NCBI GenBank assembly: GCA_902500775.1
Contig: CABVRZ010000034.1
Coordinates: 1 to 51,187, forward strand
Length of the DNA: 51,187 nt
Source: an uncultured Nitrospira sp.
GTDB taxonomy: Bacteria > Nitrospirota > Nitrospiria > Nitrospirales > Nitrospiraceae
Direction: 5' to 3'
In this document: in pieces, positions 1 to 51,187 of the stretch
Position numbering within the stretch: the stretch's first letter is position 1
Layout: the number at the start of each line of letters is the position of its first letter
Notes under the pieces: generated by a model
The model's input: only the letters and a program-made list of their open reading frames with translations
What the model was told of the DNA's origin: nothing
Database searches by the model: none
Position numbers and translations under genes: made by a program

Positions 1-36
1 GCTTCCCTCGATGAAATCGTCAGAGCCTATCAATAA
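1..36 (+). CDS. possible 3' end of a truncated reading frame
   Basis: Frame 1 is open from the first base and stops at TAA (34-36), giving a short tail ending EIVRAYQ. This could be the C terminus of a gene lying mostly outside the window. Eleven codons are too few to judge, and an open frame of this length is expected by chance. Confidence 0.2.
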   Translation, partial: ASLDEIVRAYQ

Positions 37-748
37 CTACAGACTTAGCTATAGCCGGCAACGTCGCAGCGCATGAAGCGAAAAAGCCCAGCCTGTACTG
101 GACCTGCGCGTAATTTGAGCGCGAAGATAGTGGTCGTTTTGAGCTTGTTCTTCGGTCGTTTGGCTGCTCTCTTGGCCATGAGGTAGACTCAAATGCACAG
201 AATTCTTGTCGTTCTCAATATGTTACAGCGACATGGTCGGTCCCTGAGTATATGAAGAACTCTTCATGATCTCCTCACGGTAGCTTCATCTTGAAGGGAT
301 ATCCTTGATAGGAAAGGGAAGGGGGTGAGGAACGATCATGGTGTCATTTATTGAAGTATTCATATTGGTCAGCATCTTTGGCGTGTTGTACGCGATGTTG
401 CAGCTCTCGCGCGGGTAATTGGCGTCGCCTCGTTGTTGGGTAGTGACTCTGCCTGGACGGCAGGCCGCAGTATTGAAGTGGGAAGGTCTACCTCCCGTGG
501 AGGTCCTAGTAGAAACCTATCAAGGTTTCACTGGGGAGAGGACGCGCAACATTAGAAACGGATCCTTTCTGACCTTCCCGCAGGATCGAACGGCGGCATA
601 CCGAAGGCAGCGGTGAAGGGGGTAGCACCGGCAGAGAGGGATGTGACTCAATCACATCCAACTAGGGATTGACCCCACAATAACTGGAACGCTCTTTGTA
701 CTCTGACCATAACACCGTCCCCTACTTACACGACCGTCGCGCTGCCTA
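37..748. other. gene-poor left flank with four consecutive hairpins
   Basis: No convincing gene is seen here except the small candidate at 339-419. Four simple inverted repeats follow each other: CTGCC/GGCAG (449-463), ACCTCC/GGAGGT with a 3-base loop (490-504), GAAACCT/AGGTTTC (512-529) and GGATGTGA/TCACATCC (639-659). None is followed by a T-run on either strand, so they do not look like ordinary terminators. A structured RNA is possible but unproven. I looked for tmRNA because smpB is adjacent and found neither its TPsiC/CCA end nor a tag reading frame. Confidence 0.35.
339..419 (+). CDS. possible small single-pass membrane peptide (26 aa)
   Basis: An ATG at 339 follows a strong purine-rich ribosome binding site (GGGGGTGAGG about 7 bases upstream) and opens 26 codons ending at TAA. 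Almost the whole product is hydrophobic (VSFIEVFILVSIFGVLYAML), so it would be a single transmembrane helix with a short polar tail, in the size class of KdpF-like or other small membrane peptides. No partner operon follows. The good ribosome binding site and the hydrophobic run are the only evidence, and no homologue is recognised. Confidence 0.4.
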
Positions 749-1222
749 TTACTTTCTCTCCTTCATTGCCCGTTCGACTTCTCGCCCTGCTTCACGAGCC
801 TTGATGGAATCACGGCGATCATGCTGTTTCTTTCCCTTTGCTAATCCGAGTTCAACCTTCGCCTGGCCTCGTTCTGAGAAGTAGATCCGGAGAGGAATCA
901 GCGTGAGCCCTTTCTGCTGCGTCTTTCCGAGGAGCTTGTTGATCTCCTTTCGGTGAAGAAGCAATTTGCGGGTTCTGACCGGGTCATGGTTCATAATATT
1001 GCCATGACTATAGGGACTGATGTGGCAGTGGTAGAGAAAGACCTCGCCGTCTTTGACACCCGCATAACTGTCCTGTAGGTTCACGCGTCTGTCTCGAAGC
1101 GATTTCACCTCGGTGCCTTTGAGCACAATCCCGGCCTCGAATTTCTCTTCGATAAAATAGTCGTGGTAGGCCTTCCGATTGGTGGCCACAACCTTCTGTT
1201 GATCCTCTTTGTCTTTCGCCAT
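749..1222 (-). CDS. smpB: SsrA-binding protein SmpB
   Basis: SmpB binds tmRNA and brings it to stalled ribosomes for trans-translation. The roughly 157-residue product has the usual family length. It carries the N-terminal [10 protein letters not shown] block, the GTEVKSLR segment of the OB-fold core, the LLLHRKEI helix and a basic C-terminal tail ([12 protein letters not shown]...) that enters the mRNA channel in the known structures. ATG at 1222 is preferred to a TTG two codons upstream. The gene is divergent from the dciA-like gene with only about 58 bp between starts, so the two promoters must be close together. No tmRNA gene was found in the window. Confidence 0.95.
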
Positions 1223-1280
1223 ACCCAAACACCACTACCTTTACCTTGATCTCGGTTACCGCTCGTGCCTATGATGCCAG

Positions 1281-1784
1281 ATGGCTCGCCCCGGCACCCT
1301 CGATTCCTTCGGCACGATTCTGTCCGGTCTATCCAAACGGCTTGGACTTGAATCGAGGCTGGTGGAACTGCGCTTGCAACATCAGTGGGGCGATATCGTC
1401 GGTGAGCCTATGGCGTCCCACACCTGGCCAGCCAACATTCGCTTTAAAAAGCTGTATCTGATCGTCAGGAACTCCGTCTGGCTTCAACAATTGACCTTTC
1501 TCAAACCGGCTCTCCTGACAAAAATCCAGGCCGATGCCGGTCCGGAACTCGTGACGGACATCGTCGGTCGGGTCGGAGAGCTTCCGAGCGATCTGGAGGC
1601 ATCCTCTGTTAATCTTGATCCCGATATCCGATCGGTGCAGTCCGAGAGCGCATGGGCTGAGGTTGTCACACATACCACGACCATTCAAGATTCCTCTCTT
1701 CGTGAGCGATTTAGAGAGGTGATATCGCGATACCCTGCTCAGGTTCCGCCTCGACCGGCAAAGGGTCCGTCACGCGCCCCTTGA
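1281..1784 (+). CDS. DUF721 / DciA-like protein
   Basis: This 167-residue protein shows the DUF721 (DciA) pattern: an N-terminal helix (LDSFGTILSGLSKRLGL), then the LRLQHQWGDIVGE motif, then a KH-like core with LYLIVRNSVWLQQL. DciA proteins assist loading of the replicative helicase DnaB in bacteria without DnaC or DnaI. The residues after about 125 are weakly conserved and proline-rich. Its position near dnaA and gyrAB suits a replication role. The last 74 bases overlap, in opposite orientation, the 3' end of the minus-strand membrane-protein gene. The family call is firm; the function in this organism is inferred. Confidence 0.8.
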   Translation: MARPGTLDSFGTILSGLSKRLGLESRLVELRLQHQWGDIVGEPMASHTWPANIRFKKLYLIVRNSVWLQQLTFLKPALLTKIQADAGPELVTDIVGRVGELPSDLEASSVNLDPDIRSVQSESAWAEVVTHTTTIQDSSLRERFREVISRYPAQVPPRPAKGPSRAP

Positions 1785-2298
1785 ATAAGACCCGTGTGTC
1801 GCTGGAAATTCGTCCGTCCTGTGGCATTGGACCTAGACCACCGTCTTCCTCTTGATCCAGCAATCGATAATATCCGCGCATGGATTTTTCATAGTCTTTT
1901 ACCACGGATGCGTCTCCAACCAGATACTTGGCAAGGACATCAGGATCGGTCCAACCATGGTCATCAAACACGTAAATCATGATCTGTTTGTAGGGCCCAC
2001 CAGGATCACCAGGCGTCGTGGGATAGATCTTCATCCGAGCGAAATCGTGCGTTTCGTGGCCGACCTTTCGAAAGCGCTTCACGAGTGACTCTACCTCTTC
2101 ATCAGTGCTACTTCGAGGAACGTCCGTCACGACGAGAAGGCCTGATTGGGCACCGACGGTATAGGGGGGAATCGACCGATCAGGGCGGCTCAGATACATG
2201 CCTCCCCAGATCAAGGCGAAAGACCCCACAAAGACGCTGAGTGCGAATTTGACGACGATGTCGAGCGGCTTCTTGGTCTTTGGGTCACTCGGAAGCAT
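1711..2298 (-). CDS. small membrane-anchored protein of unknown function
   Basis: I do not recognise a named family. The frame is open further upstream into the 3' end of gyrA, but I place the start at ATG 2298, after the gyrA stop, giving 195 residues. Upstream in-frame starts (for example 2439) would overlap gyrA. The product has one membrane helix near the N terminus (about residues 14-34, VVKFALSVFVGSFALIWGGMY). A soluble domain of about 150 residues follows, with a GLLVVTDVP strand and the KQIMIYVFDD segment. It lies about 50 bp after gyrA on the same strand, so it is probably cotranscribed, and its 3' end overlaps the dciA-like gene by 74 bp. The ribosome binding site is poor, so the start is uncertain. 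Confidence 0.65.
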   Translation of the reverse strand: MLPSDPKTKKPLDIVVKFALSVFVGSFALIWGGMYLSRPDRSIPPYTVGAQSGLLVVTDVPRSSTDEEVESLVKRFRKVGHETHDFARMKIYPTTPGDPGGPYKQIMIYVFDDHGWTDPDVLAKYLVGDASVVKDYEKSMRGYYRLLDQEEDGGLGPMPQDGRISSDTRVLFKGRVTDPLPVEAEPEQGIAISPL

Positions 2299-2347
2299 AA
2301 AAGCAGAGAGCGGCTTGAGTATCGAACGACCGGCGGCCTTAATCCGA

Positions 2348-4825
2348 TTAGTTCTCGGGGGTGTCCTCCGACGTGGCGTCCTCTCGGTCGGCGGCCTCGG
2401 CCAATCTGGCAACTGCGACGACTCGGTCTCCTTCGCCATCGAGATCGAGAATGCGAACACCCTGGGTGTTCCGTCCGATTTCTCGGATATCATCAACCTT
2501 GCAGCGCAGCACTTTCCCCTGCGCAGCCATCAGCATGATCTGATCGTCATCTCGTACTTGAAGGAACCCCACGGCTAACCCGTTGCGCTCGGTGGTCTTG
2601 ACGCTGATAATGCCCTTTCCACCACGACCTTGCACTCGATATTCGCCCACCGGCGTCCGTTTGCCATAGCCGCCTTCCGTCACGGTCAGGATCGAGGTGG
2701 TCGAGTCTGGAGTCATGGTTTCCATCCCGATGACTTCGTTGCCCTCTTCGAGCGTGATCCCCTTCACACCATGCGCCATCCGACCCATCGGCCGCACTTC
2801 CTCTTCCTTGAATCGAATCGTAATGCCTTGTCGCGTCCCCAATAAAATTTCGCGCTGTCCATCGGTCAGCTGGACTCCGATCAACTTGTCACCGCCTTCG
2901 AGTCCTAACGCAATGATTCCGCCCTGCCTGGGGTTGCTGAACGCCGACAATTCCGTCTTCTTGATAATTCCTTTTTTCGTCGCCATCACGATATAGCGGT
3001 CATCACGAAACTCTTTGACCGGCAAGGTCGCGGTCACTTTTTCACTCCCGGCCAACGCAAGGAGATTGACGAGTGCTTTTCCTTTCGCGGACCGACTGGC
3101 CTCAGGAATCTCATGGACTTTCAGCCAAAAGACTTTCCCTGCATCGGTAAAAAAGAGCAACGAATCGTGGGTGGAGGCCGAAAAAAGCGTCTCGACGAAA
3201 TCCTCATCCTTGATACCCATCCCGATCTTGCCCTTCCCTCCACGTCGCTGAGCCCGGTAGAGGGACACGGCATTCCGCTTGATGTATCCGGAATGAGAAA
3301 TCGTGACGATCACTTCCTCCGCTGCAATCAGATCCTCGAGACTGATCTCGGCTTCTTCCTTAACGATCTTGGTCCGGCGGTCATCTTTGTATGTTTCACG
3401 AATCTCAGTGAGCTCGTTCTTAATGATGGTGCGCACCAACGACTCGCTGGCTAGCACGGATCTCAGATATTCAATCTGCTTGAGCACCTCCTGGTACTCT
3501 TCCACGAGTTTGGCCCGTTCCAGTTGCGTCAAGCGCTGCAGCCGCATATCGAGAATCGCGGTGGCTTGGATCTCCGTCAGGCCAAACTCCCGCATCAACC
3601 CGGCACGGGCTTCGTCAGGCGATTGCGACCGTCTGATGAGCGCAATGACGGCATCGAGATGATCAAGGGCGATCTTGAGCCCTTCCAGGATATGCGCCCG
3701 TTCCTCCGCCTTTCTGAGTTCGAAGGCGGTCCGTCGCACGACGACTTCACGTCGATGCTCGAGAAAATGATAGAGGATCTGTTTGAGCGTGAGGATCTCG
3801 GGGCGATTATTCACCAGCGCCAACATGATGACGCCGAAGGTCGTTTCGAGTTGGGTATGCTTGTACAGATTATTCAAGACCACCAAGGGAATTTCATTCC
3901 GTTTGAGCTCGATCACCACCCGCACCCCTTCGCGATCAGACGACTCGTCTCGGAGATCGGAGATGCCTTTGATACGATCGTCCCGGATCAAGTCCGCAAT
4001 TTTTTCGATCACTTTGGCTTTGTTGACTTGATAGGGAACTTCCGTAACGATCAGCCGTTCGCGCTCCGTGCGTTCATCGGTCTCGACCACGACTTTTGCC
4101 CGCAGTGTCAGAAGTCCGCGTCCGGTCTCATAGGCTTCCTTAATTCCGCCCATGCCATAGATGAAACCAGCCGTAGGAAAATCCGGCCCAGGGATCTTCT
4201 GCATCAACTGGGCGATCGTCACATCGGGATTCTCCAACAGGAGGAGCAAGCCATCGATGATTTCACGGATATTGTGTGTGGGAATGTTGGTCGCATAACC
4301 GACCGCAATGCCCCCCGCCCCATTGATCAAGAGGTTCGGAACTCTCGTGGGAAGCACCAGTGGTTCTTGCCGTGACTCGTCATAGTTCGGGCCGAAATCA
4401 ACGGTTTCTTTGTCGATATCGGCCAACATTTCTTCAGCCAGCTTTGTCATACGGGCTTCGGTGTACCGCATGGCTGCCGCTGAGTCTCCGTCCATCGACC
4501 CATAGTTGCCCTGGCCGTCCACGAGGGGATAGCGCATATTGAAGTCCTGCGCCATCCGCACAAGAGTGTCGTAGATCGCCGAATCCCCATGGGGGTGATA
4601 GTTTCCCATGATTTCGCCGACAATTTTTGCTGATTTCCGGTAGGCTCGATTGGAGGCCAAGCCCATTTCGCTCATGCCGAAGAGGATCCGCCGATGCACC
4701 GGCTTCAACCCGTCACGGACATCGGGCAATGCCCTCCCCACGATGACGCTCATGGCGTAATCGAGGTAGGAGGACTTCATCTCGTCTTCGATCGCGATAT
4801 GACCTAACCGTTCATCAGGGGGCAT
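2348..4825 (-). CDS. gyrA: DNA gyrase subunit A
   Basis: This is the breakage-reunion subunit of the A2B2 gyrase that introduces negative supercoils. The 825-residue product has the full N-terminal domain with the catalytic tyrosine in [10 protein letters not shown] (about Tyr121). The quinolone-binding segment [10 protein letters not shown] keeps the Ser and Asp that are typical of sensitive enzymes. The C-terminal beta-pinwheel carries the GyrA box QRRGGKG, and a second related GRGGKG repeat lies in a later blade. The GyrA box separates gyrase from topoisomerase IV. The gene follows gyrB on the same strand, separated by a palindromic repeat element (4836-4945). Confidence 0.98.
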
Positions 4826-4835
4826 CTAGTTCTCC

Positions 4836-4945
4836 ACGGACGCTGAAAATGGTCACCGGCTTCGTTCTCGGCTCGAAAAGATCCTCACCGTACCCCAGAG
4901 GGTACGCCTGCGGTCTTGCCGGATGATCATTTTGAGCATCCTAAT
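4836..4945 (+). repeat. palindromic intergenic element, copy A (gyrB-gyrA gap)
   Basis: The segment reads inward from GACGCTGAAAA through GGCTTCGTTCTCG, a central GTACC...GGGTACG palindrome, to ATCATTTTGAGCATCCTAA. The same order of blocks occurs at 15859-15984 and, inverted, at 17661-17785 and 21086-21212. This copy is the shortest and most diverged. It fills almost all of the gap between gyrB and gyrA, so the two genes may be transcribed through it. Confidence 0.75.
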
Positions 4946-4971
4946 AGTCAATGGACATCCGCAGCTACGTC

Positions 4972-7443
<2,472 letters not shown>

Positions 7444-7586
7444 CTACCTATTCCAGCCTCGTGATCCGAGGTCTTATTTCAATTTGAGTCATGTCTTTCG
7501 TCCATGGGGCATCACGGCGACATCGACGAGATGTGGGGCTACCCGGCAATGGAGGAGTTATACCCGTGAATACGTGCAGCATCCTG

Positions 7587-8720
7587 CTAAATCTTCACCG
7601 GCATGACAACGCACTTGAACCCGGGGCTCTCCGGCTCCTGAATGAGACAGGGACTCAGCGGCGTCTCCATCTGGAGCGAGATCGTCTCACCTTCCATCAC
7701 ACCGAAGACATCCAGCAGGTATCGAGCATTGAAGCCGGTCGTCAGGCTTTCTCCCTCGTAGCTGGCAGGCAATTCTTCCGTCGCTTCTCCGAAGTCAGGG
7801 CTGGCGGAAAACAGGGTCATCTTGCCGGACCCAAAGGAGAGCTTTACCGCGCTCGTCTTGTCTTTCGACAAGACCGAGACACGACGCAGGGCACTCTCCA
7901 AATCTGCCCGATTGACGCTGATGTTCTTGCCGCCATCTTTTGGGATGACCTGCTGGTAGTTTGGATAATTACCTTCCATCAGCCGTGACGTCAAAAGAAG
8001 ACCGCTTTTCCGAAAGATCATGAGATTTTTTGAGAATCCGATCAGCGGTTCCCCATCACCGCCCTCCTCCAAGAGATGGCGAATCTCGTGAGCGGCTTTC
8101 TTGGGAATAATCGCTTTGATCTCCTGGGGAACAGGTGTCGATTTGGTCCCAGCTTTGCCGACCTCCTGTTCCGCAACAGCCAGACGATGGCCGTCTGTGC
8201 CAACCAACCGAAGGGATGTCTTCTTCTCCGTCACGATCAAGGTAACCAGGAGTCCGTTCAGGATATACCGGGCATCGTTGTCTCCGGCGGCAAAGAGCGT
8301 CTTTCGAATCAATTCGAGAAAGCCGTCTCCGGCCAGCGGCGTTAACCCCTCTCGCTCGATCGCCGGTAATGCCGGATAATCGGAGCTGGGAAGGCCGACA
8401 ATTTTAAATTGGCTTCTCCCGGCCTGAATCGTCGTCCAGTTATTATCCGTGGCCGTCAACTCAATGTCACCAGCTGGCAACTCCTTCACAATTTCAAAGA
8501 GTTTCCTGGCGGAGATGGTGACGCCTCCGGTGGACAACACCGTCGCCTTGTACAGACCTCGCATACCAAGCTCAAGATCTGTCGCGACAATCTCCACTCC
8601 ATCCTGCCTAGCCTCCAGCAGGATATTCGACAGAATCGGCATGGTGTTGCGTTTTTCCACGACGCCTTGCACACGCTGAAGGCCCGTCAATAACTCATCT
8701 CGTCCGATTCGTACTTTCAT
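7587..8720 (-). CDS. dnaN: DNA polymerase III beta subunit (sliding clamp)
   Basis: The ring-shaped processivity clamp tethers DNA polymerase III to DNA. ATG at 8720 is chosen over one five codons upstream because a GGGGGAG ribosome binding site lies at the correct distance; this gives 377 residues. The three-domain clamp is recognisable from the N-terminal block (KRNTMPILSNILLEA), the ATDLELGM motif, LVGTDGHRLA in the second domain, and the C terminus (KCVVMPVKI). It lies 23 bp after dnaA, so the two form an operon. The stop codon TAG begins the sequence TAGCAGGATGCTG, which is also the outer end of the palindromic repeat family of this window. Confidence 0.97.
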   Translation of the reverse strand: MKVRIGRDELLTGLQRVQGVVEKRNTMPILSNILLEARQDGVEIVATDLELGMRGLYKATVLSTGGVTISARKLFEIVKELPAGDIELTATDNNWTTIQAGRSQFKIVGLPSSDYPALPAIEREGLTPLAGDGFLELIRKTLFAAGDNDARYILNGLLVTLIVTEKKTSLRLVGTDGHRLAVAEQEVGKAGTKSTPVPQEIKAIIPKKAAHEIRHLLEEGGDGEPLIGFSKNLMIFRKSGLLLTSRLMEGNYPNYQQVIPKDGGKNISVNRADLESALRRVSVLSKDKTSAVKLSFGSGKMTLFSASPDFGEATEELPASYEGESLTTGFNARYLLDVFGVMEGETISLQMETPLSPCLIQEPESPGFKCVVMPVKI

Positions 8721-8743
8721 GGAATGCTCCCCCATCGACGCCG

Positions 8744-10087
8744 CTAACTGCGAAGAATCTGTTCTTTTAATGATTCGATCGTCGTCTGCAATCCTGTATC
8801 AGTCTCCTTAGCCTTGGTAACCTGACGGCAGGCATGAATAATCGTCGTATGGTCTTTTCCACCGAATTGCCGTCCAATCTCGGGGTATGAGGCGTCCGTT
8901 AGCTCGCGACAGAGATACATGGCAATCTGCCGGGGATGCACCAGTGTCTTGCTCCGGCGCCGAGATTTCAGTTCCGCGAGCTTGACATGAAATTGAGTGC
9001 AGACGGCTTCCTGGATGTCGTCCATCGCGACTACCTTTTTCTTGTCTCCGATAAGATCTCGCAGAACATTTTTGGCGAGGTCGAGACTAATGACTTGCCC
9101 AGTCAGCGAGGCATAAGCTCCGAGGCGAACGAGACTCCCCTCAAGCTCTCGAACATTGCTCTTCATAGTGATCGATAAAAACTGGATGACGTCTTCAGGC
9201 AGTTTGACTCCTTCATCCTCAGACTTCTTCCTGAGAATGGCAATCCGCGTTTCAACATCCGGGGGCTGCAAGTCGGCAATCAAACCCCACTCGAATCGGG
9301 ATCGTAGACGCTCCTCAATATCAGGCATATCTTTCGGAAACCGATCGCTCGACAGCACAATCTGCTTATGGCCTTCGTACAGCGCATTGAACGTGTGGAA
9401 AAATTCTTCTTGCGTCCGCTCTTTCCCCATCAGGAATTGGATATCATCGATCATGAGCATATCGATGTGTCGGTAGCGCTTTCGGAGATCTATCATTTTG
9501 TCATAGCGTATCGAGTTAATGACCTCGTTCGTGAATTGTTCTGTCGTTAAATATGCAATTCGGAGGTCCCGCTGTTCAGCGACATGATTCCCAATGGCGT
9601 TTAAGAGATGGGTCTTTCCAAGTCCAACGCCCCCGTAAATAAACAACGGATTGTAGGTTTTGCCCGGTTGTTCTGCCACGGCCATACAAGCGGCATGAGC
9701 AAACTGATTCCCAGCCCCAACGACGAAATTTCTGAATGTATACTTCGGGTTGAGGAGAATGCCACGCCGTGGTTTTGGCGGTACTTGACCCTTCCCTCCT
9801 TGTGTTGCCGGTTGTTGGTCAGTAGGAGACGGGGCCGTTTTCTCGCGGACCGTGAACGCTACAGCGAGAGATTCACCTGCGCCCGCTATCGTCACTGCTT
9901 CAGTAAGGAGCGCTCCATAATGTGTATCTAACCACTCTCCGAAGAATTTATTGGGCACTCCGATGTACACAGTTGAATTTTCAACCCGATCAACTTGGAC
10001 GGGCAAGAACCAGGTATCAAAAACCTGTTTAGGAACCTTTTGCTGAATATAATCAAGCGCTTCATCCCATTCAATCTCTATACTCAT
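8744..10087 (-). CDS. dnaA: chromosomal replication initiator DnaA
   Basis: DnaA binds DnaA boxes at oriC and melts the origin. ATG at 10087 (MSIEIEWDEAL) is preferred to the ATG three codons upstream because GAGGGTG sits about 10 bases before it; the product is 447 residues. Domain III has the AAA+ Walker A (GGVGLGKTH) and Walker B (MLMIDDIQF) motifs. Domain IV carries the helix-turn-helix signature GKDHTTIIHACRQV that contacts the DnaA box. The gene reads away from the AT-rich candidate origin at 10.1-10.4 kb and is followed closely by dnaN. Confidence 0.98.
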   Translation of the reverse strand: MSIEIEWDEALDYIQQKVPKQVFDTWFLPVQVDRVENSTVYIGVPNKFFGEWLDTHYGALLTEAVTIAGAGESLAVAFTVREKTAPSPTDQQPATQGGKGQVPPKPRRGILLNPKYTFRNFVVGAGNQFAHAACMAVAEQPGKTYNPLFIYGGVGLGKTHLLNAIGNHVAEQRDLRIAYLTTEQFTNEVINSIRYDKMIDLRKRYRHIDMLMIDDIQFLMGKERTQEEFFHTFNALYEGHKQIVLSSDRFPKDMPDIEERLRSRFEWGLIADLQPPDVETRIAILRKKSEDEGVKLPEDVIQFLSITMKSNVRELEGSLVRLGAYASLTGQVISLDLAKNVLRDLIGDKKKVVAMDDIQEAVCTQFHVKLAELKSRRRSKTLVHPRQIAMYLCRELTDASYPEIGRQFGGKDHTTIIHACRQVTKAKETDTGLQTTIESLKEQILRS

Positions 10088-10096
10088 AGATTCCAT

Positions 10097-10407
10097 TCAC
10101 CCTCTATACACAGGATTACTCACATTTGTGGATAACTCTTATTTTCTACTTAATTTTCAGTGTAAAGAAGGCCGCTCAATACCATGTCTAGCCACAGTCT
10201 GTCGAGTTGATCTCTCCCTTAGTTTAATCTATCAACGAACTACTCACATGCTTTTACATCACTATACAGAGGGTTTCCACAAGGTTATCCAATTCAAAGT
10301 TTTAAAATTCTTTCAAATTTTTCAACTATCTCTAGACTATCCCCTCCATACACCTCATTACTCCTACTCCGACGACGACGAATTTTCTTTATTACAGAAC
10401 ATCGGAG
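10097..10407. other. candidate chromosomal replication origin (oriC)
   Basis: This 310-bp gap upstream of dnaA is visibly richer in A and T than its surroundings. It contains a perfect DnaA box in inverted orientation (TGTGGATAA, 10127-10135). Several near matches also occur: TTATCCAAT at 10285-10293, GTTTCCACA at 10273-10281, and CTATACACA overlapping the dnaA leader. A run of A/T-rich sequence at 10290-10330 would suit a DNA unwinding element. The dnaA promoter must also lie here. Only one box is exact, so the assignment rests mainly on position and composition. Confidence 0.75.
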
Positions 10408-10629
10408 TTACAGAGTAATAACGCGCTGACTTACCAAGAGAACCTCTAGTAACTGCTTAAATGACAGCGGAGTACCCTTCACTAAAGAGCAATCAGCTGA
10501 ACTCTCGAGTACCTTCCCTGCCAAAGGAGCTTTTTCAATGGCAATGACAGTTCCTACCTTTGTTTTCGAATAAAGAAACGGAGAAACCACTTCCAATGGA
10601 GATCGAGATAAATAGACTATCGAACTCAC
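10408..10629 (-). CDS. DsrH/TusB-like small protein
   Basis: This is a weak match to the DsrH/TusB family, the third member of the DsrEFH/TusBCD sulfur-relay complex. The 73-residue product starts at GTG 10629, which has a GGGGG ribosome binding site; an in-frame TTG at 10647 overlaps the preceding stop codon. It begins IVYLSRSPLEV and ends with the LVKGTPLSFKQLLEVL...VITL pattern typical of the family C terminus. The single cysteine (SSADCSLVKG) is near the position used by DsrH. It follows the two DsrE-type genes directly, which supports the call. Confidence 0.55.
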   Translation of the reverse strand: MSSIVYLSRSPLEVVSPFLYSKTKVGTVIAIEKAPLAGKVLESSADCSLVKGTPLSFKQLLEVLLVSQRVITL

Positions 10630-10643
10630 TAGAGACCCCCGAT

Positions 10644-10985
10644 TCAAAAAACGAGTGTGCAGTCCATCGCCTGAATTACAGCAGCCACACTATCCTCTGA
10701 TTCACACCGGGCATAAAATTCAGCACTTAACGTTGTCATATCAAACGTTTTGGGGAGTATGAAGGGAATCTCGAGCTGCTCAATAGACGGAAGATACTTT
10801 TCAAGAATATCAATATCAATAATGTCATCCGTGTCGTTCGTCAGCAAACGAACAGCCTCACCGAGCAGAATGACGGTTGTATTATGAGATCCGGCGACAA
10901 GGCCAAGAGCAATCCGTAATGCCTCAACAGGTCTATGTGTCGTCCGTGGATCTTCTTGAATAACGACAGCGATGTGTTTTGCCAC
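10644..10985 (-). CDS. DsrE/DsrF-like family protein
   Basis: The 113-residue protein has the DsrE/F-like alternating pattern: HIAVVIQEDP at the N terminus, then a helix EALRIALGLVAG, then a strand and loop TTVILLGEAVRLL. This matches the middle subunit (DsrF/TusC type) of sulfur-relay trimers. The cysteines are near the C terminus (YARCES and MDCTLVF), not in the usual central position, so sulfur-carrier activity is uncertain. It lies 17 bp after the DsrE-like gene and meets the DsrH-like gene, so the three appear to form one transcript. Confidence 0.65.
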   Translation of the reverse strand: MAKHIAVVIQEDPRTTHRPVEALRIALGLVAGSHNTTVILLGEAVRLLTNDTDDIIDIDILEKYLPSIEQLEIPFILPKTFDMTTLSAEFYARCESEDSVAAVIQAMDCTLVF

Positions 10986-11002
10986 GCGAGATTCTTACAA
11001 TC

Positions 11003-11320
11003 TTAAGTGAAGGAAATAAATGGCTTACAGGCATCAATGAGTCCAGAGAGAACAACGAGCCCACATAAAGTGAACTCCTTCCCAACATCCTCAGTTGAAA
11101 CATGATGTTGTTGACAGCCATAAGCGCACACAAACATGCGAACTCCTGCGCGAGCAAGGTCTTGATAAGGTTGTGAGTTCATATTCTTGACCCCCTCATC
11201 AATGAGGTACAGATACACCTCATGGCCGGCGTTCAGTGCGGCTTGAGCAAGGCCAGTGACTGTCTCAGTACTCTGATGTGAGGGAGGAAGGGCGAGAAGG
11301 AATCCAATTTTATATTTCAC
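11003..11320 (-). CDS. DsrE/TusD-like family protein
   Basis: The 105-residue product has a DsrE fold: KIGFLLALPPS, then the helix TGLAQAALNAGHEVYLYLIDEGV, then the loop AGVRMFVCAYGC, and the C-terminal GLVVLSGLIDACKPFISF. DsrE/TusD proteins carry persulfide sulfur on a conserved cysteine located in that loop, and two cysteines are present there (C-AYG-C). It is the first gene of a three-gene DsrE/F/H-like set between hisS and the origin. Possible roles are tRNA 2-thiolation relay or cytoplasmic sulfur trafficking; the sequence alone does not decide. Confidence 0.75.
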   Translation of the reverse strand: MKYKIGFLLALPPSHQSTETVTGLAQAALNAGHEVYLYLIDEGVKNMNSQPYQDLARAGVRMFVCAYGCQQHHVSTEDVGKEFTLCGLVVLSGLIDACKPFISFT

Positions 11321-11427
11321 AGGTTAATTCACAGGAATTTATGTGAATATTCAGTGTATTCGGTAGTTTATCAACTAGCGCCAGACTAAGTGGTTTTGAG
11401 GGGAAAGTCAATGCCTAAAAGTGCCCG

Positions 11428-12696
11428 TCAGGAAGGCGAGAGCAATGGTTTCACTTGAAGAGAAAGGGCCGATAAAAGAACATTGTGTTGTGCCTTGGAT
11501 TCCATATTTCGGAGCACGGCTACGCCTTTCGCGACTTCATCGTCGCCGAGCAGAAGAGCGAACTGACAACGAAGGCGGTCGGCTTGGCGAAGGTGGGCTT
11601 TTAAGGTTGTGGATCGAAAATCAGAGACGGCTGATATACCAGAGACGCGAAGCTCTTCGAGGGCGGTAAGTCCTGCGACAGATCCTTTAAGACCGAACCC
11701 AGCAACATAAACTGTTGCGTCTGTAGCAACGATGGATTTGTGCGAGTCTGGTAACAACATGGCGATACGTTCAAGCCCCACAGCAAAACCGACGGCTGGA
11801 GTCGAAGCACCTCCGAGTGTTTCCACGAGTCCGTCGTACCGGCCTCCTGCGCCAACAGCGTTCTGAGCCCCGAGATTTGTCGCGGTGACCTCGAACGTTG
11901 TGAGATTGTAATAATCGAGGCCTCGAACGAGCCGGTGGTTCAAGGTGTACGGGATTTTGATGGCCTCAAGACCGGCTAGAACGTGAGCAAAGTAGGAACG
12001 AGCGTTGTCCGACAAAAAGTCAGAAAGACGAGGAGCCGGTTCAGTGATAGTGCGGCACTCCGGAACCTTACAGTCGAGGACGCGGAGCGGGTTGGCCGCG
12101 ATACGGTGTTTGCAATTGCCACACAGACCAGTCTCGTGTTCTTTGAGATAAGCAATAAGTATGGGGCGATAGGCATCTCGATCAGCGGTCTGACCTAAGT
12201 TATTGATTTCGAGGGTGAGGCTGGGAAGTCCTAAATTATTGAGAATACGCCATAAAAGTGCAATAACCTCGATATCCGCATGAGGGTCTGCCATCCCATA
12301 CGATTCCACGCCGAATTGATGAAACTGCCTCAGCCGGCCGGCCTGCGGGCGTTCGTGGCGGAACATCGGTCCCGTGTAAAAATATTTCTGAGGTACTGGG
12401 ATCGCGCCGCGATTGTGCTCGATATAGGCCCGAACGGTTCCGGCTGTTCCCTCCGGTCGAAGAGTTAAAGAGGTGCCGTCCCGGTCTTGGAACGTGTACA
12501 TCTCCTTTTCAACGATATCCGTGGAAGCACCGATACTGCGTGCAAACAAGGTGGTGACTTCAAAAATTGGAATACGAAGTTCATGAAATCCATATCGAGT
12601 CGCCCATCGTCTAGCGGACTCCTCGATGAATCGCCAGCGGGGGGTCTCTTCCGGTAACAGGTCCTTGACGCCTTTGATCCCTTTGATCACGGACAC
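11428..12696 (-). CDS. hisS: histidine--tRNA ligase
   Basis: This class II aminoacyl-tRNA synthetase charges tRNA-His. The 422-residue product has motif 2 (FYTGPMFRHERPQ and GRLRQFHQFGVE), the histidine-binding RGLDYYNLTTFEV motif, motif 3 (AVGFAVGLERIAML), and an anticodon-binding alpha/beta domain at the C terminus. The start MSVIKGIKGVKDLLPEE is typical of HisS. Downstream on the same strand, after about 107 bp, are the DsrE-like genes. Confidence 0.97.
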   Translation of the reverse strand: MSVIKGIKGVKDLLPEETPRWRFIEESARRWATRYGFHELRIPIFEVTTLFARSIGASTDIVEKEMYTFQDRDGTSLTLRPEGTAGTVRAYIEHNRGAIPVPQKYFYTGPMFRHERPQAGRLRQFHQFGVESYGMADPHADIEVIALLWRILNNLGLPSLTLEINNLGQTADRDAYRPILIAYLKEHETGLCGNCKHRIAANPLRVLDCKVPECRTITEPAPRLSDFLSDNARSYFAHVLAGLEAIKIPYTLNHRLVRGLDYYNLTTFEVTATNLGAQNAVGAGGRYDGLVETLGGASTPAVGFAVGLERIAMLLPDSHKSIVATDATVYVAGFGLKGSVAGLTALEELRVSGISAVSDFRSTTLKAHLRQADRLRCQFALLLGDDEVAKGVAVLRNMESKAQHNVLLSALSLQVKPLLSPS

Positions 12697-12853
12697 AGAC
12701 TCATCTCCTTACGCATATGTCTGTCGTGTTGCGGAGTTCGCGCGGACTATAGCGGCGGCCTCGGCGGCAAGTCAACGGCGTGAAGCTTGCACCGTCCTAC
12801 CTCGAGAGGTATAGTGCCCAGCTTATGGCTTTGTATTTCTCTCTCGGTTCCGT

Positions 12854-14341
12854 ATGAACCAAGATCAATCAGGTCGTCGGGTCCTAGCGTTAGCCCCTAT
12901 GCCCCCTGAGAAGTCCGCCTATGCGCTGGCGCGGTACAGCCGATCTCCCGACTCCATCGAACAGAGCATCCGATGGGTGCATGGACACTCGTCGGAAAAA
13001 TTTTGGGAGCAGTTTTATTTTGACTACGGGCATGCATCAATCGCCGATCTTGGGCACGTCATCATCTGCTTCGAGGAGATTTCCGAACTCGCCGCGATTC
13101 GCCTGGAAGATGAGCCGCTGTGGGATGGTCAGGCGAAATCGAGTCGTTATCAGAATTTTGCCTCCGACCGATGGTTTGTGCCAGGTCAGATTCGAGGCAG
13201 CGAAACGGAGGCCCTGTATGAAGGGATTCTCCGAAGCCTCGGTGATGTATATCGACTCCTCCATGAGCCTCTGAAACAGTTCCTGGCCGAACGCGAGCTA
13301 CGGCCTGAGTCGATGAAACAGGCCGATTATGACCGGACCATCGCCGCACGGGCCTTTGATGTCACCCGCTACCTGCTTCCCTTGGCGGCCAAGACCAATG
13401 TCGGACAAGTCGTCAGTATCCGGACGTTAGAGAAGCAGATCACGCGGCTCTTGTCATCTCAACTCCCGGAGTTGCGGGCGATCGGGGAGGATCTGAAGGA
13501 CGCCTGCCAACGTCAGCCGTTGAATCTGTGGGGCGAACTCTGCGGCCAGACTAGTGGTCTCAACGATCCTCTGGCGCCAACCCTGGCTCGGCATGCCAAG
13601 GCGAACGTCTACCAGGAAACGGTGTATGCCGATCTCGCTCGCCATGCGAAGGAAGCCTTACGCGGCACGGGGCTGGACCAGCCAGGGACGTGGGGAGAGG
13701 TGGAGTCGGTGGAGCTGCTGGATCCTCATCATCCGGTCGACGAAATTGTCGCGACGCTGCTCTACCGCGTCTCACAAGCCCCCTATCGAAAGATCCTCGA
13801 GGTGGTGAGAGGGTGGAGTCAGAAAGAAAAACAGGCGACCATAGAAGTGGCCATGAGACAGCGTGGACCGTACGATGAACTCATCAAAGAGTTCCGCAGC
13901 GGCTATGCCTTCACCTTCGACATCCTGATGGATATCGGTGCATGGCGGGATATGCACCGTCACCGCAGGTGTCAGCAAGTACCGCAGAACTTCTCGACGG
14001 TACACGGCTATGATGTCCCACCTCAGCTGGTTGAAGCGGGGTTGGATCGGGAGTATCGGCAGGCCATGGATGCCGTGCGCCAGGATATCGACTCACTCCG
14101 GAAAAAAGACCAAGAAGCCTCACTCTATGCCATTCCATTCGGGTTCAAGGTGCGCTGTCTGTTCAAAATGGACTATGCAGAGGCGGAATATATCGCCAAG
14201 CTCCGATCCGGTGTGAAGGGCCATTGGTCGTACCGAACGGTGGCCTGGCAGATGAAGCAACAGCTGGCCAAGAAATTTCCCTTCCTCGGCGACAGTATCC
14301 AGGCGACCGCTCCCGACGTCGAAGACACGCTGACGCGATAA
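12854..14341 (+). CDS. double-domain ThyX-like protein (FAD-dependent thymidylate synthase family)
   Basis: ThyX makes dTMP from dUMP with FAD and methylene-tetrahydrofolate. This 495-residue product is about twice the usual length and appears to be two fused ThyX-like domains. The first (about residues 15-215) has YGHASIADLGH, EISELAAIRL and an SSRY motif (96-99). The second (about 290-495) has FTFDILMDIGAWRDMHRHR, with RHR at 369-371. A classic ThyX has one RHR...S...SxRY signature; here RHR is only in domain 2 and SxRY only in domain 1. Activity is therefore uncertain, and it may be a divergent paralogue with another role. The start lacks a strong ribosome binding site. A TPR gene follows after 16 bp. 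Confidence 0.75.
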   Translation: MNQDQSGRRVLALAPMPPEKSAYALARYSRSPDSIEQSIRWVHGHSSEKFWEQFYFDYGHASIADLGHVIICFEEISELAAIRLEDEPLWDGQAKSSRYQNFASDRWFVPGQIRGSETEALYEGILRSLGDVYRLLHEPLKQFLAERELRPESMKQADYDRTIAARAFDVTRYLLPLAAKTNVGQVVSIRTLEKQITRLLSSQLPELRAIGEDLKDACQRQPLNLWGELCGQTSGLNDPLAPTLARHAKANVYQETVYADLARHAKEALRGTGLDQPGTWGEVESVELLDPHHPVDEIVATLLYRVSQAPYRKILEVVRGWSQKEKQATIEVAMRQRGPYDELIKEFRSGYAFTFDILMDIGAWRDMHRHRRCQQVPQNFSTVHGYDVPPQLVEAGLDREYRQAMDAVRQDIDSLRKKDQEASLYAIPFGFKVRCLFKMDYAEAEYIAKLRSGVKGHWSYRTVAWQMKQQLAKKFPFLGDSIQATAPDVEDTLTR

Positions 14342-14357
14342 GATCTTCGTATAACTC

Positions 14358-15389
14358 ATGCATATCCATCAGCAACAATGCGAAGCCGCCATCGTGGCCG
14401 GAGCGTGGGATACGCTATTCGCCGAGTCGATGGCCTGGAGTCGAGATCCGGCCGGAGCGAAGGACCCGCGCCCTCTCTTTGCACGAAATGTGGTGTACCT
14501 CGTGCAGGGTCGGTTTGCCGAAGCCTGGAAAACCCACGCGCTCTGTCTTGAAGCCCAGGAACACATCGCGGCCGTGGGAGGTTGGGTGAACGACCTGCTC
14601 GAGCGGCATGGGGACAACGGCTATGCCTATCTCATCAGAGGCTTGTTTCTCGCCCAGTCGGGTCAATCCGAACAGTCGATGACGCCATACGCGGAAGCCG
14701 CCAAGCTGCTTCCACAGTCGGCCTACCCGCATTACTTCTTGGCGCAGATTCATGAACGGGCCGGCCATCTCGAAATGGCGATCAAGGAGTACCGTGAAGC
14801 CGTCAGGCTGGCTCCGGACTACGCGCCGGCGCGGATGAATCTGGGTGTGGCCTATCAAGACCAAGGGCGGCTTGAGATGGCGATCAAAGAGTACCGTGAG
14901 GTGATCAAGCTTACCCCCAACGATTCCGCCGCGCATTCCAATCTCGCCTGTGCTCTGGCTGAACAGGGGAAAATGGAACCGGCGGTGCAATCCTACAAGA
15001 CGGCGTTGAAACTGAACCCACAGGACGCCGAAGTCCACTTTGCGTTGGGCGGCCTCCATGAAACACGTGGTCGCCTGGACCTGGCGCAAAAGAGCTATCA
15101 GGACGCGCTCAATGCCAATCCTGACTTTGGCGCCGCCCATTCAGCTCTCGGCTGGCTCGCGCTTGGCAAGCATCGCCTGCAGGAAGCAGCGGATATCTTC
15201 AGCCGGGCCATCAAGTGTAATGAGGAAGATGCGAGCGCTTACCACGGCATCGCGGAAATCTATGCGATCCGCGGCAAACGCCAGAGCGCGATGGAAAACT
15301 ACAGCAAGGCGCTCAAGTACTACCGCGACCCCGAGAAGCGGAATCAGATCATGAACCAGCTCTTTCAGGAAGGCCAGGTCGGGGACTGA
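14358..15389 (+). CDS. tetratricopeptide-repeat protein
   Basis: The 343-residue protein has no signal peptide and consists largely of TPR units. From about residue 90 to 325 there are roughly seven 34-residue repeats with the W/LG/YA/F/AP pattern, such as HYFLAQIHERAGHLEMAIKEY, MNLGVAYQDQGRLEMAIKEY and HSNLACALAEQGKMEPAVQSY. The first 90 residues are less regular. TPR arrays mediate protein-protein contacts; the partner is unknown. It is 16 bp downstream of the ThyX-like gene, suggesting cotranscription. Confidence 0.9.
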   Translation: MHIHQQQCEAAIVAGAWDTLFAESMAWSRDPAGAKDPRPLFARNVVYLVQGRFAEAWKTHALCLEAQEHIAAVGGWVNDLLERHGDNGYAYLIRGLFLAQSGQSEQSMTPYAEAAKLLPQSAYPHYFLAQIHERAGHLEMAIKEYREAVRLAPDYAPARMNLGVAYQDQGRLEMAIKEYREVIKLTPNDSAAHSNLACALAEQGKMEPAVQSYKTALKLNPQDAEVHFALGGLHETRGRLDLAQKSYQDALNANPDFGAAHSALGWLALGKHRLQEAADIFSRAIKCNEEDASAYHGIAEIYAIRGKRQSAMENYSKALKYYRDPEKRNQIMNQLFQEGQVGD

Positions 15390-15575
15390 GGGTGGGGACC
15401 AATCGAGTTGATCGTGGAGCTCTTACTGATGAGGCAGTAGTCGCTTGACGTGCCTGGTCGGGCCCCCACAGAAATGACGGATCGGTTACGAGTGTCTTTC
15501 GAAGGGAAGTAGAAGAAATGCTTCTAGCGATTGGTTTTGGACGAGATACACTTCACGAACGACGAGAGACGAGTT
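15390..15575. other. intergenic gap without recognised features
   Basis: Short gap between the 3' ends of two convergent genes. I see no tRNA, clear terminator or repeat element in it. Confidence 0.5.
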
Positions 15576-15845
15576 CTACAGCTCACGGATCGCGCCCTGC
15601 AGCACCGTGATCTGCGTCGTGGGATCGCCCGTCGCTTGGAGTTCGTTGCGGATCTGATCCTTGAGGTAGGAAGAATAGCCGACGCGGTCGACGAGGAACT
15701 CGAGGAAGCGTTCGGCTGGCAGTAGACTCTGTTCTTTGAGTTCGTCGATGGTCTCGTCACTCACCGGGACGTACGTGCTGCCGATATGGAAGACCACGTT
15801 GTAGTGGCGTCCTGTTGCAATTCTCTCAAATCTCAAGCCCTTCAC
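15576..15845 (-). CDS. small conserved-type hypothetical protein (89 aa)
   Basis: No named family is recognised. The start is GTG at 15845 with an excellent GAGGAGG ribosome binding site five bases upstream, which is the main support for it being a real gene. The soluble product begins with a basic strand (GLRFERIATGRHYNVVFHIG), continues with YVPVSDETIDELKEQSLLPAERFLEFLVD, and ends with a helical segment. No cysteines or catalytic motifs are seen. Repeat copy B begins 13 bp upstream of the start codon. Confidence 0.7.
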   Translation of the reverse strand: MKGLRFERIATGRHYNVVFHIGSTYVPVSDETIDELKEQSLLPAERFLEFLVDRVGYSSYLKDQIRNELQATGDPTTQITVLQGAIREL

Positions 15846-15858
15846 GGATCCTCCTCGG

Positions 15859-15984
15859 TAGGATGCTGAAAAACTCCCGCCAGCTTCGTTCTCGCATCGC
15901 TCGATGCCTCAACATACTCAGAAGTATGCCGCGGCATCTCGCTCACTGCGGCCTCGCTGGACGGTCATTTTGAACATCCTGCAA
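15859..15984 (+). repeat. palindromic intergenic element, copy B
   Basis: About 126 bp reading GGATGCTGAAAAACTCCCGC, CAGCTTCGTTCTCGCATCGC, a central palindrome around CATACT...AGTATG, then CTCACTGCGGCCTCGCTGGA and TTTTGAACATCCTGC. The two ends are inverted relative to each other (GGATGCTGAAAA against TTTTGAACATCC). Copies C and D are the same unit in the opposite orientation. It lies in the divergent gap between a minus-strand small gene and the plus-strand helicase-like gene. Confidence 0.85.
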
Positions 15985-16127
15985 GTGCTAAGAGAAACGG
16001 TGCATTCTAGACAAGGTCGAGTCGTGAAGACAAGGGCAACCTTCAGCCTATGGCTGTGGACAGTGACGGCGATAGGCATTTATCATGACGTTCCCTTGAT
16101 TTGAAACGCAAGTGAGATGAAATTGTG

Positions 16128-17606
16128 ATGACTGCGGTGGAGCTGATCGAATCGTGGATTGTGAATATTGAAGCGGCGCGAGTGCATCTGGCTGAAACGG
16201 GACAGGATGCTCCGATCACTGCCTCACGGGGCCGGTTTGTTAGAACGACCGGTAGTCTGCATCTGTACGAATTTCTCGTGCCCGGTGGGGTCAGTCTGCC
16301 TGTCGATCTTCCGATCTCGCTCATCCCGGTCGAGGACACGGACACGACCGAGGGAATCGTCCTACGGCAACAGGATCAATCGATCCTGGTCCAACTGGTG
16401 GATCACCTCGGAAGTGACGTCCCCTCTGTTACCCTGGTTCCAGACCGAGCTGGCCAGGTTGGTACGGCAGCAGCCCGGCTGAAAGAGATTCTGGCGAAGC
16501 CTGACCAGTACCATCTAGGACCGGCCGAGCGGTTGGTGGCGCTGCTCCAGATGCCGGCTGTGGACGTGGCGTCGTTCCCCGCTAGCTCCTCCGTCTTCAC
16601 GACGGTGTGGTCAGATGACCTGATGCTCCGTCGGCAGAAACTGGGGGCCCTGGCGATGGATCTGGTTCGCGCCAACAAGCGTATCTTGCTTCTCAGTCCT
16701 GACCATGAAGACAGTGATGAACTTGTCGGGATGGTAGGGCGGACCATGAAAGCGGGCGGATTGCACCCTAAAACCTGGGTGACGCGCTATGAACTGCCAA
16801 TTGTCCCACAAGCCGGAGGCCTTGATCTACAGGAACTGGGCTTTGAAGCCCAGATGCATCATTTTTACGCCAAGTCACAGGGCGACAAGGCTTCGTTGAG
16901 GCAAAAATACGACCGGTTTCGAGAGCTGGCTCCGTTTCTGGCTCAAAAGGAAGTGAAACAAAAAGATTTAGACGAAGTCCGTCTCTTGGAATGGCGCCTG
17001 GTGACGCAGTTCCGAGAGCTTCAGGTCAAGCTGGCTGGGGTCGATACCACACTCAAAGAGTTTGAGACGCTCCCCTTGTTTCAACGTCTGGCGATGCAGA
17101 CCGTTGGGAAAAATGTGGACTCGCTCAAGCAGTACCGTGCGCTGTATCAGGGTCAGTTGGATCGCCTGAACAGCGAAATCGATGTTGCGAAAGGGCGGAT
17201 TCAGCAATTGGTTCCAGAAGCGGCAGTGCCTCGAGGGCAGCGTGCTGAGTTCGAGGAACTCAAGGAGCAGATTGCGAAACTCGGTGGAACCAAGAAAGTT
17301 CGTGAACTCCTTGCAGCGGAGGAGGATCCGAATCGCCAGGCCTTCGTTCAGAATCGACGGCTGGTCGCCGCCACTCCCACGCGAGTCGCGACCGACCCGT
17401 TGTTTAGTCGCGTGCGGTTTGATGTGCTCATGGTCGATGACGCTCCAAAGATAACCATGCCGTCATTGCTGGCAGCGGCTGGACTGGTCCGTGAACGCAT
17501 CATTATCAGCGGCGATCTGCGAGACATCATTGGAGCTGGCCAATGGGCGATACCTCAGGAAGGTGCCAGGACTGCTTCGGACACCGCTCCCGTGCCCCTT
17601 GCTTGA
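16128..17606 (+). CDS. superfamily 1 helicase-like protein lacking the Walker A motif
   Basis: The 492-residue protein resembles the first RecA-like domain of UPF1/DNA2-type SF1 helicases. It has a motif Ia-like strand and loop (RILLLSPDHEDSDEL), a motif Ic-like strand (RRLVAATPTRVATD), a Walker B-like FDVLMVDDAP, and a motif III-like IIISGDLRD near residue 470. The place where GxxGxGKT should precede the helix ALAMDLVRANK reads WSDDLMLRRQKLG, so ATP binding through a P-loop is not expected. About 140 residues of charged helical, probably coiled-coil sequence (about 250-390) are inserted. The second RecA domain is absent. ATG 16128 is chosen; GTG 16125 is possible. The role is unknown. Confidence 0.6.
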   Translation: MTAVELIESWIVNIEAARVHLAETGQDAPITASRGRFVRTTGSLHLYEFLVPGGVSLPVDLPISLIPVEDTDTTEGIVLRQQDQSILVQLVDHLGSDVPSVTLVPDRAGQVGTAAARLKEILAKPDQYHLGPAERLVALLQMPAVDVASFPASSSVFTTVWSDDLMLRRQKLGALAMDLVRANKRILLLSPDHEDSDELVGMVGRTMKAGGLHPKTWVTRYELPIVPQAGGLDLQELGFEAQMHHFYAKSQGDKASLRQKYDRFRELAPFLAQKEVKQKDLDEVRLLEWRLVTQFRELQVKLAGVDTTLKEFETLPLFQRLAMQTVGKNVDSLKQYRALYQGQLDRLNSEIDVAKGRIQQLVPEAAVPRGQRAEFEELKEQIAKLGGTKKVRELLAAEEDPNRQAFVQNRRLVAATPTRVATDPLFSRVRFDVLMVDDAPKITMPSLLAAAGLVRERIIISGDLRDIIGAGQWAIPQEGARTASDTAPVPLA

Positions 17607-17660
17607 CGTGGGTGAGGAGAATTCAGGATAATCCGACTCCCCGGTTATTCATCGCATGCG

Positions 17661-17785
17661 GGGATGTTCAAAAAGGCTGTCCGGCGAGGCCGCAGTGAAC
17701 GAAAGGTTGAGACGTACTCTTCGTCGGTACGTCGAAACCTTGAGTGAAACGAGAACGAAGCTGGCGGGTTTTTTCAACGTTCCCT
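17661..17785 (-). repeat. palindromic intergenic element, copy C (abuts tRNA-Leu)
   Basis: Read on the plus strand: GGATGTTCAAAAAGGCTGTC, GGCGAGGCCGCAGTGAACG, a central GTACTC...GGTACG palindrome, then CGAGAACGAAGCTGGCGGG and TTTTTTCAACGTTCCC. It is the inverse of copy B. Its outer end is only about 3 bp from the first base of tRNA-Leu, so the tRNA promoter must lie within or beyond the element. Confidence 0.85.
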
Positions 17786-17788
17786 TGA

Positions 17789-17874
17789 GCCGAAGTGGTG
17801 GAATGGCAGACACGCCAGCCTCAGGAGCTGGTGCTCGCAAGGGCGTCCGGGTTCAACTCCCGGCTTCGGCACCA
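17789..17874 (+). tRNA. tRNA-Leu (CAG anticodon)
   Basis: A class II tRNA with acceptor stem GCCGAAG/CTTCGGC, anticodon stem CCAGC/GCTGG around the loop CTCAGGA (anticodon CAG, reading CTG), and a long variable arm (TGCTCGCAAGGGCGT). The T arm is CCGGG-TTCAACT-CCCGG, and the ACCA end is encoded. Confidence 0.96.
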
Positions 17875-18000
17875 CAACACGTTCCCCTCTCCTGTCAGGG
17901 AGTCCATCGTTAGCATCCCTTCAAATGTCCGGCTTGGCTGAATTGGCACGTGCCTGTCGGGTGAACAGGCAGTTATCCCCCGCATGAGGAGCTGGCGATC

Positions 18001-18240
18001 ATGGTCTCACCAGGAGTATACCGTCACCATAAAGGTCAGCAGTATGAGGTATTGGGAGTCGCCAGACATTCAGAAACGGAAGAGGAGTTTGTTGTGTATC
18101 GGGCGTTGTATGGCGATCGAGGCCTCTGGATAAGACCCTTTGCCATGTTTACTGAGAATGTCGAGAAGGGAGGCGCCTCTGTTCCGCGCTTTTCACGAAT
18201 AGATGAGAACACAAGCGAAGGTAGACGGGAAGACGGATGA
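18001..18240 (+). CDS. DUF1653 domain protein
   Basis: The 79-residue protein matches the DUF1653 pattern along most of its length: GVYRHHKGQQYEVLGVARHSET, then VVYRALYGDRGLWIRP, then a MF.E segment and a closing PRFSRI. The family is small, cytoplasmic and of unknown function; members are found alone or fused to other domains. AGGAG lies about 9 bases before ATG. It lies alone between tRNA-Leu and the Sel1-repeat gene. Confidence 0.88.
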   Translation: MVSPGVYRHHKGQQYEVLGVARHSETEEEFVVYRALYGDRGLWIRPFAMFTENVEKGGASVPRFSRIDENTSEGRREDG

Positions 18241-18560
18241 GGTCGTCTCAGGCGCCTATTTCTTGACTGAGCGACACCTGCTCAAGGCTTTCCTTCTCTA
18301 ACAATAATGAAACCTATCTCGCGTGACGCCTGTGTTGACTCATTGCCAGTCAATCACTACTTCTTACAACGTTCCACGTATCATCCTCAGACCAGGAAGT
18401 GGTATTTTGATGACAGCTCCGTCAGGTTCGACAACAATGAACTCCGTTACGGTTGATCCCCATTGGAAGATTGAGAACGCCCAAGAAGGCGTGCTCAGAG
18501 TATCAATGGCGAATCAGTCGGCATCACAAGATGATAGCACAGCTGAAAGGTAGGACAATA
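18241..18560. other. intergenic region upstream of the Sel1-repeat gene
   Basis: This 320-bp region holds no confident gene. A frame from ATG 18410 to 18553 would encode a 47-residue peptide ending just before the Sel1 gene, but it lacks a clear ribosome binding site and family resemblance. The promoter for the following gene presumably lies here. Confidence 0.4.
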
Positions 18561-19115
18561 ATGAGACGACTTGTGCTCGCAGGAGTCTTACTTCTGATCC
18601 ATGCGACAATTGCGACTGCGGTGGAACCGCTGACGAAAACTCCGAAGCCAGTCGTCCCTCAGAGATCAATCCCGCTCGCCGGGGAAGAGCCCTACGAAGC
18701 GCTCAAGCGGGGAGACTACCGAGCCGCAGCAGGACTCTTCCATCCTCGAGCAGAAAAGGGGGATGTGCGGGCGCAGTACAATCTCGGACTTCTGTATGCC
18801 AGCGGGCTGGGCGTGATGCAAGACAACCAGGCCGCCTTGAAATGGCATCGCCTAGCGGCGGGGCAAGGCCATGCCGGGGCGCAAAACGAACTGGCGCAGA
18901 TGTACGCCAAGGGGCAGGGGGTTCAGCAAGACTCGGTGCGAGCTTATGTGTGGTACAGCGTTGCTGGAGAATCCTCGACCGGCGGGTCGAAGACGGAAAT
19001 CATCAAGGACCGGGACCATATGGCGAAACGTATGACGCCTGCTCAGATCCAGAAAGCAGAGGACCTGACGAAGCAGTGTCTCGAGTCACAATTGAAGAAG
19101 TGTGGTGAGAAGTAA
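18561..19115 (+). CDS. secreted Sel1-repeat (SLR) protein
   Basis: ATG at 18561 has an AGGTAGGA ribosome binding site and gives 184 residues. The first 21 or so form a signal peptide (MRRLVLAGVLLLIHATIATA). Two Sel1-like repeats follow at about 75-145: AQYNLGLLYASGLGVMQDN and AQNELAQMYAKGQGVQQD. These alpha-alpha repeats act as protein-interaction scaffolds. Two cysteines lie near the C terminus and may form a disulfide after export. No linked partner is obvious. Confidence 0.85.
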   Translation: MRRLVLAGVLLLIHATIATAVEPLTKTPKPVVPQRSIPLAGEEPYEALKRGDYRAAAGLFHPRAEKGDVRAQYNLGLLYASGLGVMQDNQAALKWHRLAAGQGHAGAQNELAQMYAKGQGVQQDSVRAYVWYSVAGESSTGGSKTEIIKDRDHMAKRMTPAQIQKAEDLTKQCLESQLKKCGEK

Positions 19116-19241
19116 GGCAATTGCCACAAACTGAAGCCACGATTCATCCACCTGACCTGCCATAGAAGTGACAGTTATTCCGTGGCCTTGCGACCACTAC
19201 GAGCCTGACGCCAGATGCTCTGATAAGACATACCGAAGAAC

Positions 19242-19433
19242 ATGCGAACCACGCTCAACATCGATGATAAACTTCTCGAGCAAGCGCTGCGATTGACCGG
19301 TGTTCGAGAAAAAATCCAGCTAGTTCGCCTGGGGTTTGAGGCCCTGATCTCACGCGAAACCGCAAAACGTCTCGCTCGTCTTGGAGGCAGCGAACCTCGC
19401 CTCAAAACTGTCCACCGACGCCGGTCGATGTAG
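19242..19433 (+). CDS. VapB-type antitoxin, apparently orphan
   Basis: The 63-residue protein begins MRTTLNIDDKLLEQALRLTG and continues with LVRLGFEALISRETAKRLARLGG. This is the pattern of ribbon-helix-helix VapB antitoxins whose C terminus neutralises a PIN-domain VapC toxin. No VapC frame follows; the next 220 bp contain only repeat sequence. It may be a remnant of a lost pair, or may act on a toxin elsewhere. No strong ribosome binding site is seen. Confidence 0.75.
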   Translation: MRTTLNIDDKLLEQALRLTGVREKIQLVRLGFEALISRETAKRLARLGGSEPRLKTVHRRRSM

Positions 19434-19555
19434 TCCTACTCGCACTGATCGATACAGTTGCTCATCCTGACCGTTGCCTTTGGTCAGGGTCACAAGCGTG
19501 GGCTTCCTCCTTGCGTTCATCGTAAAAATCCGTAGAATCTGGTGAGACGGCCAAG

Positions 19556-19640
19556 GGTGCCGTTCGCCCTGAGTTTATCGAAGGGCGTGAGATCTCATAC
19601 GGGGTACCGTTCATGGTTCGACCGGCTCACCACAAATGGT
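19556..19640. repeat. short dispersed repeat units (GTTCG...TCGAAG type)
   Basis: Two related units lie close together: CCGTTCGCCCTGAGTTTATC followed by GAAGGGCG, and CCGTTCATGGTTCGACCGGC followed by TCACCAC. Each contains a TTCGAC/GTCGAA palindromic core. A third, TTCGACAAGCTCAGCACGAA, lies at 21010-21029 in inverted orientation. Repeats of this kind are seen in several bacterial genomes; their role here is unknown. Confidence 0.6.
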
Positions 19641-19656
19641 CTTGCGGGACTTCACC

Positions 19657-20976
19657 CTATGACGCGCGCAGTTTTCTGACCTCTTCCAGTGTTTTTTCTA
19701 TCTCATCCGTCGAGTTTATGAGACTCGGTGCAAGTCGGACATACTTCGTCGCGTAGGGTGTCACACTGCCGACGATGCCCCGATCCCGAAGCTTCTCCAC
19801 GACCTGGCGCGGTGGCAGACCGGCTACTTCAAAACAGACGATCCCCGCTGATAGATCCTGCGACATCGGTGTGTGCAGGGTGACATGGGGCATGGCAGCC
19901 AAGCCTTGCTTCAGCTGCTGGTTCAACTCATAGATTCGCTGCGTCACTTTGGCTTTCCCGATAGCCTGATGAAACAGGAAGGCTTCATCCAATGCCCAGC
20001 GATGTTCGAAGGAATGGAACCCGCCAGGGGTCATGTGGACGGATTGCGGAAGATCCTTTGACGATTTGTTCTCCATCCAGAGGTCATAGGCCTGACTGCT
20101 GAAGGTCGGGATCGTTGCCCTAGTGATCGGCCAGGCTTTTGGGTGGCCCCAGACGAGGCCAGTCCCGCGTGGGCCGAACATCCATTTGTGGGTTCCGGCA
20201 ACTAGGAAGTCACAGCCGAGTTCTCTGATGTTGAAATCCTCAACCCCCAGCGCATGCACGCCGTCCACGCAGAAGATGATCTGGTCTCGCTCATCTCGCG
20301 AACGATTGATGGACTGGATCGCACGAGCCATGTCGTGAATCGGGAGTTTCAATCCCGTGCTGGAATGGACCCAGGTGACGGCCGCGACACGGGTTGTGGG
20401 AGAGATGCCCTTGACCAGGGAACCGACGATCTCGTCGCGGGAGACGGTCTTGAGCGAGCGATAGAGGGGGATCTGTCGTACTATAGCGCCGGTCCGTTCG
20501 GCGCGAAGCCGAAGGGCGGTCTCTGTCGAGTAATGGTCGTGAGTCGTTGTCAGAATTTCTTGCCCGGCACGAAGTTGCAGCCCGCCGTAGAGGAGCCCTA
20601 ATCCCATCGTCGTGCTGTCGGTCAAGGCGATGTCGGTGGGGTTGCCGCCCAAATAGTCGGCTGCCGCCTGGAGGACCCTCGCTTCCTGTTTCTCCTCCTG
20701 GTCAACCCAATAGCCGATGGGGTCGGCATCCAGGCCGGCGCGATGCCGTTCGATCGCGTCACGAACAGGGGTGGGATGGGACGCCAGAAAAAACGCTGCA
20801 AGGTGGATAAGCTGTGGAGAGAGGGGAAACTGCGCTCTGATGCTCTCCCAGCTCTCAAGCTTGCCCTGTGGTGATGATGGATTGGCAAGTGCACAAGGAC
20901 GCGCATCGGCGAGCAGTGCTGCACCTAATGCGAGGCCTGTTCGTACCAGAAAGTCTCGGCGGCCCAGGTTGGTCAT
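19657..20976 (-). CDS. Tat-exported class V aminotransferase-fold PLP enzyme
   Basis: The 439-residue product starts at MTNLGRRDFL. The twin-arginine motif GRRDFLV, a hydrophobic stretch (GLALGAALLADA) and an alanine-rich cleavage region form a Tat signal. The mature part is a class V aminotransferase fold with a strand for PLP phosphate binding (LTDSTTMGLG), FCVDGVHALG (Asp that contacts the pyridine N) and the Schiff-base lysine in GTHKWMFGPRG. It resembles the isopenicillin-N-epimerase/cysteine-desulfurase-like group. Export through Tat would allow folding with PLP bound in the cytoplasm. The substrate is unknown. No sulfur-assembly or cell-wall gene is adjacent. Confidence 0.85.
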   Translation of the reverse strand: MTNLGRRDFLVRTGLALGAALLADARPCALANPSSPQGKLESWESIRAQFPLSPQLIHLAAFFLASHPTPVRDAIERHRAGLDADPIGYWVDQEEKQEARVLQAAADYLGGNPTDIALTDSTTMGLGLLYGGLQLRAGQEILTTTHDHYSTETALRLRAERTGAIVRQIPLYRSLKTVSRDEIVGSLVKGISPTTRVAAVTWVHSSTGLKLPIHDMARAIQSINRSRDERDQIIFCVDGVHALGVEDFNIRELGCDFLVAGTHKWMFGPRGTGLVWGHPKAWPITRATIPTFSSQAYDLWMENKSSKDLPQSVHMTPGGFHSFEHRWALDEAFLFHQAIGKAKVTQRIYELNQQLKQGLAAMPHVTLHTPMSQDLSAGIVCFEVAGLPPRQVVEKLRDRGIVGSVTPYATKYVRLAPSLINSTDEIEKTLEEVRKLRAS

Positions 20977-21004
20977 AGGAACCTCCTCGATGACAAAGGC
21001 AAGG

Positions 21005-21034
21005 CTCTGCTTCGACAAGCTCAGCACGAACTGA
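21005..21034 (-). repeat. short dispersed repeat unit (TTCGACAAGCTCAGC type)
   Basis: The plus strand reads TTCGACAAGCTCAGCACGAA, the inverted form of the unit at 19556. It lies just upstream of the Tat-exported aminotransferase gene, in its promoter region. Confidence 0.5.
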
Positions 21035-21085
21035 GGTCTTGATGATGTCTAGCAGGTCCGGGCTAGAGACACATCAGAATCACGG

Positions 21086-21212
21086 CAGGGTGCTCAAAAA
21101 GATTGTCCAGCAAGGCCGCAGCAAGCGAAGTGGCGAGGCGTACGCTTCGGTACGTTGAGCCGCTGAGCGATGCGAGAACGACGCTGGCAGACTTTTTCAG
21201 CATCCTGCTAGG
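21086..21212 (-). repeat. palindromic intergenic element, copy D (overlaps gcvP stop)
   Basis: Read on the minus strand it begins TAGCAGGATGCTGAAAAAG, continues CTGCCAGCGTCGTTCTCGCA and a central GTACC...GGTACG-like palindrome, and ends CTTTTTGAGCACCC. The first three bases, TAG, are the stop codon of gcvP (21208-21210). It is the same unit as copies A-C and lies between the convergent-facing Tat aminotransferase start and the gcvP end. Confidence 0.88.
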
Positions 21213-24102
21213 ACTGATAGCTTTCGATCGGCGGACAGCTACAGACCAGATGACGGTCTCCGTAGGCTTCGTCGATCCGGCTGACACTCGGCCAGAACTT
21301 GCTCTGTTTGACCCAGGGAGCAGGAAACGCGGCTTGTTCGCGACTATAGGGTCGGTTCCACTCCGTGGCTGTGACACTTGCTGCGGTGTGAGGCGCGTTC
21401 TTCAGCACATTGTTGACCCGTGGCTGACGGCCGTCAACGATCTCCTGAATCTCGGCGCGGATCAAGATGAGGGCCTCACAGAGGCGATCGAGTTCGTGTT
21501 TCGATTCGCTTTCGGTTGGTTCCACCATGAGCGTGCCGACCACCGGGAATGACACCGTCGGTGCATGAAAACCGTAGTCCATCAAGCGCTTGGCCACATC
21601 CATCGCCTCGACACCGGTGGTCTCCTTAAATTCACGCAGATCCAGAATGAACTCATGTGCTACGAGTCCGGAATCTCCTCGGTACAGGATGGAGTAGTGC
21701 TTTTCGAGACGTTTGGCCATGTAGTTGGCGTTGAGGATGGCTACCTGTGTGGCCTTCGTCAAACCCTCGCGTCCCATCATGGCGATATAGGTCCAGGAGA
21801 TCGGCAAAATGCTCGGGCTGCCGAATGGCGCTGCTGACACGGGGCCGATGGTCTGCGGGCTACCGAGCTTGATGACGGGATGTCCTGGAAGAAACGGGAC
21901 TAGGTGCCGTGCGACACCGATGGGTCCCACGCCAGGCCCTCCTCCGCCATGGGGAATACAAAACGTCTTATGCAGATTAAGGTGGCACACATCGGCGCCA
22001 ATGTCGCCCAGACGGCAGAGGCCGACCATGGCATTCATATTGGCTCCGTCGATATACACTTGACCTCCATGGGTGTGGACGATCTGGCAAATGCGCCGCA
22101 CGCTGGCCTCAAACACTCCGTGGGTGGAGGGATAGGTCAGCATCAGGGCTGCTAGTCGGTCTCGGTATTGCGCCGCTTTGGCCTCCAGGTCGGCCACATC
22201 CACATTTCCGTTTCGATCGCACGCCACGACCACCACGGTCATCCCGACCATGGCTGCGCTGGCCGGGTTCGTGCCGTGAGCGGAAACCGGGATCAAGCAC
22301 ACATCCCGGTGCGTTTCTCCCTTCGACTGATGATAGGCCCGAATCACCATCAGGCCTGAATACTCGCCCTGCGAGCCTGCATTCGGTTGCAACGAAAAAG
22401 CCGCAAACCCGGCGATCTCGGCCAGCCACGCCTCAAGTTGCTCGAACAAGGTGCGGTAGCCGTGCGTTTGCTGAGCCGGCGCGAAGGGGTGCAGACGAGC
22501 GAACTCCGGCCACGTCACCGGAAGCATTTCAGCCGTCGCATTTAGCTTCATGGTGCAGGAGCCTAATGGAATCATGGAATGCACCAGCGACAAGTCTTTT
22601 GCCTGCAGTCTATGGAGATAGCGGAGCATCTCATGCTCGGAACGATAGCGATGAAAGACCTCATGCGTCAGATACTGGCTGGTCCTGGCTAATGGAGCGG
22701 GATAGTTTGGATCAACGGCGGCCACCAGATCGGAGAGACGGAACGGCAACTGATTATGTCCGGCGAAGATTTCCAGGAGACGCTGCACCTCCTCTTCGGA
22801 ACTGAGTTCGTCGAGTGCAATTCCGATGGAGCCATCTTCGTAGCACCGGAAATTGATGCCTTGTTCATTTGCTCGGATCACAATCGGCTCGGCTTGAGTG
22901 GTGGTGATCGGTATCCGAACCGTATCGAAAAAGACTTTGGGCAACACCTCAAACCCGATCCGACGCAATCCTTCGGCCAACAGCAGGGTGAGGCCGTGCA
23001 CGCGCTCAGCGATCCGACGCAATCCGTCGGGCCCGTGATACACCGCGTACATGGCGGCCATGACGGCCAATAAGACTTGAGCCGTACAGATGTTACTGGT
23101 GGCCTTCTCCCGTCGAATGTGTTGCTCCCTCGTCTGAAGCGACAGCCGAATAGCCGGTTTGCCGGTCACATCTTTTGACACACCGACCAGGCGACCCGGT
23201 ATCTGCCGCTTATACTCCTCTTTGGTCGCGAGAAACGCGGCATGGGGGCCACCGAAGCCGACCGGGACTCCGAACCGTTGTGTCGAGCCGACGGCAATAT
23301 CAGCACCGAATTCCCCCGGCGATCGGAGTAACGTCAACGCCAGCAGATCGGTCGCCACTGCCACGAGGACGCCGGCCTCATGGGCTCGGGCGACGAGGTC
23401 GCTGAAATCACCCACGTAGCCGTCCGTCGCCGGGTATTGCAGGAGGATGCCGCAGAGCTGTTTCTGAGAACAATCGACTGAAGAGGGAACTCCGATCTTG
23501 ATCTGTATGCCTAACGGTTCCGCTCTTGTCTGCAAGACAGCTACAGTCTGGGGGTGGCAGTCGCGCGAGACGAAGAACTCGTTCCGTTCCTGGTCGGGGT
23601 CTTGATTGTTGGCAATCGCATGGCACATCGCCATCGCTTCAGCCGCCGCTGTTGCCTCATCCAATAAGGACGCATTCGCTAGCGGCAGACCGGTCAAGTT
23701 ACCGACCATGGTCTGGAAGGTCACGAGGGCTTCCAAGCGGCCCTGTGAGATTTCCGCTTGGTAGGGGGTGTACTGCGTATACCATGCCGGATTTTCCAAA
23801 ATATTCCGTTGGACCACGCCAGGGGTGACGCAGTCGTAGTATCCCATGCCGATCAGCGATCGATAGACCGTATTCTGGGATGCGATGCCTTTCAGGCGGG
23901 TTAAGACGGCTTGCTCGCCTTCGCTGCTGGGAATATCAAGTGACCGACGAAGACGAATGTCATCAGGAATGGCGGCATCGGCCAACGCGTCGAGCGAGCG
24001 TAGACCCAATGTGGCCAGCATTTCTTGAACATCGGCCTCGGTGGGTCCCAGGTGCCGATGCACAAAGTCGTCAGTCGGTTGAAGCCATGTCGGACTGTTC
24101 AT
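21208..24102 (-). CDS. gcvP: glycine dehydrogenase (aminomethyl-transferring), P protein
   Basis: GcvP is the PLP-dependent decarboxylase of the glycine cleavage system. It removes CO2 from glycine and loads the aminomethyl group on GcvH. ATG 24102 ([13 protein letters not shown]) gives 964 residues, the length of the fused one-chain P protein. The N-terminal half has [15 protein letters not shown]. The C-terminal half has the PLP lysine in [18 protein letters not shown] and the glycine-rich segment after it. gcvT and gcvH are not in the window. The stop codon is the first three bases of repeat copy D, and ATG 24114 is an alternative start. No glycine riboswitch motif was seen upstream. Confidence 0.97.
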
Positions 24103-24403
24103 AACGTCATCCATCCTCTGTTCGGTTGTCGAGATCACCACCAGCGCGAGACGCACTATTCGTCGTGTTGACCGTGCAGCCTACCATGGGATTACCACAT
24201 TTCCAAGCGATCTGACCCGCTCCGTATGGGGAAACTTCAGGACGGCGATGAGCACCGAGCGATCAGGTATAAGATCCATGTTCACTCTCCGGAACTATTC
24301 GGTTCGTTCGACAGAGAGATGAGTGTGCACCGCCGCGCTCTTTCGTTGCTTTTTCGCGAATTCACGCTATTGTGAGTGATCAATCGAATCCGGAGCGGTG
24401 ACC

Positions 24404-25039
24404 ATGATTGCCACTAGTCGAAGCTCCAGGCAGGATTCCGCGAAGCCATCCACTGGTCGATCTCTTAAGGGAGCGGTGCTCGTCACTACGCTGACTCTCG
24501 GCCTCCTGGCCGTAGGCGGATACGTGATCTTCAACGGCCAAGGGATTCCGACTACGTTCTTGTCACCTCACACCCAACCAACTGCATCGCTTACGGAACA
24601 GCAGTCGAACTCCAGTGCGATGGATGTGCGCCTCACTCGTGACGGAATCGATCGGCTTCTCGGCACCCTTGACGATGCTGTTCGGAGAAAAGATGTCGAG
24701 GGTGTCCTCCGTCACATTTCGTATGACGCAACGATCACCATCCATCTGAAGCAAGGTCCACAACACCAAACGGCCTTGCTGACACGGGACGACTATCGCA
24801 AGACACTGGCCATGGCGTTCGCCTTCCCAAGCGATAATGATTTTACCCGTACGAATACGTCGGTCTCGTTGGCTGCGGATGAGCGAAGTGCCAAGGTATC
24901 CTTCAAGTCCACTGAGACCCTCAGACCGGCTAACCACGAATTCAAGGCGGAAGGCGAAGAGACCCTGGTGTTGACTATCCGCGGCGGGAAACCCATGATT
25001 ACCTCTGTGGAGCAGACCTTCCCCGGCGACTCTACGTAA
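24404..25039 (+). CDS. membrane-anchored NTF2/SnoaL-like protein
   Basis: The 211-residue product has a polar N terminus and then one membrane helix (about 24-43, GAVLVTTLTLGLLAVGGYVIF). A soluble domain follows, which from residue 75 has the order typical of NTF2-like folds: IDRLLGTLDDAVRRKDVEGVLRHIS, then alternating strands ending LVLTIRGGKPMITSVEQ. Such domains often bind small ligands or act as scaffolds. ATG 24404 is preferred because GGAG lies 8 bases before it; a GTG two codons earlier is possible. It precedes the response regulator by about 180 bp. The exact function is unknown. Confidence 0.65.
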   Translation: MIATSRSSRQDSAKPSTGRSLKGAVLVTTLTLGLLAVGGYVIFNGQGIPTTFLSPHTQPTASLTEQQSNSSAMDVRLTRDGIDRLLGTLDDAVRRKDVEGVLRHISYDATITIHLKQGPQHQTALLTRDDYRKTLAMAFAFPSDNDFTRTNTSVSLAADERSAKVSFKSTETLRPANHEFKAEGEETLVLTIRGGKPMITSVEQTFPGDST

Positions 25040-25218
25040 CTGTGCTTCTACCTTCCTTCTTATCCCCGTGCTGCAACGCGCAGTCGTTTCCGCCGTCTCG
25101 CCCGTGTCAAGCCAGTCGACGCATGTGAATCGGGCTTCCCAAGGCTTTTTCGAACTCCGAGATTCAGCGTGCGTCGTTTGGTATAATCACCCCCCTGATT
25201 AACCTTGTGGGAGTGGGT

Positions 25219-25890
25219 ATGCGGGTACTGGTCCTCGAAGACGAAACCAAAGTCGGGTGCTTTATTAAGCGGGCGTTGGAAGAAGAAAGCTACGCCGTCG
25301 ATCTCTGCGAAGACGGGGCTAAGGGGCTAGAGATGGCCTTGGCGACCGACTATGATCTCCTGGTGGTCGATGTCATGTTGCCATCCATGTCCGGGTTGGA
25401 TGTGCTCAAAAATCTTCGCCGTGAACGGATCCAAACGCCGGTGTTGATTCTGTCGGCTCAATCGCAGATCGACCAGCGAGTCCAAGGATTGGATGCCGGC
25501 GCCGACGATTATCTCACGAAACCGTTTGCCATTGATGAGCTGTTGGCACGGGTTCGTGCCTTACTGCGTCGTGGTGCCACAGAAAGTCCCGGAGTGCTTC
25601 AAGTCGAGGACTTGATGCTCAATCCGGCGACGCGTGAGGTCACGCGAGGCGGGCAACGCATCGAATTGACGTTGAAAGAATATGCCTTGCTGGAATATTT
25701 GATGCGTCATACCGGCCGCGTACTCACCAGGCCGATGATCTCCGAGCACGTCTGGAATCAAGACTTCGACACGTTTACGAACGTCATTGACGTCTATGTG
25801 AATTATCTCCGGAACAAGATCGATCGAGGTCGGACGAAGAAACTCATCCATACCATCCGCGGAAGCGGATATATGCTGAAGGCCGACTAG
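25219..25890 (+). CDS. OmpR/PhoB-family response regulator
   Basis: This is the DNA-binding half of a two-component system. ATG 25219 with a GGGAG ribosome binding site gives 223 residues. The receiver domain has the acidic pair in LVLEDE, the phospho-accepting Asp51 in LLVVDVMLP and the Lys in YLTKPF. The C-terminal winged helix has EYALLEYLMRHTGRVLTR and IDVYVNYLRNKID. It precedes the sensor kinase and HtrA protease genes in the same orientation, like an envelope-stress module such as CpxR/DegP, which is an inference from context. Its stop codon TAG begins TAGCAGGATGC, which matches the end of the repeat family in this window. Confidence 0.96.
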   Translation: MRVLVLEDETKVGCFIKRALEEESYAVDLCEDGAKGLEMALATDYDLLVVDVMLPSMSGLDVLKNLRRERIQTPVLILSAQSQIDQRVQGLDAGADDYLTKPFAIDELLARVRALLRRGATESPGVLQVEDLMLNPATREVTRGGQRIELTLKEYALLEYLMRHTGRVLTRPMISEHVWNQDFDTFTNVIDVYVNYLRNKIDRGRTKKLIHTIRGSGYMLKAD

Positions 25891-26001
25891 CAGGATGCGG
25901 AGACCAGTGGTCCCACCCCATGCCACCACTGTAGAAGGCCGATACGGTCTTCGAGAGTGCACCGCGATTTTCGTTCGTCCCCATCGGCGAGGAGGTGGCT
26001 G

Positions 26002-27405
26002 ATGCCACTGCGTGTTCGGTTGACTCTCTGGTATGGGACCGTGCTCGCGCTGGTCTTGATCCTGTTCTCGATGGTTCTCTATGCCATTACGGCCAGAAAT
26101 CTCCGCGAGACCGTGGATGAATCGTTGGAAGAAACGGCGACGGCAGCCGTGCGCTCGCTCGAAACGCACGGATTTCTTCCTCTGATCGACGAGGAGGAAC
26201 TGCTCTCTCAGTTTCCGGAGCTCACGCGAATTGATAAGTTCTTCCAGATCTTCAGTCCTTCCGGCACCATCACGATTCGCTCTCCGAACATCAAACAACA
26301 TGAGGTTCCGCTCAGCCGGACGGCCCTTGATGCCGCGTTCGCCGGACAGAGCATTTTTGAGTCGGCGAAGTACCCCAAAGAGCCTCCCTTGCGGTTGATT
26401 TCTATGCCGATCGAGTACCGGGGGAATCTGCTGTACATCGTGCAGGTTGGTACATCGATGGAGTCCGTCGGAGAGACGCTCCATCGCTTCCTCGTCCTGG
26501 TGTTGGTAGCGATTCCGATTGCGTTGGCCGTATCGCTTGCTGGGGGCTGGTTTCTGGCGGGGCGGGCGCTCCGCCCGGTGGATAAGATCACCCTGGCTGC
26601 GCAGCGTATTGCTGCAGGAGACCTCAGTCAGCGGCTCAGTATGCCTGGGGCTCAGGATGAAATTGGGCGCTTGGCGGCCACGTTCAACAACATGATCGGT
26701 CGGTTGGATGCCTCGTTTCGCCAGATCCGTCAATTTACCAGTGATGCGTCGCATGAGTTGAGAACGCCTCTGACCGTCATGAAGGGTGAAACCGATCTGG
26801 TGTTGAGGAAATCGCGTCCGCTTGACGATTACAAGGCGGTGCTGGAGAGCAACCTCGAAGAGATTGATCGGATGACCCGCATCGTGGATGAACTGTTGTT
26901 TCTTTCCCGTGCCGATATGGGGGAGGTGAAGGTCGAGTCCATGCCGGTTGCTCTGCAGTCGTTGGTGGAAGACGTCCATCGCCAGGCGAAGCTGTTGGGA
27001 CATGAACGAAATGTTGAAGTGGTGCTTGGCACCGTGATGCCGGTCACTGTCAAAGGGGATGACCTGAGGCTTCGGGAATTGCTGCTTAATCTTGTTGAGA
27101 ACGCGATGAAATACTCGAACCCTGGCGGCAAAGTCGAAATCTCGCTGTTGAGAGACGGCCAGGAAGCACGGCTTTCGATCACCGACCATGGTATCGGCAT
27201 TGCCGCGGCCGACCATAAAAAGATCTTCCAACGGTTCTTCCGCACGGATGTGGCTCGCAACCATACAAAAAAAGGAACAGGGCTTGGTCTGGCCATCTGT
27301 GCCTGGATCGCAGATCTCCATAAGGGCCGGGTCGAGGTCAAGAGTGAGCTTGGCCAGGGATCGACCTTCACCGTTGTGCTGCCGCTCATGAAGATTCCAG
27401 CTTAG
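26002..27405 (+). CDS. membrane sensor histidine kinase (HAMP type)
   Basis: ATG 26002 with AGGAGGTGG at the right distance gives 467 residues. The order is: first membrane helix (about 12-32, TVLALVLILFSMVLYAI), a periplasmic sensor of about 130 residues, and a second helix (LVLVLVAIPIALAVSLAGGWFL). Then come a HAMP linker, a HisKA dimerisation helix with the phosphorylated His in ASHELRTPL, and an ATP-binding domain with the N box (NLVENAMKYS) and G boxes (DHGIGIA and GTGLGL). It should phosphorylate the upstream response regulator. The signal is unknown; the HtrA gene immediately downstream suggests cell-envelope protein stress. Confidence 0.95.
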   Translation: MPLRVRLTLWYGTVLALVLILFSMVLYAITARNLRETVDESLEETATAAVRSLETHGFLPLIDEEELLSQFPELTRIDKFFQIFSPSGTITIRSPNIKQHEVPLSRTALDAAFAGQSIFESAKYPKEPPLRLISMPIEYRGNLLYIVQVGTSMESVGETLHRFLVLVLVAIPIALAVSLAGGWFLAGRALRPVDKITLAAQRIAAGDLSQRLSMPGAQDEIGRLAATFNNMIGRLDASFRQIRQFTSDASHELRTPLTVMKGETDLVLRKSRPLDDYKAVLESNLEEIDRMTRIVDELLFLSRADMGEVKVESMPVALQSLVEDVHRQAKLLGHERNVEVVLGTVMPVTVKGDDLRLRELLLNLVENAMKYSNPGGKVEISLLRDGQEARLSITDHGIGIAAADHKKIFQRFFRTDVARNHTKKGTGLGLAICAWIADLHKGRVEVKSELGQGSTFTVVLPLMKIPA

Positions 27406-27503
27406 CCACGTTTAATCCCCGACTAATCTCCCTCTCATCACCGGTTGGTAGGTCTAGTACTCGATGCCAAATAACCGGCTATATCGTGATGAAGGAGGGA
27501 ATC

Positions 27504-28988
27504 ATGCCATCGCATCCTCATCGTACCATCGGGTCTATCCTCGGAATTGGGCTTGTGAGTGGGGCTATGATCTGGGGTGTCCACTCACTCACCTTGTCCC
27601 ATGCATCCAATTTTCTGCCACAGGGCACTGCGTCGCCCGCAATCGTTCAGCCGGCACCCGGCTTTACAGATGTCGCCAAGCGAGTCACTCCGGCGGTCGT
27701 GAACATTACGACGGTCATGACGGAGAATGTTGCGGACGGTTCCCCTGTTCCGGATGAACTTCGAGAGCGAATGGAAGAGTTCTTTGGTAAGCCGTTCGGA
27801 CCTCGTGGGCGGCGGCCTGGAGACTCATTTGACCATCGAGCGCCGCGGAGGGGACAAGGATCCGGCGTGATCATTTCGTCGGATGGCTATATTGTGACGA
27901 ACAATCATGTGATTGCCCAGGCCCGTGAAGTCAGCGTCACGCTTCCCGACAGGCGGGAGTTTAAGGGCAAGATTATTGGAGTCGATCCGAAGAGCGACCT
28001 TGCCGTGGTCAAGGTCAATGCCAGTCATCTTCCCGCCATTGCATGGGGTGATGCGTCAAGTCTGCAAGTCGGCGAGTATGTCTTGGCTGTTGGCAATCCC
28101 TTTGGACTGAATTCCACTGTGACGCTTGGGATCGTGAGCGCGGTGGGCCGTGGCCAGATGGGAATCACCCAGTACGAAGATTTTATTCAGACGGATGCCG
28201 CCATTAACCCAGGTAACTCTGGTGGTGCACTGGTGAATACCAAGGGGGAGCTGGTGGGGATCAACACAGCCATCTTTTCACAGACCGGGGGATATCAAGG
28301 CGTCGGGTTTGCCGTGTCAACCACGATGGCCAAGCCGATTTATGAGAGTCTGGTCAAGTCCGGCAAGGTCGTCCGAGGATATCTCGGGATTGGGCTCCAA
28401 GGATTGAACCAGGATCTGGCCGCGTCATTCGGCCTGAAGGATGTGAAGGGTGCATTGATCAGCGATGTGAAGGCAGGGAGTCCTGCGGATCAAGCCGGTC
28501 TCAAGCAGGGGGATGTGATTGTCAGGTATCACGGGAGTCCGGTGGACGATGGTGTAGCGTTACAGCGACTCGTCACCAGGACCGCGGTTGGTGTCAAAGT
28601 GACACTCGGCGTTATTCGTGATGGAAATGAACGTGAGTTGACCGTCCGAGTGGGTGAACAGCCGGACGAATCCAAAGTGGCGAAGGTGCAGCAGGGAGAC
28701 TCCGATGATGCCCTGTTTGGTCTAGTGGTCGAGGAGATCGATCCAGACACGGCACGACAGCTCGGATTCCATGGAACGAGCGGTGTTGTGGTGACAAGAG
28801 TTGATCCAGACAGCGGAGCCGGGCGGGCCGGTCTTTCTGCGGGTGACGTGATCGAGGAAATGAATCGGCGACCGATCAAGTCCGTCAAAGAGTTTGAAAA
28901 AGCTTCCGCGGATCTCAAGAAGGGGGCCAATGTCTTGATTCTGATCAATCGGCGGGGGAATTCGTTGTTCGTCTCCGCCAAAGTATAA
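27504..28988 (+). CDS. periplasmic serine protease, HtrA/DegP family
   Basis: ATG 27504 has an AAGGAGGG ribosome binding site and gives 494 residues. An N-terminal membrane segment or signal (about 10-35) precedes a trypsin-like domain with the catalytic His (VTNNHVI), Asp (KSDLAVV) and Ser (GNSGGAL). Two PDZ domains follow at about 280-370 and 395-490. This is the classic DegP/DegQ arrangement, a quality-control protease and chaperone for envelope proteins. A Q-linker rich in Arg, Gly and Pro (GKPFGPRGRRPGD) precedes the protease domain, where DegP has its LA loop. It follows a two-component system with a small gap, which probably regulates it. Confidence 0.95.
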   Translation: MPSHPHRTIGSILGIGLVSGAMIWGVHSLTLSHASNFLPQGTASPAIVQPAPGFTDVAKRVTPAVVNITTVMTENVADGSPVPDELRERMEEFFGKPFGPRGRRPGDSFDHRAPRRGQGSGVIISSDGYIVTNNHVIAQAREVSVTLPDRREFKGKIIGVDPKSDLAVVKVNASHLPAIAWGDASSLQVGEYVLAVGNPFGLNSTVTLGIVSAVGRGQMGITQYEDFIQTDAAINPGNSGGALVNTKGELVGINTAIFSQTGGYQGVGFAVSTTMAKPIYESLVKSGKVVRGYLGIGLQGLNQDLAASFGLKDVKGALISDVKAGSPADQAGLKQGDVIVRYHGSPVDDGVALQRLVTRTAVGVKVTLGVIRDGNERELTVRVGEQPDESKVAKVQQGDSDDALFGLVVEEIDPDTARQLGFHGTSGVVVTRVDPDSGAGRAGLSAGDVIEEMNRRPIKSVKEFEKASADLKKGANVLILINRRGNSLFVSAKV

Positions 28989-28989
28989 G

Positions 28990-29053
28990 GATGGAACTCA
29001 TTCCAACGGAGGGGGAGAAGGTACTGGCCTACTCTCCCTCCGTGAGGTTCCAT
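28990..29053. terminator. large inverted repeat between convergent htrA-like and purU genes
   Basis: ATGGAACTCA...CGGAGGG on the left pairs with CCCTCCGTGAGGTTCCAT on the right across about 60 bp between two convergent stop codons. It could act as a bidirectional terminator, but neither side has a strong T-run. Confidence 0.5.
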
Positions 29054-29064
29054 TCTCAAATCAT

Positions 29065-29931
29065 TCAATCGAAGACCACGGTTTTTCTCCCATACACCAA
29101 GACTCGTCGCTCAATGTGGCGGCGCACTGCCCTTGCCAGCACGACTTCCTCAAGATCCCGTCCTTTCCGAACGAGATCTTCTACGGTATCTCGGTGTCCT
29201 ACCCGAATGACGTCTTGCTCGATGATAGGCCCCTCATCCAGGTCTTGAGTCGCGTAATGGGCGGTCGCCCCGATGATCTTCACGCCTCGGTCGTAGGCCT
29301 GCCGATAGGGATTGGCTCCGATAAAGGCCGGGAGGAACGAATGATGAATGTTGATGACGGGGCAACCGACCTGAGTCAAAAACTCGGCACTGAGGATTTG
29401 CATGTAGCGCGCCATGACGACGAGTTCGACGTGATGCTCCTTCAGCAAGGCCAGGACTTGTTGTTCCTGCTGAGGCTTGGTCTCCTTCGTGACGGGGTAG
29501 ACGACATAGGGGATGTTGAAAAGCTCGGCCCAACTTGCACAAGTGTCGTGGTTCGAAATGATGACGGGAATATCGATGTGCAATTCGTCTCGGCGATGTC
29601 GCTGGAGGAGATCAGCGAGGCAATGATCTTGTTTTGAAACGAGAAACCCGACGCGAGGCCGCTGAGCGGACGGATAGACTTCGTAGTGCATCTCGTACAC
29701 TTTGGCGATCGGGTCAAATGCGGCCGGAATATCGCTGGGAGGCATCTGAAGCCCATCCGTGGCAAACTCCATCCTCATGAGAAAAACGTTTGTGTCTTCG
29801 TCGGTGTGATGGTCGGAGTCGAGAATGTTGCCGCCGAAGTCGTGAATGAACCCCGATACCCGTGCAACGATGCCTTTGCGATCCTTGCAACGGATCAGGA
29901 GAATGATCGAGTCCTTCTTCCGCGTCGTCAT
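29065..29931 (-). CDS. purU: formyltetrahydrofolate deformylase
   Basis: PurU hydrolyses 10-formyl-THF to formate and THF, which balances one-carbon pools. The 288-residue protein has an N-terminal ACT domain (LLIRCKDRKGIVARVSGFI) and a formyltransferase-like catalytic domain. The catalytic Asn-His and Asp are in INIHHSFLPAF and ATAHYATQDLDEGPII. gcvP in the same window also acts in one-carbon metabolism, but the two genes are not adjacent. The start at ATG 29931 is the first in frame. Confidence 0.95.
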   Translation of the reverse strand: MTTRKKDSIILLIRCKDRKGIVARVSGFIHDFGGNILDSDHHTDEDTNVFLMRMEFATDGLQMPPSDIPAAFDPIAKVYEMHYEVYPSAQRPRVGFLVSKQDHCLADLLQRHRRDELHIDIPVIISNHDTCASWAELFNIPYVVYPVTKETKPQQEQQVLALLKEHHVELVVMARYMQILSAEFLTQVGCPVINIHHSFLPAFIGANPYRQAYDRGVKIIGATAHYATQDLDEGPIIEQDVIRVGHRDTVEDLVRKGRDLEEVVLARAVRRHIERRVLVYGRKTVVFD

Positions 29932-29993
29932 GGGTATGTGCTCCGATTTGGAATTGGTGCGGTACGTGTAAGAAGAACGGTCAGACGCTGCAC

Positions 29994-31436
29994 TCAGTGA
30001 ATAGCAGTTGCCGTAATGCGGCCGACGAGGTCGAATCCTGCGGCATCGGTGATCTCGACTCTGCAGAAATCGCCGGGTGCCGGATCTGAAGCCTTACCAC
30101 CGGCGTCGGTTGAGTCTTCATCGACATAGACGACGCCGTCGATTTCAGGCGCAAGCCCCTCGTGGCGTCCTTCGAGAACGCCTTCTGTGTCGTCGGATCG
30201 TCCATCAATAAGGACATCGAGGATCGATCCAATCGTGGCTCTGCCTTTGGCAGTGGCAATGGTTTCTTGAACTGAGAGGATGGTATTGCGGCGGTCATCC
30301 ATCACCTCGCGTTCGACTTTCTCGTCTAACTCAGCTGCCGGGGTTTGGTCCTCATCCGAGTACACAAACGCTGCGACTCGATCGAACTCCGCCTGTTCCA
30401 CATAGTCGCGCAGCTCAGTGAAGGCCGCCTCAGTTTCTCCCGGGAAGCCCACGATGAAGGCCGTCCGGAAGGTGACTCCGGGGATGCGGGTTCGGATGCG
30501 GTCGACGAGGGATTCGATTGATGCGCGATTGCCGAGTCGATGCATTCGGTGAAGCATCCGGTCATTGATGTGTTGAAGCGGCATGTCGATGTATTTCGTG
30601 ATCTTTTCTTCCCCAGCGTAGAGATCAAGAAGGTCGTCAGTGACTTGTTGTGGGTAGAGGTAAAACGGCCGGATCCATCGGAGGCCATCCACTTTGACCA
30701 AGTCACGGAGGAGCGAGACGAGCCCTTGGCGAATGCCGAGATCCACGCCATAGTTGATGGTGTCTTGCGAGATGAGGTTGATTTCTTTGACCCCTTCGGC
30801 GGCGAGCTGGCGCGCTTCTGCCACGATGGATTCCACCGGTCTGCTGCGTTGCTTGCCGCGCATCAACGGAATCGCGCAGAACGTACAATTGCGGTTGCAG
30901 CCTTCGGCGATTTTGACGTAGGCGCTGTGCTGCTTGCCGAGCCTCAATCGAGGCGCCAGTTCGTCATAGAGATAGGGCGGCTTGCTCATCCAGATACGCT
31001 GACGGCGCTTCTTGGGCGTCAAAAGTGCTCGGCAAATCTCCGCGATCTTTCCGAACTCGCCGGTGCCGACCACGGCATCGAGTTCCGGCAATTCTTTCAG
31101 CAGGTCTCCTTGATAGCGCTGGGCCAAGCAGCCTGCTGCGATCAAGACTCGGCAGGTTCCGGTCTTCTTCAGCTGCCCATGTTCGAGGATCGTGTTGATC
31201 GATTCTTCTTTGGCTTCTTCGATGAAGCCGCAGGTATTCACAATGACCACCTCGGCTTGTGTTGGGTCCCCCGTGAGTTGGAACCCTTCGGCGACCAACG
31301 TTCCGAGCATGATTTCCGAGTCGACCTGATTCTTGGAGCAGCCAAGGTTCACAAAACCGATGGTGGTCGTTCCCTGACGGGCCGTCGTCGAGGTCGCCGA
31401 TCCGGCACGCCGTGGAATAATCAAAGGTTGAGACAT
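29994..31436 (-). CDS. rimO: ribosomal protein uS12 methylthiotransferase
   Basis: RimO adds a methylthio group to an aspartate of ribosomal protein uS12. The 480-residue protein has the three N-terminal cluster cysteines (GCSKNQVDSE, NTCGF, AGCLAQR) that separate methylthiotransferases from other radical SAM enzymes. It also has the radical SAM CNRNCTFC motif and a C-terminal TRAM domain. It starts with a basic stretch of about 20 residues not usually needed. purU follows with about 60 bp between, so they may be cotranscribed. Confidence 0.96.
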   Translation of the reverse strand: MSQPLIIPRRAGSATSTTARQGTTTIGFVNLGCSKNQVDSEIMLGTLVAEGFQLTGDPTQAEVVIVNTCGFIEEAKEESINTILEHGQLKKTGTCRVLIAAGCLAQRYQGDLLKELPELDAVVGTGEFGKIAEICRALLTPKKRRQRIWMSKPPYLYDELAPRLRLGKQHSAYVKIAEGCNRNCTFCAIPLMRGKQRSRPVESIVAEARQLAAEGVKEINLISQDTINYGVDLGIRQGLVSLLRDLVKVDGLRWIRPFYLYPQQVTDDLLDLYAGEEKITKYIDMPLQHINDRMLHRMHRLGNRASIESLVDRIRTRIPGVTFRTAFIVGFPGETEAAFTELRDYVEQAEFDRVAAFVYSDEDQTPAAELDEKVEREVMDDRRNTILSVQETIATAKGRATIGSILDVLIDGRSDDTEGVLEGRHEGLAPEIDGVVYVDEDSTDAGGKASDPAPGDFCRVEITDAAGFDLVGRITATAIH

Positions 31437-31516
31437 GGAGGCAGTCTACGGGAGGGTCAAAAAGACTGTCAATTAGCCTCTTGCGGGAGGACGCACAATT
31501 CCCCTAGAGTGCCCGC

Positions 31517-32053
31517 ATGCTTCGAACCTTTCAGGGCATCAAGCCGACCGTCCCGAAGTCTTGCTTTGTCGACACCACGGCCGTCGTGATCGGCGATGTC
31601 GTGCTAGGCGAAGAGTCCAGCGTCTGGTTCAATGCTGTGATCAGAGGCGACGTCCACTACATTCGGATCGGCAATCGAACCAATGTGCAGGACCTGTGCA
31701 TGCTCCATGTCACGCATGACACGCACCCACTCATCATCGGCAATGAGGTGACGATCGGTCACAATGTAGTCTTGCACGGCTGTACGATCAAGGATCGCGT
31801 GTTGGTCGGCATGGGCACCATTGTCATGGATGGCGCGGTGATCGGGGAAGATTCCGTGGTGGGAGCGGGAGCCTTGGTCATCGAAGGGACCATCGTGCCA
31901 CCGAACAGTTTGGTCCTTGGCTCGCCGGCCAGGGTCAAGCGCTCAGTCACGGAGAAGGAGTTGGCCTGGATTAAAGAATCGGCGAGTAATTACGTGAAGT
32001 ACGCCGGACAGTATTTGGGTGATTCTGCCAAGAAAACTGGTTTTCAACTCTGA
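31517..32053 (+). CDS. gamma-carbonic-anhydrase-like hexapeptide-repeat protein
   Basis: The 178-residue protein has the left-handed beta-helix hexapeptide pattern (IGDVVLG, VIRGDVHYIRIG, MDGAVIGEDSVVGAGALVIEG). Histidines are at the expected metal positions (VQDLCMLHVTHDTH and GHNVVLHG). The family includes the Cam/CamH carbonic anhydrases and close relatives such as YrdA/PaaY, which are not all active. Catalytic activity cannot be assigned from this sequence alone. A short helix at the C terminus ends the chain. The gene is divergent from rimO and convergent with the next gene, from which it is separated by 22 bp. Confidence 0.88.
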   Translation: MLRTFQGIKPTVPKSCFVDTTAVVIGDVVLGEESSVWFNAVIRGDVHYIRIGNRTNVQDLCMLHVTHDTHPLIIGNEVTIGHNVVLHGCTIKDRVLVGMGTIVMDGAVIGEDSVVGAGALVIEGTIVPPNSLVLGSPARVKRSVTEKELAWIKESASNYVKYAGQYLGDSAKKTGFQL

Positions 32054-32074
32054 CCGAACTCAGCCCCCCGTCGG

Positions 32075-32770
32075 TCAGTCGCCACCAATCGTTATGAAGC
32101 AAATCGGATCTTCCACAAGCGCCGTGGCGTACTGTTTCCGCCCCACTCGATAGGGAATTCCATGTCGGTGACACCAGTCCGCAATCCAGATCGCTTCTTC
32201 TGTTGAGGTCGTGACCAATCCCGGCGTTGTTAATTTCGCCATGCAGCGATCGACAATCGCTTGGACGACTCGCCGTTCTTTCTGAAAACCAAGTGGATCG
32301 AAGGTGACCGGATCTGCTCGACCATAGGACAGCGGGGAGAGATGGGAAAACCGTTCCGGATCATTCAAGACGCTCACGATCCACAGATGATCGAAGCGGC
32401 CGGCAGCGGAAGAAGCGTCCTGCGCATGAAACTTCACAGGCAGCGATCGACAGGCTCGATTGAGGACAGTGACCTCCGACCGTCGGAGATTGTAAGGCTC
32501 GACATGTCGTTCACGTTCCATCGCTTCAGCGAACAATGGCGGGAGCTCAGCAACCCCGGCGCCCACGTAGAGACTTCGCCCACCATGTGGCAACTTCTGT
32601 ATGAGAGCCTCAGCCACCTTCATTCCCAGTCTCCGACAGGGCTCTCGCTTAGTTCGCCAGAACTCCTTGCCGCCCTCATAGCAGTAAACGGACTCCAGCC
32701 GCTTGTACTCGAGGCGATCAAACACGGAGGCGATGACTCGGCGTGTTGAACCAGAGAGGCGTGTTTCCAT
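32075..32770 (-). CDS. methyltransferase-like hypothetical protein
   Basis: The 231-residue protein has a Rossmann-type segment SLYVGAGVAELPPLFAEAM (motif I-like GxGxxE) followed by an ERHVEPYNLRRSE stretch and FDHLWIVSVLNDP, the layout of a class I SAM-dependent methyltransferase. Later parts do not match a family I recognise. The N terminus is highly basic (RVIASVFDRLEYKRLE). The stop is only 22 bp from the stop of the plus-strand carbonic-anhydrase-like gene. The call is a structural guess. Confidence 0.45.
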   Translation of the reverse strand: METRLSGSTRRVIASVFDRLEYKRLESVYCYEGGKEFWRTKREPCRRLGMKVAEALIQKLPHGGRSLYVGAGVAELPPLFAEAMERERHVEPYNLRRSEVTVLNRACRSLPVKFHAQDASSAAGRFDHLWIVSVLNDPERFSHLSPLSYGRADPVTFDPLGFQKERRVVQAIVDRCMAKLTTPGLVTTSTEEAIWIADWCHRHGIPYRVGRKQYATALVEDPICFITIGGD

Positions 32771-33010
32771 GGTCGCTCACTTATCTCACAAAACCTCGCA
32801 AAGAATCGATGCAGGTTTCTCATTCTTCATGATTCATGAGCAACGCGATGTAGTGAGCAGAAGACGCCAGAGTCGGTTTAGGCAACGACCGTATGTTGCT
32901 CTTGAACCTACAGTATGAAAATCGGCTACCAGATCAGCGGCGGGTAGCGACAGGAACAATGAACCAAGGCAACCTTTCATTTCTGCGTAAGATAGGCTAG
33001 AGTTATTCTC

Positions 33011-33250
33011 ATGGCTCCAACCACACAGCAACTCTTGAAGGATGCGCTGCAGCTACCGGATCAACAACGTGCGAAATTAGTTGTCGAATTGCTCGATAGT
33101 CTTCCACCGGCGGAACCGGGACAAGTGCGAAGTGACGCAGCATGGCTTGCGGAAATTGACCGCCGCGCACGGGCAGCGCAAGCGGGAGTTCCCGGCGTCG
33201 CCTGGGAAGAGGCGCGCAAGCAGGTGCTGGATCGCCTGCCCAAACGGTGA
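33011..33250 (+). CDS. antitoxin of a RelE/ParE-type module (addiction module protein family)
   Basis: The 79-residue protein begins with ALQLPDQQRAKLVVELLDSL, the characteristic start of the putative addiction-module component family. A linker (PPAEPGQVRSDAAWLAEIDRR) and a basic C-terminal tail follow. Proteins of this family neutralise the partner RelE/ParE toxin and repress their own operon. The stop codon overlaps the toxin start by four bases (GTGA), giving translational coupling. Confidence 0.87.
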   Translation: MAPTTQQLLKDALQLPDQQRAKLVVELLDSLPPAEPGQVRSDAAWLAEIDRRARAAQAGVPGVAWEEARKQVLDRLPKR

Positions 33251-33564
33251 AACCTGTTGGTCTCTCACTTGAGGCCGTGGCAGAGCTGGCCGAGGCTGCA
33301 TCCTGGTACGAAACTCGCCAACGTGGGCTTGCAATCAGATTCCTTCAGGATATCGATCAAACACGACAGGCAATAGAATCCCGTCCTCTTTCGTTTCCCA
33401 GACTTGCCGATACGGCTAGTGATCTGGAGATCCGGCGAGCCTTACTTCCCAGATTTCCCTATGCACTGGTGTTTCTTGATCTCCCGACCGAAATCCGGGT
33501 TCTCGCAGTCGCCCACGCCAAACGCCGCCCCGACTACTGGCTGAACCGTCTGCACACCACCTGA
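33247..33564 (+). CDS. RelE/ParE-family toxin
   Basis: The 105-residue protein has the RelE/ParE pattern: LEAVAELAEAASWYETRQRGLAIRFLQDI at the N terminus, then the middle DLEIRRALLPRFPYALVFLDL and the final strand IRVLAVAHAKRRPDYW. Members are ribosome-dependent mRNA interferases or gyrase poisons; which applies here cannot be told. The GTG start overlaps the antitoxin stop by four bases. The pair opens a 3-kb accessory stretch. Confidence 0.88.
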   Translation: MKPVGLSLEAVAELAEAASWYETRQRGLAIRFLQDIDQTRQAIESRPLSFPRLADTASDLEIRRALLPRFPYALVFLDLPTEIRVLAVAHAKRRPDYWLNRLHTT

Positions 33565-33630
33565 AGCGTACCTGGGAGTCGCCGATCAACGTCCTCGCTT
33601 TTATGCCCCTGCCTTAAACTTGAATATTCC

Positions 33631-33713
33631 CCGTAGCTTGCTACGGGGTTCAGTTCTGTTTCCGAGAAGTCTTCGAAGCTATGTTCTGTGATACCCCGCA
33701 GCTTGCTGCGGGG
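33631..33713. repeat. two palindromic hairpins (CCCCGYAGC type)
   Basis: CCCCGTAGCTTGCTACGGGG (33631-33650) and CCCCGCAGCTTGCTGCGGGG (33694-33713) are near-identical 20-bp palindromes 43 bp apart, like REP-type hairpins. They lie downstream of the toxin gene and could end its transcript or be relics of mobile repeat units. Confidence 0.75.
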
Positions 33714-34049
33714 AGCATCATTTCGTGTTGGAGAAGCGACTGTAGGAAATCGTCGAGTCGGTAACAACGCAAATATCTGGCCAAGTTTTGTCGCGAGTTC
33801 TGAATCGCGATGAGTGAGGAACTTGTAGAGCCGAATATGTAGTGATTCAGGATGTCATGTCCTCGTGCTTGTTGGGGCGATGCACCGATCCGTGCCATGC
33901 TCCAACCTACCTTCTGGCAAGCATTGACAAGTACTTAAAGGAACAGGACAATCCTGAACCAGATGCGGTTTGCCTCGTCAAATTGTTCCTGTGAGCAGAG
34001 TTATTGGTTAGAGTGTCCAAACAGAGTTTTTCATGCAAGCACAAACACA
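33714..34049. other. intergenic stretch upstream of the HEPN-like operon
   Basis: No gene with a family resemblance is seen. A minus-strand frame (33650-33898) runs through a hairpin and is not convincing. This stretch should contain the promoter of the two-gene operon that starts at 34050. It looks richer in A and T than the flanking core genes. Confidence 0.4.
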
Positions 34050-34778
34050 ATGAGCAATGCCTGCAATGATCATTACAAACAGCTTCATGCAGAGTCGGGT
34101 GCTGTATTAGCTGAATCATTCGCTGGCTCACGTGCTGAGGCAATGGCAAAGAGTCATGCATTCATTGGCGATCTTGGCTTGTGGATTGTTGAACTTGGTA
34201 AGCGACCTGAAGTCCCAGTGCTCCAGGCAACACATAGAGAGTATCAGTTCGCGCTTTTGGCTTTATCGGCTGGGCATTATCGCGCAGCATTCTCGGCGCT
34301 TCGCCTGACTCTTGAGCTCGGTTTTGCCGCTGTGCAATGGTCAGCCAATGAACGAGAATTGCGAGAATGGCTCCGGGGCCAGCGGGATACCAATTGGTTG
34401 TCCCTGATTGATGCGGAGAAGGGTATCCTCTCCAAGCAGTTCGTTCTTCTCTTTTCTGAAAGTCTAGCGGATGAAGCTGCTCAGTATCGTTCCGCAGCAG
34501 CAGTTTATCGAGAATGCTCTGAGTATGTCCATGGTAATGCACACACTCACCGTTCAATACCCGAACAGCTCACGTTCGACGACGCTTCATTCGAGGCATG
34601 GCAAAAGAAAGCATCCGTGGTTCGTCTAACCATCTCCTATGCCTTGGCGGCTAGATATCTATGCGATTTCGATGCAGCGAATCGGTCACATCTGGAGAAT
34701 ACGCTAATGGACCAACTTGGTCATTCGGGTGGGGTAAGAGCGCTTCTCGGAGGACCGTCTGAGGTGAGCAATGGCTGA
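34050..34778 (+). CDS. all-alpha protein with a HEPN-like RxxxxxxH motif (putative effector)
   Basis: From ATG 34050 the product has 242 residues; a longer frame starts at 33963. It is predicted to be all helical. The segment REYQFALLALSAGHYRAAFSALRLTLELGF, then WSANERELREWLRG, and then YRECSEYVHGNAHTH resembles families with HEPN folds. R154 to H161 gives R-x6-H, the catalytic spacing of HEPN ribonucleases. The stop overlaps the next gene's start by 8 bp, so the two are translationally coupled. The HEPN reading is an inference from motif and helix pattern; other all-alpha scaffolds are possible. Confidence 0.5.
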   Translation: MSNACNDHYKQLHAESGAVLAESFAGSRAEAMAKSHAFIGDLGLWIVELGKRPEVPVLQATHREYQFALLALSAGHYRAAFSALRLTLELGFAAVQWSANERELREWLRGQRDTNWLSLIDAEKGILSKQFVLLFSESLADEAAQYRSAAAVYRECSEYVHGNAHTHRSIPEQLTFDDASFEAWQKKASVVRLTISYALAARYLCDFDAANRSHLENTLMDQLGHSGGVRALLGGPSEVSNG

Positions 34779-36384
34779 ATTTTTTTATCGGACGGAGGAT
34801 ATCAAGCCTGAAGAGGTGGCAAAGTACTTCGTCGAGACGAAGCGCGATCGCGAGATCATTAATGCTCTCAAGGCTCGGAATCCGGTGGTCCTTGCTGGTA
34901 GTCGAGGAGTCGGTAAGTCTTTTCTTTTGCGTGTAGCTGAATCAGAGCTACTCGCCGAATTCGAATCTCAGAGAGCATTGCCGGTATATGTAAGTTTCAA
35001 TCGCAGTTCCCTCATCAACACTACGGACCCACAACAATTTCAACATTGGATGCTTGCGCGTATTTGCGCACGCATCGTGCGTACGCTTAATACTGTTGGG
35101 TTGAGTGTGGGTAAATCTCGAGCATTGAGTATTCTAAGGGGAGATTCTGCAGACCCAATCCCTGATTCTGAAACGCCTATAGAGAGATTGGTTCATAGTT
35201 TTGAGGAATCGTGGAAAGGGGAACCAATCACCATTGATTTGTCTTCGCTGCCCACCTTAGACGATTTTAGAGATGCGGTAGAAGATCTTTGCAAGGATGA
35301 TAATATCACGCGCATAGTCGTGCTCATTGACGAGGCTGCGCACATACTTCTTCCTGAACAGCAACGACAGTTTTTCACCTTGTTCAGGGACCTGCGTTCG
35401 CCCTACCTTGGCTGTAAGGCTGCAGTCTATCCAGGTGTCACCTCTTACGGGGATACGTTTCAGCCATTGCACGATGCAACCGTGCTTTCTTTTGACCGGG
35501 ACATTCTTGGTGCTGATTACGTCGGAACGATGCGAGAGATTGTTGAGAAACAAGCAGAAAGTGCAACTTTGGAGGACATCGCGCGTAACGATAAGAACTT
35601 CACACTTCTCGCGTACGCAGCCAGTGGAAATCCGAGGATCTTGCTGAAGACTCTTGCGCGTGCGCCTCGACTCAGCGCTACGCAGACAAACGATGTTGTG
35701 CGTGAGTACTACCGGAATGACCTCTGGTCTGAACATTCAACACTTCCGGAGAAGTATGCTGGACATCAATACCTGATAGATTGGGGACGGCAGTTCATTG
35801 AAGGTGCTGTACTTCCAGATCTGCAAAAGAAAAACGAGCAGTACTTGGAGCAAGAGCAGAAGTCCACATGTTTCTTTTGGATACATCGTGATGCTCCACA
35901 GCCTGTGAAAGAGGCGCTCAAGTTATTAGCCTACAGCGGGATTGTCACCGAGCATGCCACTGGAATTCGAGCAACACGAAGCGAAGTCGGCTCGCGTTAC
36001 GCTGTAAATCTCGGTGCGTTAATAGCGCAGGAGGGTATACCTACCAGTACAGGTCTGCGCATAGCTAGAAATCTCACACCAAAACGAATGAGTGAGTTCG
36101 GGGCCAATCATTCTATATATCAAAGCCTGCTCTCTGCCGTCCCAACATTCGCGGAGCCGAGCGTAGGAGTCGTACTAAAGCAGCGGTTAGCTAAACCATT
36201 AAACGTCCTAGATATCACTGAGTGGCAACTTACAAGATTACAGAAACTTGAATTAAAAACAGTTGGTGATGTGTTGCTAGCGAGTGAGAGTGAGCTTCAG
36301 ACACTGTCGTATGTGGGGGAGAAGAGATCTCGACGGATTCGAAATGCGGCGCTCGCTGCTGTATTTGAGTACCTGTCTGGATGA
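34771..36384 (+). CDS. AAA/STAND-type ATPase with C-terminal helix-hairpin-helix domain
   Basis: The 537-residue protein has a P-loop (GSRGVGKS, residues 43-50) and a Walker B strand (RIVVLIDEAAHIL, Asp187-Glu188). A sensor-like segment ASGNPRILLKTLAR follows at about 285-300, as in ORC/STAND ATPases. A winged-helix-like middle region follows. The last roughly 60 residues (ITEWQLTRLQKLELKTVGDV and onward to GEKRSRRIRNAALAAV) resemble a helix-hairpin-helix or RNA polymerase alpha-CTD-like fold that could bind DNA. It overlaps the upstream HEPN-like gene by 8 bp. This pairing of a switch ATPase with a small helical protein is the form of many anti-phage systems; no known named system is recognised. 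Confidence 0.7.
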   Translation: MAEFFYRTEDIKPEEVAKYFVETKRDREIINALKARNPVVLAGSRGVGKSFLLRVAESELLAEFESQRALPVYVSFNRSSLINTTDPQQFQHWMLARICARIVRTLNTVGLSVGKSRALSILRGDSADPIPDSETPIERLVHSFEESWKGEPITIDLSSLPTLDDFRDAVEDLCKDDNITRIVVLIDEAAHILLPEQQRQFFTLFRDLRSPYLGCKAAVYPGVTSYGDTFQPLHDATVLSFDRDILGADYVGTMREIVEKQAESATLEDIARNDKNFTLLAYAASGNPRILLKTLARAPRLSATQTNDVVREYYRNDLWSEHSTLPEKYAGHQYLIDWGRQFIEGAVLPDLQKKNEQYLEQEQKSTCFFWIHRDAPQPVKEALKLLAYSGIVTEHATGIRATRSEVGSRYAVNLGALIAQEGIPTSTGLRIARNLTPKRMSEFGANHSIYQSLLSAVPTFAEPSVGVVLKQRLAKPLNVLDITEWQLTRLQKLELKTVGDVLLASESELQTLSYVGEKRSRRIRNAALAAVFEYLSG

Positions 36385-36507
36385 GCAGGGTAACTATCCA
36401 TTGTAACGCAGGGACCAGTTACTTATCGTAAGGTGGTGGTGTAGCAGAACGATTTCCCCTCCTTTGTTGAAGCGTACGCTATCTTTCTAAGCAACTCCAT
36501 GGCGAAG
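36385..36507. other. gap after the ATPase gene
   Basis: No gene, terminator or known repeat is seen in these 120 bases. Confidence 0.4.
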
Positions 36508-36600
36508 ATGTCGAGTGCATCGGACAGCCGATGCTAGTGGGAATTGCGGAAGTTGGCCGTGTCGGTCGGCGTCATGCTTTGCCCTTCGACTGGAAGCCGA
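36508..36600 (-). pseudogene. decayed fragment of an M28 peptidase gene
   Basis: On the minus strand, one frame reads TPTDTANFRNSH, then a stop codon (TAG), then HRLSDALD. This matches the C-terminal zinc-site region of the intact M28 peptidase gene nearby (LTDTANFRNPHYHRPTDTLD). The homology is visible at DNA level with many substitutions. No upstream catalytic part remains. It is a relic of a duplication or of a related gene. Confidence 0.7.
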
Positions 36601-36678
36601 TCCGTTGCTTAGATGAGTCGGGTGGTGGTTGCAGCAACGGCTTCAGCTTCTCATACAGGTCGACCAAGGGGGTTGCAG

Positions 36679-36707
36679 ACTTGAGGTCGCAATTTGCGAC
36701 CTCAAGT
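36679..36707. repeat. 29-bp near-perfect palindrome
   Basis: ACTTGAGGTCGCAA is followed by a single T and then TTGCGACCTCAAGT, a 14-bp inverted repeat with one central base. It lies in noncoding sequence between the peptidase relic and the intact peptidase. It could be a protein-binding operator or the remains of a mobile repeat. Confidence 0.75.
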
Positions 36708-36801
36708 TGTTGAACTCAGCGATCGCCAGTTGAAAGGAAAAATCGTCAGGGAACCGTTGTCGATTCCGTTTGAATGCCTCGTTGAAGCGTTTCGTCGGCA
36801 G

Positions 36802-37668
36802 CTAAGCCGTCGGCTGACAAGCCAATGCGACGACCGTTGCCATGAGGCCATCGGCAACTGAAGTGATGAAGTCGAAGTTTAGCGTGTCGAGAGTGTCGGT
36901 CGGTCGATGGTAATGGGGATTTCGGAAATTCGCCGTATCGGTGAGCATGACGGCGGGAAACCCGTGCTTCCAAAACGACGCATGGTCGCTCCGTCTCGTG
37001 TCCGGGAGTTTTTCTCCGTTGCCCGGCACGACCAGTGGAACGATCGGGAGATGCGACTGCATGGCCTTGGCAACGGAGCCAGTCAATGCCTGTGATTGTT
37101 CGTTGCCGATCACGGCCAAAAAATTTCCTGTTGTGGGTACTGCGATCGGGACACCGGGAGGAATTTTCTGTGAATTGGGTTGATGGCTTGCATAGCCGAC
37201 ACATTCCAACACGATGGCTCCATGGATGGTTTCACCATTCTTTCGTAATAGGGATGTATAGGACTGGCTCCCAAGCAGATTCTCTTCTTCCAAGTTGAAG
37301 GCGATGAACCGAACGGGCCGGAGGAGCTTCATGGTCCGGACCTGACGAGCCACATGAAGGATGACGGCGAGCGCGCTGGCGTTATCGTCAGCACCTGGGG
37401 ATCCTTGCACGGTATCGAAATGCGCAGCGAGGATCAGTGGCGGTGCCGATTGGAATGGTCCATGGTCAGGGAGCGCTGTTCCGATCACATTGCGGTAGGT
37501 CCCACCCAAGGCTGGGAAGGACTGTGCTGTCACGGTCAGACCCGCTTGAGCAAGTTGCTGCTGCAGGTAGGCTTCGGTGTCTCGGAGATGGATTGGTGAC
37601 GAGTGCGGGTGGCGTTCTCCTACCAGATGTTTTAGTGTCTCTGAGAGACGGCGACGATCAGTAGGCAC
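36802..37668 (-). CDS. M28-family zinc aminopeptidase-like protein
   Basis: The 288-residue protein has the M28 metal-site order: His in LILAAHFDTV, bridging Asp in GADDNASA, the catalytic Glu pair in FNLEEENLLGS, a further metal ligand in LECVGYA and the last His in HYHRPTDTLDTL. M28 enzymes remove N-terminal residues or act as carboxypeptidases. No signal peptide is visible, so it is probably cytoplasmic, which is less usual for the family. A relic of the same gene type lies about 200 bp downstream. It is followed upstream, on the same strand, by argB. Confidence 0.9.
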   Translation of the reverse strand: MPTDRRRLSETLKHLVGERHPHSSPIHLRDTEAYLQQQLAQAGLTVTAQSFPALGGTYRNVIGTALPDHGPFQSAPPLILAAHFDTVQGSPGADDNASALAVILHVARQVRTMKLLRPVRFIAFNLEEENLLGSQSYTSLLRKNGETIHGAIVLECVGYASHQPNSQKIPPGVPIAVPTTGNFLAVIGNEQSQALTGSVAKAMQSHLPIVPLVVPGNGEKLPDTRRSDHASFWKHGFPAVMLTDTANFRNPHYHRPTDTLDTLNFDFITSVADGLMATVVALACQPTA

Positions 37669-37693
37669 GTAGTCTGTCCCTCACGAGGCAAGG

Positions 37694-38590
37694 CTAATTC
37701 ACGATCTCCGTGCCGATCCCCTTGCGCGTGAAGATTTCAAGGAGGACCGCGTGCGGGATACGTCCATCAATGATGTGAGCTTTCCCGACCCCGTCGCCCA
37801 AGGCATCCAAGCACGCATGAACCTTCGGGATCATCCCTTCTGTGATGATCCCCTTCTTCATCATGCGCTGCACATCTTTGCGGGAGACAGTCGAGAGGTG
37901 GCGTCCGTTCGCATCACGAATACCCTTGATATCGGTCATCATCAGCAGTTTTTCGGCCCGTAACGCGCCGGCTATAGCTCCAGCGACAAGATCGGCGTTG
38001 ATGTTGTAAGTATTGCCCTCACGATCCGTGCCGATCGGTGCGATAATCGGGATGTAGTGATCCTCTTGGAGATTCCGTAAGAGGCCCGGATCGACCTTTT
38101 CGATATCCCCGACCAATCCGAAATCGCCTTTCGCCTCTTCCTCATCCAAGTCGCGATCGAGACTTTCCGCCCACGCTTTGGCCGTCAGCGGTTTGCTGAG
38201 GATCAAGCCGCCGTCCTTCCCGCTTAACCCAACCGCGCTGCCGCCATGCCGAGTGATCAGGTCGGTGAGTTCCATATTGATTTTCCCGGCCAGAACCATC
38301 TCCACGATTTCCATCGTGGCGGCGTCGGTGATCCGGACACCATGGCGGAATTTCGCTTGAATACCGAGCCGATCGAGCATCTTGTCGATTTGCGGTCCAC
38401 CACCGTGAATGATGACCGGATTGATGCCGACGTACTTCAGCAGGACGACATCTTGCGCGAACCGTTCTTTGAGTGATGCATCGGTCATCGCGTGGCCGCC
38501 ATATTTCACAACCACGGTTTTGCCACGAAACGTTCGGATGTACGGCAGGGCTTCGATCAGGACATCGGCTTTCTTGATGAGTTTGTTCAT
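37694..38590 (-). CDS. argB: acetylglutamate kinase
   Basis: ArgB phosphorylates N-acetylglutamate, the second step of arginine biosynthesis. The 298-residue product has TVVVKYGGHAM near the N terminus, NPVIIHGGGPQID in the nucleotide and substrate site, and LVAGAIAGALRAEKLLMMTDI. The C-terminal GKAHIIDGRIPHAVLLEIFT segment is typical. It lies after the hslU gene on the same strand, separated by an inverted-repeat spacer (38591-38678), and may be cotranscribed. The N-terminal helix (LIKKADVLIEALPYIRTF) is the form linked with arginine-sensitive hexameric enzymes. Confidence 0.97.
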   Translation of the reverse strand: MNKLIKKADVLIEALPYIRTFRGKTVVVKYGGHAMTDASLKERFAQDVVLLKYVGINPVIIHGGGPQIDKMLDRLGIQAKFRHGVRITDAATMEIVEMVLAGKINMELTDLITRHGGSAVGLSGKDGGLILSKPLTAKAWAESLDRDLDEEEAKGDFGLVGDIEKVDPGLLRNLQEDHYIPIIAPIGTDREGNTYNINADLVAGAIAGALRAEKLLMMTDIKGIRDANGRHLSTVSRKDVQRMMKKGIITEGMIPKVHACLDALGDGVGKAHIIDGRIPHAVLLEIFTRKGIGTEIVN

Positions 38591-38594
38591 ACGA

Positions 38595-38679
38595 GGCTCC
38601 CAGCTATCAGCCGCGAGCGTTCAGCAATCAGTCTCATGATCAAAGTGTTACAGACTGATGACTGATAGCTGGTGGCTCC
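38595..38679. repeat. 85-bp imperfect inverted repeat filling the hslU-argB gap
   Basis: Left arm GGCTCCCAGCTATCAG (38595-38610) and right arm CTGATAGCTGGTGGCTCC (about 38662-38679) are inverted relative to each other. The outer right end touches the hslU stop codon. It may act as a processing or attenuation hairpin between the two genes. It is unlike the main palindromic element. Confidence 0.6.
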
Positions 38680-40079
38680 TAGAGAATATAGCGGCTCAGA
38701 TCCTGATCTTTGACAATGTCCTTCAATCGATCCCGGACATAGGTGGCCGTGATGTTGATCCGCTTGTCCGGCCAGCCTGGTCCCTCGAACGAAATCTCTT
38801 CCAACAGCCGTTCCATGATGGTGAAGAGACGACGGGCCCCGATGTTCTCGGTCCGCTCGTTCACTTGGACAGCGATCTCCGCGATTTCCTCCAGACCATC
38901 TTGTGCAAATTCGATGGCCAATCCTTCCGTAGCCAGTAAGGCCTGATATTGGCGGACCAACGCCCCCTGCGGCTCCGTGAGAATGCGGACGAAGTCGTCT
39001 TTGGTGAGGGGGCTGAGTTCCACGCGAATCGGGAAGCGCCCTTGGAGTTCTGGAATAAGATCGGACGGTTTCGCGACATGGAAGGCCCCAGCGGCGATAA
39101 AGAGGATGTGATCGGTCACGACTGGGCCATGCTTTGTGTTGACGGTGCAGCCCTCAACAATGGGAAGCAAGTCTCGTTGGACGCCCTCTCGGGACACATC
39201 GGGTCCCGCGGAGCGCTCACGACCGGCGATCTTGTCGATCTCGTCGAGAAACACGATCCCAGTTTGTTCTACCTTATTGATCGCTTCACGCGTGGTGTCG
39301 TCCATATCGATCAGTTTCTGGGCTTCTTCCTGCGTCAGGTGTTTCAGCGCTTCAGGCACCTTCATGAGCCGCTTCTTCTTTTTGCCCTGGAACATCCCGC
39401 CAAGCATGTCACGAAGATTGTTCTCAAGATCGTCCAACCCACCGACATTGGAGATGACGCCGACCGGAACTCCCCGCTCTTTGACTTCCATTTCGACGGT
39501 TCGTTCATCCATCTTGCCCTCTCGCAGCTGAAGGCGGAGTTTCGACCGGGTCGTTTCGTTGGTGTCAGGAGGGGGTTCGGCAGCCGTCTCCGTTGTGCTG
39601 TCCACAAATCCAGGTCGAGGCGGGGGTGGAGGTAAGAGGAGATCGAGCAGGCGCTCTTCAGCTTGCTGTTCGGCCTTGTGTTGCACGAATGCCAGGCGTT
39701 GGGTCTTGACCATGTTAATAGCGAGCTCGGTGAGATCACGAATGATCGATTCCACATCGCGCCCGACATAGCCCACTTCAGTGAACTTCGAGGCCTCCAC
39801 CTTGATGAACGGTGCCTCGGCCAACTTGGCCAGCCGTCTGGCGATTTCCGTTTTGCCCACGCCGGTCGGCCCGATCATGATGATGTTCTTCGGCATGACC
39901 TCATCGCGGAGGTCGGGCGACAGTTGCTGACGGCGCCAGCGGTTGCGTAGGGCAATGGCCACCATGCGCTTCGCATCCTTTTGTCCGATGACATAGCGGT
40001 TCAGTTCCTCGACGATCTGACGAGGAGTGAGACTATTGAGATTCAACGCGACGGGCTCGTTCGTGAGCGGCTTCATCAT
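38679..40079 (-). CDS. hslU: ATP-dependent protease ATPase subunit HslU
   Basis: HslU is the AAA+ unfoldase ring of the HslUV protease. The 466-residue product has the N-terminal [34 protein letters not shown], the Walker A motif GPTGVGKTE, the inserted I domain (about 110-245) and the Walker [12 protein letters not shown]. The C terminus (DLSRYIL) is the tail that docks into HslV. hslV lies immediately upstream with 6 bp between. Start ATG 40079 or 40076. Confidence 0.97.
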
Positions 40080-40085
40080 GGTGGA

Positions 40086-40622
40086 TTATCCTTGAAGTTC
40101 TTCAACAAGAATCTGTTGGTTCGTGTAGATGTCAATGGACCCCGCGATGGTCATGGCTTCAGTGACGATCACAGGGGCTTCCAATTGTGAATGGCGGAGC
40201 AAGCCTCTGGCTGCGGCCAGCGCGTAGGGGCCACCTGAGCCGATGGCCAGAATGCCATCTTCCGGCTCGACGACGTCACCGGTTCCGGTAATGATGAACG
40301 ACTGCTCACGCCCAGCCACGGCCAGGAGGGCTTCCAGGCGGCGAAGCACTCGATCTGTCCGCCAATCTTTCGCCAGTTCAACCGCAGCCCTCGTGAGATT
40401 GCCTCGATACTCTTCCAGTTTACTCTCAAACTTTTCGAATAGTGTGAATGCATCCGCCGTGGCACCAGCAAACCCCGCCAGGACTTGATCATGGTGCAAG
40501 CGCCGAATCTTCTTGGCGTTGTGCTTCATGACCGTGGTGCCGACCGTGACTTGGCCGTCGCAGCCCATGGCGACCCGTCCGTCGCGTCGGACACAGAGAA
40601 CGGTCGTCGACCGAATTTTCAT
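40086..40622 (-). CDS. hslV: ATP-dependent protease subunit HslV
   Basis: HslV is the peptidase ring of the HslUV protease, related to proteasome beta subunits. The 178-residue product begins [11 protein letters not shown]; the threonine after the short propeptide becomes the catalytic N-terminal nucleophile. The [17 protein letters not shown] and [16 protein letters not shown] segments are typical. The start overlaps the xerC stop by four bases and the gene is followed by hslU after 6 bp, so the operon is tight. Confidence 0.97.
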
Positions 40623-41557
40623 GATGATTTGTGGTCCTTTCCATGTGAGGGACGTGGTATTCGCGCTCGGGGATGGGCCCGATCGTAGACGGCGAGCAGT
40701 TGATCCATCGCCACATGTGTATATTTTTGGGTGGTACTCAGGGAGGCATGGCCGAGTAGCTCCTGGATCGATCGCAGATCCGCTCCTTCGTCGAGCAGAT
40801 GAGTCGCATACGAATGCCGGAGGGCATGAGGACTCACCCCTCCGCTCACCAGGCGACTGGAATATCGGGCGACCATCTTGGCAACACTTCTCGTCGTGAG
40901 CCGTCCACCCCTATGATTCAAGAACATTGGGGACGAAGGATGCTGGATGCGAGGAGTGGGCTTCAAGGACTTCCGATACTCACGGATGGCCTGCAACGCC
41001 ACATCTCCGATCGGGACGACTCGTTCCTTGCGGCCCTTTCCTCTCACACTCACGATGCCGTCCGCTTCGTCGAGGTCCTGGAGATTAATCCCGACGACTT
41101 CGCTCACTCGCGCGCCGGTCGAATACATCGTTTCCAGCAGGGCACGGTCACGAAGAGAGAGGGGTGATGGCCCGGAGGGAAACGTCATGAGGGCTGCCGC
41201 ATCATCCTTGGTGAGTACGCGCGGGAGGCGCTTGGGCAGTCTTGGGCTTCTCAGTGTTTCAGTCGGATTGGTTTTCACGAGCTCTTCACGGAGGAGGAAG
41301 CGGAAGAAACTGCGTAGGCTCGCCAGCTTTCGCGCGAGGGACGTGGCCTTCTCGCCTTGGCGATCCAACGAGTGGAGATGAGCACGAATATCGTCGCTCG
41401 TGATTCGGTCGATGCGAAGCGGCGAGGAGTCCCTCTTGGTTTTTCTGAGAAACGTGGCTAGCTGCTGAAGGTCGGAGCGATAATTGCGGATCGTCTCTGG
41501 GGACGCGTAGCGTTCGACCTGTAGATACATTACGAAAGCCTTGATTGCGTCTTCCAT
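40619..41557 (-). CDS. xerC: tyrosine recombinase XerC/XerD type
   Basis: This 312-residue tyrosine recombinase has a SAM-like N-terminal DNA-binding domain and a catalytic domain. The catalytic Arg lies in [11 protein letters not shown], the His-x-x-Arg in [11 protein letters not shown], the second His in [10 protein letters not shown] and the nucleophile Tyr in KYTHV. The trmFO-xerC-hslV-hslU order is the conserved housekeeping arrangement, so a chromosome-dimer resolution role is much more likely than a mobile element. It overlaps trmFO by 28 bp. Confidence 0.92.
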
Positions 41558-42846
41558 GCGTCAAAATCCTCAAGGGCTCGCTGACTCAGTGCACGGCGCT
41601 TCTTCTCCTTGTCCCTTGGTGAGTTCGCCAAGGGCGGGAACAGGCCGAAATTGGTGTTCATCGGTTGGAAATGGCGAGGATCCGATGAGGCGACGTGGGA
41701 AACCAGGCAGCCATGCGCCGTCGTGGGAGGAGGCGAGATCAGCGGATGTCCCGCGAGAGCGCGCGAGGCGTTGATCCCCGCGAGGCCACCCATGGCTGCC
41801 GACTCTGTATAGCCCTCCACGCCAACGAGCTGCCCGGCAAAGAAGAGGGAAGCTCGAGCCTTGAATTGCAGGGTATTGAGCAGCAGCTGAGGTGAATTGA
41901 TAAAGGTATTGCGATGCAGGCTGCCATAGCGAAGGAATTCGGCTTGCTCGAGGCCTGGAATCATACGAAAGACGCGCTTCTGCTCCGGGTACGTGAGTTT
42001 GGTTTGAAAGCCGACTAAGTTGTAACAGGTGCGATGGATATTTTCTGTCCGCAATTGCACGACCGCCGCCGGCTCCACGCCAGTTCGAGGATCTTTCAAG
42101 CCCACCGGTTTCATCGGACCGAACTGCATTGTCTGGCGGCCGCGCTCGGCTAGCACTTCAATCGGCACACAGGCCTCAAAATAGGGTGTCTTCTCAAACT
42201 CCTTCGGCTGGACCTTCTCTGCTGCCATCATGGCGTTGTAAAAAGCATTGTACTGGTCTGCCGTCATGGGGCAATTCAAATAATCATCTCCGCCTTTGTC
42301 ATAACGAGAGGCGCGAAAGACGATGTCCATGTTGATCGAATCGGCGTCGACGATCGGCGAGATGGCGTCGAAGAAATACAGGTGCTGTGATTTGGTGGCA
42401 GCGCGGATGGCTTGAGAGAGCTTATCTGATGTGAGTGGCCCAGTCGCGATGATGCAGAAACAGTCACTGGGTATCTCCGCGATCTCTTCGTGCAGGATGC
42501 GGATATTCGGATGGCCTTCCAGTGCGCGGGTGATGTGCTGTGAAAAGACATCACGATCCACGGCCAGCGCGGATCCTGCCGGCACTCTAGCCTGCTCCGC
42601 CGCGGCGATGATCAGTGAGTTGAGCTTCCGCATCTCTTCTTTGAGGATGCCGGGCGCATTGAGTGGATCAAGAGAACCGAGCGAATTCGAGCAGACAAGT
42701 TCGGCCAGTCCACCAGTTTTGTGCGCCTTCGTCATCTCTTTCGGACGCATCTCGTAGAGCGTAACCTTGGCGCCACGATTAGCCGCCTGCCAGGCCGCTT
42801 CCGACCCAGCCAGACCTCCGCCTACGATGACAATGTCGTCACGCAT
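41530..42846 (-). CDS. trmFO: folate-dependent tRNA (uracil-54) methyltransferase
   Basis: TrmFO makes 5-methyluridine at tRNA position 54 using methylene-tetrahydrofolate and FAD. ATG 42846 (MRDDIVIVGGG) gives 438 residues; an upstream ATG at 42885 is less likely. The FAD-binding glycine motif GGGLAGSEAAWQ is at the N terminus, followed by CSNSLGSLDPLNAPGILKEE, which is characteristic of the family. The last 28 bp overlap the start of xerC, so the two genes are coupled. Confidence 0.96.
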   Translation of the reverse strand: MRDDIVIVGGGLAGSEAAWQAANRGAKVTLYEMRPKEMTKAHKTGGLAELVCSNSLGSLDPLNAPGILKEEMRKLNSLIIAAAEQARVPAGSALAVDRDVFSQHITRALEGHPNIRILHEEIAEIPSDCFCIIATGPLTSDKLSQAIRAATKSQHLYFFDAISPIVDADSINMDIVFRASRYDKGGDDYLNCPMTADQYNAFYNAMMAAEKVQPKEFEKTPYFEACVPIEVLAERGRQTMQFGPMKPVGLKDPRTGVEPAAVVQLRTENIHRTCYNLVGFQTKLTYPEQKRVFRMIPGLEQAEFLRYGSLHRNTFINSPQLLLNTLQFKARASLFFAGQLVGVEGYTESAAMGGLAGINASRALAGHPLISPPPTTAHGCLVSHVASSDPRHFQPMNTNFGLFPPLANSPRDKEKKRRALSQRALEDFDAWKTQSRLS

Positions 42847-43034
42847 GTACTTGGAACTTCCAATAGTTGGAGAGTGAAGGCGCATTGTACGAATCGATTT
42901 TTTGCTCTGTCAAGGAAAAGGGCTGGTGAACTCCTGGGAGACCAGAGTTGTCCTGTTGGGGTCCTTGCCTTAATCTGGCGAACCAGTAGAATGCACCGCC
43001 ACGTAGCTGTCCGCGTAGTGGGTGTAGGTGTTGT

Positions 43035-45668
43035 ATGACTGCTAGTGACAAACCTCTTCAAGCCTTTGTCTCTTCCACGTTCATCGACCTGAAGGATCAT
43101 CGTGCTCATGTGATTCGTTCCCTACGGAATGCGGGGTTCTCTGTTGATCCGATGGAAAACTGGACGGCAGATAGCGATGAGCCCAAACAGTTTTCTCAGG
43201 ATCGCCTCAATGGCTGTGACCTCTGTGTGGTGCTGATCGCCTTCCGACGGGGATTCGTGCCGGATGGTGAAACCCTCAGCATCACGCAGATGGAGTACGC
43301 GGCGGCGCTCAATCGGGGCGTGGAGGTCTTGGTGTATCAGCTCGATGATAACGCCAAGTGGTGGGCGAAATATGATGAACGGGAGAAAGATCCTGCCGTG
43401 CAGGAATGGCGTGGTAGCCTTGGCAAGAAACACGGAGTGGAATTCTTTACCGATGATCCTCGCTCCATCGACATGACCGGTGCGTTGGGCCGATGGCTGG
43501 CAAAGAAAAGACCGAGTCGGTCTGAGTCGGAAAAATTTGTGCGGCTGGACTGGCCGGATGGTAAGTCGCCCTATCGGGGGTTGCAGTGGTTTACCCCGGA
43601 GTATGCGCCCTTGTTCTTCGGGCGTGATCGTGAAGTGGACGAGCTCGTCGGCAAGATGAGCGAGCCGGGCGGCCGTGTACTGCTCGTCATTGGGGCGTCG
43701 GGGTCAGGAAAATCATCCGTGGTGGAGGCGGGAGTCTGGAAGGCTCTTCTCAAAGAAGGGCGATTGCCTGGAAGTACTCGGTGGAAGTGGCAGCGGATTC
43801 AGCCCAGCGACGGCGACAGTCCCGGTGATGCGGTCGCTCGCGGACTGAAAGAAGCATTCCAATTGGCTGCTCGCCCAAAAGTGACGGACCGCGCCGCGCT
43901 TTGCGATCTGCTCTTACGACATCTTAACCAAGGTGAAGAATTGATCCTGTTCATCGATCAATTTGAGGAGTTGTTCACGAGCGGCTTCAACGAACCGGAC
44001 ATTCAGAGTTTTCTTGAGCAGCTGATCGGCACAGCACAGGACCAGACTAACCGGCTCAGAGTCGTGGTCACAATCAGGAGCGAATTCCTCGGCAAACTGG
44101 AAGCGTACAACTCCACGCTAAATCTCCTCAACAGCCCCTACCGCCATCATCTGGGGCCCGTATTGCCACGGATGCTGCAGGACATGATCGAGAAACCGGC
44201 TGAGGCCATCGGCTACACGTTTGAGCCTGGGCTCGTCGAGCGGATCTTGAATGACACTGGGCAAGAGCCGGGTGCCCTTCCGCTCCTCGCCTATGCTCTC
44301 AAGCAACTCTTTGAGACACGGAAGGGGCGCACGTTCACGATCGACGCCTATAACGCCATGGGCGAGGTGGTTGGCGCGATTGCGAAAAAAGCCGATGACG
44401 TTTTGTCAGGGTTATCCAAAGAGGTACGCGGCGCATTTGATGCCGTGTTTGCCGAACTCGTCCACGTTGAACGAGAGCGTCCCTCGACGCGAAGCCGTGC
44501 CCTCCTCTCTCATTTCAGTTCGGATCAAGCCGCCGTGCAGCTTATCGAGGCACTGGCAGGTCATGATTGCCGCATCCTGGTGACGAGCGGGAGTGGGCAG
44601 GAGACCATCGTCGAGGTGGCCCATGAAAAACTCTTCTCGGCCTGGCCCAAGCTCAAAGACTGGCTCGACAAGAGTGGGGAAAACTTACGGCTGATCGACT
44701 ATGCCGAGGAGGCGGCGCGGCAATGGGATGAGACCGGTGGTCATCTCGCTGAACTGTGGCGGAGGGAACGGGCTGACGCAGTGAAACGCGCGCTGACACG
44801 ATTCAACAGGACTTCATCACGCACACTGCTCACGCTGCTTGAGCCACAGACGATGCTCATCGAGAGACTCGATGACGCATCGCTGTCACACCAAGACCGT
44901 CTTTTGATTGGCCAGAAGTTGGCCGAATTTGGCGACACACGGCCTGGCGTCGGCGTGAAGGACGGTATCCCCGATATCGTGTGGATCGACATCCCCGGAG
45001 GTAGCATCACATTGGAGAAAGTCGATCATCTGTTTGAGGTGAAACCGTTCCGCATCGCCAAATATCCGATCACCAATGCGCAGTTCGAGGCGTTTCTCAT
45101 CGCAGAGGACGGCTATCGAAATGAGGAGTGGTGGAAAGACATCGAACAGAGTGAAGAGGCTGATCATCCGAGCTGGCAGGAACCCAATGCCCCTCGCGAA
45201 ACAGTCTCCTGGAACGAAGCCGTTGCCTTTTGTCGGTGGCTGAGCGCCAAAGCCCCCAATCCGGGAACCAGCATTCGTCTTCCCACCGAGTGGGAGTGGC
45301 AGTTGGCGGCGACAAGTGGATTCCCCCAACGTGAGTATCCTTGGCAAGGCGGATGGGATAGCTCTCGATCCAATAGCAGCGACAGTCGGCTCAATCGAAC
45401 AACTGCGGTCGGTATGTATCCACGGGGTGCCACTGAGCAGGGTGGGCTGGATATGGCGGGCAATGTGTGGGAATGGTGCCTAAACGAGTACGACAATCCT
45501 GAACAGCCGAAGGCGATGCAGGTCAACAAGAAGGGCGGCCGGCGCGTGCTCCGTGGTGGTTCCTGGTACAGCAGACCGGAGAACCTGCGTGTGTCGAACC
45601 GGGACGGGGCCAACACCGTCTCCCGGGACTTCAACCTGGGGTTCCGTCTCGTTCAGGACATTCCCTAA
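43035..45668 (+). CDS. DUF4062-STAND NTPase-FGE/C-type-lectin fusion with a DGR-like variable tail
   Basis: The 877-residue protein has three parts. DUF4062 (about 5-160, with AFVSSTFIDLKDHR and SITQMEYAAAL) is found in conflict and signalling proteins. The STAND ATPase (about 175-620) has the PYRGLQWFTPEYAPLFFGR entry, the P-loop GASGSGKS (220-227) and Walker B ILFIDQFEELF. The C terminus (about 645-877) is an FGE-sulfatase/C-type-lectin fold, with LPTEWEWQLAA, DMAGNVWEW and LRGGSWY. In its last part (residues 845-867, 45567-45635) most codons are NNC at sites where such proteins vary, the trace that adenine-specific DGR mutagenesis leaves. No reverse transcriptase lies in the window. A ribosome binding site (AGGTG) precedes ATG. 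Confidence 0.85.
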   Translation: MTASDKPLQAFVSSTFIDLKDHRAHVIRSLRNAGFSVDPMENWTADSDEPKQFSQDRLNGCDLCVVLIAFRRGFVPDGETLSITQMEYAAALNRGVEVLVYQLDDNAKWWAKYDEREKDPAVQEWRGSLGKKHGVEFFTDDPRSIDMTGALGRWLAKKRPSRSESEKFVRLDWPDGKSPYRGLQWFTPEYAPLFFGRDREVDELVGKMSEPGGRVLLVIGASGSGKSSVVEAGVWKALLKEGRLPGSTRWKWQRIQPSDGDSPGDAVARGLKEAFQLAARPKVTDRAALCDLLLRHLNQGEELILFIDQFEELFTSGFNEPDIQSFLEQLIGTAQDQTNRLRVVVTIRSEFLGKLEAYNSTLNLLNSPYRHHLGPVLPRMLQDMIEKPAEAIGYTFEPGLVERILNDTGQEPGALPLLAYALKQLFETRKGRTFTIDAYNAMGEVVGAIAKKADDVLSGLSKEVRGAFDAVFAELVHVERERPSTRSRALLSHFSSDQAAVQLIEALAGHDCRILVTSGSGQETIVEVAHEKLFSAWPKLKDWLDKSGENLRLIDYAEEAARQWDETGGHLAELWRRERADAVKRALTRFNRTSSRTLLTLLEPQTMLIERLDDASLSHQDRLLIGQKLAEFGDTRPGVGVKDGIPDIVWIDIPGGSITLEKVDHLFEVKPFRIAKYPITNAQFEAFLIAEDGYRNEEWWKDIEQSEEADHPSWQEPNAPRETVSWNEAVAFCRWLSAKAPNPGTSIRLPTEWEWQLAATSGFPQREYPWQGGWDSSRSNSSDSRLNRTTAVGMYPRGATEQGGLDMAGNVWEWCLNEYDNPEQPKAMQVNKKGGRRVLRGGSWYSRPENLRVSNRDGANTVSRDFNLGFRLVQDIP

Positions 45669-45876
45669 CCCTGTGCCCTTTGTCCTTTGACCCTTTGCCT
45701 CTGATTCCGTGGGGTGCATGTCGTCCTTCGAAAATCATGGAGCTGGGAGGCGCGCCTGCGACGGTTCCTAAGGTCGTGTGAGAAATTCGATGAGTTGGGT
45801 CGGAACATTCTCCGCGTTGACTGCTCCCAAGGTGCAGTGCTAGAGTTTGCCCTCGTTTCGGACCACTTCTTAAGTC
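45669..45876. other. noncoding stretch between the STAND gene and tRNA-Val
   Basis: About 200 bases with a pyrimidine-rich start that has three CCTTTG-type repeats (about 45677-45703), and nothing else that I recognise. A plus-strand frame from 45714 runs through the tRNA and is not a gene. Confidence 0.4.
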
Positions 45877-45951
45877 GGGCGATTAGCTCAGTGGTAGAGC
45901 GCTTCCTTCACACGGAAGAGGCCACAGGTTCGATACCTGTATCGCCCACCA
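45877..45951 (+). tRNA. tRNA-Val (CAC anticodon)
   Basis: A 75-base cloverleaf: acceptor GGGCGAT/ATCGCCC, D arm GCTCAGTGGTAGAGC, anticodon stem CTTCC/GGAAG with loop TTCACAC (anticodon CAC, reading GTG), and T arm ACAGG-TTCGATA-CCTGT. The ACCA end is encoded. Confidence 0.97.
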
Positions 45952-46132
45952 TCTCCTTCCCATCCATACCTTGCTTTGCACCGTCGTATCCGCATCGCTG
46001 ATGAGCTTCTGCCTGCCAAACCCCTCGATTCCTGGACAGAAATCGGGTTGTCGGCTAGACTTCAGATTGTCTTTTGTGTCGGGTCTGGTTCGAGATTTCA
46101 GTACGAGGCGTCGAAACAAGCGAGGTTATGCT

Positions 46133-46474
46133 ATGAGAGGAACTGTGATGGGTATCGGAGTCCTAACGCTGCTGGTGATGGCAACCGGCTGCAGCTCGAC
46201 ACACCAACAGGCTGCCGGGACGAATGATCGAGAATACGTTCCCCCGACGAGTATCTATAATATCCTGGACAGCACCGCCTTAGTCTATTCTTCCCCCAGT
46301 GCGGGATCGGCCATCAATGACCATCCGCTTCGATGGTTGGGCTTTATTGTGCATCCGATCGGACACGTGTTTGATTACGGGCTCAATCGTCCGATCTATC
46401 GCGTTGGCGGCAGCTCTCCCTATCTCCACGGGTACACCGCGGAAGATAGTATGTTGGATGCCCAACGCCAGTAG
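46133..46474 (+). CDS. small lipoprotein of unknown function
   Basis: The product of about 113 residues (start ATG 46133 with GAGG upstream; an alternative ATG at 46148 has an equally good AGAGGA) has a hydrophobic leader and a lipobox ending MATGC-SST. The mature part contains YVPPTSIYNILDSTALVYSS and RPIYRVGGSSPYLHGYTAED. I do not recognise a family. A strong terminator follows, so it is probably a single-gene transcript. Confidence 0.7.
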   Translation: MRGTVMGIGVLTLLVMATGCSSTHQQAAGTNDREYVPPTSIYNILDSTALVYSSPSAGSAINDHPLRWLGFIVHPIGHVFDYGLNRPIYRVGGSSPYLHGYTAEDSMLDAQRQ

Positions 46475-46504
46475 TTGACGGAGGCTGTTCGCTCGGAAAA
46501 GGAG

Positions 46505-46537
46505 GCCCGCTCTTCGTATGAAGAGCGGGCTTTTTTT
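46505..46537 (+). terminator. rho-independent terminator
   Basis: An 11-bp stem GCCCGCTCTTC / GAAGAGCGGGC with loop GTAT, followed by seven T residues. It ends the transcript of the small lipoprotein gene. Confidence 0.93.
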
Positions 46538-46585
46538 GTTCTCGCTTTGCTCGAATTCAATCCAATCGTGCTATTGTTTTGGGCC

Positions 46586-47746
46586 ATGCAACCCATGCAT
46601 CGATCAATCCGCTACTGGTTGTTGGCCAGCCTGCTCGTGCCAATGGGGCTCACCCTTGGATGTGCAGGATCAGACCTGCCTGTGCGGCCTCCGCTCCCTC
46701 CCTCCGAGAGCGATCTTGTGCTCTTAGCCTCGACAGCGCTCTGTGAGCGCAAAGCGGACTTCTTGCTCAAACATCCCTCCGCAGCGCAACTCTCGAAAGA
46801 CTGGGGAAGCGGTCAGGAACTCACCATTGACGGGGGGCGCAGTGCCTCGCACGGAGACGAAGCCTATTTTTTCGATGAAGATGGTGTGTTGGTTGGGGCG
46901 CTCTTTACGTTTCCTCGAGGCCTCGACTTGGCCCCCTATTCGGTGTTGCGCGAAACCCTCTCACGGCTGAAACCCTCTCTTGAATTCTATTTGAACGTGG
47001 CCCAGCTAGAAACGAAAACGAACATGGAGAGCAGCTCGCTTCTGGAAACGGGCGATGAGAAAAGTACCACGCAATACCTCGTGACCGGGTTGCGCGACCG
47101 GCCGATCCTGCTCCAGGCCTCCTTTACCATCGATCCCTATGTGCGCCTTTTTTCTCCCTACCGACGCGAATTTCTTGATCGCTTGCGTCAACCGATCGGA
47201 GGTACCGGAGGCCAGAATATGGAGAGCCAGGGGACTGAGGATAAGGAGCCCTTCCCCTCGTTACAGCAATTCGCCCGTGGCCAGACTGCGCAGCTCGCCT
47301 ATTGCGGGGAGAAGAACTATGACATTGCCCTGGATGCCTACCAGCGAGCCATTGGGAGTGGGTTTACGAACAAAGTCTGGCTGGCCGAAGCCCAACATAA
47401 ACTCGGTGTAGTCTTGCTGATCAAGGGTCAGGTGGAACGGGCGAAAGCCGAGTTGCTTCAGTCACTGGCACTCAGGCCAAATGTTCCTGAGGTGCTAAAT
47501 AACCTGGGCACGGTTCAGATCAAACTTGGCGACAAGGCCGCCGGCTTGAGTTCATTCGAGCGAGCGATCGTTCTTCGTCCCAACTATGCCTTGGCCCGCT
47601 ACAACCTGGCCGAGGCGTCTGAGGCGACAAATCCCAAACGGGCGCTCTCGGAATACGAAACCTATGTTGCGATCGTCGAAGGTATTCCAGAGGAAGCGGA
47701 TCGGATCGTTCATGCCAAAGAACGCATCAAGGCCTTGAAGCAGTAA
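46586..47746 (+). CDS. TPR-containing lipoprotein
   Basis: From ATG 46586 the product has 386 residues (46595 is also possible). The leader SIRYWLLASLLVPMGLTLGC has a lipobox ending LGC, so the mature protein should be membrane-anchored. About 190 residues of unrecognised sequence follow. Then TPR units lie in the C-terminal half, for example KLGVVLLIKGQVERAKAELLQ and NNLGTVQIKLGDKAAGLSSFE. It lies right after the strong terminator, so it has its own promoter, probably within the preceding 50 bp. Confidence 0.85.
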   Translation: MQPMHRSIRYWLLASLLVPMGLTLGCAGSDLPVRPPLPPSESDLVLLASTALCERKADFLLKHPSAAQLSKDWGSGQELTIDGGRSASHGDEAYFFDEDGVLVGALFTFPRGLDLAPYSVLRETLSRLKPSLEFYLNVAQLETKTNMESSSLLETGDEKSTTQYLVTGLRDRPILLQASFTIDPYVRLFSPYRREFLDRLRQPIGGTGGQNMESQGTEDKEPFPSLQQFARGQTAQLAYCGEKNYDIALDAYQRAIGSGFTNKVWLAEAQHKLGVVLLIKGQVERAKAELLQSLALRPNVPEVLNNLGTVQIKLGDKAAGLSSFERAIVLRPNYALARYNLAEASEATNPKRALSEYETYVAIVEGIPEEADRIVHAKERIKALKQ

Positions 47747-47823
47747 GGGCTGTTTCCGCTGGTGAGCGTTTCATAAGCTGCGGAACGGGTTGTCGGCCCC
47801 GAGGAGGAGAGAAACCACCGGCC

Positions 47824-48237
47824 TTAGTTTCGAGCTTGTTCTTCCTGTTCTTGCAGGGTCTTGCACTCGATGCATAAAGTGGTGACCGGGCGAGCTTTGA
47901 GCCGCTTGTACGGAATCTCCTCACCGCACCGCTCACAAATCCCATAGGTCTCGGTGTTCATCCGCTCGAGCGCCTCGTCAATCTTCTTCAACAACTTCCG
48001 TTCCCGGTCGCGAATGCGCATCGAGAAGCCCTGATCCACTTCGGCGGAGGCCTGATCGCTGACATCAGGAAAGGCTTCGGGGTTCTCGCGGTGTGTGAGG
48101 ACCTCACCTGTCTCACTGAGTATAGCGGCTCGTTGGCGCTCAAGGTCCTGGCGGATGTCGGGATACTTGGCGCTGGCGGAACTGGGTGCGTGAGGTGTGG
48201 CCGAAGCAGGTTGCTTCTTGGAGGGAGGTGTTTTCAT
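47824..48237 (-). CDS. DksA/TraR-type zinc finger protein
   Basis: The 137-residue protein has a proline/alanine-rich N terminus of about 25 residues. A coiled-coil part follows (QDLERQRAAILSETGEVL and a later SMRIRDRERKLLKKIDEALERM). It ends with the C4 zinc finger GICERCGEEIPYKRLKARPVTTLCIEC, with cysteine pairs CERC and CIEC. DksA family proteins bind RNA polymerase in the secondary channel and, with ppGpp, alter rRNA and amino acid gene transcription. Whether this member responds to ppGpp cannot be told. A promoter region of about 100 bp, rich in A and T, lies upstream. Confidence 0.92.
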   Translation of the reverse strand: MKTPPSKKQPASATPHAPSSASAKYPDIRQDLERQRAAILSETGEVLTHRENPEAFPDVSDQASAEVDQGFSMRIRDRERKLLKKIDEALERMNTETYGICERCGEEIPYKRLKARPVTTLCIECKTLQEQEEQARN

Positions 48238-48339
48238 GACTAGGGCTCGCTGTAAGATAATTGAATGTATTGATGTATACGGAAACTATATCAACCTCAA
48301 TGAGAGGGGGTCAACGAGGGTTGGAAAGGTGTCTAGTGG

Positions 48340-48942
48340 CTATAAATCTCGCCGTCCCTCGATCGATTTCAGCAGGGTCACCTCATCAGCGTACTCAATA
48401 TCCATGCCTACCGGAATCCCGTAGGCGATACGAGACACGCGGACGCCGAACGGCTTGAGCATTCGGGTGAGATAGATGGCTGTGGCCTCTCCTTCGATGG
48501 TGGGATTCGTTGCCAGGATGACTTCTTCGATCCCACCAAGTTTGACCCGCTCACTGAGTTCCTCGGCTCGGATGTCTCCGGGGCCTACACCATCCAGGGG
48601 AGAGAGCGCCCCTAATAGGACATGATAGAGCCCACGATAGGCCCCAGCCCGTTCAACGGCATAGAGGGTACTGGGTTCCTCAACCACGAAAATTTTGCTG
48701 CGATCGCGTTTCGGGTCACGGCAAAACTCGCACAGCTCCCCTTCTGCGATATTTCGGCATTGACTACAAAACGCCAACCCATCTTTGACCGCTCGTATGG
48801 CATCGGCAAGCCGTAAGGCGTCCTCCCGCTCCAGCTTCATGAGGTGAAAGGCCAGCCGTTGTGCGCTCTTATGACCAATCCCAGGGAGCCGGACCAGTTC
48901 TTTGATAAGTCTCGCCAGTAGGCCCTGCTGATCGACGGCCAT
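48340..48942 (-). CDS. recR: recombination protein RecR
   Basis: RecR acts with RecF/RecO to load RecA at gaps. The 200-residue protein has an N-terminal helix-hairpin-helix (LVRLPGIGHKSAQRLAFHL), a Cys4 zinc finger (CSQCRNIAEGELCEFC) and a TOPRIM domain with IFVVEEPSTLYAVE. It lies just after the ybaB gene, 2 bp away, as in the conserved dnaX-ybaB-recR group. Confidence 0.97.
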   Translation of the reverse strand: MAVDQQGLLARLIKELVRLPGIGHKSAQRLAFHLMKLEREDALRLADAIRAVKDGLAFCSQCRNIAEGELCEFCRDPKRDRSKIFVVEEPSTLYAVERAGAYRGLYHVLLGALSPLDGVGPGDIRAEELSERVKLGGIEEVILATNPTIEGEATAIYLTRMLKPFGVRVSRIAYGIPVGMDIEYADEVTLLKSIEGRRDL

Positions 48943-48944
48943 CG

Positions 48945-49268
48945 TTAGAACAGACCCGGGATCTTCATCCCGCCCGTCAAGGCTTTCATCTCACTTTCCA
49001 TCAATTCCTTGGCTTTACGGAGCGCCTCGTTTGTCGCGGCCACGACCAGATCCTGGAGCATGTCGACATCGCCGCTCTTGACGATCTCTGGATCAATGGC
49101 CACGCTGACGACCTGCATGGCCCCATTCGCTGTGACGGTGACAATCCCGCCGCCCGCTGTTCCACTGGCGGTTTTGGACGCCGCCTGCTCTTGGATTTTG
49201 GCCATCTGCTCTTGCATAACCTGAGCCTGTTTGAGGATGTTGTTCATATTGCCGAAGGGATTCTTCAT
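48945..49268 (-). CDS. nucleoid-associated protein, YbaB/EbfC family
   Basis: The 107-residue protein starts NPFGNMNNILKQAQVMQEQM, the helical start of the YbaB/EbfC family. It has the central TVTANGAMQVVSVAIDPEIV and the C-terminal DLVVAATNEALRKAKEL. These small proteins bind DNA as dimers. The start overlaps the end of dnaX by four bases, so it is translationally coupled, and recR begins 2 bp after its stop. Confidence 0.95.
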   Translation of the reverse strand: MKNPFGNMNNILKQAQVMQEQMAKIQEQAASKTASGTAGGGIVTVTANGAMQVVSVAIDPEIVKSGDVDMLQDLVVAATNEALRKAKELMESEMKALTGGMKIPGLF

Positions 49269-51034
49269 TCGCTTGCCTCCTGTTGGGCGATGGTGCGGAC
49301 TTCTGCTAATTCCACGCCGAATATCTCGAGTGCCTGCTTCACTGTCGGATTCGTCTTCGCCTGCTCAAACAGCGCCGCCCGATGCTCTTGTTCCTTGGCC
49401 GCCCGTGCTTGAGCCATCGTCGGTCCTTGAGGGTGCGTCTCCGTCAATTCAATAATTCGGACACGGACTGGCTGTCCCAGTTGTCGCTCGCATAACTGTG
49501 AGATCACCCTGGCATTCTCTTCCTTCTCGAGGCGGGCCCTGGCCACTGTGGCTTGCTTGGCAAATCCGATCGTGACAACGCCAGCTTCTACTCCAATGAA
49601 GCGACCGGCCTCGAGGAATGGGGCAATGTTTGGAAACGATGCTGCAATCTCTTCTTGGACCAATTCCCACCGCAGTGTTGATGGTTGAGGAGAAAGCGGA
49701 GCGGGCTCGGTGGCTGAGGAGACAGCCGCTGAATCAGCGATAGGTTTCGGGGAAGGATCAGGCGAAGGTATCGGTCGCTCAACCTTATCTGCCTTGAAAG
49801 GGGGAGGAGGCTGGTTGGCTGGCTTCCGGATCGGTGAAGCGGACGGCGTGGTTTTGTGTCCTTCTGAGTCGCCCAACGGTTTGGGGTTTGAGGACGGGGA
49901 TGTCTGCTGGGGCGAGAGGAAGTCACTCGGGCGTGGGCGCAACAACCGTGTCGCCCGTACGGCCGCGGTCTCCATCACAAAACGGGGGTGGGTGCTGAAT
50001 CGCAACGAATCTTCTGCTTGAATGAAGAGGGCCAGTAGTTCCTGGAGTTGTTCTGGTGTCACCGTCTTGGCATCCGACGAAAGCTGATTGAGATCTTCTT
50101 CCGATGTCTCGATCAAACTTCTGAGCTCGGTCACGCCGGGAACAACTGCTGCCACGAGCAGATTGCGGAGATGTTCCACGACGTCTGCGCAGAATGCTCG
50201 CAAGTCATGTCCCCTATCGAGCAGGCTGGCCAAGCTGTTGAGAGCTGCAGGGCTGTTTTGGGTCAAAATGGCCCGAATGAGGTCCTGTACCAGTTCTTGA
50301 GGGACGGCTCCCAAGAGTAGTTCGAGATCCGCATGGCTGATGGCCTTGCCGCTGTAGGCAATCGCTTGATCCAACAGGCTCAAGGCATCGCGCATACTGC
50401 CTTCACTGGCACGAGCCAGGGCCAGGAAGCTTCGTTCCTCCAGTGTCAGCTGATCTTGGGCTGCCACGTGTTGAAGTCGTTGGACGATTTCGGACCTGGC
50501 AATCCGGCGGAAATTGTAATGTTGGCACCGCGAGAGGATCGTTACGGGAATTTTGTGGATTTCCGTTGTCGCAAAAATGAAGACGGCGTGAGCTGGTGGC
50601 TCTTCGAGCGTCTTCAACAGGGCATTGAAGGCGGAATTGGAGAGCATATGGACTTCATCGATAATATAGACCCGGAACTGACCACGAAAGGGCGCGAACT
50701 TCACGTTCTCGCGGATCTCCCGTACATCGTCCACGCTGGTGTTGGACGCGCCGTCGATTTCGATGACATCCACCGAACTTCCTAGCGCGATTTCACGGCA
50801 ATTCTCGCAGGTGTCACAGGGGTGACTCGTGGGTCCTTGTGCACAGTTGAGAGCTTTGGCAAAGATTCGGGCTACGGTCGTTTTTCCGACGCCCCGTGTA
50901 CCGGAAAACAGGTACGCATGAGCCACCCGTTTCGTTGCAACGGCATTCATGAGTGTCTGCACAACGTGAGGCTGTCCGATCACGTCATCAAATGTGCCGG
51001 GTCGATATTTTCGCGCGGAGACCTGGTAATCCAC
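49265..51034 (-). CDS. dnaX: DNA polymerase III subunits gamma and tau
   Basis: The 589-residue clamp-loader ATPase begins MDYQVSARKYRPGTFDDVIGQ. It has the Walker A GTRGVGKTT, a zinc-binding block (HPCDTCENCREIA), the Walker B VYIIDEVHML and the DALSLLDQ segment. The C-terminal third has a proline-rich linker and a domain like tau domain V. I saw no A-rich slippery site for making a separate gamma, but I did not examine every position. ybaB follows with a 4-bp overlap, and the SRP RNA lies upstream. Confidence 0.97.
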   Translation of the reverse strand: MDYQVSARKYRPGTFDDVIGQPHVVQTLMNAVATKRVAHAYLFSGTRGVGKTTVARIFAKALNCAQGPTSHPCDTCENCREIALGSSVDVIEIDGASNTSVDDVREIRENVKFAPFRGQFRVYIIDEVHMLSNSAFNALLKTLEEPPAHAVFIFATTEIHKIPVTILSRCQHYNFRRIARSEIVQRLQHVAAQDQLTLEERSFLALARASEGSMRDALSLLDQAIAYSGKAISHADLELLLGAVPQELVQDLIRAILTQNSPAALNSLASLLDRGHDLRAFCADVVEHLRNLLVAAVVPGVTELRSLIETSEEDLNQLSSDAKTVTPEQLQELLALFIQAEDSLRFSTHPRFVMETAAVRATRLLRPRPSDFLSPQQTSPSSNPKPLGDSEGHKTTPSASPIRKPANQPPPPFKADKVERPIPSPDPSPKPIADSAAVSSATEPAPLSPQPSTLRWELVQEEIAASFPNIAPFLEAGRFIGVEAGVVTIGFAKQATVARARLEKEENARVISQLCERQLGQPVRVRIIELTETHPQGPTMAQARAAKEQEHRAALFEQAKTNPTVKQALEIFGVELAEVRTIAQQEASE

Positions 51035-51127
51035 CTGATACTTATGCTCCCCTTACGAGTGTTCAGGCTAAACTGTAAAACCTACGAATACCGAGAAACC
51101 ATTATGTGGGATGCGCTCTGCCACATA

Positions 51128-51187
51128 CGGAGAAGTGGGGCCAGGTGATCCTGCGGCACACAGAACTGGCTGCTTACCGTTGCTTCC
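51128..51187 (-). ncRNA. ffs: 3' part of bacterial SRP RNA (4.5S-type), cut by the window edge
   Basis: Read on the minus strand, the sequence GGAAGCAACGGTAAGCAGCC is followed by GTGTGCCGCAGGATCACCTGG. This resembles the domain IV and 3' arm of SRP RNA: the GGAAGCAG apical loop region and the GTGCCGCAGGGTTGCCTGG of Bacillus scRNA. The 5' half would lie beyond the right edge. Its position directly upstream of dnaX, as in Bacillus, supports the call. The 3' end is approximate. Confidence 0.72.

Follow-up and report, generated by a model that had tools for sequence, protein, structure and literature searches.

The sensor gene and its locus

The window is the whole 51,187-nucleotide stretch that was analysed, contig C34 of a 4.53 Mb Nitrospira genome (G000; 79 contigs, 99.7% complete). 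The gene under study encodes a protein with the architecture of a STAND sensor: an N-terminal DUF4062 domain (a putative effector or adaptor), a central nSTAND1 NTPase and a C-terminal FGE-sulfatase domain of the C-type-lectin (CLec) type (Table 1). TvpA (2y3c, 1.8e-8), a variable protein (VP) of a diversity-generating retroelement (DGR), is among the matches of the FGE/CLec domain. Together with the PF03781 match, this identifies the product, at the level of sequence, as a C-type-lectin-fold target with a C-terminal variable region (VR). The earlier note had recognised the layout of a DGR target in this fusion of CLec/FGE to STAND and DUF4062, and both the Pfam domains and matching cassettes in relatives bear it out. 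PADLOC defence models gave only weak matches to the P-loop. Close homologues come from Nitrospira metagenome-assembled genomes, for example KAN-bin2 (73%). Orthologues (E ≤ 1e-80) are present in 22 other genomes of the 175 Nitrospira-family genomes searched, and the distribution of the gene (23/175) is patchy.

The gene lies between a gene that, judging from its sequence, is trmFO-like and a tRNA-Val. The order trmFO, VP, tRNA-Val is common to the window's genome, G084 and G069. The flanking genes are 97% and 87% identical to those of G084, with the VP at 73%; for G069 the values are 91% and 78%, with the VP at 46%. As the identity of the VP is far below that of its flanks, the sensor has either outpaced its neighbours in evolution or been replaced.

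Table 1. Features of the sensor locus in the window
Feature	Position	Strand	Basis or remark
trmFO-like gene, upstream locus border	41530..42885	-	
DGR variable protein (VP) gene, 877 aa: DUF4062, nSTAND1, FGE-sulfatase (C-type-lectin type)	43035..45668	+	
DUF4062 domain (aa 9-91)	43059..43307	+	Pfam PF13271, 9.7e-14
nSTAND1 NTPase (aa 179-568)	43569..44738	+	Pfam PF20703, 2.8e-97
FGE-sulfatase/CLec domain (aa 653-873)	44991..45653	+	Pfam PF03781, 1e-44
VR with homology to relatives' template repeats; its variable core is 45567-45638	45543..45656 (start approximate)	+	
CTTTG box CCCTGTGCCCTTTGTCCTTTGACCCTTTG, candidate homing target element	45669..45697	+	Conserved across family VRs
avd remnant, first 9 codons (start now GCG), then TGA	45752..45778	+	20/24 nt match, by eye
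tRNA-Val, downstream locus border, common to G084 and G069	45877..45951	+	

The variable region

The earlier note had pointed to a run of C-ending codons in the RGGSW...GFRL tail, and the codons are as it described. After TGG (45564-45566) the sequence reads TAC AGC AGA ... AAC ... GAC GGG GCC AAC ACC GTC TCC CGG GAC TTC AAC, followed by CTG GGG TTC CGT, and 13 of the 25 codons of the core end in C. In a codon alignment of the orthologues, the first two bases of this block vary and the third is C at the same columns. The note had placed the segment at 45567-45668; it does contain a genuine VR, but the homology to templates starts upstream, at about 45543, and ends at 45656.

An all-adenine template consensus was inferred from the variation among orthologues and then searched in the 175 genomes. 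It matched real template repeats (TRs) with 90-96% identity (for example G119:C47, G018:C487, G033:C5, G111:C100 and G064:C140); TRs are present in G119, G018, G033, G111, G064, G037, G065 and others. Each matched TR sits just 3′ of an RVT_1 gene, the DGR reverse transcriptase (RT), and the cassette also carries a bAvd gene, in the order VP, avd (119 aa), RT (360 aa, IGNLTSQ motif), TR. The Avd proteins of the relatives score above the cut-off for PF22296 and for NCBIfam NF033474 (DivGenRetAVD). Compared with their own TRs, the cassette VRs of G064, G111 and G119 are changed at 20/30, 19/30 and 10/29 adenines, respectively, and at none of 45-46 non-adenine bases. Between templates, on average 1.6 of 29 adenines and 5.8 of 46 other bases are changed; the better conservation of the adenines is expected if these are the functional part.

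The closest TR to the window VR is that of G111:C47, from which it differs at 14 of 30 adenines and at 3 of 66 other bases (Fisher p=2.2e-6, the best of 12 templates; p≤3e-4 with 11 of the 12, the exception being the damaged template of G131). Thus, judged against the TRs of relatives, the VR differs from TR almost only at TR adenines, as adenine mutagenesis of template codons would have it, and the templates do read AGG where the note had derived GGG from AGG. The two or three non-adenine mismatches to the best foreign template indicate that the G111:C47 TR is not the exact template used. The second VR of the genome, on contig C11, is changed at up to 23 of 31 adenines versus 7 of 65 other bases. 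In a set of 34 family VRs, changes affect 53% of VRs at columns where the template has adenine, versus 7.8% at the remaining columns (Mann-Whitney p=4e-12). Among codons that encode different amino acids, 71% keep the same third base in the VR, versus 31% in the 80 residues upstream and 34% in this genome's non-DGR FGE paralogues. These two controls rule out codon bias as the cause, against which the earlier note had cautioned. A binding loop that evolves fast by ordinary means might, in a GC-rich genome, leave such a codon trace with no DGR at all, given that C-ending codons are common (27% upstream) and that the RGGSW...GFR motif belongs to all FGE domains. We regard this as extremely improbable: the variation obeys the adenines of independently found TRs that adjoin DGR RTs, and third bases are kept in the VR but neither upstream nor in the paralogues. 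Judged by these comparisons, the tail of the gene is a genuine DGR variable region.

Some templates are damaged. Half of the G131 template (L128, 5950-6069) is overwritten by VR-like sequence with a VR-type tail at its end, and the G045 template (L129, about 6285-6360) has an internal deletion; templates thus decay too. A second DGR type, with GFRCAQD templates and an IGNQTSQ RT, occurs in the Nitrospira family (L130, L131, L133 and L134). It is about 50% identical to the first, and G111 has both. A literature search of limited reach found no paper detailing the DGRs of Nitrospira.

The missing cassette and its remnants

An RVT_1 profile search of the window's genome found nothing; the same search was positive in 57 of the 175 genomes. 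The RT protein of the relatives had no match in the genome, no template repeat was found when it was queried with the VR and the inferred TR, and avd is represented by truncated pieces only. PF22296 gave a sub-threshold match only, the model being one that misses short stubs. The note had proposed that TR and RT be sought genome-wide; neither was found in the window's genome. Relatives have both, with TRs 90-96% identical to the inferred one. Of its suggestion that the retroelement lies elsewhere or was lost, loss holds (no RVT_1, no TR, only truncated avd) and a location elsewhere in the genome does not. The note had named the lack of TR and RT in a complete genome among the grounds for giving up the DGR; formally this is the case here, yet it is overridden by the templates of relatives and the scars at the locus.

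Three sites in the genome retain such scars. In the window, the CTTTG box, a start-less 9-codon avd remnant and the tRNA-Val come after the VR, in that order. This stub is a short by-eye match to the intact avd start of G113 at the same spacing and was not recovered by tblastn. C11 has a paralogue of the VP, matched by the window protein in two different frames; behind it come 32 avd codons, a gene that is presumably IS630-like and a PIN-type toxin-antitoxin pair. Flanks of the C11 type (queA-mreB), syntenic in G109:C54, still hold template sequence, fused to a VP tail. At the end of C12, avd codons about 21-43 are followed by BrnTA-like genes, and the flank behind these is the flank found behind RT and TR in G119:C47 and G073:C155. 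The RT/TR position is taken by other sequence at all three sites. The absence of RVT_1, RT and template from the genome, taken with these three sites, points to a DGR that was once present and then lost.

In G109:C54 (L137, 1710-3932) the tail of the STAND VP consists of template sequence plus the downstream flank of the template. The arrangement looks as if recombination between VR and TR had deleted avd and RT, or it may be a chimeric assembly. An FGE gene on C68/C41 was considered as partner of the C12 avd stub and rejected, as C68 and C41 overlap to give one ordinary FGE gene. Contigs often end inside VRs or avd (G119:C47:1 (L121), the end of G119:C64, G064:C167:4 and the end of G000:C12), possibly from VRs being heterogeneous or repeated in the sequenced populations. 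VPs or avd stubs are repeatedly followed directly by toxin-antitoxin genes (L140, L142, L144, L150, L155, L157 and L172); the labels BrnTA-, PIN-, CopG- and MazF-like were assigned by eye.

A rival possibility is continued diversification of the VR in trans, by an RT and TR that are carried on a mobile element, hidden in an assembly gap or present in only some of the population. Neither the VR nor the CTTTG box is damaged, contig C12 stops inside the avd stub of a genome in 79 contigs, which makes an unassembled RT/TR conceivable, and trans action and mixed populations have been reported for Thiohalocapsa PB-PSB1 (PMC10907252). We nevertheless give this little credence: the 99.7% complete genome is without RVT_1, TR or complete avd, other sequence occupies the RT/TR position at each of the three known sites, and a scan of viral contigs for a phage-borne RT gave one distant RT (41%).

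It is also unlikely, on balance, that the gene came by lateral transfer from a relative with a DGR, its diversification complete before arrival and none added in this lineage. The VR is very near a foreign template (3/66 non-adenine mismatches) and the gene is patchily distributed (23/175 genomes), but it has the same position between trmFO and tRNA-Val in G084 and G069, and the window's genome holds three DGR relics. Such a transfer is a variant of the reading in which the gene is the frozen product of a DGR, and is compatible with it.

The CTTTG box and the avd junctions

Directly after the VP stop codon lies a 29-nt pyrimidine stretch of tandem CTTTG units. Its own genome holds two copies only (≤2 mismatches, 4.53 Mb), each 3′ of a VR, the other at G000:C11:47223-47242; a reversed control pattern of the 20-nt box core had no match in this genome. 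Across the 175 genomes there are 66 box sites at ≤1 mismatch, the limit used, since at two mismatches chance matches are common by the reversed-pattern control. Of these sites, 47 lie behind a VR match to the inferred template. On inspection all but two of the other 19 are at VP genes or avd stubs, giving 64/66 family-wide, with the G108:C5 site counted from its adjoining avd stub alone. In 36 sites chosen for having the box, identity is 76% at positions 1-29, 40% just beyond them and at most 29% further on; for the full set of 56 sites, the figures are 58%, 33% and at most 27%. Template repeats showed no match to the box. A hairpin or cruciform downstream of the VR is common in DGRs, though not universal. 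At 45640-45720 folding was no better than for shuffled sequences, and the same holds for the intact cassette of G111. The box is present (≤1 mismatch) in 38 genomes; this RT type is found in 12 of them and absent from 26, a count inflated by incomplete assemblies. As a feature of these VRs, the box is new. It is probably a homing target signal. As a hairpin-free candidate it is open to experiment and could widen the rules of DGR targeting.

Behind many remote VPs lies a truncated avd, of which mostly 28-79 codons from the 5′ end are left, and several of these break off at codon 40. Truncation loci include L142, L143, L145, L150, L173, L177 and L189, with a cluster at codon 40 (RRFTLGER.E); at L150 and L173 similar sequence continues past the avd junction. 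No full avd with a partial RT was found behind the remote VPs examined, except at a contig end. Such clustering of breakpoints would not be expected from random deletion of the 1.5-kb avd-RT-TR unit. Either a dispersing unit would end at this breakpoint, or the avd segment would be retained for a reason.

Proposed history

We propose, with a probability of about 0.88, that a DGR with avd, RT and TR, of a type that other Nitrospira relatives still carry, once diversified this STAND sensor, and that the engine was later lost and the variant frozen. The protein would be a STAND-type conflict sensor whose C-terminal FGE/C-type-lectin face binds the ligand and was the part diversified. Reverse transcription of the template RNA would have introduced errors specifically at adenines. 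The resulting cDNA would then have taken the place of the VR by homing, with the target set by the VR's 3′ end and probably also by the CTTTG box. Later, avd, RT and TR would have been deleted at all detectable cassette sites in this lineage, leaving a fixed, formerly hypermutated binding face. By analogy with its family and with related systems (PMC10907252, PMC7159879), the face may sense an invader antigen and signal through nSTAND1 and DUF4062.

More tentatively, and at somewhat less than even odds, the homing target in this DGR lineage may be defined not by a hairpin but by the tandem-CTTTG box, perhaps together with the beginning of avd. Sensors with that tail would then disperse or survive as self-contained targets that lose and possibly regain an engine, and frozen and active forms would coexist in the genus.

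The codon trace alone had rightly predicted a lost DGR, and the template inferred from variation proved nearly letter-perfect in relatives. The locus documents a DGR-diversified immune-type sensor in Nitrospira that has lost its engine and at which the broken ends can still be seen. It is well suited to asking whether hypermutated sensors become fixed after a useful variant arises.

Comparison with known systems

Targets of the nSTAND1-FGE kind, trans targets and degenerate loci are already known from PB-PSB1, and a relic VP from Anabaena. In Thiohalocapsa PB-PSB1 and clade 5D DGRs, nSTAND1 targets have their VR in an FGE-type CLec domain at the C-terminus (Dore et al. 2024, PMC10907252), as here. 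The degenerate loci, insertion sequence damage and remote (trans) targets of PB-PSB1 (PMC10907252) likewise have their counterparts in our data. The present gene differs in belonging to the Nitrospira family, in its N-terminal DUF4062 in place of EAD8 and in having no functional cassette left in its genome.

Diversifying NTP-dependent conflict systems (eLife 2020, PMC7159879) join NTPase conflict proteins to FGE-like domains that vary by DGR. The window gene shares this pairing; those systems are VMAP-ternary systems with vWA fusions, and no such partners were identified at the window gene.

The BPP-1 DGR requires an inverted repeat (hairpin/cruciform) just 3′ of the VR (PLoS Genet 2011, PMC3240598). 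Here too the target is probably set by a short element that follows the VR outside the TR/VR homology, but this element is a tandem CTTTG box without a predicted hairpin.

A VP with a remnant VR and no RT nearby has parallels among the remote or relic VPs of cyanobacteria, such as Anabaena all3226 (BMC Genomics 2020, PMC7517822). Those relics were read as removal of the engine once an optimal variant had been selected (PMC7517822). Unlike them, the window's genome marks the loss with avd relics at three sites, and related species still have the matching cassettes.

Follow-up and report, generated by a model that had tools for sequence, protein, structure and literature searches.

The stretch of DNA analysed here (the window, 51,187 nucleotides) is a contig of a 4.53-Mb genome of an uncultured Nitrospira, which is 99.7% complete. 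It carries an intact open reading frame that starts with ATG and encodes a protein of 877 amino acids, in which an N-terminal DUF4062 domain, an nSTAND1 NTPase and an FGE-sulfatase domain follow one another in a single chain (Table 1). Each of the three Pfam matches exceeds its curated cut-off, so that the DUF4062-STAND-FGE fusion that a preliminary description had read from the letters alone is real at the level of domains. The STAND motifs are intact, their conservation being judged in 23 aligned sequences, the window protein among them, and an AlphaFold model of the whole protein, built with 41 aligned sequences, reached a mean pLDDT of 88.4. The nearest named protein relatives come from Nitrospira MAGs and are 59-73% identical.

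Table 1. Features of the DUF4062-nSTAND1-FGE locus in the window, with the basis on which each was placed.
Feature	Position	Strand	Basis
DUF4062-nSTAND1-FGE gene, 877 aa	43035..45668	+	ORF and Pfam
DUF4062 (TIR-like), residues 9-91, predicted NADase effector	43059..43307	+	Pfam E 9.7e-14
E87 codon, predicted catalytic Glu	43293..43295	+	KpSwz alignment column; Glu in 23/23 homologues
nSTAND1 NTPase, residues 179-568	43569..44738	+	Pfam E 2.8e-97
Walker A (K226)	43692..43718	+	K226 kept in 23/23 homologues
Walker B-like segment (D308)	43941..43967	+	D308 kept in 23/23 homologues
FGE-sulfatase / C-type-lectin-fold sensor (putative), residues 653-873	44991..45653	+	Pfam E 1e-44
DGR variable region (VR), part alignable to template repeats (TRs)	45536..45656	+	83% to G111:C47 TR
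Codons 845-868, hypervariable positions	45567..45638	+	codon-position differences, 14 genes
CCCTTTG-like repeated tract after the VR, possible homing-site mark	45669..45697	+	common to non-orthologous VR genes
Extent of the accessory insertion against empty trmFO/tRNA-Val sites	42931..45787		homology breaks with G062

How did such a gene come to lie at this place? Its upstream neighbour, which runs divergently, belongs to the GIDA family and is compatible with trmFO (41530-42885), and downstream is tRNA-Val(cac) (45877-45951). At 14 loci of relatives trmFO, the tRNA-Val gene, a lipoprotein-like gene and a TPR gene adjoin with nothing inserted, and the distance from trmFO to the lipoprotein gene is about 310-485 bases there against 3.1 kb in the window; these 14 come from 20 fetched loci, a number that includes the window, and the other five had no trmFO or no lipoprotein gene in the stretch. 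When the window is aligned with G062, whose site is empty, homology breaks off at 42930 and starts again at 45788. Read from the sequence, the gene is therefore an inserted accessory gene, as had been supposed from its solitary position between trmFO and a tRNA gene. The site is occupied in three genomes, namely that of the window, G084 and G069, and in G069 it is filled by a 46% homologue whose DUF4062 is of a different subtype. There is no support for integration into the tRNA gene, which is intact and begins 89 bases beyond the point where homology with the empty site is regained. A phage origin was also rejected (13 phage records match at E<=1e-10, none covering 80%), and so was a plasmid origin (150 plasmid records match at E<=1e-20, and the one that covers 80% does so at 36% identity). 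PADLOC gave only weak hits and none of its models recognised the putative receptor, nor was a known defence gene recognised in the ten neighbouring genes scanned. Elsewhere in the window, a low-GC segment at 33963-36384 holds an ORC-CDC6-like ATPase adjoining a 271-aa protein without a Pfam match, possibly an accessory or defence pair, and dnaA, gyrB and gyrA at 2351-11000, by a 42% GC stretch at 10-11 kb with a change of sign in GC skew, likely mark the replication origin.

The gene is spread in a patchy manner: 28 of the 175 genomes of the family match it at E<=1e-60, not all of them with the full architecture. Its parts are also found in other combinations. The homologues L108, L111, L114 and L116 have STAND domains that are 74-77% identical and DUF4062 domains with only 23-26% identity, two DUF4062 subtypes occur on the nSTAND1-FGE chassis, bDLD3, TIR or SEFIR takes the place of DUF4062 in nSTAND1-FGE genes that are more distant, and DUF4062 is found with NACHT-FGE as well. 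Such exchange of parts at both ends would be expected of a receptor-effector chassis.

The most informative part of the protein is its tail. In the alignment of Nitrospiraceae homologues a hypervariable stretch lies between the motifs GGSW and GFRL, inside the C-type-lectin-fold domain and near the C-terminus, and most of its variable codons end in C. Over codons 845-868 of 14 genes, pairwise differences per site are 0.479, 0.467 and 0.269 at the first, second and third codon positions, whereas in the FGE body of the same genes they follow the usual order (0.250, 0.195 and 0.489). These 14 were taken from 20 genes after leaving out L039, which is not from Nitrospiraceae, L116 and L120, which have another type of tail, and L114, L126 and L129, in which the VR has changed in length; the frameshifted L127, L128 and L131 stood outside the set. 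The VR of L114 (L114:1387-4152), a Nitrospira homologue, is longer by roughly 20 residues.

Over 121 bases the window VR departs from its closest TR, that of G111:C47, at 21 positions, and 17 of the 21 fall on the 34 adenines of the TR (Fisher p 3.2e-8), while none of the 17 adenines in the VR itself is a difference. The excess at adenines holds against all 11 TRs, which come from ten genomes: among the other ten, p lies between 1.3e-8 and 1.6e-5 in nine and is 0.026 for the TR of G045, where only 70 bases can be compared. As a control, the FGE body of the window gene was compared with those of 18 other genes (L039 was left out of the 20, and of the other 19, L116 and L120 gave no alignment of at least 95 bases), and the mismatch rate was 0.274 at adenines and 0.277 elsewhere. 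The variability of the tail, surmised in the preliminary description, thus carries the signature of a DGR, and on this evidence the tail of the window gene is a DGR variable region, a statement that is safer by far than the receptor reading given below. In the 96-base core of the VR, 14 of 16 differences are at TR adenines and 64 of the 66 non-adenine bases of the closest TR, which belongs to another species, are retained, although FGE bodies differ at about 31% of their bases on average (14 genes); this suggests either that the VR was last written recently or that its non-adenine bases are under constraint. A tract of at least two CCCTTTG-like units, placed after the stop codon, stands at 28 of the 37 VR ends in the fetched loci, against 4.9% of shuffles, and no such unit follows the four TRs looked at. 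The tract is a candidate for a homing-site mark. A downstream hairpin is a feature of known DGRs.

Where, then, are the templates? With the window VR as a query, VR-like DNA was found in 33 of the 175 family genomes, including adenine-rich TRs that adjoin RTs. In G045, G037, G111 (C100) and G018 a homologue of the same domain order, DUF4062-nSTAND1-FGE, comes first in a cassette that continues with a bAvd-like gene and then an RT and a TR, and Pfam confirms target, bAvd and RT in the cassettes of G045 and G018, the two of these that were scanned; the domain order, for which a homologue search had been proposed at the outset, is present in DGR cassettes of four Nitrospiraceae genomes. Two further cassettes, in G111 (C47) and G064, have TIR-nSTAND1-FGE targets, so that DUF4062-nSTAND1-FGE is the target in four of six. 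When each VR of the six is compared with its own TR, 110 of 113 differences are at A, with three one-base gaps counted. The TR of G045 is shorter and its VR has the identical deletion, which is best explained by copying. L039, a betaproteobacterial DUF4062-nSTAND1-FGE gene, likewise comes with an RT and has a TR from which it differs at 18 positions, all of them A. A clear TR was present at 11 of 80 homologue loci in a screen of 89 FGE ORFs. Of the four DUF4062-nSTAND1-FGE targets that have their RT in cis, three (L195:1952-4708, L196:1718-4552 and L199:1750-4542) show a one-base deletion in the VR, different in each, that puts the tail out of frame; errors of retrohoming, errors of assembly or selection against self-reactive receptors might each account for this.

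What would the two ends of the protein do? In structure comparison by VIA-align, the modelled FGE part matches 2y3c, the variable protein of a Treponema denticola DGR, over 212 residues (Z 25.0, rmsd 2.6), which bears out the C-type-lectin-like fold that had been assigned to the C-terminus. At the other end, residues 1-175 match a sole group of entries among PDB sequences, the DUF4062 domain of KpSwz (E 8.8e-10), and this phmmer match covers residues 5-124 only, the remaining protein being nSTAND1 and FGE. The DUF4062 part was folded separately, the structure comparison of the whole model being dominated by the FGE part; this model of residues 1-175 (pLDDT 80.6) aligns with the TIR/nucleoside-hydrolase group, including nucleoside-deoxyribosyltransferase folds, with Z scores of 12.9 for DNPH1, 12.2 for RPV1 TIR and 11.4 for human SARM1, and the KpSwz structure was not seen among the matches listed. 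According to passages of PMC13174449, DUF4062 forms a family of TIR-like NADases, some of which act against phages, abortive infection by KpSwz requires E97, and the structure was solved as the E97A variant from residue 15 onward. Since E87 of the window protein aligns opposite an Ala of the deposited sequence, we infer, numbering included, that E87 is the counterpart of the catalytic E97, and the DUF4062 domain of the window protein is a predicted NADase effector.

Putting the two ends together, we consider it probable that the gene encodes a single-chain STAND immune receptor with a lectin-fold sensor written by a DGR and a DUF4062 NADase as its effector, an idea for which sequence and comparison both give good support. 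The C-terminal lectin-fold domain would display the hypervariable loop, and this loop would bind a molecule of an invader, probably a phage protein. Upon binding, the nSTAND1 ATPase would switch and oligomerise, as the biology of STAND proteins suggests. The N-terminal TIR-like DUF4062 domains would thereby be brought together to hydrolyse NAD+, and loss of NAD+ would stop or kill the infected cell, both steps being drawn by analogy with KpSwz. The trigger of KpSwz is not transferable in the same way, because its portal-binding domain differs from the sensor of the window protein.

It is here that the genome of the window becomes important, because it seems to have a target and no writer. Within this genome PF00078 found no RT (0 matches), the DGR-type RT of G018 as a protein query found 0 matches at E<=1e-15, the best candidate for bAvd has E 0.107, below the cut-off, with stops inside, and the TR used as a DNA query found, besides chance-level hits, only two VRs, that of the window (E 3e-29) and that of a broken paralogue on contig C11. 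A complete DGR in the window genome is thus rejected, with no RT, bAvd or TR detected, and for the same reason ongoing diversification there is not supported and the window gene is an orphan DGR target. The paralogue (G000:C11:47218-49932, L100) has the same domains and a VR-like tail and is broken into several frames; the genome also encodes two more nSTAND1 proteins (L101:2728-5205 and L102:3592-7707), of which one gives two TIR_2 matches and the other contains WD40 repeats. The expectation that the specificity of the protein could be changed therefore holds in part: the tail was written by a DGR, but in this genome it may be frozen. Two origins of the orphan state can be envisaged, namely that the DGR was lost and the specificity became fixed, or that the gene came in with a VR already written elsewhere, in a different strain or genome.

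The window genome is not alone in this respect. A DGR-type RT is present in 16 of the 175 family genomes (E<=1e-87). Such an RT accompanies the VR-like DNA in 13 of the 33 genomes that have it and not in the other 20, and in the subset of 22 genomes of higher quality (completeness >=90%, contamination <=5%) the numbers are 10 and 12; these counts of orphans are upper bounds, since some VR-like hits are perhaps TRs and drafts can miss an RT. The closest TR also differs between orthologues: it is that of G111:C47 or G089 for the window gene, G018 for L112 and L132, G065 for L111, and G111:C100 for L105 and L121. Moreover, VR-like DNA can lie at several unlinked sites in one genome, for example with three matches in G107 and four in G108.

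A narrower form of the receptor reading holds that the DGR was lost long ago, so that the window gene is a receptor of fixed specificity subject to normal mutation. We give this a little less than an even chance: the failure to detect RT, bAvd and TR in so complete a genome, and the lack of a DGR-type RT in more than half of the higher-quality genomes with VR-like DNA, speak for it, while the near-perfect retention of non-adenine TR bases in the VR core makes the writing look recent unless those bases are constrained, which speaks against a loss of long standing. On a population scale, the same observations on RT-less genomes and on orthologues whose best matches are different TRs lead to a tentative proposal, which we regard as rather unlikely, of a shared repertoire: a minority of Nitrospiraceae with RT, bAvd and TR would write the receptors, the written receptors would spread by insertion and recombination, and non-writing genomes would keep frozen 'memory' alleles coupled to a suicide effector that depletes NAD. 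Or, an RT and TR of the same population, carried by a mobile element or missed by the assembly, may still rewrite the window VR in trans. For remote STAND/CLec targets in Thiohalocapsa such diversification in trans has been argued (passages of PMC10907252), and the unlinked VR-like sites, as in G107 and G108, would suit it; it is nevertheless improbable for the window, since HMM, protein and TR DNA searches were all run on a genome of this completeness.

That the FGE part is instead an enzyme that makes formylglycine or a sulfoxide, with DUF4062 and STAND as regulators, appears very unlikely to us. EgtB, human FGE (Z about 23) and ToxD (Z 27.7) are indeed among the closest solved folds. In an alignment with Streptomyces FGE (6muj/2q17), however, the first of the two cysteines that we take to be catalytic there, which comes after GGSY, is replaced by Ser and the second falls in a gap, so that formylglycine chemistry is not expected; the VR overwrites the active-site loop, where a DGR writes random residues; and no sulfatase gene is present in the ten neighbouring genes scanned. 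An intact FGE site accompanied by sulfatase genes had been named beforehand as the sign of formylglycine formation, and the window gene has neither, so that we reject this function. Finally, that the variation of the tail reflects no more than ordinary divergence, or a decaying gene under relaxed selection, is scarcely credible: some homologues are broken (L010, L013 and the paralogue on C11), but the window ORF is intact, and the adenine bias, the fixed third codon bases and the unbiased FGE-body control all run counter to decay.

The orphan DGR-written receptor, if this is what it is, joins two recent findings, that DUF4062 is a TIR-like NADase and that DGRs diversify STAND/C-type-lectin proteins. 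One intact gene of 2.6 kb would offer a receptor with a defined predicted effector, a catalytic residue and a variable loop, and with these parts in one gene the idea of a DGR-written sensor that triggers cell death upon antigen binding is directly testable. Nitrospira play a key part in the nitrification of soils and wastewater. Are receptor alleles made by a retroelement shared beyond their makers? This question is raised by the orphan state, which was seen in 12 of the 22 genomes of higher quality that have VR-like DNA.

To our knowledge, the sensors of known Avs proteins, for example TPR repeats, are not written by retroelements. The tripartite plan of effector, STAND and sensor is nonetheless the same in Avs and bacterial NACHT proteins as in the window protein, and the plan and in part these sensors are described in passages of PMC10907252. 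Closer are the STAND NTPase-FGS conflict systems of 2021, which, in the passages of PMC8195603 at hand, likewise have an N-terminal effector, nSTAND1 (named there) and a C-terminal FGS of C-type-lectin fold, are often linked to a DGR RT and a four-helix accessory protein nearby or elsewhere, and were proposed as sensors of invaders; unlike in these systems, the effector here is DUF4062, which PMC8195603 does not name, and the window copy has no DGR in its genome. The STAND/CLec targets of Thiohalocapsa (Dore et al., 2024; passages of PMC10907252), called putative antigen sensors there, also combine nSTAND1 and FGE with a VR in the tail. They differ in their N-termini, which are EAD8, TIR, peptidase or uncharacterised, while the window protein has a fused DUF4062 and a host without RT. 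Swarozyc (KpSwz; Osinski et al., 2026, preprint; passages of PMC13174449) shares the N-terminal DUF4062 with a catalytic Glu, tested there as an NADase and antiphage effector, and differs in having a winged/HTH portal-binding domain, which the window protein lacks, and no STAND or FGE; retroelements, FGE and lectins are nowhere mentioned in PMC13174449. DUF4062 is not mentioned in the conflict-system papers of 2020 and 2021, the main text of a global survey of DGRs (PMC8144416) does not contain 'Nitrospir', such targets are not described in the passages of PMC10907252 and PMC3521204 consulted from the literature that mentions Nitrospira and DGRs, and a literature search for orphan or trans VRs gave no match. 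Effector-STAND-FGS systems with DGRs are thus already published (PMC8195603 and PMC10907252, in the passages cited), and what appears to be new, within the literature searched, is the DUF4062 effector in DGR-written receptors together with the orphan VRs of Nitrospiraceae.
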